A program made the position numbers and the translations under genes. The notes below the pieces were generated by a model, which saw only the letters and a program-made list of their open reading frames with translations, had not been told where the DNA came from and did no database searches. Shown piece by piece: positions 1 to 64,000 of a stretch of DNA of 64,000 nt (positions within the stretch are counted from its first letter, which is position 1; each line of letters opens with the position of its first letter). The stretch is from Alphaproteobacteria bacterium (GTDB lineage: Bacteria; Pseudomonadota; Alphaproteobacteria; Rhodobacterales; Rhodobacteraceae): NCBI GenBank assembly GCA_030428355.1, contig JAUIBL010000005.1, forward strand, positions 1-64,000, written 5' to 3'.

Positions 1-13
1 CGAAACGCATCAT
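1..13 (-). CDS. Possible first codons of a leftward gene cut by the window edge
   Basis: Two consecutive ATG codons can be read leftward from positions 13 and 10. They are preceded on the minus strand by AAAAGG at a normal ribosome-binding distance. Only four codons lie inside the window, so no product can be named. The roughly 100 bases to the right would then be a divergent promoter region shared with the uracil-DNA glycosylase gene. Confidence 0.2.
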
Positions 14-113
14 CTGGCCTTTTCGGAGTGGTCGGCTGCTTATAGAAACTGCACTGTCTCGCGGCAAGACCGTGTTCCCTTTTGCGCGACAGAATGCCGG
101 GATAGAGTGTCTT

Positions 114-902
114 ATGGATTCGCAAATGGACTGGCATGCGGCGCGCGCTGCCCTTGAATGGCAGCTTGAGATGGGTGTGACCGAGGCGATCTCGGAAACG
201 CCCATCAACCGTTTCGAGCAGGTGGCCCCACCGCCGAAAGCGGGTGTCGGTCCCGGTGTCGCTGCGCCAACCGTTCCCGTGCAGGCCGCGCCAGAGATCG
301 ATCCTGTCGCCGAAGCCGAAGCAGCCGCCCGCGCTGCACCCGACCTTTCGGCGTTGCAGGCCGCGATGGCGGCCTACCCGCATTGCGAACTTCAGAAAGG
401 CGCACGCAACCTTTTGTTCTGCGATGGTGTGGCGGGCGCACGCGTGATGATCGTGGGCGAAGCGCCGGGGCGCGACGAGGACCGGATCGGCAAACCCTTT
501 GTGGGCCGCGCCGGGCAATTGCTGGACAAGATGCTGGCGGCCATCAATCTGGGTCGCGACCGTGAAGGGGATCAGGCGGTCTATATCACGAATGTCCTGC
601 CGTGGCGTCCACTGCAGAACCGTGATCCGAAACCCGATGAAATCGCGATGATGCTGCCGTTCCTCAAGCGGCATATCGCCCTTGCCAAACCCGAAGTGCT
701 GGTGGTGATGGGCAATATCTCGTGCCAGGCGCTGCTTGGCAAACGCGGTATCACCCGCCTGCGCGGCCAGTGGGCCGAGGCCGATGGGCTGCCCGTGATC
801 CCGATGTTCCACCCCGCCTACCTGTTGCGCAACCCCTCCGCCAAGCGCGAGGCCTGGGCCGATCTTCTCGACCTGCAAGCGCGTCTGACCAAGAAAGCCT
901 GA
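114..902 (+). CDS. Family-4-like uracil-DNA glycosylase without the usual Fe-S ligands
   Basis: Removes uracil from DNA as the first step of base excision repair. The 262-aa protein has the active-site motif GEAPGRDED (115-123), followed by GKPFVGRAGQLLD, and the C-terminal HPAYLL motif (233-238), as in type 4/5 enzymes. The first ~85 residues are a low-complexity Ala/Pro-rich extension. Family-4 enzymes normally bind a 4Fe-4S cluster through four cysteines. Here only three cysteines exist (91, 103, 204), and the usual ligand positions hold Tyr88, Trp164 and Met180, so a cluster is unlikely. The ATG at 114 is preferred to an upstream GTG at 72, because typical homologues begin near MDWHAAR. 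moaB starts 4 bases after the stop. Confidence 0.88.
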   Translation: MDSQMDWHAARAALEWQLEMGVTEAISETPINRFEQVAPPPKAGVGPGVAAPTVPVQAAPEIDPVAEAEAAARAAPDLSALQAAMAAYPHCELQKGARNLLFCDGVAGARVMIVGEAPGRDEDRIGKPFVGRAGQLLDKMLAAINLGRDREGDQAVYITNVLPWRPLQNRDPKPDEIAMMLPFLKRHIALAKPEVLVVMGNISCQALLGKRGITRLRGQWAEADGLPVIPMFHPAYLLRNPSAKREAWADLLDLQARLTKKA

Positions 903-905
903 TCC

Positions 906-1448
906 ATGAGCCGTATCGACGAAAGCAAAGACTTCCTGCCCATCCGCATCGCCGTGTTGACGGTCAGTGATACGCGCTCCATGGCCGAAGACCGGTCGGG
1001 CGACACTCTGGTGGGGCGTATCGAAGGTGCGGGGCATATCGTGGCGGATCGCAAGATTGTTCAGGACGAGCGCGACCAGATCGCAGCGCAACTGCGCGCA
1101 TGGTGCGATCAGCCCGACATCGACGTAGTGATCTCCACAGGTGGCACAGGATTGACCGGGCGTGATGTGACGGTCGAGGCGCATCGCGATGTCTACCAGA
1201 AAGAGATCGACGCCTTTGGCACCGTCTTCACCATGGTGTCGTTCCAGAAGATCGGCACCAGCGCGATTCAAAGCCGCGCCACAGGCGGTGTGCGCAATGG
1301 AACATACCTCTTTGCGCTGCCCGGCAGCCCCGGTGCCTGCAAGGATGCCTGGGACGAAATCCTGAGCCTGCAACTCGATTACCGGCACCGGCCTTGTAAC
1401 TTTGTCGAGATTTTACCGCGATTGGACGAGCATCTGCGACGGAAATAG
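906..1448 (+). CDS. moaB: Molybdenum cofactor biosynthesis protein MoaB
   Basis: A MoaB/MogA-type molybdopterin adenylyltransferase-fold protein of 180 aa, acting in the cytoplasm in molybdenum cofactor synthesis. The sequence shows the family motif GGTGLTGRD (79-87) and the later ALPGSPGA loop (137-144), both part of the molybdopterin-binding site. The length fits MoaB (170-180 aa). The ATG lies 4 bases after the uracil-DNA glycosylase stop, so the two genes are probably cotranscribed although their functions are unrelated. No other molybdenum cofactor genes are in the window, so whether it acts as MoaB or as MogA cannot be decided here. Confidence 0.93.
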   Translation: MSRIDESKDFLPIRIAVLTVSDTRSMAEDRSGDTLVGRIEGAGHIVADRKIVQDERDQIAAQLRAWCDQPDIDVVISTGGTGLTGRDVTVEAHRDVYQKEIDAFGTVFTMVSFQKIGTSAIQSRATGGVRNGTYLFALPGSPGACKDAWDEILSLQLDYRHRPCNFVEILPRLDEHLRRK

Positions 1449-1540
1449 CGTCAATCTTCGTGTAACGAAGTGTTGTGTTATTGGAAAACATTCAGTTCTG
1501 GCTATCTGTTAGGCAGACTGGCCCTTGAGGATTGTCGCCG

Positions 1541-2998
1541 ATGCGATTTCTACGCCGTAGCCTGACCGGGCTTTTTCTGCTGTCTCTGACGCTTGGACTC
1601 TTGGCCTATGCCGGGGTGCAGGTGCGCGATGCGGTGCAGGACCGAATGGCGCAGGAACCGCGCAGTTTCCCGCAGCGCGAACGGGTGTTCGCGGTCAACG
1701 TCGTGCCCGCCCAGTTCGACACGGTGACGCCGCTCCTCACCGCCTTCGGCCAGATCGAAAGCGTCCGCACGCTGGAACTGCGTTCGGCGGCGGGGGGGCG
1801 TGTGATCGACATCGCGCCGGAGTTTGTCGAAGGCGGCAACGTCACCGAGGGTCAGGTTCTCGTGCGGATCGACCCAACCGATGCCGAGGCGGTTCTGCAA
1901 CGCGTGCAAAGCGATATTCTCGATGCCGAGGCCGAGCAGCGCGAGGCGGAACGCGCGCTTGTGCTGGCTCAGGATGAACTTGTTGCCGCCGAAGAGCAGG
2001 CGACCCTGCGTGAACGCGCGTTCCAGCGCCAGCGCGATCTGGAAGAACGGGGTGTCGGCACCGCCGCAGCAGTCGAGGTGGCGGAACTGGCCGCAGCGCA
2101 GGCGCGGCAGGCGGTTCTCTCGCGCAGGCAGGCAGTGGCACAGGCCGAGGCGCGCATTGATCAGGCCACCACGCGCCTGTCCCGCGCCGTGATCGCCGAG
2201 GCCGAAGCCCAGCGGCGGCTGGATGACACTGTCATCACCGCCGATTTCTCCGGTACGCTTGCCGATGTCTCGGTGGTGCAGGGGCGGTTGGTGTCGTCCA
2301 ACGAACAACTGGCCCGCCTGATCGACACGGATGCGCTTGAAGTGGCGTTCCGGGTGTCGACACAGCAATTCGCACGCCTGCTGGATGAGAACGGTCAGCT
2401 TTCCAAATCCGATGTCACCGTCGTTCTGGATGTCTTCGGCACCAATCTGACAGCCTCCGGCACGATCAGCCGCGCCGGGGCCGCGGTTGGCGATGGCCAG
2501 ACCGGGCGGCTGTTGTTCGCAACGCTGGACAACGCGCCGGGCTTCCGCCCCGGTGATTTCGTCACCGTGCAGATCGAAGAGCCGCCGCTTGACAACGTCG
2601 CGCGCCTTCCGGCATCGGCCCTGAACGCGGCGAACGAAGTGCTTGTGATCGCCGAGGAAGACCGGCTTGACGTCGTTCAAGTCAATCTGCTGCGCCGTCA
2701 GGGCGACGATGTTCTGGTCCGGGCACGTGACCTGCAAGGGCGCGAGGTTGTGGCGGAACGCACGCCTCTCTTGGGTGCAGGCATCAAGGTGCGCCCGCTG
2801 CGCGATGCCGGACAGGCCGTACCCGAAGCGCCCGAAATGGTCGAACTCACCGAGGAACGCCGCGCCCGACTTGTGGCCTTTGTGCAGTCCAACACCCGCA
2901 TGCCCGAAGAGGCCCGCCAGCGCGTGCTGCAACAGCTTTCGCAGGGCACCGTGCCCGCGCAGGTCGTTGAACGCATCGAATCCCGGATGGGGGGCTAA
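1541..2998 (+). CDS. RND efflux periplasmic adaptor (membrane fusion protein)
   Basis: An HlyD/AcrA-type adaptor of about 485 aa that links an inner-membrane RND pump to the outer membrane. It has one N-terminal membrane anchor (about residues 5-25) and a biotinyl-lipoyl-like segment around GGRVIDIAPEFVEGG. A long Ala/Glu/Arg/Gln-rich coiled-coil hairpin follows (about 110-220), then beta-barrel and membrane-proximal domains. The ATG at 1541 is preceded by GAGG at 1527-1530; a TTG nine bases upstream is less likely. The pump gene begins 3 bases after the stop, so the two form an operon. No outer-membrane TolC-type gene is adjacent. The substrate is unknown. Confidence 0.92.
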   Translation: MRFLRRSLTGLFLLSLTLGLLAYAGVQVRDAVQDRMAQEPRSFPQRERVFAVNVVPAQFDTVTPLLTAFGQIESVRTLELRSAAGGRVIDIAPEFVEGGNVTEGQVLVRIDPTDAEAVLQRVQSDILDAEAEQREAERALVLAQDELVAAEEQATLRERAFQRQRDLEERGVGTAAAVEVAELAAAQARQAVLSRRQAVAQAEARIDQATTRLSRAVIAEAEAQRRLDDTVITADFSGTLADVSVVQGRLVSSNEQLARLIDTDALEVAFRVSTQQFARLLDENGQLSKSDVTVVLDVFGTNLTASGTISRAGAAVGDGQTGRLLFATLDNAPGFRPGDFVTVQIEEPPLDNVARLPASALNAANEVLVIAEEDRLDVVQVNLLRRQGDDVLVRARDLQGREVVAERTPLLGAGIKVRPLRDAGQAVPEAPEMVELTEERRARLVAFVQSNTRMPEEARQRVLQQLSQGTVPAQVVERIESRMGG

Positions 2999-3001
2999 GC
3001 C

Positions 3002-6000
3002 ATGGTGCGCACTCTGTCGGGCAAGGCCGGGGGCATCCTCAGCTATTTCGTGCGTCACCGGACCGTGGCGAACCTTTTGCTGATTCTGCTGCTCGCGGCA
3101 GGTGCGTTCTCGATCCCCAACATGCGGGCGCAGTTCTTTCCCGACGTGGTTGTCGATGATGTCGACGTGACCGTCGTCTGGGATGGCGCCGGGGCCGAAG
3201 ACGTGGACCGGGGCATCGTGCAGGTGCTGGAGCCTGCCGTTCTGTCCGTCGAAGGCGTCGAAAGCTCCGAAGCCACATCGCGCGAAGGGCGCGCCAGCAT
3301 CCGGCTGGAATTCGAACCCGGCTGGGACATGTCCCGCGCCGCCGATGATGTGCAAAAAGCGGTGGATGCGGTCTCGACCCTGCCCGCCGATGCGGAAGAC
3401 CCGGTGGTTCAGCGCGGCACATGGCGCGATCGGGTGACCGACATCGTCATCACAGGCCCTGTCGGTGTGGATCAACTCGCGCGGTTTTCCGATGAACTCA
3501 GCGCCCGGCTGTTCGCCGAAGGGGTCACGCGCACCACAATCCGGGGGCTTTCGGCCCCCCGTACCGTGATCGAGGTGCCCTCGGCCAACCTCATCGCCTT
3601 CGACATCTCGATGCGCGAGATCGCGGATGCCATCGCGCAAGAGGTCGACGCCGATCCTGCCGGTGACATCGGCAACGCCAACACCCGTGTCCGCACAGGT
3701 GTCGAAAAGCGCAGCGCAGACCAGATTGCAGACATCGTTCTGCGGTCGAACCCTGACGGATCGAACCTGACTGTGGGCGATGTCGGCACGATCATCATCG
3801 AAGGGATCGACCGCGAACGCAGTTATTTCGTCGGTGAAAACCCCGCCATTTCCATCCGCGTCGACCGCAGCGATCAGGGCGATGCCATCGCGATCCAGCG
3901 CACGGTCGAAGAGGTGGCCGCCGAATTCGAAGCCTCGCTTCCCGATGGCGTGACCGTCGATCTGATCCGCACACGGGCCGAGGCGATCACGGGGCGTCTG
4001 GACATCCTGCTCGACAACGGCCTGACGGGCCTTTTGCTGGTGGTGATGCTGCTGTTCCTGTTCCTCAATGCGCGCACGGCGTTCTGGGTCGCGGCGGGGA
4101 TACCGGCGGCGATGATGGCGGCGATTGCGCTGATGTATGCCGCCGGGATCACGATCAACATGATCTCGCTCTTTGCGCTCATTATCACGCTGGGGATCGT
4201 CGTGGATGATGCCATTGTGGTGGGCGAACACGCCGACCACCTTGCCCGCACCGGCCTTCTCCCGGTCGAGGCGGCCGAACGCGCGGCGCATCGCATGGCG
4301 CTGCCGGTCTTTGCCGCAACCCTGACCACGATCATCGCGTTCTTCGGCCTTGTGGCTATCGGGGGCCGGTTCGGGGATCTGATCGCCGACATTCCCTTCA
4401 CCGTGATCGCGGTTCTGGCGGCATCGCTTGTGGAGTGCTTCCTGATCCTGCCCAACCACATGGCCCACGCCATCGCCCATAGCGCCAAGGAACATTGGTA
4501 CGATGTGCCGTCCCGCGTGGTGAACCGGGGCTTCCGCTGGATGCGCGAAACGCTGTTCCGCCCGTTCATGGCGCTGGTCATCAAGGCGCGCTACGCGGTT
4601 CTGGCGGGGGCTGTTGTTCTGCTGGCGTCACAGGCCGCGCTGTTCATCCGGGGCGATGTGCAATGGCGCTTCTTCAATTCGCCCGAGCAAAGCTCGGTCA
4701 CCGGCAACTTCGCCATGGCCCCCGGTGCCACCCGCGAAGACACGTTCGAGATGATGCGCATCTTCCAGCAATCGGTCGAGGACGTTGCCAAAAGCTTTGA
4801 GGAACGCCACGGCGTCAACCCCATCGACTACGTGATCGCCGAGGTGGGCGGCAATGCCGGGCGCGGGATCGCCGGGTCCGACACCAAGGATGCCGATCAA
4901 CTGGGCGGGATCTCCATCGAACTGATCGACCCCGATCTGCGTCCGTTCTCGAGCGGCGCGTTTGTCAGCGAATTGCAGGACAGTGTCCCCCGCCATCCGA
5001 TGGTCGAAACGATCAGCTTCCGAAGCTGGGGCAGCGGCCCCGAAAGCGATGCGCTGGATGTGCAATTCTACGGTGCCACCGCAGAAACGCTGAAAGCCGC
5101 GTCCGAAGACCTGAAGACTGCGCTGCTGCAATATCCCGAGGTGTCGGCGGTCGAGGACAATCTGGCCTACGACAAGGAAGAGCTGATCCTTGAACTGACG
5201 CCACAAGGGCAGGCGCTGGGCTTTACCATCGACGGTTTGGGCAGCGTGTTGCGCGCACGTCTGGGCGGGATCGAAGCCGCCACCTACCCAGATGGCCCCC
5301 GCAGCGCCGAGATCCGCGTTGAACTGCCCACAGGCGAATTGACGGCGGATTTCCTTGAACGCACCCAGATGCGCACACCAGACGGCGCTTATGTACAGCT
5401 TGCTGACATCGTCAGCGTTGAACGTCGCACCGGCTTTTCCACCGTGCGCCGCGAGAACGGCATCCGCCTGATCTCCGTGACCGGCGACATCTCCGAAGAC
5501 GACCCCGCCCGCGCCAACGAAATCATGCTGGCGCTGGAAACCGAGATTCTGCCCACCATCGCAAGCGAACGTCAGGTGGAATACCGCCTGTCCGGCCTCA
5601 GCGAACAGGAGGGCGAGTTCCTGAACGACGCCCGCACCGGCCTGATCCTGTCTCTGCTCGCGATCTACCTTGTCCTGTCCTGGGTGTTCGCAAGCTGGAC
5701 ACGGCCCCTTGTTGTGATGTCGGTGATCCCCTTCGGACTGGTCGGCACGATCTACGGCCACGCGGTCTGGGATGTGCCGCTCAGCATGTTCACGGTTGTG
5801 GGGCTCTTGGGCATGACCGGGATCATCATCAACGACTCGATCGTTCTGGTGACCACCATCGACGAAAAGGCGCAGGACCGGGGGCTGTTCCCGTCGATCA
5901 TCGACGGCGCGGCTGACCGTCTGCGTCCGGTGTTCCTGACAACGGCGACCACGGTACTGGGCCTTGTGCCGCTGCTTTACGAACAATCCAGCCAGGCGCA

Positions 6001-6409
6001 ATTCCTGAAACCGACGGTGATCACGCTGGTCTATGGCCTTGGCTTCGGCATGTTCCTTGTGCTGCTGATCGTGCCCTCGCTGATGGCGATCCAAAGCGAT
6101 CTGGGCCGCCTGACCCAGACCGCGCGGCGTGGCTTGCGGTTCCGTCAGGGCGGCATCCGTTTGGCTCTGGGTGCGGCATCGCTTGCAATCCTGGCATGGC
6201 TGGCCGCGACCATGGGGTCTTTCGCCGTGACCGGAGGCTTGCCGGATATGCTCGGCCGCATTCTGGCAGGGTCTCCGCTTGGTGGTCAGGCGACCCTGAC
6301 CAGCAGCCTTGGTCTCTTTATCGGGGGAACGGCGCTGATCTGCCTCGCGGTTTACCTGCTGTCGGCTCTTGCGCTCGGTGTGGCCCGCAGGCGGAACCGG
6401 CCTGCATGA
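3002..6409 (+). CDS. RND-family efflux transporter, inner-membrane pump subunit
   Basis: A proton-driven export pump of the AcrB/MexB superfamily, 1135 aa. It shows the expected duplicated architecture: a first membrane helix near residue 20, a large periplasmic domain, a helix bundle at about 335-555, a second periplasmic domain and a second bundle at about 870-1020. The proton-relay aspartates are visible in GIVVDDAIVVGE. The second-bundle equivalent reads TGIIINDSIVL. The C-terminus continues about 90 residues past the usual end and adds two or three hydrophobic stretches (about 1045-1125). The partner adaptor gene is immediately upstream. The substrate cannot be inferred. Confidence 0.93.
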   Translation: MVRTLSGKAGGILSYFVRHRTVANLLLILLLAAGAFSIPNMRAQFFPDVVVDDVDVTVVWDGAGAEDVDRGIVQVLEPAVLSVEGVESSEATSREGRASIRLEFEPGWDMSRAADDVQKAVDAVSTLPADAEDPVVQRGTWRDRVTDIVITGPVGVDQLARFSDELSARLFAEGVTRTTIRGLSAPRTVIEVPSANLIAFDISMREIADAIAQEVDADPAGDIGNANTRVRTGVEKRSADQIADIVLRSNPDGSNLTVGDVGTIIIEGIDRERSYFVGENPAISIRVDRSDQGDAIAIQRTVEEVAAEFEASLPDGVTVDLIRTRAEAITGRLDILLDNGLTGLLLVVMLLFLFLNARTAFWVAAGIPAAMMAAIALMYAAGITINMISLFALIITLGIVVDDAIVVGEHADHLARTGLLPVEAAERAAHRMALPVFAATLTTIIAFFGLVAIGGRFGDLIADIPFTVIAVLAASLVECFLILPNHMAHAIAHSAKEHWYDVPSRVVNRGFRWMRETLFRPFMALVIKARYAVLAGAVVLLASQAALFIRGDVQWRFFNSPEQSSVTGNFAMAPGATREDTFEMMRIFQQSVEDVAKSFEERHGVNPIDYVIAEVGGNAGRGIAGSDTKDADQLGGISIELIDPDLRPFSSGAFVSELQDSVPRHPMVETISFRSWGSGPESDALDVQFYGATAETLKAASEDLKTALLQYPEVSAVEDNLAYDKEELILELTPQGQALGFTIDGLGSVLRARLGGIEAATYPDGPRSAEIRVELPTGELTADFLERTQMRTPDGAYVQLADIVSVERRTGFSTVRRENGIRLISVTGDISEDDPARANEIMLALETEILPTIASERQVEYRLSGLSEQEGEFLNDARTGLILSLLAIYLVLSWVFASWTRPLVVMSVIPFGLVGTIYGHAVWDVPLSMFTVVGLLGMTGIIINDSIVLVTTIDEKAQDRGLFPSIIDGAADRLRPVFLTTATTVLGLVPLLYEQSSQAQFLKPTVITLVYGLGFGMFLVLLIVPSLMAIQSDLGRLTQTARRGLRFRQGGIRLALGAASLAILAWLAATMGSFAVTGGLPDMLGRILAGSPLGGQATLTSSLGLFIGGTALICLAVYLLSALALGVARRRNRPA

Positions 6410-6412
6410 CCC

Positions 6413-7234
6413 TCAGGGCGCACAGCCCTGAATGTCGACCGCTCGCGCTGTGCCGATCACGGTAAAGCGCAGGTCGGACCGATCAAGAGCAAAGCTGCGG
6501 CCTTCGACATGCACAAGGCGCGTGCTGGCGTTCAGAATGCCCGCGTCGCGGCGGCTGTCCGGTTCTGCGACCCAGACATGCGGATTGCCCGCCTCGACAA
6601 CCACATATTCCGTGCCGCCAGCCGGGGGCATATCGATCTGAACATGCAGCACGATGGCACCCTTTTCGCCGGGTTCAAGAGAACAGGTCACGCCGCGCAC
6701 ACCGGCCTCGGCGGCGGTGTAGGGGCGGTCCGTCAGCGCCGCCGCAATCATTGGGTCCGGGCGCGCCACGGCGGGTGGCAGGGTTGCCGTGAATTCCAGA
6801 TGGGCGGGAATGCAGATGTCCTTGCAGATGCCGATCTGCATCTCGCCGGTCAGGTGCATGTCGCGATCCTTGTGCTGCGCCGTCATATGCAACGGGATCA
6901 CCACTTCGGACGTATAGCCGACCGACCGCATGCCCTGTTCGAAGAAGACCACAGGTGTGGGCCAGTTCGCCGAGATCGCCGTGATGTTCCGCGATCCGCT
7001 CCAGTCGAATTGCGGCGGGATGCCGACATCGCCCGGTGCGCGCCAATAGGTCTTCCACCCGGGTTCCAGCACGATATGCAGCGCGGCCATATGTGAGCCG
7101 TCCGGCATCCGCCAGCCGGGTCGCAGCTCGACCAGAGACAGGCCTGTCGTGTCCGAAGCCGCGCCGGCCGTCGGAGACACCCCGCCAAGTGCCAGGGCCA
7201 TCACTGTCATGAGGGTACGGAAAACATGCGTCAT
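6413..7234 (-). CDS. Secreted DsbD-alpha-like (disulfide corrector) protein
   Basis: A 273-aa periplasmic protein with an N-terminal signal peptide (MTHVFRTLMTVMALALGG) followed by a single domain like the N-terminal, thiol-exchange part of DsbD/ScsB. The motif GICKDICIP supplies two cysteines spaced CxxxC, as in the disulfide bond corrector family. The transmembrane and thioredoxin-like domains of full DsbD are absent, so it would need a separate electron donor. The ATG at 7234 is chosen because it starts the signal peptide; reading further upstream would run into the divergent yqgE promoter. It faces the RND pump gene, with 3 bases between the two stops. Confidence 0.82.
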   Translation of the reverse strand: MTHVFRTLMTVMALALGGVSPTAGAASDTTGLSLVELRPGWRMPDGSHMAALHIVLEPGWKTYWRAPGDVGIPPQFDWSGSRNITAISANWPTPVVFFEQGMRSVGYTSEVVIPLHMTAQHKDRDMHLTGEMQIGICKDICIPAHLEFTATLPPAVARPDPMIAAALTDRPYTAAEAGVRGVTCSLEPGEKGAIVLHVQIDMPPAGGTEYVVVEAGNPHVWVAEPDSRRDAGILNASTRLVHVEGRSFALDRSDLRFTVIGTARAVDIQGCAP

Positions 7235-7349
7235 CCCTAAGCAGATGGCGGTTTTCCGCCGCGATGAAAAGTCACAAAGGGGCGATCCGCCGTGTGTGCC
7301 GCGTGTCTGTGCTCTTGCAACCCCATGCAACGCTGTCCATGTTTCTCTC

Positions 7350-7925
7350 GTGAACCAGAAAACACCCATCACAGATCTCACCGGACAGATGCTGATCGCC
7401 ATGCCGGGCATGCCCGACCCGCGGTTCCAGCACAGCCTGATCTATCTTTGTGCACATTCCTCGGACGGGGCGATGGGTCTCATCGTCAACAAACCGTCCG
7501 CCGAGATGACCTTCGAGACCCTGATCGACCAGTTGCCGATCGAAAACACTGGCAATCTCTCGGGTATCCGCGTTCATTTCGGCGGCCCGGTCGAGGTCGG
7601 GCGCGGTTTTGTCCTGCATTCGCCGGATTTCCAGTCCGACATGAAAACCCTGCAGGTGGACGATTCGTTTGCCATGACGGCCACGCTGGACGTTCTGGAG
7701 AGCATTGCGCAGGGCACGGGGCCGGAGAAGCGGCTGATCGTTCTGGGCTATGCAGGCTGGGGTCCGGGGCAGCTTGAACGTGAAATCACCCAGAACGGAT
7801 GGCTGGTGTGCGATGCCGACACGGCCCTCGTGTTCGACACAGCCGATCCCGACAAATGGGAGGCGGCACTGGCCCGTCTTGGCATTTCTCCGTTGGCGCT
7901 GTCCTCGGAAGGTGGAACCGCTTGA
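7350..7925 (+). CDS. yqgE: YqgE/AlgH family protein
   Basis: A small cytoplasmic protein of 191 aa in the DUF179 (YqgE/AlgH) family, whose biochemical role is not settled. Recognisable blocks are LIAMPGMPDPRFQHSLIYLC, GAMGLIVNKP, the FGGPVEVGRGFVLH block and the C-terminal GYAGWGPGQLEREI. The start is a GTG at 7350, eight codons before the conserved LTGQMLIAMP block. The frame stays open upstream to 7149 but would overlap the divergent secreted protein. It is separated from its leftward neighbour by a 115-base divergent intergenic region. Confidence 0.9.
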   Translation: MNQKTPITDLTGQMLIAMPGMPDPRFQHSLIYLCAHSSDGAMGLIVNKPSAEMTFETLIDQLPIENTGNLSGIRVHFGGPVEVGRGFVLHSPDFQSDMKTLQVDDSFAMTATLDVLESIAQGTGPEKRLIVLGYAGWGPGQLEREITQNGWLVCDADTALVFDTADPDKWEAALARLGISPLALSSEGGTA

Positions 7926-7961
7926 AATCGGCCCTCAGGGCAGCCCCAAAATCGCAGACCA

Positions 7962-9008
7962 TCAGGACCGGGTCTGAAACACCCAGGCCCCCGCATCATT
8001 CAAGGTGCGGCTGGCGCGCCCGTCGTGCCAAAGATGCTGGCAATGGGCCATCGCCTCGACCAGCGCGAGCCCATACTCGCCCTCGCCAATCGTCCGCTTG
8101 AACAGCGGCGCAAAGCACTCGCCGGCCGATTTCGGCGCATCCAGATGCGCCTCCAGCCGCCGCAACGCGCCGTGATGGTTTTCGATCAGTTGATGCAAGC
8201 GCAACGGCAGACCGGTGAAGGGCAGCTTGTGCCCCCCAAGGACCAGATGGTCGTCCCGCGCGATGGTGGACAGGCGTTCACAGGATTCAAGCCAATCCGC
8301 CACCGGGTCCGCCTCGGGTTCTGTCGCATAGACACCGATATTCGAACTGATCGACGGCAGGATCTGATCGCCCGCAAGGATCAGAGTGTCATCGCGTGAC
8401 CAGAACGTGGCATGTTCCGGCGCGTGACCATTGCCGATGTGAATATCCCAGGTCCGCCCGCCAGCGGTGATCGTGTCGCCCTGCTGAATGCGGGTGTAGC
8501 CCAACGGCAGCGGGGCCACGCAATCGGCAAAGTTGAACGGGCGTTCGATGCGGCGCTTCTCGAGGATCTCGGGCGTCATCCCACAGCGCTGCCAGAAGGT
8601 CAGGGTTTCGGCACTCGGCAGCGGTTGTTCGTCCAGTTGCAGCATCCGCGCCATCAGCCAGGCGGTGCGGGTGGTGACCAGCTCGGCCCCGTATTCAGAT
8701 TTCAGCCAACCGGCCAACCCGACATGATCGGGATGGTGATGCGTGACGATCACCCGCGTGATCGGCTTGCCCCGCAGAGGCCCTTGCATAATCCGCTGCC
8801 AGATCGCCTTGCCGCGTTTCGAGGCAAAACCCGTGTCCACCACGGTCCAGCCGTCACCATCATCCAGCGCATAAACATTGACGTGATCAAGCTTCATCGG
8901 AAGAGGCAGGCGAATCCAGAGAACCCCGTCAGCGACCTCGACGGCGTCGCCCTCATCTGGTGGGGTCTCCCAGGGATAGCGCAGCCCGCCCGTGCTCCGG
9001 TCCTTCAT
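7962..9008 (-). CDS. MBL-fold metallo-hydrolase
   Basis: A 348-aa metallo-beta-lactamase-fold hydrolase. The metal-binding signature HHHPDH is at about residues 90-95, with later ligands in GNGHAPEHATFW, the Asp in LILAGDQILP and the His in LVLGGHKLPF. The C-terminal winged-helix-like portion places it in the large hydrolase branch near LACTB2/glyoxalase II-type proteins rather than among true beta-lactamases. It overlaps the upstream acyl-CoA dehydrogenase gene by four bases (ATGA), so the two are translationally coupled and probably act in one pathway, for example thioester hydrolysis following acyl-CoA oxidation. The substrate is inferred, not shown. Confidence 0.9.
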   Translation of the reverse strand: MKDRSTGGLRYPWETPPDEGDAVEVADGVLWIRLPLPMKLDHVNVYALDDGDGWTVVDTGFASKRGKAIWQRIMQGPLRGKPITRVIVTHHHPDHVGLAGWLKSEYGAELVTTRTAWLMARMLQLDEQPLPSAETLTFWQRCGMTPEILEKRRIERPFNFADCVAPLPLGYTRIQQGDTITAGGRTWDIHIGNGHAPEHATFWSRDDTLILAGDQILPSISSNIGVYATEPEADPVADWLESCERLSTIARDDHLVLGGHKLPFTGLPLRLHQLIENHHGALRRLEAHLDAPKSAGECFAPLFKRTIGEGEYGLALVEAMAHCQHLWHDGRASRTLNDAGAWVFQTRS

Positions 9009-10705
9009 GCCGCCAGATCGTCAATCGTGAGCGCGTAAAGCGCGTCCGCGCCCTGCCGCGCATGGGTCAGCAGGCCGATATGTTCGGGCAGAAGGCGGTG
9101 GATGTAGAAGGCGGCCAACCGTTCATGTTTGCCAACCCGGTCGGCCCGTGCCGCGCGCAGGTGGAAATGCGCGCCCAGCACGCGGGCAAAGCCGCGCAGA
9201 TAGGGCACCGACCCCGCAAAGCGGTCCTGCGCCCCTTGGGCGACCATCCATTCCGTCGTTTCACGCAGCGTTTCGCAGGCCTGCCACACGGGCTCCGCCA
9301 GATCGGGCAGCTCGGCGCGTGCCGCTTCGGCATCGGCCTCCATCTCATCCAGCAGGCGATAGGCGGCCTCGCCCCCATCCATCAGCTTGCGCCCGACAAG
9401 GTCCATCGACTGGATGCCGTTGGTTCCCTCGTAAATCGCGGTGACCCGCACATCGCGCGAATACTGGGCCGCGCCGGTTTCTTCGATGAATCCCATACCG
9501 CCATGCACCTGCACGCCCAGTTCCGCCACGTCAATCCCCGTATCGGTGCCGAACGCCTTGGTGATCGGAGTCAGCAGCGCCGCCCGCGCCGCCCAATCCG
9601 CATGCCCGGTGGCGGTTTCCATGTCGATGGCAACCGCATTCGCCAGCGCAATCGCCCGCGCCGCAAACGTGTCGGCCTTCATCGTCGCCAGCATCCGCCG
9701 GACATCGGCATGGTCGGTGATGGTGTTGTTCTCGGTCCGGCCCTGCTTGCGCCCCTCTGCATAAGCCAGCGCGTGCTGATAAGCGCCATCGGCCACACCG
9801 ATCCCCTGCACGCCAACGCCCAAACGCGCGTTGTTCATCATGGTGAACATCGCACGCATGCCGTCGTTTTCCTCGCCAACCAGCCAGCCGGTTGCGCCAT
9901 CATACTGCATCACGGCGGTCGGGCTGCCATGCAGACCCATCTTGTGCTCGAGGCTCACCACCTTGAGACTGTTGGCCACACCGGGCGCGCCATCCGCATC
10001 GGGAATGCGTTTGGGCACAAGAAACAGGCTGATCCCCTTCGTGCCCGGCACCGCATCGGGCAGGCGCGCCAGAACCAGGTGGCAGACGTTTTCGGTAATG
10101 TCGTTATCCCCCCACGAGATGTAGATCTTCTGCCCGGTGATGGCATAGGTCCCGTCCCCATTGGGCACCGCCTTGGTGGTCAACGCGCCGACATCGCTGC
10201 CCGCCTGAGGCTCGGTCAGGTTCATCGTGCCGATCCATTCACCGGAAATCAGTTTGGGCAGGTACAGCGCCTTGAGATCCTCGCTCGCATGGTTCTCCAG
10301 CGCTTCGATCTGGCCCTGCGTCATCAGCGGCGCAAGCTGGATCGAGAGGCAGGCAGCGCTCATCATGTCGTTCACCGCTGTCGTCATCGTCATCGGCAGA
10401 CCCATGCCGCCAAATTCGGGATCGGCCGCAATCGCGATCCAGCCGCCCTCGGCAATCGCCCGCAGCCCGTCGCCGAACCCCGGCGAGGTGCGCACGATCC
10501 CGTTCTCAAGCCGTGCGGGATGCAGATCGCCCGCCCGCTGCAACGGTGCCAACACTTCTTCACACAGCTTGCCCGCCTCGGTCAGCACGGCCTCGACGGT
10601 CTCCGGCGTGGCTTCGGCAAAGCGGTCGGTGGCGGCCACCTGGTCAAAGCCGACGACATGGTCGAACAGGAACCGGAATTCGGGAACGGGGGCGCGGTAG
10701 GACAT
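9005..10705 (-). CDS. Acyl-CoA dehydrogenase, DmdC-like
   Basis: An FAD-dependent acyl-CoA dehydrogenase of 566 aa, longer than the ~390-aa classical enzymes because of an N-terminal segment and a C-terminal extension. Recognisable parts are the FAD/substrate loop MNLTEPQAGSDVG, the helical core with YAEGRKQGR and the C-terminal QVHGGMGFIEE ... YEGTNGIQSMDL block. The N-terminus (MSYRAPVPEFRFLFDHVVGF) and overall length resemble the group that contains 3-methylmercaptopropionyl-CoA dehydrogenase (DmdC, DMSP demethylation pathway), but long-chain or other substrates are equally possible. The ATG at 10705 is chosen over upstream in-frame codons. It is coupled to the downstream metallo-hydrolase. 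Confidence 0.9.
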   Translation of the reverse strand: MSYRAPVPEFRFLFDHVVGFDQVAATDRFAEATPETVEAVLTEAGKLCEEVLAPLQRAGDLHPARLENGIVRTSPGFGDGLRAIAEGGWIAIAADPEFGGMGLPMTMTTAVNDMMSAACLSIQLAPLMTQGQIEALENHASEDLKALYLPKLISGEWIGTMNLTEPQAGSDVGALTTKAVPNGDGTYAITGQKIYISWGDNDITENVCHLVLARLPDAVPGTKGISLFLVPKRIPDADGAPGVANSLKVVSLEHKMGLHGSPTAVMQYDGATGWLVGEENDGMRAMFTMMNNARLGVGVQGIGVADGAYQHALAYAEGRKQGRTENNTITDHADVRRMLATMKADTFAARAIALANAVAIDMETATGHADWAARAALLTPITKAFGTDTGIDVAELGVQVHGGMGFIEETGAAQYSRDVRVTAIYEGTNGIQSMDLVGRKLMDGGEAAYRLLDEMEADAEAARAELPDLAEPVWQACETLRETTEWMVAQGAQDRFAGSVPYLRGFARVLGAHFHLRAARADRVGKHERLAAFYIHRLLPEHIGLLTHARQGADALYALTIDDLAA

Positions 10706-10845
10706 AAAACGGCTTTCCTCGGACATCAGGACAGATCGGCTGTGGCTTGGCAATTGCAGGCCGGAACGGTAAGCAACCGTCAGTTTCCGGAGCGACCCTG
10801 ACGAATGCGGCCGACCCCATCAACAAAAACGCGGCGTCATAACCG

Positions 10846-11799
10846 ATGAACATTTCCCCGCCCGAACACCTGCCGGACACAGACGCAGGTCACATCCGCG
10901 CCGCTGCACTGCTGCGCGCCGGGGGTCTGGTCGCCTTTCCAACGGAAACCGTCTACGGGCTTGGGGCCGATGCCAGCGATGACCGCGCCGTTGCCCGCAT
11001 CTTCGAGGCCAAGGGCCGGCCCAGCTTCAACCCCCTGATCGTGCATTTCGCGGACCTTGAGACCCTCAAACAGCATGTCCACTGGACACAAGAGGCGGAA
11101 CTACTCGCGCAGACCTACTGGCCCGGCCCGCTGACCCTTGTTCTGCGCAAACAGCCGGACAGCCCGATTTCGCCGCTTGTGTCCGCAGGGCTCGACACAA
11201 TCGCAGTGAGGATGCCCGCGCACGAATCCGCCCGCGCCGTGCTCCGCGCGTTCGGTGGCGGGGTGGCCGCCCCTTCGGCCAACCGCTCGGGACAGATCAG
11301 CCCTACGCTGGCGCGGCATGTGGCCGACAGTCTTGGCGCACGGGTGGATGCGATCCTTGATGGCGGTCCCTGCAAGGTCGGTGTCGAATCAACCATCGTC
11401 GGTCTGACCGACAAACCCGTCCTTCTGCGCCCCGGCGGCATCACCGAACAGGAACTGGCCCAGACCCTCGGTCGCCATCTTGCCGTGCGCCACAAGGCCG
11501 AAGCGATCTCGGCCCCCGGTCAGTTGATGTCGCATTACGCGCCCAACGCCTTGGTGCGCCTCAACGCGACCGAATGGGAACCGGGCGAACTGCGCCTCGG
11601 GTTCGGAGATGTGGACTGCGACCTCAACCTGTCCGAGGCCGAGGATCTCGTCGAAGCCGCAGCACACCTGTTTGATTACCTGCACCGCCTCGATGCGCAG
11701 GAAGGCGGCACAATCGCCGTCTCGCCGATCCCGCATGAAGGGCTGGGTATCGCAATCAACGACCGACTCAGCCGCGCCGCAGCACCGCGCGAAGGATAA
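10846..11799 (+). CDS. tsaC: L-threonylcarbamoyladenylate synthase (Sua5/YrdC type)
   Basis: Makes threonylcarbamoyl-AMP from threonine, bicarbonate and ATP for the t6A modification of tRNAs reading ANN codons. The 317-aa protein has the N-terminal YrdC domain (FPTETVYGLGADA, then FNPLIVHF, WPGPLTLVL and APSANRSGQISPT), ending near the LRPGGIT block. A C-terminal Sua5 domain follows (from about residue 215, after SAPGQLMSHYAPN). The two-domain length matches Sua5 rather than short TsaC. The ATG is at 10846; a 140-base divergent region separates it from the acyl-CoA dehydrogenase. The MFS gene begins 5 bases downstream. Confidence 0.94.
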   Translation: MNISPPEHLPDTDAGHIRAAALLRAGGLVAFPTETVYGLGADASDDRAVARIFEAKGRPSFNPLIVHFADLETLKQHVHWTQEAELLAQTYWPGPLTLVLRKQPDSPISPLVSAGLDTIAVRMPAHESARAVLRAFGGGVAAPSANRSGQISPTLARHVADSLGARVDAILDGGPCKVGVESTIVGLTDKPVLLRPGGITEQELAQTLGRHLAVRHKAEAISAPGQLMSHYAPNALVRLNATEWEPGELRLGFGDVDCDLNLSEAEDLVEAAAHLFDYLHRLDAQEGGTIAVSPIPHEGLGIAINDRLSRAAAPREG

Positions 11800-11804
11800 G
11801 ACGA

Positions 11805-13022
11805 ATGACATCGCAGACCGACACAGCCCGACTGCCCGTCGGCATCCTTGCGCTTTTGTCCGCGTGCAATTTCGTGATCGGCATGGGCGCTTTCGTGGTG
11901 ATCGGCATGGTGCCGCTTCTGGCCTCGGACCTTGAGGTCAGTACCGCTGCCGCCGGAGGTGCGATGACCGCCTATGCTCTGGCTTATGCGGTCCTGTCCC
12001 CGATCCTCGTATCCGTTACGGGCCGGATCGGACGTCGTCGGGTGATCGCTGCCGGGATGACGGTCTTTGCACTTGGGGCGCTGCTTTCCGCTATCGCGCC
12101 AAACGTGACGGTCCTCTACATCGCCCGCGCTCTGGCTGCGGCGGGCGCAGGAGTGGTCACCCCCGTCGGCGCTGCAGTGGTTGCCGCTCTGGCCGCACCT
12201 GCCGCGCAGGGCAAAGCGATCTCGGCGTTCTACTTCGGGCTGACCCTGTCCCAGGTGATCGGCGTCCCCGCAGGCGGCTGGATCGCCTATACCTTTGGCT
12301 GGCGCATGGCCTTCTGGATGGTGCTGGCACTTGCGATCCTGTCGGCCATCCTGATCTGGGTGCGCGTGCCTGCTGGTCTGCGCTTCACGCCGGTATCGCT
12401 CTCTGATCTGGGACGCGCATTGAAAGACGGTCTGGTCATGGGCGCAGTGCTGTTCACCGCAACCTTCCTTGGCGCGATCTACATTCTCTTCACCTATCTG
12501 GCACCACTTCTCGAACAGACGATGGGCTTTGGCCGTGATGGGATCACGCTTGTCCTCTTGGTGTTCGGCGCAGGCGCAGTGGTGGGCAATCTGCTGGGCG
12601 GGTATCTGACCGACAGGCTTGGCTCGGTCGCGTCACTGGTGCTGCTCTGCCTTGGCCAGATCGTGCTGATGCCGGTCTTTTCCGGCCTGCCTCTGGCGCC
12701 TTGGCTGGTGCTGCTGCTGACCTTTGTCTGGTCCGCCTTTGGCTGGTCCTTCATGGCCCCGCAACAGGTGCGCCTGATGCAGCTTGCCCCGCAGCTTGCC
12801 GGTGTGGTGCTCGCCCTCAATGCCGCCGCGATTTACATCGGCACCGCGTCAGGCTCTGCCGTGGGCGGCCTTGTGCAAAGCGTCGGTGATCTCACCTGGC
12901 TTGGTGCTTCCGCAGGGGTCGCGGCGCTCGGCGCGCTGGGCCATCTTCTGTGGTCCCACCGCGCCGCCAATCTTCGTGCTGCCCGTCAGTCGAACTTCCA
13001 AAGCGCCGGAACAAAGCTGTAG
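11805..13022 (+). CDS. MFS transporter, probable drug/sugar efflux type
   Basis: A 405-aa major facilitator superfamily permease with about twelve hydrophobic helices. The MFS loop signature is seen as GRIGRRRV between helices 2 and 3, with GVPAGGWIAYTFGWRMAFW in the helix 5 region. It resembles AraJ/purine efflux-like exporters, but the substrate cannot be assigned. It begins 5 bases after the Sua5-type gene and probably shares its transcript. The last 37 bases overlap the end of the convergent Tat-exported metallo-hydrolase gene, so the two 3' ends are antisense to each other. Confidence 0.9.
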   Translation: MTSQTDTARLPVGILALLSACNFVIGMGAFVVIGMVPLLASDLEVSTAAAGGAMTAYALAYAVLSPILVSVTGRIGRRRVIAAGMTVFALGALLSAIAPNVTVLYIARALAAAGAGVVTPVGAAVVAALAAPAAQGKAISAFYFGLTLSQVIGVPAGGWIAYTFGWRMAFWMVLALAILSAILIWVRVPAGLRFTPVSLSDLGRALKDGLVMGAVLFTATFLGAIYILFTYLAPLLEQTMGFGRDGITLVLLVFGAGAVVGNLLGGYLTDRLGSVASLVLLCLGQIVLMPVFSGLPLAPWLVLLLTFVWSAFGWSFMAPQQVRLMQLAPQLAGVVLALNAAAIYIGTASGSAVGGLVQSVGDLTWLGASAGVAALGALGHLLWSHRAANLRAARQSNFQSAGTKL

Positions 13023-13954
13023 GCATTCCCGTCGCGCATGACATGCCCGACACCGGGGAACGGGAAGTGGTATCCCAGAACCGCCATCCTATCCGTCGCC
13101 GCCATATCCAGAAGCCGCTTGCGCGTCGCTACCGTCTGATCGCCATCGGCGTCGAAATTGTTGTACCATTCGGGATGCGCAAAGTTGGTGTAGGCATGAC
13201 TCATCGCATCGCCCAAGGCGATCAGCTGCTGCCCACCGCTTTCCACCACCACAGCCATATGGCCGGGCGTATGACCGGGCGTGTCGATGACCCGCACACC
13301 GGGCACCACTTCGAACCCGTCCGACATCAGCTCCCATTCCGCGCCATCGACATTGATCGAATTCTGTGCACCGACGACGAATTGCTGCATCTCGGCGGGC
13401 ACCTGTGATGCCAGCCCATCCTGCATCCAATAGGCATGCTCGGTCTCGCCAAGGTAATACGCGGCGTCCGGAATGATCGCTTCGTCGAAATCATCGCGGA
13501 TGCCCCAGATGTGATCCGGATGCGCATGGGTGATGACCACATGGGTGATCCCCGCCGCATCGATCCCTGCCGCATCGAGATTGGCCCACAGCCGCCCGGC
13601 TGTATCGAGGAAGCGGTTGCCCGACCCCACATCGACCAGAACCGTATTGCCCCCGATCTCCACGATCAGATGGTTGGTGTGCGATGTGTTGGTCTCGGTC
13701 GACAGGTAATGCGCCGCCAGAAACGCCTGCACCTCTGCAGGATCAGCATTCACGCCCAACCCGTTGGTCGGCAGGCTCAGATACCCATCCGACACAATCG
13801 TGATCTTCGCCTCACCCAGGGTGAAGCGGAAATAGGCCGGGTTTCCGCCCTCGGGTCCCCCCAGTTCGGCCAGCGCCTGCGCGCCGGGAAGCGCAAAGGC
13901 GGGCATTGCGGCGGCGGTTTTCAGAAAGGACCGGCGTGTCGAGCGCAAAAGCAT
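12986..13954 (-). CDS. Tat-exported MBL-fold metallo-hydrolase
   Basis: A 322-aa periplasmic metallo-hydrolase. The N-terminus has a twin-arginine signal (STRRSFLKTAAA) followed by a hydrophobic stretch ending near ALA, so the protein should be folded and metal-loaded before export. The metal motif is THAHPDHIWG, with later ligands in DTPGHTPGHM and the Asp in IALGDAMSH. The start is the ATG at 13954, preceded by a strong GGGAGGAGA. It is transcribed away from the TRAP binding-protein gene across a 270-base intergenic region, which suggests shared control. The substrate is unknown; quorum-signal lactonase and alkylsulfatase-like activities are only possibilities. Confidence 0.9.
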   Translation of the reverse strand: MLLRSTRRSFLKTAAAMPAFALPGAQALAELGGPEGGNPAYFRFTLGEAKITIVSDGYLSLPTNGLGVNADPAEVQAFLAAHYLSTETNTSHTNHLIVEIGGNTVLVDVGSGNRFLDTAGRLWANLDAAGIDAAGITHVVITHAHPDHIWGIRDDFDEAIIPDAAYYLGETEHAYWMQDGLASQVPAEMQQFVVGAQNSINVDGAEWELMSDGFEVVPGVRVIDTPGHTPGHMAVVVESGGQQLIALGDAMSHAYTNFAHPEWYNNFDADGDQTVATRKRLLDMAATDRMAVLGYHFPFPGVGHVMRDGNAYSFVPALWKFD

Positions 13955-14224
13955 GGTGTCTCCTCCCAGAGATAAATTCAAATTTGTGAATAACATTACT
14001 GCCCGCCATGCTGCAATTCTGATTTTCAGCCATACCGCCATAGGGGAAGACTTGATCGCAATTCCCCCATATCGGGAATTTTTCCAGATGCTCCATGGAC
14101 TTCGTGACCATTCCAACGGCGCATCCCGTTGCGAGTGATTTGCAACTTCCGCAGGGGCAGCATAGATACCCCCTGCGCTGCAGTGCAGCAGCGTTTGGAC
14201 ATAGCTTCATACAGGAGGCGCGGA
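13955..14224. promoter_or_regulatory. Divergent control region between the Tat hydrolase and TRAP genes
   Basis: 270 bases without a convincing gene. I see a stem of GCAGGGG (14151-14157) against CCCCTGC (14170-14176), a TTCCC/GGGAA dyad near 14065-14081 and a GCTGCAGTGCAGC palindrome near 14178-14190. The ribosome-binding sites of both flanking genes lie at the ends. The dyads could be operators, but no regulator gene is adjacent and I cannot name a binding protein. Confidence 0.4.
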
Positions 14225-15274
14225 ATGACCTTTCTCAAGACAGCCGCTCTCACCGCCATGCTTGGCATCACCGCAACCACCGGAATGGCGCAGGAAGTGA
14301 CGCTTCGCTTCCAGCATTTCGTCTCGCCCAATTCGGCGAATCCCAAGTATTTCCTCGATCCGTGGGTCGAAAAGGTTGAGGCTGAATCGAACGGCCGGAT
14401 CAAGATCGAGATCTATCCGTTCATGCAGCTTGGCGGCAAAGCGACCGCGCAATATGACCTGATCCGCGACGGCGTGATCGACGGCGGCTGGGTGATCCCC
14501 GGTTACACACCGGGCCGCTTCCCCGAAGCCGAAGCGCTGGAACTGCCCTTCATGGTGACGAAAAGCGCCGAAGAAGCCTCGCGCGCGGCGTGGGAATTCA
14601 CGCAAACGCACTTGATGGACGATTTCGCCGATGTCCACCTGATCGCCGCCCACATGCACGGGCCGGGCATCGTCCACAAGAAAGGTGCGGCCATCGAAGA
14701 CCTGAGCGATTTCGCGGGTCTCAAACTGCGCGGCCCGTCCCGCCCCGCGACCCTGCTGCTCGACAAGCTTGGAGCCGAACCCATCGGCCTGCCGGTGCCG
14801 CAATTCCCCGAGGCGCTCTCCAAAGGTGTCGTCGATGGCGGTGTGATCACATGGGAAATGTCGCCCTCGCTCAAGCTCGATGAACTGACCGACAGCCACA
14901 CCGACGTGGCGGGCGACAAGTCGCTCTACAACCTCTACTTCATCTGGGCGATGAACAAGGACAGCTACAACGCGCTGCCCGATGACCTGAAGGCGGTGAT
15001 CGACGCCAATTCGGGTCTGGAGACCTCGGCCATGGCAGGTCGGGCCCATGACACCGGCGACCGTGACGGGTTTGTCGTGATGGAAGACGCCGGCAACGAG
15101 ATCGCAACGCTGAGTGAAGAGGTCACCGCACAGATCGTGGCGATGGGTGAAGAGGTTACGCAGGACTGGATCGCCGAGATGACCGAGCGTGGCCTTGATG
15201 GCGCTCAACTGGTCAAGGATGCCCGCGCAGCCGTCGAGGCGACCCGCGGCGCGGCGACCGGGACGGACGGGTAG
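14225..15274 (+). CDS. TRAP transporter substrate-binding protein, DctP family
   Basis: A periplasmic solute receptor of 349 aa for a tripartite ATP-independent transporter. It has an N-terminal signal peptide (MTFLKTAALTAMLGITATTG, cleavage near MAQ), and the mature protein starts EVTLRFQHF. The DctP region with the carboxylate-binding arginine is visible as FAGLKLRGPSR, followed by the PVPQFPEALSKGVVDG block. The ATG at 14225 follows AGGAGG at good spacing. No DctQ or DctM membrane subunit gene lies nearby, so it is an orphan in this window and must pair with a distant permease or serve as a sensor. The ligand is unknown. Confidence 0.9.
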   Translation: MTFLKTAALTAMLGITATTGMAQEVTLRFQHFVSPNSANPKYFLDPWVEKVEAESNGRIKIEIYPFMQLGGKATAQYDLIRDGVIDGGWVIPGYTPGRFPEAEALELPFMVTKSAEEASRAAWEFTQTHLMDDFADVHLIAAHMHGPGIVHKKGAAIEDLSDFAGLKLRGPSRPATLLLDKLGAEPIGLPVPQFPEALSKGVVDGGVITWEMSPSLKLDELTDSHTDVAGDKSLYNLYFIWAMNKDSYNALPDDLKAVIDANSGLETSAMAGRAHDTGDRDGFVVMEDAGNEIATLSEEVTAQIVAMGEEVTQDWIAEMTERGLDGAQLVKDARAAVEATRGAATGTDG

Positions 15275-15295
15275 GGCTTTCTCAAAACCCATTCG

Positions 15296-15310
15296 TTAAC
15301 AAAGGGTTAA
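15296..15310. promoter_or_regulatory. CtrA-type box TTAA-N7-TTAA
   Basis: The sequence TTAACAAAGGGTTAA matches the full bipartite recognition pattern of the alphaproteobacterial response regulator CtrA (TTAA, seven bases, TTAA). It lies 21 bases after the TRAP gene stop and touches a 62-bp palindrome. The location, between two convergent genes, is unusual for a promoter site. Chance occurrence cannot be excluded because the pattern fixes only eight bases. Confidence 0.45.
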
Positions 15311-15370
15311 TAGGTCCGTTCCGGTCCCAATGTTTCGCGCGCGAAACAAATGGGCCGAAGCGGACCTATT
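15309..15370. repeat. 62-bp imperfect palindrome
   Basis: The outer arms AATAGGTCCG (15309-15318) and CGGACCTATT (15361-15370) and the inner perfect 18-bp palindrome TGTTTCGCGCGCGAAACA (15331-15348) share one centre at 15339.5. Of 31 arm positions 25 match, and two of the mismatches would be G-U pairs in RNA. It could act as a bidirectional terminator for the convergent genes, but it lacks a T-run. It could also be a protein-binding site, since it sits against a CtrA-type box. Confidence 0.7.
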
Positions 15371-15389
15371 CCGCCAGGTCCCGCTGGGA

Positions 15390-15566
15390 TCAGTCTTGGT
15401 CCCGATCCCAACGCTTCCAGAGCAGCGACAGCAGTGTTTCTCCGGCCAAAGGCGTGCTGCAATCGGCCATCAAGACCGGCCCACCGCGCCGGGGTGAGGG
15501 TGTATCGGCCTGCGCGCGCATCTCCAGCACACGCAACTCTTCAAGGGTCGGGCTGTAGAAATCCAT
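15390..15566 (-). CDS. Small uncharacterised protein, 58 aa, downstream of rsmD
   Basis: An open frame of 58 codons starting ATG at 15566 and ending TGA at 15390-15392, only 12 bases after the rsmD stop and in the same direction, so it is probably the last gene of the FAD reductase-rsmD operon. The protein begins MDFYSPTLEELRVLEMRAQ, contains a charged first helix, one cysteine (about residue 36) and ends LLWKRWDRDQD. It has no signal peptide or membrane helix. I do not recognise a family. Codon usage has the G/C third-position bias of the neighbouring genes, which supports real coding. Confidence 0.6.
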   Translation of the reverse strand: MDFYSPTLEELRVLEMRAQADTPSPRRGGPVLMADCSTPLAGETLLSLLWKRWDRDQD

Positions 15567-15578
15567 GTTCTGACCCTA

Positions 15579-16151
15579 TCACAGGTCCGCCATTTCCCCA
15601 AATCGCATCACCGTCACATGCGTGTCGCCATAGCGCCGCGCATCCAGCCGTGTGAACCCCTCGGGCGCCATCTGTGGCGTGTTCTCTTCCCAGACGACCA
15701 GTGCTCCCTCGGCCAGCCAGTCCCCCTTCACCGCCGCCATCAGCGCCTTCTCTCCCAATCCTTTGCCATAGGGCGGATCGAGAAACACCAGCGTGGCCCG
15801 CTCCGTGTCACACGGAGGCAGACGCGTGGCATCCCGCGCGATCACCCGCCCCGTTTCGCAGCGCAACAGCTTGAGGTTTTCCTTGATCAGCGACTGCGCC
15901 TTGCGCCCGTCATCGACAAATACCGCTGATGTCGCCCCACGCGACAGCGCCTCCAACCCCAGCGCCCCGGTCCCGGCAAAAAGGTCGAGCACATGTGCGC
16001 CCTCGAACGGATCCCCGAACCGCCCGCCCGCAAGCATGTTGAACAGGCTCTCCCGAACGCGGTCGGTCGTCGGGCGCAGATGCGCGCCGGGATCACCCTT
16101 GCCCACGCTGGCCAGCGGTCGCCCGCGCCATGTGCCCGCGATGATCCTCAC
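15579..16151 (-). CDS. rsmD: 16S rRNA (guanine(966)-N2)-methyltransferase RsmD
   Basis: An AdoMet-dependent methyltransferase of 190 aa that methylates G966 of 16S rRNA during 30S assembly. It begins MRIIAGTWRGRPL, as is typical for RsmD, and has RPTTDRVRESLFNML. The AdoMet-binding motif is VLDLFAGTGALGLEALSRGA, and the catalytic DPPY motif appears in VFLDPPYGKG. It overlaps the upstream FAD reductase stop by four bases (ATGA) and is followed 12 bases later by the 58-aa gene. Confidence 0.95.
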   Translation of the reverse strand: MRIIAGTWRGRPLASVGKGDPGAHLRPTTDRVRESLFNMLAGGRFGDPFEGAHVLDLFAGTGALGLEALSRGATSAVFVDDGRKAQSLIKENLKLLRCETGRVIARDATRLPPCDTERATLVFLDPPYGKGLGEKALMAAVKGDWLAEGALVVWEENTPQMAPEGFTRLDARRYGDTHVTVMRFGEMADL

Positions 16152-17359
16152 GCCTTGAGCAGCGCCTTGAGATCGGTGGCGGGATCGCTCACCGCTTCGG
16201 GTGCAGGAGACTTGCCGCTCTCGATCAGCCGCTTGCCCACCATATAGGCGCGCGGGTCGTTCATCGCGTCGATGGCCAGAAGCCGGTCGCCCGCATAGTA
16301 CCAGAACGACACCACACCCTCGTCGCCCTGCCGCGTGACGATCCGGTCATACCCGGTGCTCAGCCCTGCGATCTGAAGCTTCACGTCGTATTGATCCGAC
16401 CAGAACCAGGGTTTCGCCTCGTAAGCCTGACCTTCGCCCAGAATGTTGTCCGCCACACATTCCGCCTGATCGATGGCATTGCCGACGCTTTCCAGCCGCA
16501 TCTGCTGACCGTTCATCGGGAAGGACGCACAATCCCCCGCCGCCCAGATATGCGCGTCCGACGTGCGACCAAGCGCGTCGGTGGCGATGCCGTTCTCGAT
16601 CCGCACGCCTGCCGCTTCGGCAAGCTGCGTATTGGGAACAATCCCCACACCCACCAGCACGAAATCCAGGTCCAATGTGCTGCCATCGCTAAGCACAGCA
16701 CCCGTCACACGACCCTCAGTGCCGGTCAGATGATCCAGCCCGACGCCTTCGCGGAGGTCGACGCCATGCCCACGATGCACGTCCCGGAAATAGCCCGAGG
16801 TCTCGGGGGCGGCGACCCGTTGCAGGATGCGGTCGGCCATCTCGACCAGCGTCACGGTCAGCCCCAGCTTGGCCGCCACCGCTGCGGCCTCCAGCCCGAT
16901 ATAACCGCCGCCGACGATCAGCACCCGCGCACCTTTGGTAAAGCGGGGGGCCATCGCGTCCACATCGTGCAAGCCCCGCACGACCATCACACCGTCCAGA
17001 TCGCCGCCAATGCTGGCGGGCAAACGGCGCGGGGTGGACCCTGTGGTCAGCACCAGATCGTCATAGTGCAGCACCTCGTCCCCGACAGTCAGCGTCTGCG
17101 CCGCAGGATCAATCGCCGTCACAGGTGCACCAAGTTTCAAAGCGATATCCTGTTCTGCATAGAAACTCTCGGGCCGCAGATAAAGCCGGTCCCGCTCCAT
17201 CTCTCCCAGAAGATAGGCCTTGGACAAAGGCGGGCGTTGGTACGGGGGAAATGGCTCTTCCCCGATTAGGGTGATCTGTCCGTCAAAGCCTTTGGCGCGC
17301 AGACGTGCCACGCAGGACGACCCGGCCTGTCCCGCCCCCACAACAATTACCTGTCTCAT
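16148..17359 (-). CDS. FAD-dependent NAD(P)H reductase, ferredoxin/rubredoxin reductase type
   Basis: A 403-aa flavoprotein of the putidaredoxin/rubredoxin reductase family. It has an N-terminal FAD-binding GxGxxG (VVGAGQAGSSCVARL), PPYQRPPLSK, an internal NAD(P)H-binding motif (LIVGGGYIGLEAAAV) and the second FAD motif WAAGDCASF. A reductase C-terminal domain with WFWSDQYDVKLQIAG follows. Such enzymes pass electrons to ferredoxins or rubredoxins that feed monooxygenases. An alkane monooxygenase gene lies 650 bases away on the same strand, but no rubredoxin or ferredoxin gene is present, so a link is an inference. The ATG at 17359 is chosen because it begins the FAD motif. Confidence 0.9.
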   Translation of the reverse strand: MRQVIVVGAGQAGSSCVARLRAKGFDGQITLIGEEPFPPYQRPPLSKAYLLGEMERDRLYLRPESFYAEQDIALKLGAPVTAIDPAAQTLTVGDEVLHYDDLVLTTGSTPRRLPASIGGDLDGVMVVRGLHDVDAMAPRFTKGARVLIVGGGYIGLEAAAVAAKLGLTVTLVEMADRILQRVAAPETSGYFRDVHRGHGVDLREGVGLDHLTGTEGRVTGAVLSDGSTLDLDFVLVGVGIVPNTQLAEAAGVRIENGIATDALGRTSDAHIWAAGDCASFPMNGQQMRLESVGNAIDQAECVADNILGEGQAYEAKPWFWSDQYDVKLQIAGLSTGYDRIVTRQGDEGVVSFWYYAGDRLLAIDAMNDPRAYMVGKRLIESGKSPAPEAVSDPATDLKALLKA

Positions 17360-17453
17360 TGATAAACCTTTTTTCGCCGTACCATTGGTCTGGTTGCGGG
17401 TGACCCTATATGGCAGAGCATCCAGAATGCAATTCATCAACGAGGGACTGACG

Positions 17454-17942
17454 ATGACAATCGCACCGGGTGATACCCTGCCAGAAGCGACACTTGTGAA
17501 AATGGGGGCGGAGGGCCCTGAAGCGGTCTCATTGGCCGACCACGCCAAGGGCAAAAAAGTCGTGATCTTCGCCGTGCCGGGCGCCTTCACGCCGACCTGC
17601 CATTCGGCTCATGTGCCCAGCTTCATCCGCACGAAAGATCAGTTTGCCGCAAAAGGCGTGGACGAGATCATCTGCGTGTCGGTCAACGACCCCTTCGTGA
17701 TGAAAGCCTGGGGCGAAGCTACCGGTGCCACAGACGCCGGGATCACCATGCTGGGCGACGCGGAAAGCGCGTTCACCAAGGCCATCGGCATGGACTTCAC
17801 CGCGCCACCCGTGGGTTTGATCGCCCGCTCCAAGCGCTATGCGATGGTTGTCGAGGACGGCAAGGTGACCAAACTGCATGTCGAGGAAAACCCCGGCGTC
17901 TGCGAAGTCTCGGGCGGTGAGGCCCTTCTCGCCGAGCTTTGA
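17454..17942 (+). CDS. Peroxiredoxin, Prx5 type
   Basis: A thiol peroxidase of 162 aa that reduces hydrogen peroxide and organic peroxides in the cytoplasm. The peroxidatic cysteine is Cys49 in PGAFTPTCHS, the hallmark of the Prx5 group, and a second cysteine lies near the C-terminus (NPGVCEVSG). Length and layout match stand-alone bacterial Prx5 without a glutaredoxin domain. It diverges from the FAD reductase gene across 94 bases, so the two could share oxidative-stress control. A pair of hairpins starts 8 bases after the stop. Confidence 0.93.
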   Translation: MTIAPGDTLPEATLVKMGAEGPEAVSLADHAKGKKVVIFAVPGAFTPTCHSAHVPSFIRTKDQFAAKGVDEIICVSVNDPFVMKAWGEATGATDAGITMLGDAESAFTKAIGMDFTAPPVGLIARSKRYAMVVEDGKVTKLHVEENPGVCEVSGGEALLAEL

Positions 17943-17949
17943 TCGGTGC

Positions 17950-17995
17950 GGGCAATCCTTGGAAGGATTGCCCGAAACTCTTTGAAGAGTTTCGG
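17950..17995. terminator. Tandem-hairpin element, copy 1
   Basis: Two perfect hairpins lie end to end: GGGCAATCCTT/AAGGATTGCCC (17950-17973) and CCGAAACTCTT/AAGAGTTTCGG (17972-17995), each with a CTT-NN-AAG apex. It lies between the convergent peroxiredoxin and alkane monooxygenase genes, 12 bases before the latter's stop. Two similar pairs occur at 33636 and 39671. A bidirectional terminator is the simplest role. Confidence 0.65.
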
Positions 17996-18007
17996 CCCGG
18001 TGTCGGA

Positions 18008-19150
18008 TTACAGTCCGTGCCGGGCCTTGTTGTAGGCGGACCAGTCGTCGATCTCGGGGTAGTACCTCTCGCGCCAGGCTTTGACCCGAGGGTTCATCAT
18101 CGCCCGCCATTTCCGGGGGAACAGCGCGAAAAAGGTCATCACCGGATAGCCGTAGGGCAGTTGCGGGGCCTCGTCCTCGTCATAGGTCTGCAGCAGCGGA
18201 AAGCGGCGGTCGGGTTTGTAGTGGTGATCGGAATGCCGCTGCAGGTTGATCAGGAACCAGTTGGACGCCTTGTGTGAAGCGTTCCAGCTATGACGCGGTT
18301 TGACGTGTTCGTACTTGCCATCGCCCAGATATTTCCGCGTCAGCCCGTAATGTTCGACATAGTTCACGATCTCGAGCTGAAAGATCGCCGACAGGGCCTG
18401 CAGCACGAAGATCAGAACGCCCAGCCATCCGCCAAGGGCAAGCGCGAGAAGCAGGAACCCGAGTTGAAGCGCGCCGTAGCGCCAGAACGGGTTGCTGGCG
18501 TGCCACCACGGCAGCCCTTTGCGTGCCAGCATGTCGCGTTCGGCGCGAAACGAGGAGAGCAGGCTTTGCCGCAGCACACGCGGGTAGAAGCGCCAGAAGC
18601 TTTCGTTGAAGCGGGCCGTGACCGGATCGCGCGGGGTGCCGACATGGCGGTGATGCACCAGCAGGTGCTCGGACCGGAAATGGCCATAAAGCGCCATGCA
18701 CATGAGCAGATCGCCCAACCACCGTTCCAGCTTGTTCTTCTGGTGCATCAGCTCATGTGCATAGACGATGCCGACACTGCCGGACAGAACACCCATGCCC
18801 ACGGTCACGAGGTAAATCTCAAGCGCGTTCAGATGATCGGCGCGGGGGATGTACCAGATCAGACCAAAGATCATCAGAACCTGAAGCGGCGGCCAGATCA
18901 GCGTGATCATCCGGTGCCAGTAAAGCGCGCTGTCCTTGGTCTGCGGATCGAGGTTGTTGGTGTCGAGACCCAGTGCGGCGTCAAGCGTGGCAAAGACGCC
19001 CCATGTGGCGATGATGGGCACAACCACCCAGACGCCTCCGATCAGCGCGCCGGACAGAACCAGCGGGATCATGAAGAGCGAAAGCCAGAACGGCAGGGCG
19101 GCCCGGAGCGGCAGGCGGTCTGAATACGAGTGCAGAGTGCTGTCGGACAT
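18008..19150 (-). CDS. alkB: Alkane 1-monooxygenase (integral-membrane diiron)
   Basis: Hydroxylates medium-chain n-alkanes at the terminal carbon, using electrons from rubredoxin. The 380-aa protein has several membrane helices and all the diiron histidine boxes of the family: HELMH (132-136), HLLVHH (162-167), the signature NYVEHYG (263-269) and HSDHH (306-310). This is the hydrocarbon enzyme, unrelated to the DNA-repair AlkB also present near 61.2 kb. Starts further upstream (19183, 19207) are open, but 19150 gives the usual N-terminus. No rubredoxin gene is adjacent; an FAD reductase of suitable type lies nearby. Confidence 0.92.
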   Translation of the reverse strand: MSDSTLHSYSDRLPLRAALPFWLSLFMIPLVLSGALIGGVWVVVPIIATWGVFATLDAALGLDTNNLDPQTKDSALYWHRMITLIWPPLQVLMIFGLIWYIPRADHLNALEIYLVTVGMGVLSGSVGIVYAHELMHQKNKLERWLGDLLMCMALYGHFRSEHLLVHHRHVGTPRDPVTARFNESFWRFYPRVLRQSLLSSFRAERDMLARKGLPWWHASNPFWRYGALQLGFLLLALALGGWLGVLIFVLQALSAIFQLEIVNYVEHYGLTRKYLGDGKYEHVKPRHSWNASHKASNWFLINLQRHSDHHYKPDRRFPLLQTYDEDEAPQLPYGYPVMTFFALFPRKWRAMMNPRVKAWRERYYPEIDDWSAYNKARHGL

Positions 19151-19225
19151 GGCTGTATCTGGAGCTTTGGGTAAAGGCATCATACCCGCAGAACGGGTTT
19201 CGACCAATATTGACGTGACGTTGCG

Positions 19226-20281
19226 TTATTTTGTCTGTGTCAGCGCATGCGCCTTGCGCATCACCGTGGGCAGGTCGTTCGGATCAAAGGCGTCGGGATC
19301 GACGAACATGCCGCGCGTTGGCGCGCGATCCATCGGGACCAGCGCGGTCTTGACCGTCAGGCGCAGGTGGAAATGGGTGAAGGTGTGCCGCGCCTCGGCG
19401 GGCAGGGTGCGCCATTCCGCCCGGATCGGCGGGTCCTCGGTAGGGGCATCCCCCCAGTCGCTGCCGGGCCAGCCCATCATGCCGCCCAGAAGGCCGCTGT
19501 CGGGGCGTTGTTCCAGAAGCCATGCGCCATCGACCCGGCGGGCCAGATAGGCGATGCCGAACCGTGTGGGCTTGCGTTTCTTCGGGGCCTTTTTCGGCAA
19601 GTCCTTGGCGGTGCCCGCCTCCCAGGCCGCGCAGGATTTGCGCCAGGGGCAAAGGCCGCAGGCCGGGTTTCGTGGAGTGCAGATCGTGGCCCCCAGATCC
19701 ATCACCGCCTGCGCATAACAGCCCGGTCGCTCCTGCGGGGTGAGGGCGGCGGCGTATTCCATAAACACAGGTTTCGCAGCGGGCAGCGGCGTGTGATCGT
19801 CATAAAGCCGCGCCATGACCCGTTCGACGTTCCCATCAAGCACCGTTTCCGGAAGATCAAAAGCGATGGAGGCGATGGCGGCGGCGGTGTAGGGGCCGAT
19901 GCCGGGCAGGGCGATCAGGCCGTCATAGGTGTCGGGAAACATGCCGCCATGATCGCTATGCACCACCCGCGCGCATTTCAGCAGGTTTCGGGCGCGGGCG
20001 TAGTAGCCCAACCCGGCCCAGGCGGCCATCACATCGGCATCTTCGGCCTGTGCCAGATCGCTGACCGTGGGCCAGCGGGTGGTGAAGGCTTCGAAATAGC
20101 TTTTGACGGCGGCAACGGTGGTCTGCTGCAGCATGATCTCGGACATCCAGACGCGGTAGGGGTCGGGGCGTACGCCCTGCGCGCGCGCCGCCGGTCCGAC
20201 GCGCCAGGGCATCTGGCGGGCGTGCCTGTCGTACCAGTCGAGCAACGCGGCGGGATCGGGCCGTTCACGCAAGTCTGACAT
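19226..20281 (-). CDS. mutY: A/G-specific adenine glycosylase MutY
   Basis: Removes adenine mispaired with 8-oxoguanine. The 351-aa protein has MSEIMLQQTTV with the catalytic Glu, the helix-hairpin-helix LPGIGPYTAAAI, the catalytic Asp in VLDGNVERVM and a 4Fe-4S loop with spacing C-x6-C-x2-C-x5-C (CTPRNPACGLCPWRKSC). A C-terminal NUDIX-like 8-oxoG recognition domain follows (LEQRPDSGLLGGMMGWPG). The start could be 20281 or an ATG seven codons upstream (20302); neither has a clear ribosome site. It diverges from a DciA-type gene over about 60-80 bases. Confidence 0.95.
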   Translation of the reverse strand: MSDLRERPDPAALLDWYDRHARQMPWRVGPAARAQGVRPDPYRVWMSEIMLQQTTVAAVKSYFEAFTTRWPTVSDLAQAEDADVMAAWAGLGYYARARNLLKCARVVHSDHGGMFPDTYDGLIALPGIGPYTAAAIASIAFDLPETVLDGNVERVMARLYDDHTPLPAAKPVFMEYAAALTPQERPGCYAQAVMDLGATICTPRNPACGLCPWRKSCAAWEAGTAKDLPKKAPKKRKPTRFGIAYLARRVDGAWLLEQRPDSGLLGGMMGWPGSDWGDAPTEDPPIRAEWRTLPAEARHTFTHFHLRLTVKTALVPMDRAPTRGMFVDPDAFDPNDLPTVMRKAHALTQTK

Positions 20282-20363
20282 TCCTTTGAACTCGGGTCTC
20301 ATTTGTGGGCTGGTTGCACGGGCGCTCCGCCACTAGAATAGCGTTCGGATGAGGGAGTCAAAC

Positions 20364-20876
20364 ATGCCGCCCCGCAACGGTCAGACCCACGGCTTCAAAC
20401 GCACGTCGAGCCTCTTGCAGACGCAAATCCGCAAGACATCAGAGACGCGCGGCTTTGCGCAGTCGCGTCTGCTGACCCATTGGACCGAGATCGCGGGCGA
20501 GGATATTGCCGCCATCAGCCGACCCGTGGAGGTGCGCTATGGGCGCAGTGGCTTCGGGGCGACGCTGACGCTTTTGACCACGGGGGCGAACGCGCCGATC
20601 CTCGAAATGCAGAAGGAAAAGCTGCGCGAGAAGGTGAACGCGGTCTATGGCTACAATGCGATCTCCAAGGTGCGGATCACGCAGACGGCCTCGACCGGGT
20701 TTTCCGAAGGGCAGGTGAGTTTCGACCATCGGCCCAAAGCGGCGCGCGATGACACGCCTGCGCCGATCCTGCCCGAGGCGCAAAGTCTGGCTGATGGCGT
20801 GCGGGACGACAGTTTGCGCGCGGCTCTGGAACGTCTGGCGACAAACGTCTATTCAAAAACGCAAAATCGGACCTAG
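20364..20876 (+). CDS. DciA-family (DUF721) protein
   Basis: A 170-aa protein of the DUF721 family, whose characterised member DciA loads the replicative helicase DnaB in bacteria lacking DnaC. The N-terminal domain contains the family features around QSRLLTHWTEIAGEDIAAIS and the later GATLTLLT...LEMQKEKLREKVNAVYGYNAI. The C-terminal tail is polar and probably disordered. The start at 20364 follows GGGAG; an ATG 15 bases upstream overlaps that site. It is followed 32 bases later by a DsbA-type gene and is divergent from mutY. Confidence 0.85.
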   Translation: MPPRNGQTHGFKRTSSLLQTQIRKTSETRGFAQSRLLTHWTEIAGEDIAAISRPVEVRYGRSGFGATLTLLTTGANAPILEMQKEKLREKVNAVYGYNAISKVRITQTASTGFSEGQVSFDHRPKAARDDTPAPILPEAQSLADGVRDDSLRAALERLATNVYSKTQNRT

Positions 20877-20908
20877 GTCCTCTGACAAACAGAACAAAGG
20901 GTTTCGCC

Positions 20909-21592
20909 ATGAAACAACGGCTGATGACGATTGCACTTGCTGCGGCTCTGGTGGGTGGCGCAGGTTGGTGGATCACCGGGACAGGCGCCCCGGCTCCGAC
21001 GCTGAACGGACAGGCCATCACGCTTCCGGGTGCGGCCAATGCGCAGTCCGCCGATGCGGCCGAGGTGGTGGTTCAGGAAATGGTGCTTGGTGCCGAGGAC
21101 GCGCCGGTCGAAATCATCGAATACGCGTCTTACACCTGCCCGCATTGCGCGACGTTCCATCAGGGTGTGTTCAAGAACCTCAAGCAGGATTACATCGACA
21201 CCGGCAAGGTCAAGTTCACCTATCGCGAAGTCTATTTCGACCGCTACGGGCTTTGGGGATCGCTGGTCGCGCGCTGCGGCGGGGAAGAGCGGTTCTTCGG
21301 CATCACCGAGATGATCTATGACACGCAGAGTCAATGGTCGCGTGCCGGGTCGGAAGCGGCGATTGCGGATGAGCTGCGCAAGATCGGGCGGATTGCCGGG
21401 ATCGAGAACGACCAGCTTGAAGCCTGCCTGAGCAATGGCGACAAGGCGCGCGCCCTGATCGAGTGGTATCAGGCCAATGCCGAAGAGCACGGGATCAATT
21501 CGACACCGTCTTTCGTGATCGACGGCACGACCTATTCCAACATGAGCTACGGCGAGTTTCAGGAAATCATCGACGAGAAGCTGGGTAGCTGA
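20909..21592 (+). CDS. DsbA-family thiol:disulfide oxidoreductase, membrane-anchored or secreted
   Basis: A 227-aa periplasmic thioredoxin-fold protein. An N-terminal hydrophobic segment (residues 5-24) is a signal or anchor. The active site CPHC is at 77-80, exactly the DsbA dipeptide, and the cis-proline loop is INSTPSF near 195. The helical insertion between them is shorter than in E. coli DsbA and resembles the DsbA/BdbD-like group of alphaproteobacteria. AAAGGG precedes the ATG. A strong terminator follows 24 bases after the stop. Confidence 0.93.
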   Translation: MKQRLMTIALAAALVGGAGWWITGTGAPAPTLNGQAITLPGAANAQSADAAEVVVQEMVLGAEDAPVEIIEYASYTCPHCATFHQGVFKNLKQDYIDTGKVKFTYREVYFDRYGLWGSLVARCGGEERFFGITEMIYDTQSQWSRAGSEAAIADELRKIGRIAGIENDQLEACLSNGDKARALIEWYQANAEEHGINSTPSFVIDGTTYSNMSYGEFQEIIDEKLGS

Positions 21593-21616
21593 TCTGCGAC
21601 CATAAGCGACTTTGTG

Positions 21617-21646
21617 ACCCTGCCCGATCGGGCAGGGTTCTTTTTT
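21617..21646 (+). terminator. Rho-independent terminator after the DsbA-type gene
   Basis: A perfect GC-rich stem CCCTGCCC/GGGCAGGG closes on GATC-type bases and is followed by TTCTTTTTT. This is the clearest classical terminator in the window and ends the DciA-DsbA transcript. Confidence 0.9.
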
Positions 21647-21685
21647 GTGTTGTTGAAAACACAGGAAAAAAACAACTTTTTTGGA

Positions 21686-21713
21686 TTGTTATTGATCCTG
21701 CTCTGACTATCTT
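21686..21713 (+). promoter_or_regulatory. Candidate promoter of the RTX gene
   Basis: TTGTTA (21686-21691) and TATCTT (21708-21713) are separated by 16 bases and lie 40 bases before the RTX gene start, just after the DsbA terminator. The surrounding 21650-21720 stretch is AT-rich relative to the coding DNA. The match to the -35/-10 consensus is only fair. Confidence 0.3.
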
Positions 21714-21752
21714 CGGTCCCGTATTCGGTTTACTTCTCGGGGCCTTCGGACA

Positions 21753-23348
21753 ATGTCATACAGTCTTTCGCTGACTCAAAATCAGTCAACGGCAACGCTT
21801 GTCGTCACCTTGACGGAAAGCGTCTTTTCCAACTTCCTTTTCTCCTTTGACGTCGCGTTGGATCTGGATGGCGCCAGAAGCAATGGCATCGACCTTCTTT
21901 CCAGCGCCGAGGTGGCCAATCAGGGGGGTACGGTGAACGGACGGTTCACTGGATCCACATCGGGAACGTTTTTTGGCCCGATCGAGGCGGGCACCGCGAT
22001 TCTGGCCTATGAATTCACCGTGCAGGAGGCGGGATCCATTACGGTCACGTCGTTTGCGGCCACCCGAAACGAAATACTGCAAACTGTTCCGTCGCTGCCG
22101 CAGATTGATCTGGTGGAACCCGGACCGCTTGGCGCGGCGATCCTCGATGGGGCGTTCGAGGTCGGCGGCACCTTGACCGTCAATACCTCGGCCCTGCCGG
22201 ACTTCAGTTTGTTTTCCCGCGAGTCAGCCGAATACACGTGGTTCAGGAACGGTACGATTGTGCAAAGCGGCGAAGGGCCGGGGTTCGCCAGCTATGCGGT
22301 GACCGAGGCGGATCTCGGGGCGGAAATCAGCGTGCGTGTGTCTTATCGGGATTTCCGCAACGACGAGCGCATCGTTGTCAGCACCGACAATGAAACCGTG
22401 GGCACCACCGGATCAGGTGGCAGTGATCCCAACGGTCCGAACGAGATTACGGGGAATGACGACCCGACGCTTTTCGAAACGGGCGGCGGGGATGACACGA
22501 TCATCGGTCTGGGTGGCGATGACACGATCAACGGTCAGGACGGGATTGATACGGCGGTCTATAGCGGCCCGCAAAGCAGCTATACGCTGACCCTGTCGCC
22601 GGACGGGATCACGCTGCAGGATCGGCGCAGCGATGGCGACGGGACAGACAGGCTTATCAATATAGAGCGCCTGAAGTTCGACGGGGATGCGGCCATCTCG
22701 CCGGTCGAACTGGACAAGCTGGACGGCGCAGTGACGCTGTCGGCGGCCGAGATGAACACGATCATCGAGCTCTACATCGCCTATTTCAACCGCGCGCCCG
22801 ATGCCATCGGTCTGAATTTCTGGGCCAATGCCTATGCGGAGGGAACCTCGATTGAACGGATGGCCGAACTGTTTGCGCCACAGCCCGAAACCGTGGCCGC
22901 CTATCCGCCGGGAACCAGCAATCTGGATTTCGCGACCATCGTGTACAACAATGTTCTGGGTCGGACGCCGGATGAGGACGGTCTGACCTTCTGGGTCGAT
23001 GCGCTGGACAGCGGTATGGTGACCCGTGACCGGTTCATTCTGGAGGTGCTGAAAGGCGCCAACGGACCGGCGCAGCCTGAACGGGGGCCGGACTTTGTTG
23101 CGCAGCAAGAGGCGGATCGGCTGTATCTTGAAACCAAGACCGACATCGGCGCGTATTTCGCGGTGCATCTGGGTATGTCGGATGTCGACAATGCCCGGAC
23201 GGTGATGAATTTCTTTGATGGCGCCCCGTCCACCGAAGCCGACGCACGGGCGCAGGCCGATTTCTATTACCAGTTTGCCACGGGCGGGATCACGGGCGAA
23301 TTCCTGATGCCGCTTGTCGGTGTTCTGACCGACGACTTTACCGGCTGA
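21753..23348 (+). CDS. RTX-type exoprotein with DUF4214 domain
   Basis: A 531-aa protein with no signal peptide, fitting type I secretion. Residues 1-130 are a beta-rich, Ser/Thr-rich domain reminiscent of cohesin-like folds; about 135-225 look Ig-like (ALPDFSLFSRESAEYTWFRNG). Around 246-266 there are RTX calcium-binding nonapeptides (GGGDDTIIGLGGDDTINGQD). The C-terminal half is DUF4214, with paired repeats of the type YIAYFNRAPDAIGLNFWAN and YNNVLGRTPDEDGLTFWVD, a domain common in secreted or surface-layer proteins. No type I ABC/membrane fusion genes are adjacent. The exact role is unknown. Confidence 0.85.
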   Translation: MSYSLSLTQNQSTATLVVTLTESVFSNFLFSFDVALDLDGARSNGIDLLSSAEVANQGGTVNGRFTGSTSGTFFGPIEAGTAILAYEFTVQEAGSITVTSFAATRNEILQTVPSLPQIDLVEPGPLGAAILDGAFEVGGTLTVNTSALPDFSLFSRESAEYTWFRNGTIVQSGEGPGFASYAVTEADLGAEISVRVSYRDFRNDERIVVSTDNETVGTTGSGGSDPNGPNEITGNDDPTLFETGGGDDTIIGLGGDDTINGQDGIDTAVYSGPQSSYTLTLSPDGITLQDRRSDGDGTDRLINIERLKFDGDAAISPVELDKLDGAVTLSAAEMNTIIELYIAYFNRAPDAIGLNFWANAYAEGTSIERMAELFAPQPETVAAYPPGTSNLDFATIVYNNVLGRTPDEDGLTFWVDALDSGMVTRDRFILEVLKGANGPAQPERGPDFVAQQEADRLYLETKTDIGAYFAVHLGMSDVDNARTVMNFFDGAPSTEADARAQADFYYQFATGGITGEFLMPLVGVLTDDFTG

Positions 23349-23365
23349 TCCCCAAGGGGATCAGC
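23344..23365. terminator. Convergent hairpin over both stop codons
   Basis: GCTGATCCCC and GGGGATCAGC form a 10-bp perfect stem around AA. It contains the stop of the RTX gene and reaches the stop of the facing membrane-protein gene. No T-run follows on either side, so termination strength is uncertain. Confidence 0.5.
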
Positions 23366-25403
23366 TCCGCCGCCCTTCGCGGAGCCATGCGCCAAGGATG
23401 AGGCCCGAGGCCAGCAGCAGGACCAGCCAGCCGGGCAGCATCGGCGTTTGGGTCACGTCCAGTGTTTCGAACGCCTCGCGTGGGGTGATGCCAAGCCAGC
23501 CGCGGCCTGCGGCGGGGCGGCCTTCGCCGACGGCGCGGATGCTGGGCACGCCTTCTTCCAGCCGGCGCACACCGCCATTTGTGCCGTCCACGGTTGCCTC
23601 CAGAACCTCGCCACTGGCGATGGTCTGTTCGAATTCGCGCGGTGCGGCGGGGCCAAGGCCGACGACGGCCTCCTGATCGCCTTCGGCGAGGCGGTAGAGA
23701 CCAATCTCGGGTCCGGTATAAAGCGCCTCGAACCGGCCGGGGGTTACTTCTTCCAGCGTGATCTCTTCCTCGGTGCCATCGGGGCGCGTGACGGTCACAG
23801 GCCCGACGGATTCGTCCAAGGTGCGGCGGATGATGCGCATGGTCTGGCCGGTGGGTTCGGCCCAGAGCGCCTCTTCCTCAAGCTCGGGTTCCTTCATCAT
23901 CCAGTGCGCCAGACGACGCAGAAGGTCGAGCTGCGGGCCGCCGCCTTCGAAGCCGCGCGACCAGAGCCAGGCGTGATCCGAGGCCAGCAGCGCGACGCGC
24001 CCTTCACCGACACGATCCAGCACCAGTAGCGGTTTGCCGTCGATCCCGTTCATCACAACGTCACCGGCGATGGGATCAACCTCGATCTGGCGCATCCAGC
24101 GGCCCCAGGTGTCCGCCCCGGCAAGGCCGGATGTGACGGGATGACGGTTGCCCAGATCGGTGATGCCCGGACGGTAACCGCGTTCGATCACACGGGCGGT
24201 TGGCTCGGCCGGAATGATGTCGGCCAGAGGCGAGCGGTAGATGCTGTCGGCGCTGGCGAAATCGGGGCCAGCAGCGATGAGGACCGCACCGCCCTCCTGC
24301 ACATAGTTTGCGACGTTGTCGAGATAGATGGCGGGCAGGATACCTCGGCGCTTGTAGCGGTCAAAGATGATGAGGTCGAAATCCTCGATCTTCTCCAGGA
24401 ACAGCTCGCGGGTCGGGAAGGCAATCAGCGACAATTCGGTGACCGGCACGCCATCCTGTTTCTCGGGGGGGCGCAGGATGGTGAAATGGACGAGGTCAAC
24501 CGAGCTGTCGGATTTCAGCAGATTGCGCCATGTGCGGCCACCGGCATGGGGTTCGCCGCTGACCAGCAGGACGCGCAGACGGTCGCGGACGCCGTTGATC
24601 TGTACGAGCGCGGTGTTGTTGCGGTCGGTCAGTTCGTCTTCGGCGGTCGGGACGGTGAACTGGATGACGTTCAGCCCGCCATGGGGCAGGGTGATCGGCA
24701 GTTCGATGTCCCGACCGATGGGCATGTCAAAGCGCTGCGGCTCGGCCCCGTCGACGGAAATGTCGATCACGGTCGAGGTGGCTTGCGGTGCCGCGCCATC
24801 GTCTTCGACCCGCAGGGTCAGGGTGACCGGTTCGCCAAGGATGGCGAAGGCGGGGGCGTTCTTGACGATCAGCCTGCGGTCCCAGTCGGTTTCCTTCCCG
24901 GTCAGCAGCAGGTGCAGCGGCGCGGGCAGATCGGGGGTGCGTTCAAGATCGTGAACGCGGCCGTCGCTGAGCAGGAAGATGCCCGCAATTCGCCCGCGCG
25001 GTTCTTCGGCCAGCGCATCCGACACGGCGGACATGAGCAGCGTGCCGGTGTCCCCTTCACCGTCGCGCACCTCGATCCGGCGGATTTCGGTGTTGTCACG
25101 GGCGTTCAGTTGCGCTGCCAGTGCCACGGCGGCGTTGGTGGTGGTGTTTAGGCGATCGCCCAGCGATTGGCTGGCGCTTTTGTCTTCGACGATCAGCACG
25201 ATGTTCGACAGCGGTGCGCGGTCTTCGATCTGGTAGGACGGCTGTGCAAGGGCGGCCAGAACCACCAAAGCGGCCAGCGCCCTGAGCGCCCAGCCCTGCA
25301 ACCCGCGCCAGAGCGCGAGGGCCACGCCAAGTGCTGCGAAGACGCCAAGAACGGCGATGAACACCCACGGGAGAAGTGGATCGAAGACGATGCTGCCGGT
25401 CAT
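23361..25403 (-). CDS. Large membrane protein of the MoxR/DUF4159 operon
   Basis: A 680-aa protein with two N-terminal membrane helices (about 10-30 and 37-57) and one C-terminal helix (about 650-672). Between them is a large extracytoplasmic region that begins like a von Willebrand A-type domain (IVLIVEDKSASQSLGDRL). It continues with a glutamine-amidotransferase-like fold (LIIFDRYKRRGILPAIYLDN, GGAVLIAAGPDF). It is the last gene of a four-gene operon; its ATG overlaps the stop of the upstream gene (TGATG). By family analogy these proteins form an envelope-associated complex with a MoxR ATPase, but the exact function is not known. Confidence 0.8.
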   Translation of the reverse strand: MTGSIVFDPLLPWVFIAVLGVFAALGVALALWRGLQGWALRALAALVVLAALAQPSYQIEDRAPLSNIVLIVEDKSASQSLGDRLNTTTNAAVALAAQLNARDNTEIRRIEVRDGEGDTGTLLMSAVSDALAEEPRGRIAGIFLLSDGRVHDLERTPDLPAPLHLLLTGKETDWDRRLIVKNAPAFAILGEPVTLTLRVEDDGAAPQATSTVIDISVDGAEPQRFDMPIGRDIELPITLPHGGLNVIQFTVPTAEDELTDRNNTALVQINGVRDRLRVLLVSGEPHAGGRTWRNLLKSDSSVDLVHFTILRPPEKQDGVPVTELSLIAFPTRELFLEKIEDFDLIIFDRYKRRGILPAIYLDNVANYVQEGGAVLIAAGPDFASADSIYRSPLADIIPAEPTARVIERGYRPGITDLGNRHPVTSGLAGADTWGRWMRQIEVDPIAGDVVMNGIDGKPLLVLDRVGEGRVALLASDHAWLWSRGFEGGGPQLDLLRRLAHWMMKEPELEEEALWAEPTGQTMRIIRRTLDESVGPVTVTRPDGTEEEITLEEVTPGRFEALYTGPEIGLYRLAEGDQEAVVGLGPAAPREFEQTIASGEVLEATVDGTNGGVRRLEEGVPSIRAVGEGRPAAGRGWLGITPREAFETLDVTQTPMLPGWLVLLLASGLILGAWLREGRRS

Positions 25404-28174
25404 CAATTGCCCAATCTGTCAAGAAGTGCAGGCACGTGAACCTGATCGGATTTGTAGTTCCCGGTCAGCACGTGCATGACCAGATTGACCCCGAAGCGGT
25501 AGGCGATCTCGCGCTGGCGTTCCGCGGAATAGCCGCGTCCGATGGGGTAAAGCGGATTGCCGCGTTCATCCCGCGCCCAGGCCGAAGCCCAGTCATTGCC
25601 GCCGATGATCACCGGAGTGACGTTGTCGTTGAGATTGCGGAAGGGCATGCCTTCGACCAGTTCGGCGTCAGGGGGGGCGGCCTCGACCCAGACATCGCGG
25701 CTGTTGTGGCGACCGGGGAAATCCTGAAGCAGGTAGAAGGTGCGGGTGAGGACGTGGTCCTCGGGCACCGGTTCCAGCGGTGGAATGTCGAGCGGCGCCG
25801 CGAGTTGCTGCAGCTTGCGGCCATTCGGGCTGCCGGTTCCGAACCGGGCGATGTCGGCATCGCGGGTGTCGAACATGATCATCCCGCCGGAACGGAGATA
25901 GGTGTTCAGCTTGGCATAGGCCTCGGCGGAGGGGGTCGGTTGATCGGGTGTGATCGGCCAGTATAGGAACGGAAAGAAAGCCAGTTCGTCGGTTTCGAGG
26001 TTCACTGCGACCGGCTCCGTCGGTTCGACCGAGGTGCGGAAGAACAGCGTTTCGGAAAGGCCGCGCAAACCCGCAGCCGCCGTGCGATCCAGCGTTTCGT
26101 CGCCGGTGATGACATGGGCAAAGGTCACCTCGCCCGTTGCGGCAAGGGCGAATTGATCGGCGGTGGATTGTGCCTGTGCCGGGGCAACGGGCATCACCAG
26201 CAGGGCAAGCGCAAGCCCGGCGGCCGTGGTGGCGCGGGGCCCGGAGAGACGACCGGACAGGAAAAGCGACGCGATGATGTCAGCCAGCAGCAGCGCGATG
26301 GCGAGGGCGAGGAGCCAACCTGCAAGCGGCGTTTCCTCGGACTGGGTCAGACCCTCGACGGTGATGTCGGAGGGCCAGTTGGCCGGGGTCAATGCGGCAT
26401 CGGCGGAAAGCACGTTGCGGGCCATGGTGCGGTCCTGACTTTGATAGAGGCCGGGGCGCAGATCGGGGCCAAGAGCGGCGTCGGCCATGTCTTCGCCGGG
26501 AACGCCGGGTAGAGTGCTGCCATCGGTCAGCGATCCGAAGGCGTCGAGCACCATGTTCGGCTGCCAGATGGTGCCTGCAAGGTCTTCTGCGGTGGGCTGG
26601 CTGCCGCTGCCTGCGGCGATGGCCAGACGCTCGAGCATCTGCACGAAAAGGCCCGAGAGCGGCAGAGAGGACCATTCGGCGTTCGCCGTGACATGGAACA
26701 GGATGATCTGGCCCTGACCGACAGCCTTGCGTGTGACCAGTGGCGTGCCGTCGGTGAGTTGCGCGATCACCCGTTCGGCCAAAGCCGGGTCGGGTTGCGC
26801 CATGACCTGCGCGGTGACGGTGACGTCTGGAGGAATGGCCAGGCCGAAGAAGGGGCTGTCTTCGCCGAATTCGGCCAGTGATTTCGGTTCACCCCAGCTC
26901 ATCGCGCCACCGACGCTGCGGCCACCGGCGCGCAGGCGCACGGGCATCAGCGGGTCTTCGGTTTCGCGGCTGACGTCGCTGGCGGCAAGGCGCGGTCCGG
27001 CAAAGCGCAGAAGGATACCGCCAGAGTCGAGCCAGTCGAGAAGGGCGTCTTCCTCGGCTGCGCCAAGGGTCGCCACATCGGCCAGCGCGATCACATCGGG
27101 GTTGGCCGGGATCATGTCCATCAGCGCGCCGGTAAGCAGGTCGGCGCTGGGTTCGAGCGCCTTTTCCAGATAGTGCAGTGGCGAGAGCAGTTGCAGCCCT
27201 TCGCGATCTTCGCGCCCTGCCATCAGCGCCACTTCGCGGCGGCGCAGGCTGTCGTCGGGCAGGGTGGTGGCCCCGGCGCTGCGGTTGCCTTCGATCTCGA
27301 ACCGGGTGATCCGGGCGCGAAGCTCTGACGGAAGGGAAAGGGCGGTTTCTGCAGTTGTTGCGTCCGCCTCGAACGTCGCCGTGGCGCGGGCAAGAACGGC
27401 GGGGTTGCCAGCCGGGTCACGGCCCTGGGCAAGGATCGTCACTTCGCGGTCGCTGCCGGATTGGGCGCGCAGGGCGGTCAGGACGATGTTGCCATCCTCG
27501 AACCGGGCGGGGGCAAGGCCAAGGGTTGTCTGGCCCGCTTCGAAAACGGTGACGGTGCCGCGATCCTGTAGCGTGTCGAGCAGGGTTTCGCGGCTGTCCC
27601 GCTCCAGCCCGTCGGACATCCAGTAGGTGTCGAAATCGCCCTCGGGCAGCAGGTCAAGTGCACGGGTGATCTGAGCCTCGCCCGTCTCCCAAGGTTCGGG
27701 GGTGAGGCCGACAAGTCGTGTCCGCAGGTCGTCGGCGGTCTGGAAGCTGGTCGGTTCGGGTGCGCTGAGTTTGAGCAGGGCCACGCGGCGGTCATCGCGC
27801 GCGGCTTGTGCCAAGAGCCCGTCGAGCGCCTGGGTGCGCGCGCGCCAGCTGGCGGCGCTGGCCCAAGAGCCGTCCATCACGACCAGAAGCGGGCCATCAT
27901 TGGCCGCGATGTCGTCGGTCTGCGGGTTCAGGATCGGACCGGCCAGCCCGATGATGAGCGCGGCCACCGCCAGCATGCGGAGCAGCAGAAGCCACCACGG
28001 CGTGCGGTCACTGACCTGATCGTCGTCCTTGAGGCCGAGCAGAAGAACAACGCCGGGGAACATGCGGCGGATCGGGGCAGGCGGCACAGCGCGCAGGATC
28101 AGCCAGAGGATCGGCAGAGCGAGAAGCGTCAGCAGAAGCCAGGGTGTCGCGAAACCGATGCCAAATAGCGTCAT
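25403..28174 (-). CDS. BatA-N-terminal / DUF4159 membrane protein
   Basis: A 923-aa protein. The N-terminus carries the aerotolerance-regulator (BatA) type membrane segment (FATPWLLLTLLALPILWLIL, then a second helix about 60-80), followed by a VWA-like domain (LLVVMDGSWASAASWRARTQ). The middle holds amidotransferase-like and beta domains, another pair of helices lies at about 640-690, and a C-terminal DUF4159 domain runs from about 705 to the end (FAHVITGDETLDRTAAAGL ... SGGMIMFDTRDAD). The MIDAS-type DxSxS motif of canonical BatA is degenerate here. It is coupled by overlap to both neighbours in the operon. Confidence 0.85.
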   Translation of the reverse strand: MTLFGIGFATPWLLLTLLALPILWLILRAVPPAPIRRMFPGVVLLLGLKDDDQVSDRTPWWLLLLRMLAVAALIIGLAGPILNPQTDDIAANDGPLLVVMDGSWASAASWRARTQALDGLLAQAARDDRRVALLKLSAPEPTSFQTADDLRTRLVGLTPEPWETGEAQITRALDLLPEGDFDTYWMSDGLERDSRETLLDTLQDRGTVTVFEAGQTTLGLAPARFEDGNIVLTALRAQSGSDREVTILAQGRDPAGNPAVLARATATFEADATTAETALSLPSELRARITRFEIEGNRSAGATTLPDDSLRRREVALMAGREDREGLQLLSPLHYLEKALEPSADLLTGALMDMIPANPDVIALADVATLGAAEEDALLDWLDSGGILLRFAGPRLAASDVSRETEDPLMPVRLRAGGRSVGGAMSWGEPKSLAEFGEDSPFFGLAIPPDVTVTAQVMAQPDPALAERVIAQLTDGTPLVTRKAVGQGQIILFHVTANAEWSSLPLSGLFVQMLERLAIAAGSGSQPTAEDLAGTIWQPNMVLDAFGSLTDGSTLPGVPGEDMADAALGPDLRPGLYQSQDRTMARNVLSADAALTPANWPSDITVEGLTQSEETPLAGWLLALAIALLLADIIASLFLSGRLSGPRATTAAGLALALLVMPVAPAQAQSTADQFALAATGEVTFAHVITGDETLDRTAAAGLRGLSETLFFRTSVEPTEPVAVNLETDELAFFPFLYWPITPDQPTPSAEAYAKLNTYLRSGGMIMFDTRDADIARFGTGSPNGRKLQQLAAPLDIPPLEPVPEDHVLTRTFYLLQDFPGRHNSRDVWVEAAPPDAELVEGMPFRNLNDNVTPVIIGGNDWASAWARDERGNPLYPIGRGYSAERQREIAYRFGVNLVMHVLTGNYKSDQVHVPALLDRLGN

Positions 28175-29046
28175 CCGTGGGCCCCATCCATAGCCCGGTA
28201 AATCCAGAGCAGCGCGGATTGTGCGCTGTCGCTTGTGTGGTGGCAGAGGTATTGCCAGCCGGTGAGCCGTGACAGGCGGTCGAGCCGATCTTTCCGTTCG
28301 GCCAGCCGGTCAAGATAACGGCTGCGCAGGTCGCCTGCCTTGAGCGTTTCGTGTACCACGCCGCCGCCGATGCTTTGGAAGATCGTGCGCCCATCGAAGG
28401 GGAAGTTTTCTTCGCTGGGGTCAAGCACCTGCACCAGTGCACCCCGCACGCCGCGATCTGCGGCCTTGGTCAGCGCGGCTTCGACCGGGGCGGGATCGCC
28501 AAGGAAGTCGGAAAAGAAGATCGCGCGGGATTGCGGGATCATGCCGCGTGCTTCGGGTTCGGCATAGTCATCGCCGTGATCGACGGACAGCATCTGCGCC
28601 AGCCGCGTGATCTGCGCCTGCCCGCGTCGGGGTGGCAGGTCGAACCCTGTGAGGCCAACGCGTTCGCCGCCCCGGATCAGCAGGATGGAGCTTGCCAGTG
28701 CCAGCGTGCGGGCGCGGTCGGCCTTGGTGGGCAGGTTGGCGTCAGAGGCAAAGCGCATCGACGCCGCCTGATCGACCCAGAGGATGACGCTTTGAGCGAT
28801 CTGCCATTCGCGTTCCCGCACGAATTGCGTATCGCTGCGGGCCGAGCGCCGCCAGTCGATGTCGCGCAGGGCATCGCCCTGCTGCATGGGCCTGTATTGC
28901 CAGAAGTCATCGCCCAAGCCTGACCTGCGCCGCCCGTGTTCACCCAAAAGAACGGTACCCGCCAAATGCTCTGCCCGGGCCAAAAGCGCGGGTAGTTTGG
29001 CGGCTTCCTCTTCGGAGCGTTGACGAAGGGCGGTGATGGTTGTCAC
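28171..29046 (-). CDS. DUF58 domain-containing protein
   Basis: A 291-aa cytoplasmic protein of the DUF58 family that regularly accompanies MoxR ATPases. The family signature is visible as QGDALRDIDWRRSAR (about 55-69), followed by a VWA-like core with VILWVDQAASMRF and FFSDFLGDPAPVEAAL. It overlaps its upstream and downstream genes by four bases each, so all four genes are translationally coupled. The family is thought to act as a substrate or partner of MoxR chaperones; the molecular role is unresolved. Confidence 0.9.
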   Translation of the reverse strand: MTTITALRQRSEEEAAKLPALLARAEHLAGTVLLGEHGRRRSGLGDDFWQYRPMQQGDALRDIDWRRSARSDTQFVREREWQIAQSVILWVDQAASMRFASDANLPTKADRARTLALASSILLIRGGERVGLTGFDLPPRRGQAQITRLAQMLSVDHGDDYAEPEARGMIPQSRAIFFSDFLGDPAPVEAALTKAADRGVRGALVQVLDPSEENFPFDGRTIFQSIGGGVVHETLKAGDLRSRYLDRLAERKDRLDRLSRLTGWQYLCHHTSDSAQSALLWIYRAMDGAHG

Positions 29047-30050
29047 GCAGCGGCCTCGGTCGCCACCATGCGGTGGGCTACTTCGTCGATCAGGCTGCCA
29101 AGGTCTTCACCCCGCGCGCGGGCCGAGAAGGTCAGCGCCATCCGGTGGGTTAGAACCGGGCGGGCCATGTTGATCACGTCTTCAGGGGCTGGTGCCAGAC
29201 GCCCCTCCAGCAGGGCGCGGGCGCGGACGGTCAGCATCAGCGCCTGAGCGGCACGCGGGCCGGGGCCCCATGCAACGGTGTCTTTGACACGGTCACCGGC
29301 CAGCGGGTCATGCGGACGGAAGGCGCGGACCAGATCGAGGATCATCTCGACCACGGCATCGCCAACGGGCATACGGCGGAGCAGCTTTTGCGCGGCAATC
29401 AGTTCTGCGGCGGTAAAGACCTCGTAGGCTTCGGCCTCTTCGGCACCCGTTGTGGCGAGCAGGATTTCCTTCTCGGTCTTGCGGTCGGGATATTGCACGT
29501 CGATCTGCACAAGGAAGCGGTCAAGCTGCGCTTCCGGCAACGGGTAGGTGCCTTCCTGTTCGATGGGGTTCTGGGTCGCCAGCACATGGAACGGTGCATC
29601 AAGCTTGCGCGTTTCCCCGGCAACCGTAACCACCTTTTCCTGCATCGCCTGCAGAAGGGCGGATTGGGTGCGCGGGGAGGCGCGGTTGATCTCGTCGGCC
29701 ATCAGAAGCTGGCAGAAGATCGGGCCCTGGATGAACTTGAACGCGCGACTGCCGTCACTTCCGGTTTCCAGAACCTCGGAGCCAAGGATGTCGGCGGGCA
29801 TCAGGTCGGGTGTGAACTGCACGCGGTTGCCGTTGAGGCCCATGACGGTCGATACGGTTTCGACCAGACGGGTTTTGCCGAGGCCCGGAAGCCCGATCAG
29901 CAGCCCGTGACCACCGCAGAGAAGCGAGGTCAATGTCAGCTCGACAACCCGTTCCTGGCCGATGAAGCGGCGGGTGATCGCGGTCTTGGCCTGGGCCAGC
30001 TTGTCTTCCAGCGCTTCGATCTCTGCGACCAAATCTTCGCCTGCGGCCAT
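29043..30050 (-). CDS. MoxR-family AAA+ ATPase
   Basis: A 335-aa AAA+ chaperone-like ATPase. Walker A is GLPGLGKT, Walker B is [12 protein letters not shown], the sensor region is [21 protein letters not shown] (split here across a conserved block), and a C-terminal lid domain follows. It is the first gene of the operon with DUF58, BatA/DUF4159 and the 680-aa membrane protein. The ATG at 30050 is chosen from the conserved N-terminal region; it leaves a 58-base divergent promoter region shared with the DUF1285 gene. MoxR operons are linked to envelope stress tolerance and metal-centre assembly in other bacteria. Confidence 0.93.
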
Positions 30051-30108
30051 GACGTGTCTCCCTTGCGCATTAGGTCCGTTTGAAGAAAGTGTAACTCGCA
30101 AAGGAAAA

Positions 30109-30711
30109 ATGGCAAAAGCAATGAGCGCACAAGATCGTGTAATTCCGTCCGCCGAAGGCATCGCTGCCTCCGTTCGCGCCACCAAGAGCAAAGGTTTGCC
30201 GCCGGTGCATCTGTGGAACCCGCCCTTTTGCGGGGATCTGGACATGCGGATCGCCCGTGACGGGACATGGTTCTATCTTGGAACGCCAATCGGGCGCGCG
30301 CCGCTGGTCAAGCTGTTTTCATCGATTCTGCGAAAGGACGGGGACAGGTTTTTCCTTGTGACCCCGGTCGAGAAGGTGGGAATCACCGTCGATGATGCGC
30401 CCTTCGTGGCCACCGATTTCGAGGCGTCGGGCGAGGGTGCGGAACAGGTGCTGACCTTCACCACCCATGTGGGCGATACGGCAGTTGCCGGGCCGGAAAA
30501 CCCGATCCGGGTGGAGCGTGATGCCGAGACCGGAGAGCCGTCGCCCTACGTTCTGGTGCGCGCCAATCTTGAGGCTTTGATCGACCGCAAGAGTTTTTAC
30601 CGTTTGGTCGAATATGGGACGACCCATGTGGTGGATGGCACTTACTGGTTCGGTGTCTGGTCGGGCGGGGCGTTCTTTCCGATCATTCCGTCTGATGAGC
30701 TGCCGGAGTAG
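30109..30711 (+). CDS. DUF1285 domain-containing protein
   Basis: A 200-aa cytoplasmic protein matching the DUF1285 family. Recognisable blocks are [54 protein letters not shown] and [21 protein letters not shown], each part of the conserved fold; I know no established biochemical function. The start at 30109 follows AAAGGA at 5-base spacing, and a second ATG is four codons later. It is divergent from the MoxR operon, an arrangement I recall from other Rhodobacterales, which suggests joint regulation. Confidence 0.88.
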
Positions 30712-30716
30712 CCCGG

Positions 30717-31535
30717 TCAATCGCCCAGCTTGGCGTGCACTTCGTCGAGGTCGATCTCTCCGATGGGCATCTTGTTGCCGGGATTTTCGAAATCGTATTT
30801 GAAGAGCTCGAAATCCTTTTTGTAGATCTCGTAGACAAGGTGCATCGACAGGTCGTCGAAATAATCCTCGACCGGATGCGCCCGCTTTGGGCCATGCCCT
30901 TCGCTTTCGTTGAAGCGTGGGATCTCTTTCAGGTCGATCTTCTGCTTGGTGTCGACATGCGCCAACACATCGGCCATCCCGTCGTTGAAGCTCTCGGTCC
31001 AGAAGATCTTGTCGTAGCGCCCGCCATTCACGATGAAGGTGCTGATATGCCCCGACATCGCGGACCAGTGGATGTCCGGCTCCATCGGGCGTCGCCAGCG
31101 GATGGTGTCACGGGCAAAAAGCAGGAAGCGCCGGAAGCTCTTGATCTGGTCAAACTCCTGCTTGCCGTCTTCGCCGCCCACCTCGATCCCGTATTTCTGG
31201 ATCAGCAACGGCACAAGGTTGCCGCGATAGCGTTTGGCGTTGCGTTGGATGCCGCAGATCTTGTCGAAGAACGAACTCAGGATGCGGGTGTAGGGGTTGC
31301 GAACGCAGGTGAAGGCATAGGTGTCATGCGCCTGGATGCGCTTTGTGATCGGGTCTTTCGAATGATCGAGCGCCCATTTGTGCAGACCCGTTTGCGCGTC
31401 GTGGATGTCACCGTCAAAGAATTCGCCGTGATCGGAATAGAACATGATCTGACCAATGGTCGAGCACGCGCATTTCGGCACGACGCGATAGACCATGCTT
31501 TCGCTCTCGGTCATCCATGTTCCGGGAAACCCCAT
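30717..31535 (-). CDS. PAPS-dependent sulfotransferase (Sulfotransfer_2 type)
   Basis: Transfers sulfate from PAPS to a carbohydrate or other acceptor. The 272-aa protein shows the 5'-phosphosulfate-binding loop as PKCACST (20-26) and the 3'-phosphate-binding motif as RNPYTRILSSFFDK (79-92), the pattern of carbohydrate sulfotransferases. It lacks a signal peptide or membrane anchor, so it should act in the cytoplasm on a precursor. The ATG at 31535 follows GGAGGCGG. It diverges from a GT14 glycosyltransferase gene across 139 bases, and the pairing recurs at 51.7-54.9 kb, which suggests modification of the glycan made by the partner. Confidence 0.88.
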   Translation of the reverse strand: MGFPGTWMTESESMVYRVVPKCACSTIGQIMFYSDHGEFFDGDIHDAQTGLHKWALDHSKDPITKRIQAHDTYAFTCVRNPYTRILSSFFDKICGIQRNAKRYRGNLVPLLIQKYGIEVGGEDGKQEFDQIKSFRRFLLFARDTIRWRRPMEPDIHWSAMSGHISTFIVNGGRYDKIFWTESFNDGMADVLAHVDTKQKIDLKEIPRFNESEGHGPKRAHPVEDYFDDLSMHLVYEIYKKDFELFKYDFENPGNKMPIGEIDLDEVHAKLGD

Positions 31536-31674
31536 CTCTGCCGCCTCCAGCCTCGTTCCGGGCTCTTTGCGTCCGGTAACGTAAACAAAAAATCAAAGAA
31601 AGTCTGTTTATTCAATCACTGAACATGCGTATCACTACAGAAACGAGGCAAAAGTTGGGCAAATGAAGAGCTGA

Positions 31675-33252
31675 ATGGCGAATATTGCCTTCATACTCCT
31701 GTGTCACAAGGATCCGGACGCAATCATCCGACAGGCGCTGAGCCTGACAGCGGTCGGGGATTACATCTCCATTCACTTCGATGCCCGCGCCGACGCGGCG
31801 GCCTACACGGCGATCCATACGGCGCTGTCGGACAACCCGAATGTCACTTTCGCCAAGAAGCGAATCAAGTGCGGCTGGGGGGAATGGTCGCTGGTGCAGG
31901 CGACGCTCTACGCGGTCGAGGCGGCGGTCGAAGCGTTCCCGAGAGCCACGCATTTCTACATGCTGTCGGGCGATTGTCAGGCGATCAAGACGGCGGAATA
32001 CGCGCATGCGTATCTCGACCGGATGGATGCGGATTTCATTGAAAGCTTTGATTTCTTCGCCTCCGACTGGATCAAGACCGGGATGAAGGAAGAGCGGCTG
32101 ATCTACCGCCACTACTTCAACGAGCGCACGCAGAAGGCGCTGTTTTACCAAGCCTTCAATTTGCAGAAGAAGCTTGGTCTGACGCGCAAAATTCCCGACG
32201 ATCTGGAAATCCAGATCGGCAGCCAGTGGTGGTGCCTGCGCCGGCGCACGATCGAGGCGATCCTCGATTTCGTGCGGCAGCGTCGGGATGTGATGCGCTT
32301 CTTCAGCACCACATGGATTCCCGACGAGACGTTTTTCCAGACGCTGGTGCGACACCTTGTGCCCGAGAACGAGATCGAATGCCGGACACTGACCTTCCTG
32401 ATGTTCTCGGATTACGGGATGCCGGTGACCTTCTATAACGATCATTACGATCTGCTGCTCAGCCAGGATTTCCTGTTCGCCCGCAAGATCAGCCCGGAGG
32501 CACTGCAACTGAAAGAGCGGCTTGGGTCGTTGTATTCGGCGAAGGGGATGACCTTTCAAATCTCGAACGAGGGCAGGTCGCTCTACAAGTTCCTCACCGG
32601 CAAGGGCCGCATCGGCCGCCGGTTCGCGCCGCGGTTCTGGGAAACCGAAAGCACGCTGGGGCGCGAACGCGAATTGCTGATCGTGATCTGCAAGAAATGG
32701 CATGTCGCCAAGCGTCTGGTCGCCCGCATCCGCCAGCTCACCAATGTGCCCTGCATCGAATACCTGTTCAATGAAGAGCAGACCGACCTGCCGGATATGG
32801 GCGGTATCCAGTCCACGTTGGGCAAGCGGCACCGACATCGCCGATCGCTGATGCGGATGCTGTTCGACTATTTCGACTCCGACCGCATGGTGGTGTGCAT
32901 GGATCCCGGAAATCTCGACCTGCTCGAGGATTTCTGCCGCGACCGGGCGACGACGCGCCTGCTCGAGATCAACTGCACCTTTTCGGACGAGTACCTGATC
33001 GGCCACGCCATGCGCGTCGGGCTGGCTGGAGAGCGGACGCCGCAGGAAACGCTGGAACGGCTGTTGCCGACGATCCGCAACGACATCGTGCATGAAAGTG
33101 ACCGAATTCGCGATGCGGAGTTCGAAAACCATCTGCGCATCCGCGAGGAAGACAGTATCGAAACCAATGCCAAGGCCTTGGAACGGTTTTTGACGATCAC
33201 TCCGGAACAGGCGCATGAGATTGCGCGCACTGACCACCTATTTGCAGACTGA
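31675..33252 (+). CDS. GT14 (core-2/I-branching type) glycosyltransferase with C-terminal module
   Basis: A 525-aa protein. Residues 1-290 match GT14 beta-1,6-N-acetylglucosaminyltransferase-like enzymes: the HFD motif (34-36), LSGDCQAI (98-105), GSQWWCLRR (182-190) and WIPDETFFQTL (214-224). The remaining ~235 residues form a separate domain with a P-loop-free kinase- or sulfotransferase-like look (ELLIVICKKWHVAKRLVARI); I recall this as a Rhodobacteraceae-specific DUF (DUF5928) but cannot verify it. It shares its catalytic core with the gene at 53152-54858, whose C-terminal part is different. The start follows GAAGAG. It is divergent from a sulfotransferase gene and followed 11 bases later by a HIT gene. 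Confidence 0.85.
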   Translation: MANIAFILLCHKDPDAIIRQALSLTAVGDYISIHFDARADAAAYTAIHTALSDNPNVTFAKKRIKCGWGEWSLVQATLYAVEAAVEAFPRATHFYMLSGDCQAIKTAEYAHAYLDRMDADFIESFDFFASDWIKTGMKEERLIYRHYFNERTQKALFYQAFNLQKKLGLTRKIPDDLEIQIGSQWWCLRRRTIEAILDFVRQRRDVMRFFSTTWIPDETFFQTLVRHLVPENEIECRTLTFLMFSDYGMPVTFYNDHYDLLLSQDFLFARKISPEALQLKERLGSLYSAKGMTFQISNEGRSLYKFLTGKGRIGRRFAPRFWETESTLGRERELLIVICKKWHVAKRLVARIRQLTNVPCIEYLFNEEQTDLPDMGGIQSTLGKRHRHRRSLMRMLFDYFDSDRMVVCMDPGNLDLLEDFCRDRATTRLLEINCTFSDEYLIGHAMRVGLAGERTPQETLERLLPTIRNDIVHESDRIRDAEFENHLRIREEDSIETNAKALERFLTITPEQAHEIARTDHLFAD

Positions 33253-33263
33253 GGACACGCCGC

Positions 33264-33635
33264 ATGGCCTACACCTATGACGACCAGAACATCTTCGCCA
33301 AGATCCTGCGCGGCGAGATCCCCAATGCCACCGTTCTCGAAACCGAACACACGCTGGCCTTCCGGGACATCCAGCCGCAAGCGCCGGTGCATGTGCTGGT
33401 GATCCCGAAGGGACCCTACGTTTGTTATGATCACTTCGCGCGTGAGGCGAGCGATGCCGAAATCGTCGATTTCACCCGTGCCGTGGGCGAGGTGGTGAAA
33501 GCCGAAGGGTTGCAGGAGGGCGGATACCGGATCATCTCGAACGCCGGTGAGGCCGGAGTGCAGGAGGTGCCGCACCTGCATGTCCACGTGCTGGGCGGCC
33601 GGGTTCTGGGACGGATGCTACAACGGGCGGGGTAA
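33264..33635 (+). CDS. HIT family (HINT-type) nucleotide hydrolase
   Basis: A histidine-triad protein of 123 aa, the usual size of bacterial HINT purine-nucleoside phosphoramidases. The triad is HLHVH (104-108) followed by VLGG. The N-terminal region has the family pattern NIFAKILRGEIP and ETEHTLAFRDIQPQAPVHVLVIPK. It starts 11 bases after the GT14 stop and may share its transcript, although no functional link is evident. A tandem-hairpin element begins immediately after the stop codon. Confidence 0.95.
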   Translation: MAYTYDDQNIFAKILRGEIPNATVLETEHTLAFRDIQPQAPVHVLVIPKGPYVCYDHFAREASDAEIVDFTRAVGEVVKAEGLQEGGYRIISNAGEAGVQEVPHLHVHVLGGRVLGRMLQRAG

Positions 33636-33679
33636 AAGCGCCTTCGAAGGCGCTTGGCCAAGCCGCTTCGAAGCGGCTT
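33636..33679. terminator. Tandem-hairpin element, copy 2
   Basis: Two perfect 20-bp palindromes, AAGCGCCTTCGAAGGCGCTT (33636-33655) and AAGCCGCTTCGAAGCGGCTT (33660-33679), are separated by GGCC-type bases. It begins at the base after the HIT gene stop and ends 7 bases before the stop of the convergent ABC ATPase gene. Same design as the elements at 17950 and 39671. Confidence 0.65.
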
Positions 33680-33686
33680 GTGCCCC

Positions 33687-34604
33687 TCAGGCCGAGCGCG
33701 TCAGCGACAGAAACACGTCCTCCAGATCGGCCTGTTCGGTGCGCACGTCGCGGATGCGGACGCCGTTGTCCCGCAGCATCGACAGCACGTCTTCGGCCGA
33801 GGTCTGGCGCGCGCGATAGCTGACTGCCAGCGTGCCGTCCTCGCGGCTGGTGACGCCGATGCCGTCGACCTTGGGCAAGGTGCCGACGCTGCCTTCGGGC
33901 TGGATCACCATGGTTTTGGCATCGAGCGCCCCCAACAGATTACGCGTGCTGTCGCGGGCCACCACCGCGCCGTGGTTGATGATCGCGATCTCGTCACACA
34001 TCTCTTCGGCCTCTTCGAGGTAATGCGTGGTCAGGATGATCGTCATGCCCTCGTCGCGGTTCAGCTTGCGCACATTGGCCCAGAGCATCTGCCGGAGTTC
34101 GATGTCCACCCCGGCGGTGGGTTCGTCCAGCACCAGCACATGTGGCCGGTGCACCAGCGCCTTGCCCAGCAACAACCGCCGCCGCATCCCGCCCGAAAGG
34201 GTCCGCGCATAGGCTTCGGCCTTGTCGGTGAGGCCGATCATGTCAAGGATCTCGTCGGATCGCCGCTGTGACTTCGGCACGCCGTAAAGACCCGCCTGCA
34301 CCTCAAGCGCCCCGCGCGGGGTGAAGAAGGGGTCGAGGTTCAGCTCCTGCGGCATCACCCCGATCGAGGCGCGCGACTGTCGCGGGTTCACGTCCTGATC
34401 CCAGCCCCAGATCGTCACCTTGCCTGCGGATTTCGTCACCAGACCGGCCAGAATGTTGATCAGCGTCGATTTTCCGGCCCCGTTCGGCCCCAAGAGACCG
34501 AAGACCGATCCGCGCGGAACCGTCAGGTCGATGCCTTTGAGGGCTTCCTTGCCGCCGGAATAGGTCTTTTTCAGCCCTTCGATCTCAATGGCATCCTGTG
34601 TCAT
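33687..34604 (-). CDS. ABC transporter ATP-binding protein (ABC-2 export type)
   Basis: A 305-aa ATPase subunit. Walker A is GPNGAGKST, the signature is LSGGMRRRL and Walker B is VLVLDEPTAGVD, with the H-loop in TTHYLEEAEEM. The C-terminal ~90 residues resemble the DUF4162-type tail of drug/antibiotic exporters (DRA or CcmA-like). No permease gene is adjacent, so its membrane partner is elsewhere. The ATG at 34604 is selected because earlier in-frame codons overlap the divergent promoter; 76 bases separate it from the zinc-finger gene. Confidence 0.9.
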   Translation of the reverse strand: MTQDAIEIEGLKKTYSGGKEALKGIDLTVPRGSVFGLLGPNGAGKSTLINILAGLVTKSAGKVTIWGWDQDVNPRQSRASIGVMPQELNLDPFFTPRGALEVQAGLYGVPKSQRRSDEILDMIGLTDKAEAYARTLSGGMRRRLLLGKALVHRPHVLVLDEPTAGVDIELRQMLWANVRKLNRDEGMTIILTTHYLEEAEEMCDEIAIINHGAVVARDSTRNLLGALDAKTMVIQPEGSVGTLPKVDGIGVTSREDGTLAVSYRARQTSAEDVLSMLRDNGVRIRDVRTEQADLEDVFLSLTRSA

Positions 34605-34680
34605 CGCTGTCTCTTGCTCCCGTTGCTTCGTCGTCTTAAACCGCACCTAGTGGAAATTCCGGACGAAGGAAACGCAGCAG

Positions 34681-34866
34681 ATGGCAACGCAAGCGCCCGA
34701 AACCAAGATCGTGGACAGCTACCGCATCGCCTGTGACGGCGGCGAAGGGGCCCTGGGCCACCCGCGCGTCTGGCTGCAGATTCCGCATGACACCGGCTGG
34801 GTCGAATGCGGCTATTGTGACGCCAAGTACATCCACCGGGATTTCGCCGATCAGCAGGACAGGTGA
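34681..34866 (+). CDS. Small zinc-finger (CHCC) protein
   Basis: A 61-aa protein of the zf-CHCC family, related to the 13-kDa (NDUFS6-like) accessory subunit of respiratory complex I. The zinc ligands read C-x8-H ... C-x2-C, seen in [13 protein letters not shown] and VECGYC. In alphaproteobacteria such free-standing proteins may associate with complex I or act in metal handling; the sequence does not decide. Its stop overlaps the GTG start of the next gene (GTGA). Confidence 0.88.
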
Positions 34867-35489
34867 CAGCCAAACGCTGGTGCGCCGCGCTTCTGGCGCT
34901 GGCGGTCTGCGTGACGATTGTCACGCGCATCTGGCTGCGGATCGACCGCTACGACATCGGGCTGCTTGACACGCTGGCGTTTAATTACCGCTATTTCACC
35001 ATCTGGACCAACACGCTGGTCGGATTGACCTGTGCGTGGGTGGCGCTGGGTGGGCGCGAACCGGCGAAGGTGCAGGGCGGGCTGCTCTTGTCGATTGCGA
35101 TGGTGGCAATCGTCTATCACGTGCTGCTGGCGCATCTGCGCGATTATCGGGGCATCGACAGGGTGATCGACGTGATGCTGCACACGGCGCTCCCTTTGGG
35201 GTTCGCGGGATATTGGCTGGTCTTTGTTAAAAAGGCCCATCTGCGATACGCGGACATTCTGCCCTGGCTGATCCTGCCGCTTGTGTATTGCATCGTGGCG
35301 ATGCTGCGTGCGGCGTTCCTTGACGGGCGCTATCCCTATCATTTCCTCAATCTTGCCGATCTAGGCCCGCTGCGCACCGGGATCAACATCTTCGGGTTGC
35401 TGGTCGTGTTCTCGGGCTTTGGCGCTCTGATCGTCTGGGCCGGGCAACGGCTGGGCCGCCGCCCCGCCTTCGCAGGAAACGAGCCTTAG
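34863..35489 (+). CDS. Pr6Pr family membrane protein
   Basis: A 208-aa integral membrane protein with six predicted helices. Conserved charged or polar patches ([45 protein letters not shown]) are typical of the Pr6Pr family, members of which are distantly related to FAR-17a/AIG1-type membrane hydrolases. The function in bacteria is not established. It starts at a GTG overlapping the zinc-finger gene stop, so the pair is translationally coupled. It faces the next gene, the coding ends overlapping by about 4 bases. Confidence 0.82.
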
Positions 35490-35998
35490 CTGATCGGGAT
35501 CGGGGCCGGACCGCAGGGCAGAACCGGCGTGTCATCATCCGGCCCGGTCAGGAACTGCAGCACCTTTTCCCCGGACCACGCTGTGATCTCGCGCCCCTGA
35601 TTGTCGAGCCCGCTGCCGATCACCGTGCCGCTTTCGTTGTTGAGCGTATGATAGAGCACATTGGCCTCGACCCCGTTCTCGCAGATCATGCTGGCCCGCC
35701 CCGGCGTCTGCGGCCCTCCCGCGACCCATTCGCCATTGCAGGGAGTCCCGTCGTCCAGAAATCCGATCAGGATGCCGGTGTCCCAGCCATGGGCCTGACC
35801 GTCGAAATACACACCGTCCGATCCGATGCAGGCAAGGGCGCGGACGCAGTTGGATTTATCGTAGGGTGTGTTTTCGCAAACGGGCAGGCTGGCCTTCGGG
35901 TCGGCTCGGGGGCTCAGCCCATCAAGGTTCAGGGTCTCATTGGCCATCGCAGCCTGACACAGGAACAGGATCGAAACGCAGGACGCAACATGTCGCAT
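35486..35998 (-). CDS. Secreted hypothetical protein, cysteine-rich
   Basis: A 170-aa protein with a clear signal peptide (MRHVASCVSILFLCQAAMA, cleaved before NETL). The mature part contains six cysteines in pairs (CENTPYDKSNC, ACIGSDG, PCNGEW, ICENG, LPCGP), suggesting disulfide bonds in the periplasm. I recognise no catalytic motif or family. The ATG at 35998 is chosen for the signal peptide; an ATG nine codons upstream is possible. The 158 bases behind it separate it from the TM2-type gene on the same strand. Confidence 0.7.
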   Translation of the reverse strand: MRHVASCVSILFLCQAAMANETLNLDGLSPRADPKASLPVCENTPYDKSNCVRALACIGSDGVYFDGQAHGWDTGILIGFLDDGTPCNGEWVAGGPQTPGRASMICENGVEANVLYHTLNNESGTVIGSGLDNQGREITAWSGEKVLQFLTGPDDDTPVLPCGPAPIPIS

Positions 35999-36156
35999 AC
36001 AGCCTCCACACCAAGAAATAACCATAACGCCGGAAAGATAGCGTGCCGGATATGACCTGCCAATGACAGTGCGGGCGTGTCGGTGTCCCAAGGGGTGCCT
36101 GCAACTGTCGGTCTTTGGGGCGTTTGGCGTCGGTGCCGCCAAAGCGCGCCTGAACG

Positions 36157-36672
36157 TCAGCCGCGTGATTTTGCGAAACGTCCGCGCATGATCTGAATCC
36201 CGTCGAATGCCCACATGACGGTCAACCCGATCCCGATAAGCACAGCGTTGTAATTGAAAATGTTTCCTGATGCGCTGACGGATGTTGCAAGGAACAGCAT
36301 CACAATGAACGCAACGAGATAGAACAAGCCACGCACGTGCCGTCCTGCCGGAAAACAGTGCAGGCCGAGAAACCCGCCGAAATACCAAAGGGCACCGGTC
36401 GCCACGCGCTGTCCGATGCTTGTTTTGGCTTTGACGGCGGGGGGCGGGGCGGGGGGTGCCCCGGCGCCGCAGTTCCCGCAATTCGGCAGATCAAGGGCGA
36501 TGGATGATCCGCAATAGGCGCATGTGACCGCAGGCGGTCTCTGCACGCGGTTCAGGGTCTTGCGGCTGAAGGCGACAAGCCCTTGCATAGGGGCGCTGTC
36601 GAGACAGGCTGAAATACTGGTGTGAACGGTTTCAAAAGCGCTTTTGTGACCGTGATGGTTGGATTGAAACAT
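36157..36672 (-). CDS. Zinc-ribbon TM2-type membrane protein
   Basis: A 171-aa protein. Residues about 50-70 form a zinc ribbon with two CxxC knuckles (CAYCG and CGNCG), followed by an Ala/Pro linker. The C-terminal ~80 residues have two membrane helices with the layout of a TM2 domain (GGFLGLHCFPAGRHVRGLFY ... MWAFDGIQIMRGRF). Such combinations are seen in small sensory or scaffold membrane proteins; no function can be assigned. The start at 36672 is preceded by GGAAAGG. It diverges from polA over 191 bases. Confidence 0.72.
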   Translation of the reverse strand: MFQSNHHGHKSAFETVHTSISACLDSAPMQGLVAFSRKTLNRVQRPPAVTCAYCGSSIALDLPNCGNCGAGAPPAPPPAVKAKTSIGQRVATGALWYFGGFLGLHCFPAGRHVRGLFYLVAFIVMLFLATSVSASGNIFNYNAVLIGIGLTVMWAFDGIQIMRGRFAKSRG

Positions 36673-36863
36673 CGCAGGCCCTTTCCGGAATATCTCTGGA
36701 AAAAGTGACCCCCGAATGCGGCGGTGATTGGTCCAAAGCATGCCCATTTGCAGGAAAAGCACCGCGCGGGGATATGTGGTCGTGTTGTGGGTCGTGGTGG
36801 CACTGGCCCCCCTGTGCAATCCGTGGCAGAACCACTGTCGACTGGAGAAACGGGGCGCGCGAC

Positions 36864-39665
36864 ATGGCATTCGGCAAAGGACATCACCTTCACCTGATCG
36901 ACGGGTCAGCCTTTATTTTTCGCGCCTACCATGCGCTGCCGCCGCTCACGCGCAAATCCGACGGGCTGCCCATCGGGGCGGTCAGCGGCTTTTGCAACAT
37001 GCTGCAGCGCTATGTCGAAGGGAATGCCGGGTCGGACGTGACCCATGTGGCCGTGATCTTTGACAAGGGCAGCCACACGTTCCGCAACGACATGTACGAT
37101 CAGTACAAGGCCAACCGCGAGGCGATGCCCGAAGACCTGCGTCCGCAGATCCCGCTGACACGTCGTGCCACCGAGGCGTTCAACATCGCCTGCGAGGAAA
37201 TGGAGGGCTACGAGGCGGATGACATCATCGCCACATTGGCCGTGCAGGCGCGCAAGGCTGGGGGGCGCGTGACGATCATCAGCTCCGACAAGGACCTGAT
37301 GCAGTTGGTCGGTGATGGGGTCGAGATGTTCGACGCCATGAAGAACCGCACCATCGACCGCGAGGGCGTGTTCGAGAAATTCGGCGTTTACCCCGAACGG
37401 GTGGTCGATGTGCAGGCGCTCGCGGGCGACAGTGTCGACAACGTGCCCGGCGCGCCGGGGATCGGGATCAAGACGGCGGCGTTGCTGATCAACGAATTCG
37501 GGTCGCTGGAAGAGCTGCTCGACCGGGCAGGCGAAATCAAGCAACCCAAGCGCCGCGAGACCCTGATCGAGAAGCGCGAACAGATTGAATTGTCGAAGAA
37601 GCTGGTTCTGCTGGACGAGAACACACCTTTGACCTTCACGCTGGACGATCTGGAGGTCCGCGAACCCGATCCGGACAAGCTGATGACGTTTCTGGCCGAG
37701 ATGGAGTTCCGCACGCTGACCAAACGGATCGCTGAGGCGCTCAAGGTCGATGCGCCGGCCATTCCCGATACAACGCCCGAGGGGGCGAACCCTCCGTCCG
37801 ACGATGCGCCCGAACTGCCAAAAATGGACACGGCGAATTACGAGTGTGTGCGTGATCTTTCAGCACTTCAGACCTGGATCGACTTGGCCAACGAAAAAGG
37901 CTGGGTGGCTTTTGATACGGAAACCACCGCGCTTGATGAAATGACCGCCGAACTGGTCGGCGTGTCCCTGTGCGTGGAGCCGGGCAAGGCCTGTTACGTG
38001 CCATTGGGCCACAAGGCCGAGGGCGGTGAGGGCCTCTTCGGGTCCGACGATCTGGCCGAGGGGCAGATCCCGATGGACGCCGCGCTGGCTGCGCTGAAAC
38101 CGCTGCTCGAAGACCCGGCGGTGATGAAGATCGGCCAGAACATGAAGTACGACGCCAAGATCATGGCGCGTCTGGGGATTGATGTCGCGCCCATCGACGA
38201 CACGATGCTCATGTCCTACGCGATGAATGCCGGGCTGCATGGACACGGTATGGACACGCTGGCCGAACGCTATCTGGGCCACACGCCGATCCCGATCAAG
38301 GATCTGCTGGGTAGTGGCAAAAGCCAGATCACCTTTGACCGGGTGCCCATCGACAAGGCCGTGCCCTATGCGGCGGAGGATGCAGAGGTCACCCTGCGCC
38401 TGTGGCAGATGTTCAAACCACAGCTTCACAAGACCAAGGTCACCCGTGTCTATGAAGGTATGGAACGCCCGTTGGTGCCCGTGCTGGCCGAGATGGAGAT
38501 GGCCGGTATCAAGGTCGACCGGGACACGCTCAGCCGCATGTCCAACGCGTTCAGTCAGAAGATGGCGGGGCTTGAGGACGAGATTTACGAGCTTGTCGGT
38601 CGCAAGTTCAACGTAGGTTCCCCCAAGCAACTGGGTGAGATCCTGTTTGACGAGATGGGGCTGGACGGCGGCAAGCGCGGCAAGACCGGGGCCTATGCCA
38701 CCGGCGCCGATGTGCTGGAGGATTTGGCGACAGAGCACGAACTGCCGCGCCGGGTTCTGGATTGGCGGCAGTTGAGCAAGCTGAAGTCGACCTATACTGA
38801 CGCCTTGCAGGACCATATCAACCGCGACACGGGGCGGGTGCATACGTCCTATTCCATCGCCGGAGCCAACACCGGACGCCTCGCCTCGACCGATCCGAAC
38901 CTGCAGAACATCCCGATCCGCACCGAGGAAGGCCGCCGCATCCGCGAGGCCTTTGTCGCCGAAGAGGGCAAAACGCTGGTGGCACTCGACTATTCCCAGA
39001 TCGAGTTGCGTATTCTGGCGCATATCGCCGACATTCAGGCCCTCAAGGACGCGTTCAAAGAAGGGCAGGACATTCACGCCGCCACCGCGTCGGAGATGTT
39101 CAACGTGCCACTGGACGAGATGACGCCAGATGTGCGCCGTCAGGCCAAGGCGATCAACTTTGGTGTCATCTACGGGATCAGCGGCTTTGGCCTTGCCCGT
39201 AATCTGCGCATCCCGCGGGCCGAGGCGCAGGGCTTCATCGACCGCTATTTCGAACGCTTCCCGGGCATCAAGACGTATATGGACGACACCACGGCTTTTG
39301 CGCAGAAACACAACCGGGTTGAGACGCTGTTCGGTCGCGTGATCCATACGCCTGAGATCAATGCGAAAGGCCCACGCGCAGGGTTTGCGAAGCGTGCCGC
39401 GATCAACGCGCCCATTCAGGGCACGGCGGCGGACATCATCCGCCGCGCGATGATCCGGATGCCGGACGCGATCAAGGGGCTGCCTGCGAAGATGCTGCTG
39501 CAGGTGCATGACGAATTGCTCTTCGAGGTGGATCAGGGGGCCGAGGACGATCTGATCAAGGTCGCGCGCGAGGTGATGGAAGGCGCGGCTGATCCGGTGG
39601 TACACCTGACCGTGCCTCTGGTCGCGGATGCCGGGCAGAGCAAGAACTGGGCCGAGGCACATTGA
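36864..39665 (+). CDS. polA: DNA polymerase I
   Basis: Fills gaps in excision repair and replaces Okazaki RNA primers. The 933-aa protein has all three domains. The 5'-3' exonuclease is at about 1-290 (FKSK-type core around SDKDLMQLVGDGVEMFD and GDSVDNVPGAPGIGIKTA). The 3'-5' exonuclease is at about 330-530, with intact acidic residues in FDTETTALDEM and NMKYDAKIM. The polymerase domain has motif A LVALDYSQIELRILAHI, motif B RRQAKAINFGVIYG and motif C LLQVHDELLFEV. Proofreading is therefore predicted, unlike in Taq-type enzymes. The ATG at 36864 begins the conserved N-terminus. A tandem-hairpin element follows 5 bases after the stop. Confidence 0.97.
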   Translation: MAFGKGHHLHLIDGSAFIFRAYHALPPLTRKSDGLPIGAVSGFCNMLQRYVEGNAGSDVTHVAVIFDKGSHTFRNDMYDQYKANREAMPEDLRPQIPLTRRATEAFNIACEEMEGYEADDIIATLAVQARKAGGRVTIISSDKDLMQLVGDGVEMFDAMKNRTIDREGVFEKFGVYPERVVDVQALAGDSVDNVPGAPGIGIKTAALLINEFGSLEELLDRAGEIKQPKRRETLIEKREQIELSKKLVLLDENTPLTFTLDDLEVREPDPDKLMTFLAEMEFRTLTKRIAEALKVDAPAIPDTTPEGANPPSDDAPELPKMDTANYECVRDLSALQTWIDLANEKGWVAFDTETTALDEMTAELVGVSLCVEPGKACYVPLGHKAEGGEGLFGSDDLAEGQIPMDAALAALKPLLEDPAVMKIGQNMKYDAKIMARLGIDVAPIDDTMLMSYAMNAGLHGHGMDTLAERYLGHTPIPIKDLLGSGKSQITFDRVPIDKAVPYAAEDAEVTLRLWQMFKPQLHKTKVTRVYEGMERPLVPVLAEMEMAGIKVDRDTLSRMSNAFSQKMAGLEDEIYELVGRKFNVGSPKQLGEILFDEMGLDGGKRGKTGAYATGADVLEDLATEHELPRRVLDWRQLSKLKSTYTDALQDHINRDTGRVHTSYSIAGANTGRLASTDPNLQNIPIRTEEGRRIREAFVAEEGKTLVALDYSQIELRILAHIADIQALKDAFKEGQDIHAATASEMFNVPLDEMTPDVRRQAKAINFGVIYGISGFGLARNLRIPRAEAQGFIDRYFERFPGIKTYMDDTTAFAQKHNRVETLFGRVIHTPEINAKGPRAGFAKRAAINAPIQGTAADIIRRAMIRMPDAIKGLPAKMLLQVHDELLFEVDQGAEDDLIKVAREVMEGAADPVVHLTVPLVADAGQSKNWAEAH

Positions 39666-39670
39666 TGCGC

Positions 39671-39716
39671 GGAAGAGATTTCGAAATCTCTTCCCAAGGC
39701 TCTTCGAAGAGCCTTG
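39671..39716. terminator. Tandem-hairpin element, copy 3
   Basis: GGAAGAGATT/AATCTCTTCC around TCGA (39671-39694) is followed directly by CAAGGCTCTT/AAGAGCCTTG around CG (39695-39716). It sits between polA and the YdeI-like gene, which read in the same direction, so here it is not a convergent-gene boundary. The YdeI-like GTG start lies only 8 bases after the second hairpin. Confidence 0.65.
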
Positions 39717-39723
39717 CCCGCCC

Positions 39724-40281
39724 GTGACCGAGGTCGAAGTCAAATCCCGCGCCGAGCTGCGCGCATGGCTGGCCGAGAACCACACCCGGACCGAAGGCGT
39801 CTGGCTGGTCGTCTACAAGAAACACACCGACCACTACCTGCCGTGGGGGGATGCGGTCTCGGAACTTCTGTGTTGGGGTTGGGTCGACAGTGTCACGCGT
39901 AAGGTGGACGCGGATCGCTCGTCTTACCGCATTGCGCCGCGCAACACCAAATCAGCATGGTCGGCGGTCAACAAGGCCCAGGTCGAGGAAGCCCGCGCCG
40001 CCGGGCTGATGACACCCGCCGGTGAAGCGCTGATCGCGGCGGCGCAGGCCAATGGCATGTGGGAATTCCTTGACGACGTGGAGCGGCTGGAACGGCCCGA
40101 CGATCTCAACGCCGCGTTGGGCGATCTTGGTTCGGTTTGGGACAACTACCCGAAATCGGTCAAACGCGGCACTCTGGAATGGATCAAGACCGCCAAGACC
40201 GAGGCAACCCGCAGGAAACGGATTGAGGATGTTGTCGCGTCGGCCCAGTCAGGCTTGCGTCCCAGCCCCTTCCGACGCTGA
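39724..40281 (+). CDS. YdeI/OmpD-associated family protein
   Basis: A 185-aa cytoplasmic protein of the YdeI (bacteriocin-protection) family. Typical blocks are AWLAENHTRTEGVWLVVYKK, YLPWGDAVSELLCWGWVDS and RIAPRNTKSAWSAVNKAQVE, ending in a basic helix IKTAKTEATRRKRIEDVV. The molecular role is not established. The start is a GTG at 39724, eight bases beyond the tandem-hairpin element; earlier in-frame codons would read through the hairpins. The AlkZ-type gene starts 17 bases after its stop. Confidence 0.85.
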   Translation: MTEVEVKSRAELRAWLAENHTRTEGVWLVVYKKHTDHYLPWGDAVSELLCWGWVDSVTRKVDADRSSYRIAPRNTKSAWSAVNKAQVEEARAAGLMTPAGEALIAAAQANGMWEFLDDVERLERPDDLNAALGDLGSVWDNYPKSVKRGTLEWIKTAKTEATRRKRIEDVVASAQSGLRPSPFRR

Positions 40282-40298
40282 TCACAGGTGGAGATGAC

Positions 40299-41474
40299 GT
40301 GACCGTCCTCAGAATACCGAACCGGACCGCGCGACAGCTTTGGCTGCAGGTCAATGGCTTGGGCGATACTCCGACTGGTCCGCTCGACCTCAAGGCACTG
40401 ATCCACAACCTTGGATTTGTCCAGCTCGATACGATCCAGTTCGTGTCACGGGCGCATCACCATATTCTGTGGAGCCGAAATCAGAACTATCGCGAACCGA
40501 TGCTGAACCGGCATCTTGCACTGGATCGCGGCGTGTTCGAGCATTTCACCCATGACGCCTCTGTCCTGCCGATGGCGTTCCTGCCGATGTGGCAGCGGCA
40601 GTTCAGTCGGATGCGGGACAAGGTCAGCCGGTCCTCGTGGTTCGGCAAACATCTGGCGGACGATCATCTGGACCACATCCGACGCCGGATCAGGGACGAG
40701 GGGCCTCTGTCCACCCATGATTTCGACACCAAGATCCAGGGCGCGCGCGAGATGTGGAAACGTCCGCCGCACAAGATCGGGCTGGATTACCTTTGGTACG
40801 CGGGTGAGTTGGCGACCTGCCACCGCGATGGGTTCACCAAGTATTACGATCTGGCCGAACGGGTCTTTCCCGAAGACCTGCGCAGCCAAGAGGTGCTGGA
40901 TCAGGAACAGATCGACTGGCTCTGCCATGCGGCTTTGGACAGGATCAGCGTTGGCACGCAGGCCGAGATCCGAAAGTTCTGGGACGCGACAGAGGTGTCC
41001 GAAGTGGCCGATTGGGCGGAGCGATCTGCCTCCTCACTGGTGCCAGTGCAGATCGAGTCTGCCGAAGGGGGCTGGACTACGGCGCTCGCCGCTCCTGACA
41101 TAGAAGAGCGGCTGGCCGGGCTGACGCCTCCGACCTCGCGGCTGCGCATCCTCAATCCGTTCGATCCGGCAATCCGCGATCGGGTGCGGCTCAAGCGACT
41201 GTTCGGGTTCGACTACACGGTGGAAATGTTCGTACCTGCTGCAAAGCGTGTTTGGGGGTACTACGTCTATCCGCTTCTGGAAGGCGACCGCTTTGTCGGG
41301 CGGATTGAGGTCAAGGCGGATCGCAAGCAGGACAGGCTCACGGTCCAGAACCTGTGGTGGGAACCGGGTGTTCGGGTCACAGCGCAGCGGCAGGCCAAGC
41401 TGGAAAGCGAACTTGTCCGACTGGCCCGATTGGCGGATGTGTCAGAGATCGTCTGGCAGGTGCCAGCGCATTAA
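40299..41474 (+). CDS. AlkZ/YcaQ-type DNA glycosylase (winged-helix)
   Basis: A 391-aa protein of the HTH_42 (AlkZ/YcaQ) family, whose members remove bulky alkylated bases and unhook interstrand crosslinks. The catalytic QxD motif is present as QLD (42-44) within GFVQLDTIQ. The tandem winged-helix regions follow, with ILNPFDPAIRDRVRLKRLFGF and VWGYYVYPLLEGDRFVGRIE near the C-terminus. The start is a GTG at 40299 after GGTGGAG; an ATG at 40294 is out of frame and stops at once. The full YcaQ-like length favours crosslink-repair YcaQ over antibiotic-cluster AlkZ. It is probably cotranscribed with the YdeI-like gene. Confidence 0.88.
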   Translation: MTVLRIPNRTARQLWLQVNGLGDTPTGPLDLKALIHNLGFVQLDTIQFVSRAHHHILWSRNQNYREPMLNRHLALDRGVFEHFTHDASVLPMAFLPMWQRQFSRMRDKVSRSSWFGKHLADDHLDHIRRRIRDEGPLSTHDFDTKIQGAREMWKRPPHKIGLDYLWYAGELATCHRDGFTKYYDLAERVFPEDLRSQEVLDQEQIDWLCHAALDRISVGTQAEIRKFWDATEVSEVADWAERSASSLVPVQIESAEGGWTTALAAPDIEERLAGLTPPTSRLRILNPFDPAIRDRVRLKRLFGFDYTVEMFVPAAKRVWGYYVYPLLEGDRFVGRIEVKADRKQDRLTVQNLWWEPGVRVTAQRQAKLESELVRLARLADVSEIVWQVPAH

Positions 41475-41485
41475 CGCCCGCCAGA

Positions 41486-42478
41486 TCAGATCAGCCCGGC
41501 CGCTTTGAACAGGTCTTGCAGCTTGGCTTCCGGCCTCGGCCCGATATGAGAAATCACCTCGGCCGCCGCAACGCAGCCCATGCGCCCGGCGGTTTCCATA
41601 TCGCGCCCTGTCGCGAGGCCGTACAGGAACCCGGCGGCGAACTGGTCACCCGCGCCGGTGGCATCAACCGGAACGACCTTTTCGACGGGAATGTCAAAAC
41701 GTGCACCGTCGTGGATGATCGACACGCCGTCGCCCGACCGGGTGCAGACCACCAGCGGGCAGATCGCGGCAACGGCGGCCAGATCGGCCTCGAGATCGTT
41801 GTTCTGATAGAGCGACATGATCTCGGCCTCGTTGCCGATCACGTAGTCCATTTCATTCTCGATCAGCTTCAGGAAGTCGTCGCGGTGGCGTTCAACGCAG
41901 AACGGATCGGAAATGGCGATCCCCGCTTTGCCGCCTGCGGCGCGGCAGGTGCGGGCGGTGCGGATGAAGGCGTCTTTGCCCTTGTCCTTGTCGAAGAGAT
42001 AACCTTCGAGGAACACGATCTCGGCCTCAGACGCCACATCTTCGGATACGTCCTCGGGCCCGAGTTCCGCCGAGATGCCCAGATAGGTGTTCATCGACCG
42101 TTCGCCATCGGGCGAGACAAAGATCATCGACCGAGACGTGGGCAATTCGCCGCCCGGCACCGGCGGGTTCACGAAAGCTGTGCCGTCCTTTTCCATTGCC
42201 TCGGCGTAGAACCGCCCCAACGCGTCATCATGCACCCGCCCGATAAAGGCGGTGCGCAGGCCGAGATTGCCCAAACCGGCCAGCGTGTTGGCGACAGACC
42301 CGCCCGGCGTCTGCACGCGCTCTTTCATCGCCGCATAGAGCGTTTCGCCGCGTTCGCGTTCGACCAGTTGCATGATGCCTTTCTGGATGCCCATCAGGTC
42401 CAGAAACGTGTCTTCGGCACGGGCGATCACATCGACAATGGCGTTGCCGATGCCGACGATCTGATATTTTTTGGTCAT
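41486..42478 (-). CDS. PfkB-family sugar/nucleoside kinase, probable adenosine kinase
   Basis: A 330-aa PfkB-superfamily kinase. The N-terminal region YQIVGIGNAIVDVIA and the GGSVANTLAGL block bind substrate; the anion-hole and catalytic motif is DATGAGDQFAAGFLYG (about 275-290). The overall type matches the alphaproteobacterial adenosine kinase group, which phosphorylates adenosine to AMP. The gene overlaps nth by four bases (ATGA), so the two are translationally coupled. It converges on the AlkZ-type gene with 11 bases between stops. Confidence 0.88.
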   Translation of the reverse strand: MTKKYQIVGIGNAIVDVIARAEDTFLDLMGIQKGIMQLVERERGETLYAAMKERVQTPGGSVANTLAGLGNLGLRTAFIGRVHDDALGRFYAEAMEKDGTAFVNPPVPGGELPTSRSMIFVSPDGERSMNTYLGISAELGPEDVSEDVASEAEIVFLEGYLFDKDKGKDAFIRTARTCRAAGGKAGIAISDPFCVERHRDDFLKLIENEMDYVIGNEAEIMSLYQNNDLEADLAAVAAICPLVVCTRSGDGVSIIHDGARFDIPVEKVVPVDATGAGDQFAAGFLYGLATGRDMETAGRMGCVAAAEVISHIGPRPEAKLQDLFKAAGLI

Positions 42479-43119
42479 TCTGTCTTGTCCTCGAATGGGC
42501 AGAGATCGCGGATCACGCAGACGCCGCATTTGGGTTTCCGGGCAACACAGGTGTAGCGCCCGTGCAGGATCAGCCAGTGATGGGCGTGCTGCTGGAAGTC
42601 GACCGGGATATGGTCTTCGATGGCACGCTCTACCGCGACCACATCTTTGCCGGGGCAGATTCCGGTGCGGTTTCCGACGCGGAAGATATGCGTGTCGACC
42701 GCCTGACTGGGATGGCCCCACCACATATTGAGAACCACGTTTGCGGTCTTGCGCCCGACACCCGGCAGGCCTTCTAATGCGGCGCGGGAATTGGGCACCT
42801 CGCCGCCATATTGATCGACAAGAATCTGGCTGAGTTTGATGACGTTCTTGGCCTTGTTGCGATAGAGACCGATGGTCTTGATGTGCTCGATGACGCCGTC
42901 TTCTCCAAGCGCCAGCATCTTTTCCGGCGTGTCGGCGATCTTGAACAACTCGCGGGTCGCTTTGTTCACCCCCACATCGGTCGCCTGCGCCGAAAGTGCC
43001 ACGGCGACAACCAGCGTATAGGCATTGACGTGCTCAAGCTCTCCCTTGGGTTCGGGGTCCACCGCGTGAAAGCGGGTGAAGATCTCGCGGATCGTGTGGT
43101 AATCGAGTTGTTTTGCCAT
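42475..43119 (-). CDS. nth: Endonuclease III
   Basis: A bifunctional DNA glycosylase/AP lyase for oxidised pyrimidines, 214 aa. The helix-hairpin-helix with the catalytic lysine is LPGVGRKTANVVL, the catalytic aspartate lies in AVDTHIFRVGNR, and the C-terminal 4Fe-4S loop has C-x6-C-x2-C-x5-C spacing (CVARKPKCGVCVIRDLC). The ATG at 43119 gives the standard N-terminus MAKQLDYHTI; a start 16 codons upstream is open but atypical. It is the promoter-proximal gene of a pair with the adenosine-kinase-like gene. Confidence 0.96.
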   Translation of the reverse strand: MAKQLDYHTIREIFTRFHAVDPEPKGELEHVNAYTLVVAVALSAQATDVGVNKATRELFKIADTPEKMLALGEDGVIEHIKTIGLYRNKAKNVIKLSQILVDQYGGEVPNSRAALEGLPGVGRKTANVVLNMWWGHPSQAVDTHIFRVGNRTGICPGKDVVAVERAIEDHIPVDFQQHAHHWLILHGRYTCVARKPKCGVCVIRDLCPFEDKTE

Positions 43120-43168
43120 CGCCGCCTTATGGCCGGGGGCGGGCACGGCCTGCAACGGAAAATTCACG

Positions 43169-43900
43169 TTACTTGGTCACACGCCCCCCGGCCATCAGCG
43201 CGGGATCAATGGCCAGCACAACGTGATAGGGCGACGGCCCAAAGCCAAGCTGCGTGCACAGCGCCTCGGATGGGGTGTTGCCAGAGCGGATACCAGTGAA
43301 GAATTCGGTAATGCCGTGCCGGCGGTTCATCTCGTCCAGCACCACCGAACCGAGGCGGCTGGCAATGCCCTCGCCGCGTCGGTCCGGATGGGTGGACAGC
43401 ATGCTCCACCAGCACAGACCCGGCCGGTCCGACGCGGGGTGGTACATCTCGACCGAGGCCGACGCGCCGACGATGCGCCCCGAAGGCTCTGCCACGTATG
43501 CGCAGACTGCGGGCCGTTCAAGGCCGCGCATGAACGGCCCAAGGGGCAACTGCACCTCGCAAATCTGCGTGACCGCATCGAGTCCAGCCATGATGTCAGC
43601 AGGCGTGTCAGACCCCACGAGGCCCAAAGTCAGGTCATCGGCAAAGGGCCGGGCAGCCAGACGCGCACGAGCCAGCTCTAGGGTTCCAGCACTGCTGCGC
43701 CAATCAACGAAGCTGTCGGTTTTCAGCCCTTCGGCCTCCAGTGCGGCAAAGCGAGCGGCGACGTCCGCCTCAAGTACATGCTCGCAGGCCGAGGCACCCA
43801 TCTCGCGGGCCATGGCGATCTGGCGCGACAATGGTCCGACCTCGGGCGACGCCAGTGCCAGCGCACGACCGTGGGTGGCGATGGTGGGATCATCACGCAA
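43169..43900 (-). CDS. GNAT family acetyltransferase
   Basis: A protein of about 243 aa with a C-terminal GNAT acetyl-CoA-binding domain. Motif A is visible as STHPDRRGEGIASRLGSVVL, and the last strand/helix in NTPSEALCTQLGFGP. The N-terminal 120 residues are helical and may be a separate domain. The start is uncertain. The frame has no ATG before 43813; a TTG at 43900 gives a fuller N-terminus, and upstream codons would overlap the divergent Ada-like gene's promoter. The acceptor substrate is unknown. It lies 49 bases upstream of nth on the same strand. Confidence 0.75.
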   Translation of the reverse strand: MRDDPTIATHGRALALASPEVGPLSRQIAMAREMGASACEHVLEADVAARFAALEAEGLKTDSFVDWRSSAGTLELARARLAARPFADDLTLGLVGSDTPADIMAGLDAVTQICEVQLPLGPFMRGLERPAVCAYVAEPSGRIVGASASVEMYHPASDRPGLCWWSMLSTHPDRRGEGIASRLGSVVLDEMNRRHGITEFFTGIRSGNTPSEALCTQLGFGPSPYHVVLAIDPALMAGGRVTK

Positions 43901-43944
43901 GTCCTGCCATTTTGCCCATACCCGGGCCGCGTTCCAAAGCCAAA

Positions 43945-43959
43945 TTGCGCAAAGCGCAA
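43945..43959. promoter_or_regulatory. Ada-box-like dyad upstream of the Ada-like gene
   Basis: TTGCGC-AAA-GCGCAA is a perfect inverted repeat. It contains AAAGCGCA (43951-43958), the core sequence recognised by methylated Ada at the E. coli ada promoter. It lies 66 bases upstream of the Ada-like start and between two divergent genes. The link to the neighbouring AraC-type protein is inferred. Confidence 0.5.
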
Positions 43960-44024
43960 AAACCGGGTCGCGGCTGGGTTGGTCTGCAAGATATGACTGG
44001 ATCAAAGGACAAAGAGGTGACGCG

Positions 44025-44870
44025 ATGCAGGTTCTGAATGAAGACACTCACGGCTATCATTTCCACGTCATGCGCCGTGCGCTGGATGTGATCGACGCCA
44101 GCGGACCTGCTGTTTCGCTGGACGAGCTTGCTTCGCAGATGAACATGAGCCCTGCGCATTTCCAACGGGTGTTCTCACGATGGGTCGGTGTCAGCCCGAA
44201 ACGGTATCAGCAATACCTCACGCTGGGCCATGCGAAGTCGCTGCTCGCTGAACGGTTCACAACACTCGAAACTGCGCACGAGGCCGGTTTGTCCGGGGGC
44301 GGGCGTCTGCACGACCTTTTTCTGCGCTGGGAGGCGATGAGCCCCGGTGACTTTGCCCGCAAGGGCGAAGGTTTGACGATCTACTGGGGCTGGTTCGACA
44401 GCCCCTTTGGCCCTGCCTTGGTGATGGGCACCGACAAGGGCTTGTGCGGCATCGGGTTTGGTGCCGAATGCACCGAGGCCGAAGCGATGCAGGATCTGAC
44501 AAGCCGCTGGCCTTTGGCGACCTATGTCGAGGCACCGGACAGGCTCGATCCCTGGGTCCGTGCCGCCTTCGGGCAGGCTGAAGGTGATGTGCCGCTTTTC
44601 ATGATCGGTGCCCCATTCCAGATCAAAGTGTGGGAGGCGCTGATGCAGATCCCCTCGGGCCACGTCACCACCTATTCCGAGATCGCCGAATTCATCGGCC
44701 ATCCCAAAGCCGTCCGCGCCGTGGGCACGGCAGTGGGGCGCAACCCGATCAGCTATCTGATCCCGTGCCATCGCGCCCTACGCAAATCGGGCGGATTGGG
44801 CGGTTATCACTGGGGTCTGCCGGTGAAACGCAGCATCCTTGCCTGGGAGTCCGCCCGAGTCGAAGCCTGA
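44025..44870 (+). CDS. AraC-MGMT fusion (Ada-like O6-methylguanine methyltransferase)
   Basis: A 281-aa two-domain protein: an AraC-type helix-turn-helix region (about 15-95; SLDELASQMNMSPAHFQRVF and YQQYLTLGHAKSLL), then an O6-alkylguanine methyltransferase domain ending in the suicide-cysteine motif PCHR (247-250) and GGLGGYHWG. The N-terminal zinc domain of E. coli Ada, with the methylphosphotriester-sensing cysteine, is missing. Methyl damage would therefore have to be sensed through the C-terminal cysteine, or the AraC part is constitutive. The ATG at 44025 follows AGAGG. An Ada-box-like dyad lies just upstream. Confidence 0.92.
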   Translation: MQVLNEDTHGYHFHVMRRALDVIDASGPAVSLDELASQMNMSPAHFQRVFSRWVGVSPKRYQQYLTLGHAKSLLAERFTTLETAHEAGLSGGGRLHDLFLRWEAMSPGDFARKGEGLTIYWGWFDSPFGPALVMGTDKGLCGIGFGAECTEAEAMQDLTSRWPLATYVEAPDRLDPWVRAAFGQAEGDVPLFMIGAPFQIKVWEALMQIPSGHVTTYSEIAEFIGHPKAVRAVGTAVGRNPISYLIPCHRALRKSGGLGGYHWGLPVKRSILAWESARVEA

Positions 44871-44985
44871 GCCTTGCGCGGAAACGTGCCGATTTCCCCG
44901 CGACAACCGGGTTCTGCCGGGGTATGTTATCGCATAGCAGCAATCAGACCCCTACAATCGGGCGCAGTTAGACGAGGCAAAGCAT

Positions 44986-45654
44986 ATGACATTTTCCAAA
45001 CTTCCCCTGACCACCGCGCTATGCGGTGCTCTTGCGCTGTCGGCCTGTACCACCGGCACGTTCAATGATCCGAACGATCCCAACCGTCAGGCCAAACAGG
45101 GCGCGCTGATTGGTGCCGGTGCCGGTGCCGTTGTTGGTGCGCTCATGGGCAATGACCCGGAAGAGCGTCGCCGCAATGCCGCGGCAGGTGCCATTCTTGG
45201 TGCCGGTGGCGGTGCCATCATCGGCAATCAGCTTGACCGGCAAGAGGCCGATCTGCGGGCGCAGATGGGCAACAACAATGTCGACATTCGTAACACCGGC
45301 GACCGGTTGATCGTGACCCTGCCGCAGGACATCCTGTTTGCGACCGACAGCGCTACGCTGCGCCCGGACCTGCAGCGCGATCTGCGCACTGTTGGGCAAA
45401 GCCTGCTGGCCTATCCGAATACCACGGTTCAGGTCATCGGCCATACCGACAACACCGGCGACGCGGGCTACAATCTCAATCTTTCGCGCGAACGTGCGCA
45501 ATCCGTTGCGAACATTCTGATGAGCGAAGGTGTGCCGTCGTTCCGCATCCAGAGCATCGGACGCGGTGAGGATCAGCCGATTGCGAACAACCTGACGCCG
45601 GAAGGCCGGGCGCAGAACCGGCGTGTGGAAATCGTGATCCTGCCCAACGCCTGA
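44986..45654 (+). CDS. OmpA-family lipoprotein
   Basis: A 222-aa outer-membrane lipoprotein that should anchor the envelope to peptidoglycan. The signal peptide ends in the lipobox LSAC (cysteine at about 21). A glycine-zipper membrane segment follows (about 42-85; ALIGAGAGAVVGALMG and AILGAGGGAIIG), then a C-terminal OmpA domain with the peptidoglycan-binding pattern GHTDNTGDAGYNLNLSRERA and GRAQNRRVEI. The architecture matches YiaD-type proteins. The gene stands alone, with its own terminator 24 bases downstream. Confidence 0.95.
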   Translation: MTFSKLPLTTALCGALALSACTTGTFNDPNDPNRQAKQGALIGAGAGAVVGALMGNDPEERRRNAAAGAILGAGGGAIIGNQLDRQEADLRAQMGNNNVDIRNTGDRLIVTLPQDILFATDSATLRPDLQRDLRTVGQSLLAYPNTTVQVIGHTDNTGDAGYNLNLSRERAQSVANILMSEGVPSFRIQSIGRGEDQPIANNLTPEGRAQNRRVEIVILPNA

Positions 45655-45677
45655 TCGGCGATCCTGCCCAATCAACA

Positions 45678-45708
45678 GGCCCGCATCTTCGCGATGCGGG
45701 CCTTTTTT
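45678..45708 (+). terminator. Rho-independent terminator after the OmpA lipoprotein gene
   Basis: A GGCCCGCATC/GATGCGGGCC stem closes a short loop and is followed by TTTTTT. It lies 24 bases after the stop codon and ends the OmpA-type transcript before the flavin reductase gene. Confidence 0.92.
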
Positions 45709-45785
45709 GTGCCTCTTCGGGATGGTCGGGTTGTCTCTGACGCCCTCTGCGCCAAGTGTGGTGCGGAACGATGGGGAGAACATCA

Positions 45786-46340
45786 ATGGACAAACTGAAT
45801 CTCTTGGGTCTGTGCGGTTCCTTGCGGGCTGCATCAACGAACCGGCTTCTCATGCGCGAAGCCGCGCGTCGCTTTGGTGATGCCGAGTTTGTCGAAGGCG
45901 ATCTGCGTTTGCCGCTTTATGATGGAGACTTGGAGGACCAGAACGGTATTCCCGTGGCCGTTCAAACGCTGGCGGATCAGATTACAGCCGCCGATGCGGT
46001 GATCGTGGCGACACCGGAATACAACAAGGGGGTCTCGGGAGTTCTCAAGAATGCCCTTGATTGGGTCAGCCGCACAAAGGGCGCGCCCTGGGCCGACACA
46101 CCGGTTGCAATCATGTCAGCCGCGGCTGGAAGGGCGGGCGGAGAGCGGGCGCAGAACATGGCGCGCCTCTGTCTTTCGCCGTTCCGGCCGCTTTTGTTGA
46201 CAGGGCCGGAGGTGATGGTCGCTGCGACGGCTCAGCAATGGGATGATCAGGGTCAATTGATCAATGAGCTGAATGCCAAGGCACTTGACGATCTCATGGG
46301 GGTCTTGCGCCGCCATGCGGAGGCGCGCCGCACCGGCTGA
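45786..46340 (+). CDS. NADPH-dependent FMN reductase
   Basis: A 184-aa flavodoxin-fold reductase. The FMN-phosphate loop is GSLRAASTNRLLMREAA, and the isoalloxazine-binding region is ATPEYNKGVSGVLKNALDW, as in NADPH-dependent FMN/azo/chromate reductases. It could reduce quinones, flavins or metals; the substrate is not evident. The ATG at 45786 follows GGGGAGAA. Its stop is embedded in a hairpin shared with the convergent sugar transferase gene. Confidence 0.92.
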   Translation: MDKLNLLGLCGSLRAASTNRLLMREAARRFGDAEFVEGDLRLPLYDGDLEDQNGIPVAVQTLADQITAADAVIVATPEYNKGVSGVLKNALDWVSRTKGAPWADTPVAIMSAAAGRAGGERAQNMARLCLSPFRPLLLTGPEVMVAATAQQWDDQGQLINELNAKALDDLMGVLRRHAEARRTG

Positions 46341-46354
46341 TCAGCAGCCGGTGC
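46330..46354. terminator. Bidirectional hairpin over two convergent stops
   Basis: GCACCGGCTG and CAGCCGGTGC form a perfect 10-bp stem with loop ATCAG. It covers the stop of the flavin reductase gene and the stop of the facing sugar transferase gene. No T-run follows. Confidence 0.5.
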
Positions 46355-47030
46355 CTTTGGTGACAACGCTGACTGTCTTCAGGATCACCGAGATGTCCTG
46401 TGCCAGCGTGACCTTGCGCAGATATTCCGCATCATAGCTAGCGCGCTCGGCAAAGCTGCTTTCGTTGCGGACGGACACCTGCCAGAAACCGGTGATGCCG
46501 GGGCGCAGGGCGTAATAGGCCGACCCGGGATACATGGCCTGCTGTTCAACCATCATCGGGCGCGGACCCACCAGCGACATGTCGCCTTTCAGCACGTTCC
46601 ACAGCTGCGGCAGTTCATCGAGGGATGTCTTGCGCAGGAATTGGCCGACCTTCGTGATCCGGGGGTCATGGCGCAACTTTTGGTTGCGGTTCCATTCAAG
46701 GCGTGCAGCGGGGTTTTCCTGCAGATGGTTTTCAAGGGCGACATCTGCATTCGCGACCATGCTGCGCAGCTTCCACATCTTGAAGGTCTTGCCGAAGCGG
46801 CCGACACGGGTCTGGTGGTAGAAGGGAGAACCGCCATCGCGGGCGACCATCACCGCGCAGGCTGCAACGACGAGCAGAACCGCCGGTGCCGCGAGGATGA
46901 CCAAAGCGATGTCGAGCAGGCGCTTGAAGTAGTTGAGGTAGACGTCGCGCTGGTTCGGTTTCGAAAACGCGGCATTCACCATCGTTTCGATTTCGACGCT
47001 CGGTCCCGGTTGACGCATGTGCAGTGTCAT
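46341..47030 (-). CDS. Undecaprenyl-phosphate sugar transferase, ExoY-like
   Basis: Starts a surface polysaccharide by transferring a sugar-1-phosphate to undecaprenyl phosphate at the inner membrane. The 229-aa protein has one membrane helix (about 40-62), then the bacterial sugar transferase core with KMWKLRSMVANAD, KTSLDELPQLWNVLKGDMSL, VGPRP and RPGITGFWQVS. The length matches the short ExoY-like type rather than the long WbaP type. The start follows AGGG. It stands apart from the glycan cluster that begins about 5 kb away and is preceded by a long AT-rich region that probably holds its promoter. Confidence 0.93.
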   Translation of the reverse strand: MTLHMRQPGPSVEIETMVNAAFSKPNQRDVYLNYFKRLLDIALVILAAPAVLLVVAACAVMVARDGGSPFYHQTRVGRFGKTFKMWKLRSMVANADVALENHLQENPAARLEWNRNQKLRHDPRITKVGQFLRKTSLDELPQLWNVLKGDMSLVGPRPMMVEQQAMYPGSAYYALRPGITGFWQVSVRNESSFAERASYDAEYLRKVTLAQDISVILKTVSVVTKGTGC

Positions 47031-47940
47031 CTCACACCCTGTTGACCCTGTGCTTGGGCCGCGTGCTGGGTGCCGACGGCATGAAAATATCGTTTGCTCG
47101 CAGCGCTGTGCAGCGAACAGGATTGATCCGATCAAGTTGAACGGTGGTCAGGTTTTCACGCTATGTGGCAGATTTCAGCAGACGAACCCTTCGCAACTCC
47201 CAAGTGGAAGCACCAACCCCCAAGTGCCATTTACAAACTAAGGCAGGATTGTGACCTGCCTAAGCATGTTCTCTTTATGGCGATGCGCCTTAATTTGGTC
47301 AACTTTGGGAATGGGGGGAAACTCTATCGTGTATTCCCACGGAGTTCTTCATCTTATGCGTGTTTCTGAAATGTGTCCGTTTTGGAAAAAATCCCGTTTC
47401 CAATCACATTTTTTTCGGTCGCCCTAAAATATGCGGCCTGACTGACGTGTCGCGGTGAGTCCGTGAGATCGATGCGCAGATCGAACACCGGAAGCCGCTA
47501 ATTTTGTTGCGTGAGTGGTGACAAAAATGCTGCACATGCAAGATTGAAGACATCTTTTCGCTTCCAAGCGCACGCTTTCGATAGCGCACGATCTATAGTT
47601 GATCGACAAGAGCGAAAGAGAATACCGAAAGATCAGGCTTTGAACCTTTGATGTTCACCTCTGACTTTCGAGTGATGCCGGTCAATTGTTTCAAAAAACA
47701 CACATGATCGACGTCAAAGCCGTGTCATGCAGAAGTGCCGGCCTCGCGATCACATGTTGAAACATACTGAAATATATTTGGTATCAATGCGGCTATCTTT
47801 AGACATCAATTGTCACGAATACGCCCGAATCATGACCGAAAAACCAGAATCAGACGAAAGTGCGGCATCCTTGATCCGGTTGCGCCACAATCGGTGAAGG
47901 TCTATCTGCCATCCAACCTCTTTGCGCAGGATCAATTGTG
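47031..47940. promoter_or_regulatory. 910-base AT-rich gap with direct repeats
   Basis: No convincing gene in either direction. GC is far below that of the flanks: 24/60 in 47341-47400 and 19/60 in 47761-47820. Two direct repeats, AACTCCCAAGTGG (47195-47207) and AACCCCCAAGTGC (47215-47227), are exactly 20 bases apart, a spacing of two helical turns that is typical of tandem operators. They lie about 165 bases upstream of the sugar transferase start. The rightmost part should hold the promoter of the RNase D gene. A long leader or a small RNA is possible but not shown. Confidence 0.5.
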
Positions 47941-48555
47941 ATGACCCACACTGTCCATTTCCGCGACCTTCCCGATGGCCTTGACCTTGGTCCCGAGGTT
48001 GCAATCGACTGCGAGACAATGGGGCTGCACCCGCACCGTGACCGCCTTTGCGTGGTGCAGTTGTCCGGCGGCGATGGAACCGCGCATCTGGTACAGATCG
48101 AGAAGGGCCAGACCGCGGCGCCCAATCTGGAAAAGCTGTTGACCGATCCGAACGTGCTCAAGCTGTTTCATTATGGCCGCTTTGATATTGCGGCCATGCA
48201 GAATGCCTTTGGTGTCGTGACGGCACCGGTGTTCTGCACAAAGATCGCAAGCCGCCTTGTCCGGACCTATACCGACCGTCACGGTCTCAAGGTGTTGCTG
48301 CAGGAACTTCTGGGCATCGACATCTCCAAACAACAGCAATCCAGCGATTGGGGGTCCGAGACCCTGAGCCAAGCACAGGTCGAGTACGCGGCTTCGGATG
48401 TTCTCTACCTGCACAAGCTGCGTAATGCCTTGGTTCAGATGCTCGAACGGGAGGGCCGTATGGAACTTGCGCAATCCTGTTTCGATTTTCTGCCCACCCG
48501 CGCGCAGCTTGATCTGGCGGGTTGGCCCGATACCGATATTTTCGCCCATAGCTGA
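47941..48555 (+). CDS. RNase D-type 3'-5' exonuclease (short form)
   Basis: A 204-aa DEDDy exonuclease comprising only the nuclease domain. The catalytic residues are visible in AIDCETMGL, LFHYGRFDIA and YAASDVLYL. The HRDC domains of full RNase D are absent, so it resembles the short ribonuclease D proteins of alphaproteobacteria that trim tRNA or other RNAs. The start is the ATG at 47941, next to a GTG at 47938, with GCAGGA upstream. It is followed 18 bases later by lptC. Confidence 0.9.
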   Translation: MTHTVHFRDLPDGLDLGPEVAIDCETMGLHPHRDRLCVVQLSGGDGTAHLVQIEKGQTAAPNLEKLLTDPNVLKLFHYGRFDIAAMQNAFGVVTAPVFCTKIASRLVRTYTDRHGLKVLLQELLGIDISKQQQSSDWGSETLSQAQVEYAASDVLYLHKLRNALVQMLEREGRMELAQSCFDFLPTRAQLDLAGWPDTDIFAHS

Positions 48556-48573
48556 TCGGGCGGACACATATAT

Positions 48574-49167
48574 ATGTACTCGCGCCTGATCGCCTGGCTG
48601 AAGATCCTGCTTCCGCTGGGGGCGCTCGCGCTTTTGTCGACCATTTTTCTGTATTCCCGTGGCCCTGATCCCATTGCCACGATCCCGGTCTTGACAGGGG
48701 GGGCCGATCCGACACTGACGGAACAGATCGGCAGCCCGTTCTATGCCGGAACCACCGAGAATGGGCAGGGCCTTACACTTGCAGCGCGTCAGGCGCGGTT
48801 CAGCGACCCCGACAATTCGGGACTGATAGCCGATGATCTGCGGGCGGTCATCGACATCCGTGATGGCAACCGGATCGTGATCGACGCAACGGTCGGGCAG
48901 ATGGACGAGGGGGATCGCCTCAGGCTTCGGGACGGCGTCGTGCTGGACAGCAGCTCTGGGTACACTGTCCGGACCGACGGCCTCGATGCCGAGATCGACC
49001 GTGTCGCCATCGAAAGCACGTCTGATGTCGAAGCGGTGGGGCCGGGGCTGACCCTGTCAGCAGGAAAACTCCGAGTGGAAGAGAACGCGACGACACAGGA
49101 TATTCAGTTGCTGTTCACGGATGGGGTAAAGCTGATATACATCCCCCAACAAGACGGGGCTGAATGA
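48574..49167 (+). CDS. lptC: LPS export protein LptC
   Basis: A 197-aa bitopic inner-membrane protein that passes lipopolysaccharide from the LptBFG transporter to LptA. One N-terminal membrane helix (about 8-25) is followed by a periplasmic beta-jellyroll of the LptC/OstA type ([20 protein letters not shown]). Assignment rests on this architecture and on position directly before lptA and lptB. A 12-bp palindrome ACATATATATGT (48566-48577) spans the start codon, and no clear ribosome site is seen. It overlaps lptA by four bases. Confidence 0.88.
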
Positions 49168-49649
49168 TGATCCGAACAGTGATGACCGTCGTTGCGGTCG
49201 GATTGGCGAGTGTTGCGCAGGCGCAGGGGACAGAGGTCGCTTTCGGCACCGTGCAGCAGGACACGTCGCTGCCCGTAGAAGTCAGCGCGGATTCCCTGTC
49301 GGTCTCGCAGAACGACGGTTCTGCGCTGTTTACCGGAAATGTCATCATCGGTCAGGGCAAAATGCGTCTTTCGGCGCCGCGTGTTCTCGTGTTCTACACC
49401 GAGAACCAGAGCGGGGTCGAACGGCTGGAGGCGACGGGCGGTGTGACCCTTGTCAACGGCGATCAGGCGGCCGAGGCCGACACTGCGGAATACGAGGTCA
49501 ATCGCGGCACCATTCGCATGGTGGGCAACGTGCTATTGACGCAGGGGGCCAACACGCTTGTGTCGGACAGCATGGATGTCGATCTCGAAGCGGGTACAGC
49601 CCTGATGAACGGTCGGGTGCGGACGGTGTTCCAATCGGGCGACAACTGA
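49164..49649 (+). CDS. lptA: LPS periplasmic bridge protein LptA
   Basis: A 161-aa periplasmic protein that polymerises into the bridge carrying LPS to the outer membrane. The signal peptide is [20 protein letters not shown]. The mature part is an OstA-like beta-jellyroll: [39 protein letters not shown] and [16 protein letters not shown]. It starts within the lptC stop (ATGA) and ends in a TGATG overlap with lptB, so the three are translationally coupled. Confidence 0.92.
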
Positions 49650-50407
49650 TGGCAGGTCCGACCCTCTCTGTCACCCAAGGGGAAAGCGGGCTGATTGTCC
49701 GGCATCTGCGCAAGAGCTACAAGAAACGTGTGGTGATCCGGGACGTGTCCCTTGAGGTGCGCCGAGGTGAGGTTGTGGCGCTGCTGGGCCCGAATGGCAG
49801 CGGCAAGACGACATCGTTCTATGCCATTGCCGGATTGGTGAATCCCGAAGGCGGTCAGGTTCTGATCGACGGACAGGACGTCACCTATCTGCCGATGTAC
49901 CGTCGTGCCCGTATGGGTATTGGCTACCTGCCCCAGGAAATGTCGATCTTCCGGGGCATGAGCGTCGAGGACAACATCAGTGCGATCCTCGACATCAGCC
50001 AGCCCGACCGCCACAAGCGGCGCGAACGGCTCGAGGAACTGTTGGGCGAGTTTTCCATCGAACATCTGCGCCGTGCGCCGGCACTTGCGCTTTCTGGCGG
50101 GGAACGGCGGCGCGTGGAGATCGCCCGCTGTCTGGCAGCCGATCCCAAGTATCTGCTGCTTGATGAACCCTTTGCCGGGGTGGACCCGATCAGCGTCGGT
50201 GACATCCGTCATCTGGTTGCCGATCTCAAGAAACGCGGTATCGGTGTGCTCATCACCGATCACAACGTGCGCGAAACGCTCGAGATCGTGGATCGCGCCT
50301 ATATCCTGCATGATGGCAAGGTTCTGATGTCCGGATCCCCGGAGGAGGTTGTCCGCAACGAGAACGTCCGCAGGGTCTATCTGGGCGACAGTTTCCGCAT
50401 CGGATAA
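49649..50407 (+). CDS. lptB: LPS export ABC transporter ATP-binding protein LptB
   Basis: The 252-aa ATPase that powers LPS extraction with LptF and LptG. Walker A is GPNGSGKTT, the signature is [15 protein letters not shown] and Walker B is [13 protein letters not shown], with the H-loop in [12 protein letters not shown]. This is the characteristic LptB pattern rather than a branched-chain amino acid ATPase. LptF and LptG are not in the window. The next gene is hpf after 225 bases; rpoN, often found here in proteobacteria, is absent. Confidence 0.95.
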
Positions 50408-50433
50408 TTCCCCGCGCCGCCTGACGGAAATGA

Positions 50434-50462
50434 TTGACACAAAGCCGTTGCAGGATTGAAAT
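50434..50462 (+). promoter_or_regulatory. Candidate promoter of hpf
   Basis: TTGACA (50434-50439) is a perfect -35 hexamer, and TGAAAT (50457-50462) follows after 17 bases as a moderate -10. It lies about 170 bases upstream of the hpf start, in the gap after lptB, leaving a long 5' leader of unknown role. The rest of the 50408-50632 gap shows no gene. Confidence 0.45.
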
Positions 50463-50632
50463 GATCGCATGGCGTTTGAAGACTCAGACCGTCGATTTTC
50501 GCTCTGCCTGCCGTTTCGGCTGGACAATGAAACACAACGGTCGACACGCCATCTCTCTTTTGCAGTCAAAGGCAGCGCCCGGTTTGACCGGACGTGTCTG
50601 GCTGCAGAACCAAAACAATAAAAGGACATCCT

Positions 50633-51196
50633 ATGCGTTACCAGATAACCGGCAAACAGATTGATGTTGGTGAAGCCCTTCAGACTCATGTGAAGACCGA
50701 ACTGGACGCGATGCTGGGCAAGTATGCAGGTCGTCCGACCGATGCGACCGTCATCTTCTCCAAGAGCGCCCACGAGTTTGTTTGTGAGACAGTTGTACAC
50801 CTGTCCACCGGTTTGAACGCCACAGCCAAGGCGCATGCCACCGAAATCTATGCGGCCTTTGATGCCTGCTGCGAGAAAATGGACAAGCAGCTGCGCCGCT
50901 ACAAGCGCCGTCTCAAGGATCACCACAAGGACCGTACAGAACCTGTTGAACTCTTCGGGGCATCCTCATATATCCTCGCCAGCGAAGCGGATACGCATGA
51001 CGATGAACCGGAGTCGTTGCAGCCCATTATCGTCGCCGAGATGGAGACCAAAATTCCCTCTCTGACCGTTGGCGAGGCTGTGATGCAAATGGAGTTGGCG
51101 GGACTGCCGGTATTGGTGTTCCGAAATGACAAAAAGGACGGTGTGAACGTCGTATACCGCCGGGAAGATGGAAATATCGGCTGGATTGATCCATAA
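50633..51196 (+). CDS. hpf: Ribosome hibernation promoting factor, long form
   Basis: Dimerises and inactivates 70S ribosomes in stationary phase. The 187-aa protein has the N-terminal S30AE domain (MRYQITGKQIDVGEALQTHV, then HLSTGLNATAKAHATEIYAA and KMDKQLRRYKRRLKDHH). An acidic linker follows, then the C-terminal dimerisation domain (PSLTVGEAVMQMEL and GVNVVYRREDGNIGWIDP), which marks the long form. The start follows AAAAGGA. ptsN is 41 bases downstream, as in many proteobacteria. Confidence 0.95.
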   Translation: MRYQITGKQIDVGEALQTHVKTELDAMLGKYAGRPTDATVIFSKSAHEFVCETVVHLSTGLNATAKAHATEIYAAFDACCEKMDKQLRRYKRRLKDHHKDRTEPVELFGASSYILASEADTHDDEPESLQPIIVAEMETKIPSLTVGEAVMQMELAGLPVLVFRNDKKDGVNVVYRREDGNIGWIDP

Positions 51197-51237
51197 ATCC
51201 CAAAACGGACGTCACACGTTCCAATCACGAGCAGCAC

Positions 51238-51702
51238 ATGAAATTTGCAGACCTGTTGAGTTCCAAAGCCGTCAAGGCAGTGACAAGTGTATCCAGCAAG
51301 AAGCGACTGATGCATGACATCGCCGATGTCGCCGAGTCTGCTTATGGCATCTCTGCCCAACGCGCTGTCGAAGCGCTGCTTGAACGCGAAAGCCTTGGCC
51401 CCACCGGTGTGGGCCATGGCGTCGCCTTGCCCCATGCGCGGCTGGATGGGGTCGAGTCGGTGGTGGGTGTGTTCATCCTGCTGGAAAAGCCGATTGATTT
51501 CGAAGCGATCGACCGTCAGCCCGTGGATGTGATCTTTGCACTGTTCGCCCCTGAAGATGCAGGTGTCGAACATCTCAAGGCGCTGGCACTGGTGTCGCGT
51601 ACGCTGCGCGATCCGAATTTCTGCGCCAAACTGCGGGCAAACCCCGATCCTGCAACGCTGCACACCATCATCACCGAGGCGGCGACCGTCCAGGCGGCCT
51701 GA
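51238..51702 (+). CDS. ptsN: Nitrogen PTS EIIA protein PtsN
   Basis: The 154-aa EIIA-type phosphoacceptor of the nitrogen PTS, which links nitrogen and potassium status to regulation. The phosphorylated histidine is His66 in GHGVALPHARLDG. The flanking blocks RAVEALLERESLGPTG and LEKPIDFEAIDRQPVDVIFA match the family. It follows hpf at 41 bases. The usual upstream partner rpoN is not at this locus. Confidence 0.95.
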   Translation: MKFADLLSSKAVKAVTSVSSKKRLMHDIADVAESAYGISAQRAVEALLERESLGPTGVGHGVALPHARLDGVESVVGVFILLEKPIDFEAIDRQPVDVIFALFAPEDAGVEHLKALALVSRTLRDPNFCAKLRANPDPATLHTIITEAATVQAA

Positions 51703-51714
51703 CGCGACCCCAAC

Positions 51715-53148
51715 TCAGGCGGTCGGGGTGAAATCCGAAAACCCGAACATCATGTAGTCGCGCGGATAGGCGTCCCGGCACAACTGATCCAGTGACCCAT
51801 CGTGGACCTGGCTCAGACGCTGTGCATGGGCATCCGGGGTGGTGTCCCACGGCGGAGTGTCTGCGATCCCAAGCCTGTCGGCCATTTGCGCCAATGCATC
51901 CGGCAGATCGTCTTCGTGGACAAGTCTGTCAGGCAGACAGAATTCCGCCATCCCTTGCAGGCAGGTTGTCTGGCTGGCCCAATGGGCGTCGACCCGGATG
52001 CTGGTCTGGCCGTTCAGATTGGCGCGAAGGAACCCGAGAAAGGCCGTAAAGGCGCGTTTGTGCGCCGTCAGATCATATCCGGGATCGTTCGGGTCGTCCG
52101 GCAGATCAAGGCCATGCGCCCGAACAAGCTGCTGCCGGATCTTGGCGAAACTTCCCGGCCCGGTGTTCAGGATCTTGTCGCAGAAGGCGGAATGAGCGCG
52201 GACAAGAGGGTGGCGCAGTACAGTAAAGCGCTGATGTCCCGGAGTGTTCTGCAACCACGCGCGCAGGCTTTTCTGATTGAAATTCGTGATCAAATCGGTG
52301 CCTGCACCGTCAAGTGCCGACATCCACCGGGTCACCTGTTCTTCTGGTCCTGATCTGATCGGCAGGTACAGCAGAGGATGGCGCGCGCAGGCCACATAGC
52401 TTGGCACAACCGGCCCACGCCGTGGTTCGAAATTCGGCGTCCGCGTCAGGTCGAACCGGTCCAGTGCCCGCAAGGCCACTTCCATCTGGCTGTAATTTGC
52501 GACCTTGTCGGACAGCGGTTGGGGATTCTGCGGCTTCAGATTGGCTTGAAACAAATCCGGATCGGCCTTTGCCCCAAGGAAGTGCGCAAGGCCGCTCAGG
52601 ACTTCGCTGTCGTGCAGATCGTCATACCCGATGTAAAAGGCGCTTTGCCCGGTCACCTGCAGCGCGCGCATGATCTCGAGCTGAAACGCTTGTGTTTGCC
52701 CAAGATGACGTTCGAATTCGTGCAGATCGAAATGCGCCTGCGCCTCTTTGCGGTTCTTTACGTTGGTCAGTTTCCACTGGTCTGTCGCCCGCGCGATCTT
52801 GAGGCTGATATAGCTGTCGAGCGGATTGCGCGTCAGGATGATCTTGGCGCAGCGCGGGTCCGACAGGATCGGAGCAAGCACCCGCGGATCATGGTCGTGG
52901 AAATACCGGAACCCGCCCAACCCGTCGGTCTTGTCACGGATCACGCGCAGCAGGCGGTCTGGATTGTCTTCGCGCTGGCGATGGGTGATGCCAAGGATGT
53001 CATCCCGGTTCGGGTAACCGATGAAATTGGGATTGAACGCCTAGCCGTGACAGGTCACGCCATTGATCTGGTTCAGGTAATCTTCAAGCAGGTTCGACCC
53101 TGTCCGCATCTCGGCGAAAACCACAAACAGATCGAACGAACCGGCCAC
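51715..53148 (-). pseudogene. Two-part sulfotransferase gene interrupted by TAG at codon 36
   Basis: Reading leftward from a GTG at 53148, three bases after the GT14 stop, the frame encodes AEMRTGSNLLEDYL (12-25) and reaches a TAG at 53041-53043 (codon 36) after VTCHG. It resumes in the same frame with AFNPNFIGYPNRDDIL and stays open for 441 more codons. Stf0-like sulfotransferases have Glu at the stop position (GEAFNP-type motif), so a single GAG-to-TAG change is likely. The remainder has 3'-phosphate-binding TRNPLDSYISL (106-116) and a second sulfotransferase half with LPIRSGPEEQ (262-271) and RHPLVRAHSAF (312-322). Without readthrough, translation could restart only after the first PAPS loop, for example at a GTG at 52944. 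Confidence 0.8.
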
Positions 53149-53151
53149 GCG

Positions 53152-54858
53152 TTATTTCTTCACAAGATAGGGACGGGGACGCGGTGCGTTCATCGCGGGC
53201 CCCTGTGCGATCGGATCGGCAGGGAAATCACCCATCAGATAGGGATGCATCCCCTGGTTCTTGAGGTTCTGCAGGAACTGCCCAAATCCGGTGAGGTCCA
53301 CCATCTTGGGCGCCTCTGTCAGGCGGCGGTGCGGTTGCGTGCCGATCTCGTCGACGATCACCTGAATCGCTTCCATCGGGCTTTCGATGAATTCCGCCAT
53401 CGTCCAGATGCGACGACGGCATTTGGAATAGGGCGACCGCAGCGCGTCCAGCATCTCGGTCTCGATCTTCTGCAACTGCGCCGCCTCGCGCCGCAATTCG
53501 GCAAAGCTGCGGTTCGATTGGAACAGCGGGATCGCCCAGGCCCCCGAGATGACCGACACCTGCGCGTTGGGATCCTTGGCGATGTCCCAGATCACATGCC
53601 GCGTGCTGCTTGGCCCAAGCTGGAAACACTGGCGTTCGCCGCGCGTGTTCCACAACAGGTTGGTCAGGAACATCTTGGTGTCATAGTCGCGCAAAGTCGC
53701 GTTGTCGGAAAGCGCACCGTTCATCACGGTTTGCCCGTCGGCAAAATGCGCCCGATCCGGTGCAAAGAGATGCCCATGCACCCGCGCACCCGTCACCTGC
53801 GCCAGCCACGGTTCGAAATCGCTGAAAAGCTCTGTGAATCCTTGGAACACCGAATATTTGGCTGCCGTAACGCCGTTCTCCCAATCCTCGTTCGGAAAAC
53901 GGCTTTGCATGTAAAGCCCCGGCCGCCCGCGTGTCCGCCGATCCACCGCCTTGGCAAAAATGCGGTCGATCTTGCCGGGGTTGGGTTCCTGCAGGCTCAA
54001 TTCTCCCGGCTTGGGGCTCAGGAACGTCTCGTACAGTCGATCCGCATTGTGCCAGATCTTGCGCGCGACAAAACAGTCCGACCGGCGCAGCAATTGCAGG
54101 TGGTCGTCGTAAAAGATGTGCGGCTTGCCCTGGAAGTCGAACTTTGAAAGGGTCAGCGACCGGCTGACGATATTCGTTGAATAAAGCCGCGCGAGTGTCT
54201 GGAAATAGCTTTCATCCGGAATCCACACGTGGCGGAAATACCGATCATAGACCTTGCGCTTGGGGTCTTCGAGGATCGACGCCAGCGTCTGCCGCGTCAG
54301 GCACCACCACTGGCTGCCCATATGCGGTGTCAGACCGTCGGGGATCTTGCGCTTGTAGCCGATCTTTCGCTGCAATTCGACGAAGCGGTCGAACAGATAC
54401 CGGTTGCGCCGCCACGAAAACGGGAAGCGCATGGTAAAGCGTTCCTCGTCCAGCCCGCCCACTGTCCAGGGCACATCCGCCGTTGTCGCGCTTTCGATGT
54501 GATCGGTGCGCGGGCGCGCCTTGAGGTAATCGATCAGTTCCTGAACCGGGCGCAATGGCAGGCATGACCCGGATGTGAGGTAGACATGGCTCACCTCTTC
54601 GAACTCGGCCAGCATCAACTCGCTGGCGTCCTGACTGGCAGCCACCAGACCCCACGTGCCCCAGTCGCAGCGATGCCTGCGCGAAAAGCGGATCAGGGGA
54701 TCATCGCTCAGCCGTTCGGTGAAGATCTTGTAGCGCTTTGCCGACACCACCTGATCCACATGGATCACCACCGGGCATCCCGCCTTGGTCCAGTGACGGG
54801 CCACCTGCTCGGCCCGGTGCAGCGCAGTATGCGCCAGCATGACGATCCCGATGCTCAT
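53152..54858 (-). CDS. GT14-type glycosyltransferase with a distinct C-terminal module
   Basis: A 568-aa protein. The N-terminal half is a GT14 catalytic domain: HVD (33-35), YLTSGSCLPLRP (93-104), GSQWWCLTR (181-189) and WIPDESYFQTL (212-222), aligning almost residue for residue with the transferase at 31675-33252. The C-terminal ~270 residues (from about QSRFPNEDWENGVTA) differ from that paralogue; I recall related Rhodobacteraceae proteins labelled DUF5927/5928 but cannot verify it. It overlaps the upstream GT2 gene by four bases and is followed 3 bases later by the interrupted sulfotransferase, so glycan transfer and sulfation were coupled. Confidence 0.85.
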   Translation of the reverse strand: MSIGIVMLAHTALHRAEQVARHWTKAGCPVVIHVDQVVSAKRYKIFTERLSDDPLIRFSRRHRCDWGTWGLVAASQDASELMLAEFEEVSHVYLTSGSCLPLRPVQELIDYLKARPRTDHIESATTADVPWTVGGLDEERFTMRFPFSWRRNRYLFDRFVELQRKIGYKRKIPDGLTPHMGSQWWCLTRQTLASILEDPKRKVYDRYFRHVWIPDESYFQTLARLYSTNIVSRSLTLSKFDFQGKPHIFYDDHLQLLRRSDCFVARKIWHNADRLYETFLSPKPGELSLQEPNPGKIDRIFAKAVDRRTRGRPGLYMQSRFPNEDWENGVTAAKYSVFQGFTELFSDFEPWLAQVTGARVHGHLFAPDRAHFADGQTVMNGALSDNATLRDYDTKMFLTNLLWNTRGERQCFQLGPSSTRHVIWDIAKDPNAQVSVISGAWAIPLFQSNRSFAELRREAAQLQKIETEMLDALRSPYSKCRRRIWTMAEFIESPMEAIQVIVDEIGTQPHRRLTEAPKMVDLTGFGQFLQNLKNQGMHPYLMGDFPADPIAQGPAMNAPRPRPYLVKK

Positions 54859-55865
54859 GCCCAGTTGCCCATCGACATGAGGCCCAAAATCTCAAGCTGT
54901 CGCCAGTTGATGTATTTCTCGGACCACTTGCACCACAGTTCGGGATTGTCCTGCAGCGCGTTGGCGTAGGCGACATATTCCAGGCTGCCCGCGTAATGTT
55001 CGCGGCGCTTCAGTTCTTCCATCGCTTTTTCGTTGAACGTGCTCAGGAATTTGGTGTGAAGCAGAACCCCCGATGCTTTTTCCCCACCCCATTCGTCGTA
55101 CACCTTGTTCAGACCACGCGGCAAGAGCATGTGGGTCGAGCTGGCGTAGGCATAGCGATGGTGCCATTTCACCAAAGGGATCTTGTTCAGAGCGGGTGCC
55201 GCCTCGGGGCGATCCGCAAAGAACACACGCGCTCGCGGCCCACCCTGAATCCAAAGGTTGCCCAGAAGGTGATTGCGCTTCAGCGTGTAATTCCCGGAAT
55301 CGAACCACGACGCAATTTCAAGCGGGTTCTGTCCCGCCTGATAAGGCACAGCGTCGATCCGCCCTTTTGGGTACATATCCAGCAGCATCGCGCTGAAGGA
55401 CCGGATCGAAGAGGCATCCAACCAGTCCGTCAGCGCGGGCAGAGGCCGCGAGTCGCAGAACGGATAGACGAAGAATTCGTCAGGATCGACAGTCAGGCAC
55501 CAGTGATCATGGCCGTAGCGCCGCAGTAGCCAATTGATCCAGTCCATGCCGAACCGCGACCGCTTGTAGCTTTTGCGGCTGTGCCAGACAGACACGTCCG
55601 GTTGCTGTGCCAGCAATTCGGCCGTGCCATCGGTGCTGTCATTGTCGACGAAAAAGAAGTGAGAGATCCCCATCTGGCGGTAATACTTGAGGAAATAGGG
55701 AAGGCGCACGCCTTCGTTGCGGACCGTGCAGAACAGCAGAATGTCGGTTTTCCGGATCAGGTCAGTGCGATTGGATACAGGTTTCAGTTCGCGGCGTTTG
55801 AGAAACGCGCGAAATCTCCAGCGTTTGCGCTGGAGCCTCAAACCGTATCTTTGAACAACTCCCAA
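54855..55865 (-). CDS. Glycosyltransferase family 2-like (Glyco_tranf_2_4 type)
   Basis: A 336-aa glycosyltransferase of the GT2/GT92-like group. The nucleotide-sugar region shows TVRNEGVRLPYFLKYYRQMG, FVDNDSTDGT and the metal-binding VDPDEFFVYP. A histidine-rich C-terminal part (KWHHRYAYASSTHMLLPRG) is common in this branch. The frame opens just after a TGA, and its first ATG is codon 65, so translation must begin at a TTG (55865 or 55841). This is unusual and leaves the exact N-terminus uncertain. It is coupled to the GT14 gene downstream. Confidence 0.85.
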   Translation of the reverse strand: MGVVQRYGLRLQRKRWRFRAFLKRRELKPVSNRTDLIRKTDILLFCTVRNEGVRLPYFLKYYRQMGISHFFFVDNDSTDGTAELLAQQPDVSVWHSRKSYKRSRFGMDWINWLLRRYGHDHWCLTVDPDEFFVYPFCDSRPLPALTDWLDASSIRSFSAMLLDMYPKGRIDAVPYQAGQNPLEIASWFDSGNYTLKRNHLLGNLWIQGGPRARVFFADRPEAAPALNKIPLVKWHHRYAYASSTHMLLPRGLNKVYDEWGGEKASGVLLHTKFLSTFNEKAMEELKRREHYAGSLEYVAYANALQDNPELWCKWSEKYINWRQLEILGLMSMGNWA

Positions 55866-55908
55866 GAGTCAGCTGCCTGTAATTGTGGTCGCAAACCACA
55901 CGCGAGTA

Positions 55909-57132
55909 TCAAAGCGCGGTAAATAGTCGGTTGAAGTGTTCCTGCCAAGTCGGGCTCTCTAAAGACATAACCCTGTACCTTTTACCGCTTCGATCCCGAC
56001 GTCTTTGCGCCAGTTTTTGGATTTCTTGTCGCCAAGGGTAGCAATCCGAGACATCTGCGTAAATAGGCGTGTTCCCCAGAACTTCGCGAAACACCGGCAA
56101 AGGGTTGCAAATGAGCGGCACATCAAGGTGCGCGGCCTCCAGGGCCGGGTATCCGAACCCTTCGGCGTGGCTGGGGAACAGCAATCCGTTGCTCTGCTCG
56201 AGCAGACCCCACATCGCCTGATCGGACAGGTTTGCTAGTTCGTGAACATGCGCAGGTTTCCGGTCCAGCCGCGCAAAGACGTCTTCGTTCATCCATCCGC
56301 GCCGGCCGCACAGAATAAGCTGCGGAGCATCGTCACCGGTGAACCCGTCCCAAATGTCCAGCAGAAATCCGATATTCTTGCGTGGCTCGAGTGTGCCGAT
56401 TGCCATGAAATAGGGTTTGCCTGTCCACGGTCCCAAAGGCGGCGGGTCAACGCGCATATCGGGAAGTCCGGGCACAAGAACGTGGATGCGGTCGGCGGTC
56501 AGGACGTCAGCATGGCGCAGGATGTGTGTCTTGGTGTCGTGCGAATTGCACAAAACCAGATCGGCGCAGCGATCAACCCGGTCAAAGAACGCCTTGAACG
56601 CCTGACGGGATTTCGGGGTCTGAAACTCGGGCCGGTCGATCGGGATCGTGTCATGCAGGTATATTGCGATCCGCACGCCTTTGCAGGTGGTCAGCGCGTG
56701 AATGACACGGTCGTTTAACTGGCTTTGACCCACATTGAGATAGAGTGTCCCGGTGGGCAGATGCCGTGCAAGCATCCGCGTCAATCGCGACGGAACGGAC
56801 CTGTCCAGCGCGATCCTGCGCAACCCGCTTTCGGTTGCAGCCCGCGCCTTTTCCGTCGTTCGCGACAGCATCGACCAGAGGTCGGACCCTGTCCAGATCG
56901 GCTGATCGCAATGGGCGACAAGCCGCGTGCACCCGTCCTTGTCGAGCAACAGGAAACCCATCCGTGTTCGCACAAGGCCGAACAGGGGGGCGGGATCGTT
57001 GATCAGGGCGTCGATATAGGCGCGTTCGATCCGGTCTATGCCAGTCGGGCGCAACCCGGCACGGCGCACGGTCCGGGTCACGTCCAGAAGATGCGCTGCC
57101 GCCGGGCTATGACGCATCGGATGCACCTGCAT
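55909..57132 (-). CDS. Glycosyltransferase family 4 (GT-B)
   Basis: A 407-aa GT-B fold transferase. The donor-binding region reads PYFMAIGTLEPRKNIGFLLD and ends with the EX7E motif in SHAEGFGYPALEAAHLDVPL, typical of GT4 mannosyl/glucosyltransferases. The N-terminal acceptor domain is less conserved (TGIDRIERAYIDAL). The start may be 57132 or an ATG five codons downstream. It lies between galU and the GT2-like gene on the same strand and belongs to the glycan cluster; sugar specificity is unknown. Confidence 0.9.
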   Translation of the reverse strand: MQVHPMRHSPAAAHLLDVTRTVRRAGLRPTGIDRIERAYIDALINDPAPLFGLVRTRMGFLLLDKDGCTRLVAHCDQPIWTGSDLWSMLSRTTEKARAATESGLRRIALDRSVPSRLTRMLARHLPTGTLYLNVGQSQLNDRVIHALTTCKGVRIAIYLHDTIPIDRPEFQTPKSRQAFKAFFDRVDRCADLVLCNSHDTKTHILRHADVLTADRIHVLVPGLPDMRVDPPPLGPWTGKPYFMAIGTLEPRKNIGFLLDIWDGFTGDDAPQLILCGRRGWMNEDVFARLDRKPAHVHELANLSDQAMWGLLEQSNGLLFPSHAEGFGYPALEAAHLDVPLICNPLPVFREVLGNTPIYADVSDCYPWRQEIQKLAQRRRDRSGKRYRVMSLESPTWQEHFNRLFTAL

Positions 57133-57199
57133 GTGCGGCGCAGCAGCCTGCGTCCTGTTCTATTTTATGACGGCCCGGCATCTCGAAGGGCCGTGTGGA

Positions 57200-58090
57200 T
57201 CATTCGGCTGCGTTTTCGATCTGCATCACGGAATCAAGGAACCGGCGCAGGTCATCCTTGAGGTCGTCGCGCGCAAGGCCGAAGGCAACGGTGGCCTGCA
57301 GGAAACCGGCTTTTGATCCGCAGTCGAAACGCTGACCCCGGAAGCGGTAGCCATAGACGCCCGTGTTGTCGATTTCCTGCGCGATGGCATCCGTCAACTG
57401 AATCTCGCCACCAGCGCCTGTCTTGAGTTTGTTGAGGTTCTTGAGAACAGCCGGATCAAGAATGTAGCGACCGATCACGGCAAGGTTGGACGGGGCCTCT
57501 TCGACCTTGGGCTTTTCGACCATGTTCTTGACCGACACCATCGCACCCATGTCTTCCTTCACGTCAAGGATACCGTAGCTCGAGGTTTTTTCCCGCGGCA
57601 CTTCCATCGCCGCCACCATGTTGCCGCCGGTTTCCTCGTAGGCTTCGACCATTTGCTGAAGACAGGGCTTTTCCGCCGAAATCACGTCATCCGGAAGCAT
57701 CACGGCAAAGGGTTCATCGCCGATCAGACGCCGGGCGCACCAGACGGCGTGTCCCAGACCAAGGGCTTTGTGCTGGCGCATATAGGCAATCGCGCCGCTT
57801 TCCATATTGGTCGCCTTGAGGTCTTCGAGAATGTCGAGCTCGCCTTTCTTGCGCAGCTCGCGCTCCAGAATGGGCGACTCGTCGAAATAGTCTTCAAGCG
57901 CGCTTTTCCCGCGCGACGTGATGAAAAGGAATTCCTTGATGCCCGCGGCGCGTGCTTCGTCGATGGCGTATTGCACCAGCGGACGGTCCACCAATGTCAT
58001 GATTTCCTTGGGCACGGATTTCGTGGCCGGAAGAAAGCGTGTGCCAAGCCCAGCGACCGGGAAAACGGCTTTGGTTACTTTTCTACGCAT
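57200..58090 (-). CDS. galU: UTP-glucose-1-phosphate uridylyltransferase
   Basis: Makes UDP-glucose, the precursor for many polysaccharides and for UDP-galactose and UDP-glucuronate. The 296-aa protein has the nucleotidyltransferase signature GLGTRFLPATKSVPKEI near the N-terminus, followed by VDRPLVQYAIDEA and, further on, FAVMLPDDVI and VEKPKVEEAPSNLAVIGRYI. It lies inside the glycan cluster, 67 bases upstream of the GT4 gene, in line with a role in supplying the sugar donor. The 107 bases before it probably contain a promoter. Confidence 0.97.
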   Translation of the reverse strand: MRRKVTKAVFPVAGLGTRFLPATKSVPKEIMTLVDRPLVQYAIDEARAAGIKEFLFITSRGKSALEDYFDESPILERELRKKGELDILEDLKATNMESGAIAYMRQHKALGLGHAVWCARRLIGDEPFAVMLPDDVISAEKPCLQQMVEAYEETGGNMVAAMEVPREKTSSYGILDVKEDMGAMVSVKNMVEKPKVEEAPSNLAVIGRYILDPAVLKNLNKLKTGAGGEIQLTDAIAQEIDNTGVYGYRFRGQRFDCGSKAGFLQATVAFGLARDDLKDDLRRFLDSVMQIENAAE

Positions 58091-58197
58091 GGTGCTGCTC
58101 CTTGGTATCGCGTCTTACTGCGCGTCGATCGTTACACTTCAAGCACGCACAGAAGTGTACGGCTTTCGCGACGAAATAATAAGGACTTTTGGCGAAT

Positions 58198-59442
58198 TTA
58201 TGTCTTAACCTCCAAAAGATAAGGATTCTTTGATCGAATTCCGGCCAGACGGGCAAGCGTCTGGTCGATGCGGTTCTGCCGCGTGCTTGCCCGGAACAGG
58301 GGCTCGCTTCGGTCTTCGCGTCCGAAAATTCCCCCGATATGCAGCCAATATCCTTCATCGGTAAAGACAACCCGGTGATAGCGCGCATCGGGGCGATACT
58401 CGAAAACCGTCACACGGTGCCCTTGCGCGACCAGCGCCCTCGCTTCGGCGTGACTGCGTGCTTTGGACCGCCCGGTCGCCACAAGATAGAGGTCCTGCGC
58501 GTGCGGTATGCTCTTTGCGATCACCGGCTTTTCGCCGGTTGCCCAAAGGCGCGCAGGAGCAGCGCGTCGCGTCTGCCCGCTTTTGTAACCTGCGGTCAGG
58601 TCGCGGATCAGATGCGCGGCGCGGTCGGGCGGCAGGCCACCGCCCTGCATGTGCCGCAAAATCCAGCGCCGTCGCCCAGTCAGAAAAGCCTCGCGTGCGG
58701 AGTCTCGCATCTCGGACGCGCAGTGTTTGCCATGAAACACGGCTGCGGACGCTGCGATCTCGAAGACGTCCTGTGGTGTTCTGTCCGAGCCGCGAAAACG
58801 GCTTGGACCGCTGGCGTGGTGAACCACGGCTTTGGGGACAAACAAAGTTGTGCCGCCTGACCGGGACACCCGGTAGGTGAGATCGGTCTCGTCGAGATAA
58901 AAGGCGAAGCGTTCATCGAAACCGCCATGCTGTTGAACGATGGCGCGCCGCAGTGCCATGTTCGTGCCGTGCAGACGGGGATGACGATCCAGCGTCGACG
59001 TCAGAACGACCGGAGCCTCTTCACCCATATGAACCTCGTGACTCTGTCCCGTCGCATCGACCAGAGCCGCGCCATGCTGGACGCTGATGCCATTGCGGCC
59101 CAGCGTGGTGCCTCCGGCCTGTGCGACGTCGGGGTCAGCGAATCCTTCGGCCAGATGGTGCAGCCAAGTTGGTTCAGGTATCGCATCGTCATCGATGAAA
59201 GCGACAACATCGCCCGACGCGGCGTCGACCCCAAGATTGCGCGACGCCGAAATATTGGGCTGATCAAAGCCAATCACCCGCACCGTCGCAAACTCTTTCG
59301 CCACGCCGACACCCTTGGGGCAGGCCACAACCACGGTTTCGAAGCGGTCGTAATCAAGCTGGGCAATGGCCATGAGGCACCGCCTCAACCAGTCCGGCCG
59401 GTGCCGGCTGACGACAATGACACTGATGGTCGGCGTCGCCAT
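58198..59442 (-). CDS. Glycosyltransferase family 2
   Basis: A 414-aa GT-A transferase. The N-terminal domain has ISVIVVSRHRPDWLRRCLMA, ISASRNLGVDAASGDVVAFI and the metal-binding DDD of FIDDDAIPEPTW. The rest of the GT2 fold runs to about residue 250. The C-terminal ~150 residues form an extra module (HAQDLYLVATGRSKARSHAE) that could be a second domain. It begins 8 bases after cysQ, suggesting cotranscription with PAP removal. The sugar is unknown. Confidence 0.9.
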   Translation of the reverse strand: MATPTISVIVVSRHRPDWLRRCLMAIAQLDYDRFETVVVACPKGVGVAKEFATVRVIGFDQPNISASRNLGVDAASGDVVAFIDDDAIPEPTWLHHLAEGFADPDVAQAGGTTLGRNGISVQHGAALVDATGQSHEVHMGEEAPVVLTSTLDRHPRLHGTNMALRRAIVQQHGGFDERFAFYLDETDLTYRVSRSGGTTLFVPKAVVHHASGPSRFRGSDRTPQDVFEIAASAAVFHGKHCASEMRDSAREAFLTGRRRWILRHMQGGGLPPDRAAHLIRDLTAGYKSGQTRRAAPARLWATGEKPVIAKSIPHAQDLYLVATGRSKARSHAEARALVAQGHRVTVFEYRPDARYHRVVFTDEGYWLHIGGIFGREDRSEPLFRASTRQNRIDQTLARLAGIRSKNPYLLEVKT

Positions 59443-59450
59443 GACGCCGT

Positions 59451-60248
59451 TCAGACGGGCAAGAGGTCGATGCCCGGTGCCGTCGCCACGAAGAACGGGT
59501 TGGCAAAGCCCGGCTTGCCATAGGTCAGCGGCTGCAAGTCATCGAGGCGCAAGACGCGCCCGCCTGCGCCGGTCAGCACCGCATGTCCCGCGGCGGTGTC
59601 CCACTCCATTGTGCGGCCCAGACGCGGGTAGAAATCCGCCTCGCCCGTTGCGACCAGGCAGAACTTCAAGGAAGACCCCGCGCTCTTGCTGTCCTTGACC
59701 GAATAACGGTTGATGTAATCGTCGGTCGCCTGATCGCGGTGCGATTTCGAAGCCACCACCATGAGACCATCGGTATCCGGCTTTGAGACATGGATGGGTG
59801 TGACGGCTCCGATCACGTTTTTGTCGAAACGGCCGGTTTCCTCGACACTGCGCCCACCTGCGTCCGTATAGAACAGCCGTCCCTTGGCCGGGGCATAGAC
59901 AATGCCCCGCGTCGGGACACCGTTCTCGACCAGAGCGATATTGACCGTGAAATCGCCGCGGCGATGAATGAACTCCTTGGTGCCGTCCAGAGGATCGACA
60001 ATCAGAAAATCCCGCACGTCCAGATCATGCGTGTCGGCCTGTTCCTCGGTGATGAGGGCGATGTCGGGGAATGCGGCACGCAGCCCGGCGGCGATCAGGG
60101 CGTCGGCAGCCTCGTCGGCGGCCGTGACCGGGCTTTCGTCGGATTTCGACCGCACCTCGAAATCATCGGCCTCGTAGATTGCCATGATCGTGTCACCGGC
60201 TTCAAGCGCAAGGCGACGCATCGTTTGCGTCAAAACTTCATAATCCAT
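59451..60248 (-). CDS. cysQ: 3'(2'),5'-bisphosphate nucleotidase CysQ
   Basis: Hydrolyses PAP, the by-product of PAPS-using sulfotransferases and of sulfate assimilation, to AMP. The 265-aa protein is an inositol-monophosphatase-superfamily enzyme with the metal motifs TEEQADTHD, VDPLDGTKEF and EWDTAAGHAVL. It sits at the head of the glycan operon with sulfotransferase genes in the same window. This gives a plausible reason for its location: keeping PAP low supports sulfation. The ATG at 60248 gives the standard N-terminus MDYEVLTQTM. Confidence 0.94.
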   Translation of the reverse strand: MDYEVLTQTMRRLALEAGDTIMAIYEADDFEVRSKSDESPVTAADEAADALIAAGLRAAFPDIALITEEQADTHDLDVRDFLIVDPLDGTKEFIHRRGDFTVNIALVENGVPTRGIVYAPAKGRLFYTDAGGRSVEETGRFDKNVIGAVTPIHVSKPDTDGLMVVASKSHRDQATDDYINRYSVKDSKSAGSSLKFCLVATGEADFYPRLGRTMEWDTAAGHAVLTGAGGRVLRLDDLQPLTYGKPGFANPFFVATAPGIDLLPV

Positions 60249-60373
60249 ACCCGTCGTCCTTACGTCGATTGATTTAAAACCGCGTCTCACTTATCATTCG
60301 CTTAATTAATGTCCGCAACAACAGTCAGGTGAATTGACGGAAAAACGCGGGCTGCGGCAGAGGCAGACAACAG

Positions 60374-61204
60374 ATGTTCCAGAAATCGGTGCCGACGAAC
60401 CGGGCGTCTTCGGCGATCAACATCCTTGAACTGATCTACCACAACACCGTCCGGTCCGTCCGCAAGGCGCATGGCAACGCGTTAATGTCCATCGCGGTCA
60501 GCGTGTTCCAGTCGCTGCTGTTCGTTCTCTTTTTCTACATCATGTTCAGTATCATGGGTCTCAAGGGGCTGGCGATCCGGGGGGATTTCGTGATCTTCCT
60601 GCTGACCGGCATCTTCATGTTCATGACCCACAACAAGGCGGTCGGCGCGGTTCTGAGCAGCGAAGGCCCTTCAAGTGCGATGATGCAGCATGCGCCGATG
60701 AACACTTTCGTCTCGATCGTGTCCAGCATGCTGTCGGTTCTCTATATTCAGGTGCTGGCGATCATTATCATCCTTTTCGTCTATGACGTGGCGATGAACC
60801 CCTATGTGCTGACCGAAATCGTCGATCCGGCACCGGTGATGGGGATGCTGTTGCTGTCATGGTTTTCCGGCGGCGCAGTTGGCTTGGTGTTTCTTGCGTT
60901 GAAACCCTGGATGCCGGGCGTCACGACGACCCTGTCCAACGTCTACAAACGCGCGAACATGATCGCGTCGGGCAAGATGTTTGTCGCCAATTCCCTGCCA
61001 TCCTTCATGATTTCCATATTCGACTGGAACCCGCTCTTTCACACCATCGACCAGGCGCGTGGTTTTGCATTCGTCAACTACGTGCCGCGCAATACGAACT
61101 GGGAATATGTCGTCTACCTGTCTCTGACACTGCTGATGATCGGCCTGATGGGCGAATTCTACACCCGCAAACACGCCTCGGCCTCGTGGTCGGCCCGGCG
61201 CTGA
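60374..61204 (+). CDS. Capsule/polysaccharide ABC export permease (ABC-2 type)
   Basis: A 276-aa permease with six hydrophobic helices of the KpsM/Wzm (ABC-2) type, which moves a lipid-linked or finished polysaccharide across the inner membrane. The conserved region between helices 4 and 5 is seen as SWFSGGAVGLVFLALKPWMP, and the last two helices include WNPLFHTIDQARGF. The ATP-binding partner (KpsT/Wzt-like) is not next to it. It reads divergently from cysQ across 125 AT-rich bases that include a TTAATTAA palindrome. Confidence 0.87.
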   Translation: MFQKSVPTNRASSAINILELIYHNTVRSVRKAHGNALMSIAVSVFQSLLFVLFFYIMFSIMGLKGLAIRGDFVIFLLTGIFMFMTHNKAVGAVLSSEGPSSAMMQHAPMNTFVSIVSSMLSVLYIQVLAIIIILFVYDVAMNPYVLTEIVDPAPVMGMLLLSWFSGGAVGLVFLALKPWMPGVTTTLSNVYKRANMIASGKMFVANSLPSFMISIFDWNPLFHTIDQARGFAFVNYVPRNTNWEYVVYLSLTLLMIGLMGEFYTRKHASASWSARR

Positions 61205-61807
61205 TCAGGTCACGACCCGCAGCGTCAGATTGATCCGCCCGCCCTTGGGCAACAGGGTCGAACTGTTCGGGCGTATGCGGTCGATCCCGTGATAGGCCAG
61301 CCGTGCGCTCCCGCCCATCACCACCACATCCCCGGATCGCAGCCACACCGACTCGGTTTTCCCGGCACGGCTCGTGTTGCCCATGCGAAACAGCGCCTCG
61401 TCCCCAAGCGACACCGACACCACCGGCTGTGTCAGGTCGGCCTCGTCCCGATCCTGATGCAGTCCCATCCGCGCCGCTGGATCATACCAGTTGATCAGGC
61501 AGCATTCCGGCTTGCGCGCGTCCGGCACAAGCGCAGCCCACATCGTCAGAAGACATTCCGGAATCGGCGGCCAGGGTACGCCGGACGGGTGCAGCGCTTC
61601 ATAGCGATAGCCCTTGCGATCACTGATCCAACCGTACTCCCCCGCCGCGCTCATCCTGACCGACATCGGCGTGCCGCGCGGCGTAACCGGCTGGACCAAG
61701 GGCGCTTTGGCGAGGATGGCCCGCAGTTCTGCCACCAATGCGGCCTGCTCATCGGTGGAAAAGTACCCCGGGTGGATCTCGAAATCACGGACGCGCAGCA
61801 CAGGCAT
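61205..61807 (-). CDS. alkB: DNA oxidative demethylase AlkB (Fe/2-oxoglutarate)
   Basis: Directly reverses 1-methyladenine and 3-methylcytosine in DNA. The 200-aa dioxygenase has the iron ligands in HQDRDE (first His and Asp) and YHGIDRI (second His) and the 2-oxoglutarate-binding arginines in GRINLTLRV. The substrate loop includes MSAAGEYGWISDRKGYRY. The start may be 61807 or two codons upstream (61813). It diverges from dnaK over about 200 bases that contain the heat-shock promoter of dnaK. Unrelated to the alkane monooxygenase of the same symbol. Confidence 0.93.
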   Translation of the reverse strand: MPVLRVRDFEIHPGYFSTDEQAALVAELRAILAKAPLVQPVTPRGTPMSVRMSAAGEYGWISDRKGYRYEALHPSGVPWPPIPECLLTMWAALVPDARKPECCLINWYDPAARMGLHQDRDEADLTQPVVSVSLGDEALFRMGNTSRAGKTESVWLRSGDVVVMGGSARLAYHGIDRIRPNSSTLLPKGGRINLTLRVVT

Positions 61808-61876
61808 GGCCAAAGGCTAGCGCAGTCGCATCGCAAACACATACCGAATTTTCAGAAAGTCGCGATAGAAGCGGCG

Positions 61877-61905
61877 CTTGCAGGGGCGGTGATGCCTCCT
61901 TATAT
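61877..61905 (+). promoter_or_regulatory. RpoH (sigma-32) heat-shock promoter of dnaK
   Basis: CTTG (61877-61880) and CTTATAT (61899-61905) are separated by 18 bases. This matches the alphaproteobacterial sigma-32 pattern CTTG-N17/18-CYTATNT exactly. It lies about 110 bases before the dnaK start. The transcript leader contains a stem CCGCTGG/CCAGCGG (61917-61939). Confidence 0.8.
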
Positions 61906-62015
61906 ACCCACCGGACCCGCTGGATGGTAACACCAGCGGACAGAAATGCGGGGCGGGATGCCGGAATGGGTCTTCGTCTCGTGACATCGCCTTAAGACAT
62001 GAAGGGATCGAAAAC

Positions 62016-63935
62016 ATGGCCAAAGTGATTGGTATTGACCTCGGAACAACCAACAGCTGCGTCGCGATCATGGATGGATCGCAGCCGCGCGTGATTGAAA
62101 ACTCCGAAGGGGCGCGCACAACCCCGTCCATCGTGGCATTCACCGACGACGAGCGCCTCGTCGGTCAGCCGGCAAAGCGTCAGGCTGTCACCAACCCCGA
62201 AAACACCGTCTTCGGCGTCAAGCGCCTGATCGGTCGCCGCAACGATGACGCCGATCTTGCCAAGGACCGCAAGAACATGCCGTTCGAGGTGATCGATGGC
62301 GGCAATGGCGACGCATGGGTGCGCGCCAAGGGTGAGAAATATTCTCCCTCCCAGATTTCCGCCTTCATCCTGCAGAAGATGAAGGAAACCGCCGAGTCGT
62401 ATCTCGGCGAAGACGTGACGCAGGCGGTCATCACTGTGCCTGCCTATTTCAACGACGCACAGCGTCAGGCGACCAAGGACGCGGGCAAGATCGCCGGCCT
62501 CGAAGTGCTGCGGATCATCAACGAACCGACAGCCGCCGCGCTGGCATATGGTCTCGACAAGAAAGACAGCAAGACGATCGCGGTCTATGACCTTGGCGGT
62601 GGTACGTTCGACGTCACCATCCTCGAAATTGATGACGGCCTCTTCGAAGTGAAATCCACCAATGGCGACACGTTCCTTGGTGGTGAAGACTTCGACATGC
62701 GGATCGTCAACTACCTTGCCGACGAGTTCAAGAAAGAGAACGGCGTCGACCTGACCAAGGACAAGATGGCGCTGCAGCGTCTCAAGGAAGCTGCGGAAAA
62801 GGCCAAGATCGAGCTTTCGTCCTCGAGCCAGACCGAGATCAACCAGCCGTTCATTTCGATGGACAGCAAGACGGGCCAGCCGCTTCACCTCGTGATGAAG
62901 CTAACACGCGCCAAGCTGGAAAGCCTTGTGGGTGATCTCATCAAGGCGTCGATGAAGCCGTGTCAGGCCGCACTGAAGGACGCGGGTCTCTCGACCTCCG
63001 ACATCGACGAAGTCGTGCTGGTCGGTGGTATGACCCGAATGCCGAAAGTGGTCGAGGAAGTAACCAAGTTCTTCGGCAAAGAGCCGCACAAGGGTGTGAA
63101 CCCGGACGAGGTTGTGGCGCTGGGCGCGGCCATTCAGGCTGGCGTTCTGCAGGGTGACGTGAAGGACGTTGTCCTTCTCGACGTGACCCCGCTGTCGCTG
63201 GGCATCGAAACGCTGGGTGGCGTGTTCACCCGCCTGATCGACCGCAACACGACGATCCCGACGAAGAAGAGCCAGATCTTCTCGACCGCCGAGGACAACC
63301 AGAACGCCGTGACGATCCGTGTGTTCCAGGGGGAACGCGAAATGGCGGCCGACAACAAGATGCTCGGTCAGTTCAACCTCGAAGACATCCCGCCCGCACC
63401 GCGCGGCATGCCGCAGATCGAGGTGACCTTCGACATCGACGCCAACGGCATTGTGTCCGTGTCCGCCAAGGACAAAGGCACCGGCAAGACGCAGAACATC
63501 ACCATTCAGGCGTCCGGCGGTCTGTCCGACGAGGACATCGAGAAGATGGTCAAGGACGCAGAGGCAAACGCCGAAGCGGACAAGGAACGCCGCGAAATGG
63601 TCGAGGCCCGCAACCAGGCCGAAAGCCTCATCCACTCGACCGAGAAGTCGGTGGAAGAACACGGGGACAAGGTCGATCCGACCACGGTCGAGGCGATCGA
63701 ACTCGCGATTGCGGCGCTCAAGGACGATCTGGAAGCCGAAAAGACGACAGCCGACAAGATCAAGTCGGGCATCCAGAACGTGACCGAAGCGGCGATGAAA
63801 CTGGGCGAAGCGATCTACAAGGCGCAGCAGGAAGGCGATGATGCTGAACCAGCTGCGGCGGATCGGCGGGGTGATGATGACGACAGCATCGTCGATGCCG
63901 ATTTCGAAGATCTCGACGACAACAAGCGCGCCTGA
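62016..63935 (+). CDS. dnaK: Molecular chaperone DnaK (Hsp70)
   Basis: The ATP-dependent Hsp70 chaperone, 639 aa and complete. The nucleotide-binding domain has [29 protein letters not shown], the phosphate-2 loop in [14 protein letters not shown] and the adenosine motif [11 protein letters not shown]. The linker [15 protein letters not shown] leads to the substrate-binding domain and helical lid, and the tail [13 protein letters not shown] resembles the EVKD-type end. An RpoH-type promoter and leader precede it, and GAAGGG marks the start. A GC-rich hairpin follows the stop. dnaJ, the usual neighbour, would lie beyond the window edge. Confidence 0.98.
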
Positions 63936-63960
63936 CGCTGGTTGGGCGGAACCGATATGG

Positions 63961-63985
63961 GGCCGGTCCGGACACCGGGCCGGCC
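63961..63985 (+). terminator. GC-rich hairpin downstream of dnaK
   Basis: GGCCGGTCCGG pairs with CCGGGCCGGCC (eleven pairs, one G-U) around ACA, followed by TCTCTCGTT. It lies 25 bases after the dnaK stop. It could terminate or attenuate transcription into a downstream dnaJ, which is outside the window. Confidence 0.6.
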
Positions 63986-64000
63986 TCTCTCGTTCCGTAG

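Follow-up and report, generated by a model that had tools for sequence, protein, structure and literature searches.

A gene for a likely sulfotransferase of the NodH/Stf0 kind, as judged from its sequence and from the predicted structure of a relative, is interrupted by a single in-frame TAG in the window (the whole stretch of DNA analysed, 64,000 nucleotides). The stop occupies codon 36, which encodes glutamate in every relative read. The break most likely arose by mutation a very short time ago or reflects a wrong base in the draft; a novel decoding of TAG is less likely. About an even chance was given to the reading in which the sampled Marivita-like cells really acquired this nonsense codon very recently and do not make the full enzyme. 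The weights of this and of the three other readings considered below are a matter of judgement.

Open reading frame and the interrupting stop

The frame lies on the minus strand and opens with GTG (53148-53146). Its first 35 codons, the start included (53044-53148), encode the first strand, the PAPS-loop-like motif MRTGSN and its helix. Codon 36 is TAG (53041-53043), and the 441 sense codons after it (51718-53040) hold the remaining N-terminal sulfotransferase-like region and a C-terminal part with a Sulfotransfer_2 match. The TGA at 51715-51717 is the natural end of the gene, the frames of relatives ending no more than 12 codons away from it (429-443 codons past codon 36). The earlier note had placed the start, the stop and the gene end at the same positions and had described the frame as free of frameshifts and other stops, which was confirmed. 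As neither a second stop nor a frameshift was detected between 51715 and 53148, such damage was rejected as the cause of the break.

Residues 1-35 were identical to those of the orthologue of Marivita cryptomonadis CL-SK44, the closest named relative by this gene, and the part after the stop was 85% identical to it. Judged by this identity, the 441 open codons are not a product of chance. Among 16 congeners, the start codon was GTG in the same place in 12 cases, TTG in two and ATG in one, and in the last one it was ATG one codon later. A comparison with homologues, in which the N-terminal part might have turned out not to belong to the gene, resulted in a start region and first 35 residues that are common to relatives; a wrong start or an unrelated upstream piece was rejected on these grounds.

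Conservation of the gene and of codon 36

Relatives were read in two overlapping sets, the best 80 of 475 from a collection of named genomes and a second set of 29 loci. The encoded proteins of the best 80 of 475 were 465-479 residues long. Codon 36 was a glutamate codon in all 80 of them (64 GAG and 16 GAA) and in all 29 loci of the second set, and TAG was found at this codon in 0/80 and 0/29, respectively. The expectation of a GEAFNP-type glutamate at the position of the stop was thereby fully borne out, and the alignment of homologues at codon 36, proposed as a check, gave glutamate throughout the relatives read.

The gene was uninterrupted in the other genomes of the genus examined (16/16), as determined by full-length matches to the post-stop part. 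Outside the genus, this part was matched in 17 of 20 genomes of the same family (E ≤ 0.001) and in 0 of 24 genomes of the class outside the family; 34 of 61 genomes were matched in all, the source genome included. A sulfotransferase gene with 55% identity is carried by JAFKDC010000005.1. With all congeners examined retaining the gene, a loss would be unusual.

Codon 36 was GAG in eight of the 16 congeners and GAA in the other eight, including the closest one, M. cryptomonadis. The change from GAG to TAG takes one base and that from GAA takes two. Due to the even split and to the GAA of the closest congener, the last sense codon before TAG cannot be named.

The possibility of partial expression was considered with the same relatives. 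Translation might restart downstream of the stop, for example at GTG 52944, and give only the C-terminal sulfotransferase part. The 409-codon frame from this GTG retains the Sulfotransfer_2 match, but its product would be devoid of the PAPS-loop strand, loop and helix and of the invariant glutamate. No Shine-Dalgarno-like purine run was seen by eye before 52944, and all the relatives read, 29 in one set and the best 80 of 475 in the other, were full length with none of them built in this manner. A restart is accordingly regarded as improbable.

Reading of TAG in the source genome

The earlier note had offered three causes for the break: a recent nonsense mutation, a sequence error and a readthrough codon. 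In the last case, TAG would be read through or recoded at a useful frequency, giving the full-length enzyme, perhaps conditionally, and the sulfation of a surface glycan would depend on readthrough. In favour of this reading, the codons beyond the stop remain open and under constraint, the glutamate that it replaces is invariant and possibly catalytic, and the survey described below retained one other internal stop, likewise TAG, although two cases make no trend. However, a recent mutation or an error accounts equally well for the intact frame, and the decoding apparatus argues against readthrough. RF1 is present in the source genome. The tRNA genes found were all typed (36/36) and none of them reads a stop, a result which is not absolute in a genome that is 87% complete, as a suppressor could lie on the missing sequence, and a pattern search of the source genome for a CUA-tRNA gave 0 hits. 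The distinct orthologue ends (n = 257) were TAG in 31 cases, TAA in 60 and TGA in 166; an earlier tally of 34 TAG in 319 tests had counted some genes more than once. TAG is an ordinary terminator in the source genome. An alternative code or a suppressor was rejected on the basis of RF1, the absence of a stop-reading anticodon among the 36 tRNAs and the use of TAG as terminator. The features by which UAG recoding is recognised were not observed, i.e. no decoding tRNA was found, RF1 is kept and TAG is not conserved at the site. Readthrough was considered the least probable reading and highly improbable in itself. Of the three proposed causes, the recent nonsense mutation and the sequence error both survive, and readthrough is disfavoured in view of the glutamate-only relatives, RF1, the tRNAs and the TAG terminators.

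Constraint on the interrupted gene

The pairwise dN/dS of the interrupted gene and that of M. cryptomonadis was determined to be 0.072 (dN 0.087, dS 1.215). The mean pairwise value among 15 other Marivita-like sequences was 0.097 with a range of 0.049-0.193 (105 pairs, those with undefined values excluded). At codons other than 36, the interrupted gene departed from none of the 87 columns (0/87) on which the other 80 sequences all agree; 62 of these 80 likewise break none of their invariant columns. An arginine that is near-invariant (79/80 relatives) is replaced with histidine at residue 411. The rough terminal-branch dN/dS was 0.173 for the interrupted gene and 0.041 for M. cryptomonadis, and this estimate was given no weight because synonymous changes are near saturation. 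Long-standing decay was rejected by the pairwise dN/dS and the unbroken invariant columns. Since the frame is still intact and constrained, any loss would be recent relative to the distance to the next species examined.

Survey of internal stops and quality of the draft

The source genome, of which the window is C34:1-64000, is a draft of 3,556,845 bases in 83 contigs with a completeness of 87.22%. No second genome of the species was found among the 17 of the genus examined, the source included; the best DNA match in the others was 87% identical over 261 bases. To survey internal stops, 792 genes read in 971,849 bases of sequence from three congeners were compared with 1,631,527 bases of the source genome. 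A stop was counted only if it lay within a single match that spanned 85% of the query, which leaves out genes split by frameshifts. In the source genome, 544 orthologue tests at about 460 distinct places raised five flags at which the sequence was conserved before and after the stop. The sulfotransferase accounted for two of them, having been found with two relatives as query, and an EamA-like gene for one; the other two were discarded by hand as frames prolonged too far upstream. When the comparison was turned round, with 467 tests at about 453 places, four stops were flagged, and inspection by hand attributed every one of them to frames prolonged in this manner. The remaining internal-stop flags were set aside by hand, the frame being antisense or running upstream beyond the true start, or the match being a side match to a paralogue. 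The internal stops kept after hand judging were thus two in about 460 places in the source genome versus none in about 453 in the relatives. Counts this small neither establish that the assembly is bad nor clear it.

The second stop lies in an EamA-like transporter frame (contig C40, 56728-55808, minus strand, locus L232), the EamA naming being our own reading. Of its 307 codons, number 286 is TAG; the corresponding residue of the M. cryptomonadis orthologue is Trp, and beyond the stop the two are 81% identical. The break is therefore not unique to the sulfotransferase locus. In congener G014 (contig C101, 2179-2718), a PF13469 sulfotransferase match with one TAA inside the frame was observed.

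The survey bears on the reading that most cells have an intact gene and that TAG entered the draft as a wrong base or as the allele of a minor strain in the consensus. The fragmented and incomplete state of the draft, the two stops kept here and none in the relatives, and a gene that is intact in 16/16 congeners and otherwise carries no marks of decay are all in line with such an error. According to the excerpted text of Cooley and Wright (PMC11017572), many internal stops are assembly errors with low coverage as a cause, low-coverage assemblies gaining false internal stops. In contrast, the sulfotransferase gene has neither a frameshift nor other damage, and two stops against none are far too few to prove poor quality. 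An error or a minor-strain allele was rated as a serious possibility with somewhat less than an even chance. The 83 contigs of the draft and the two bases that separate the GAA of M. cryptomonadis from TAG count against a real allele.

Predicted fold and function

The PAPS-loop-like motif reported in the earlier note was found as MRTGSN, invariant in 80/80 relatives read (best 80 of 475) and located on a predicted strand-loop-helix. The second set of sulfotransferase motifs downstream of the stop was corroborated by the Pfam Sulfotransfer_2 match to the C-terminal part. PF03567 matches residues 268-435 of the post-stop piece with an E value of 1.8e-9, and it matched 73 of the 76 relatives scanned. 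A tandem duplication of the N- and C-terminal halves was unsupported by profile comparison (hhalign probability 4.7%). In the case of the intact M. cryptomonadis relative (L031), the only one modelled, the predicted structure had a mean pLDDT of 85.0 and a pTM of 0.52. The prediction contains the strand-loop-helix and strand-turn-helix of a PAPS site (E7-12, H18-27, E100-106 and H109-122), elements which are described in the excerpted part of a review (PMC11625862). Taken together, the interrupted gene is likely to be a conserved sulfotransferase of the NodH/Stf0 kind. None of the NCBIfam models matched it or its Branch-DUF5927 neighbour at E values up to 0.001.

Stf0 uses a glutamate as base; a literature search for Stf0 with 'general base' or Glu36 found nothing. 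Histidine or glutamate serves as the catalytic base of sulfotransferases in the excerpted text of the review (PMC11625862), and the codon-36 glutamate may be the catalytic base of the present enzyme. No enzymatic activity is expected of the 35-residue product.

Gene neighbourhood

The upstream neighbour on the same strand (53152-54858, minus) encodes a Branch (core-2/I-branching) glycosyltransferase domain and DUF5927, with 3 bases between its stop and the GTG of the sulfotransferase. Among the best 80 of 475 relatives, this gene adjoins the sulfotransferase on the same strand in 79/80 loci; the sequence of the remaining locus (L078) has 31 bases ahead of the sulfotransferase. A glycosyltransferase family 2 gene (PF13704; 54855-55865, minus) follows upstream and was found on the same strand in at least 75/80 loci. 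The convergent neighbour on the plus strand (51238-51702) is ptsN-like with a TIGR01419 score of 128.5 bits, which is below the cut-off of 138.7. It was found on the opposite strand in at least 72/80 loci. The pair of the Branch-DUF5927 gene and the NodH-like sulfotransferase was observed beside ptsN and hpf in 72/80 loci. A literature search on DUF5927 found no papers. The pair, which no NCBIfam model matched at this threshold of 0.001, would merit functional study.

About 6 kb upstream of the sulfotransferase, a cysQ gene for 3'(2'),5'-bisphosphate nucleotidase (59451-60290, minus) was identified by TIGR01331 with 266 bits against a cut-off of 228.8 (scanned as 59454-60248), and its orthologues were found in the stretches analysed of two other genomes (G009 and G002). 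Nucleotidases of this type clear PAP, the by-product of sulfotransferases. Located near glycan genes, the cysQ-type nucleotidase is a possible PAP-clearing partner of the sulfotransferase. An APS kinase domain, which is needed to make PAPS, is present in the source genome. The glycosyltransferase neighbours, cysQ and the APS kinase domain fit a PAPS-using enzyme that acts on a glycan, and from this we infer a dependence on PAPS and a role in sulfating a glycan of the cell surface.

Discussion

The preferred reading, a real and recent nonsense change, takes the base to be real and no rescue to occur. Translation would end after 35 residues, the full sulfotransferase would not be made, and the sulfation step of the glycan locus would be lost in the sampled cells. 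That the main glycan cluster would thereby be deprived of sulfation, as the earlier note proposed, is plausible. What marks a recent nonsense allele was observed: the orthologues have a sense codon and full length (16/16 congeners intact, glutamate in 80/80 of the relatives read), and there is little further decay. No second, compensating copy was found in the source genome, and one further sulfotransferase match (PF13469) lies on another of its contigs. If the stop is real, the sampled cells represent a natural knock-out of a sulfotransferase kept by every other genome of the genus examined, which could help to find its substrate. If it is an error, the case is one more warning against inferring gene loss from a draft genome.

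As to known systems, the interrupted gene resembles the internal-stop pseudogenes, real or spurious, of bacterial assemblies: in the excerpted text of PMC11017572, likewise, a single internal stop breaks a gene that is otherwise sound and whose orthologues are intact. That work compares near-identical genomes and reassembles reads, whereas the present case is known from one draft assembly. With respect to the fold, the best Foldseek matches of the predicted M. cryptomonadis relative were the trehalose sulfotransferase Stf0 (PDB 1tex) and an Alicyclobacillus sulfotransferase (3rnl), with E values of 1.7e-4 and 1.6e-4, respectively. The identities were 15-16%, and the TM-scores by target length were 0.56 and 0.49, respectively. 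The LPS sulfotransferase NodH (PDB 9vki) was matched by the profile of 76 relatives over its residues 25-178 (profile positions 7-151, E 1.4e-9). The NodH chain has 264 amino acids in contrast to the approximately 475 of the present family, which adds the C-terminal part matching Sulfotransfer_2. One of the glutamates of NodH aligns with the codon-36 glutamate.
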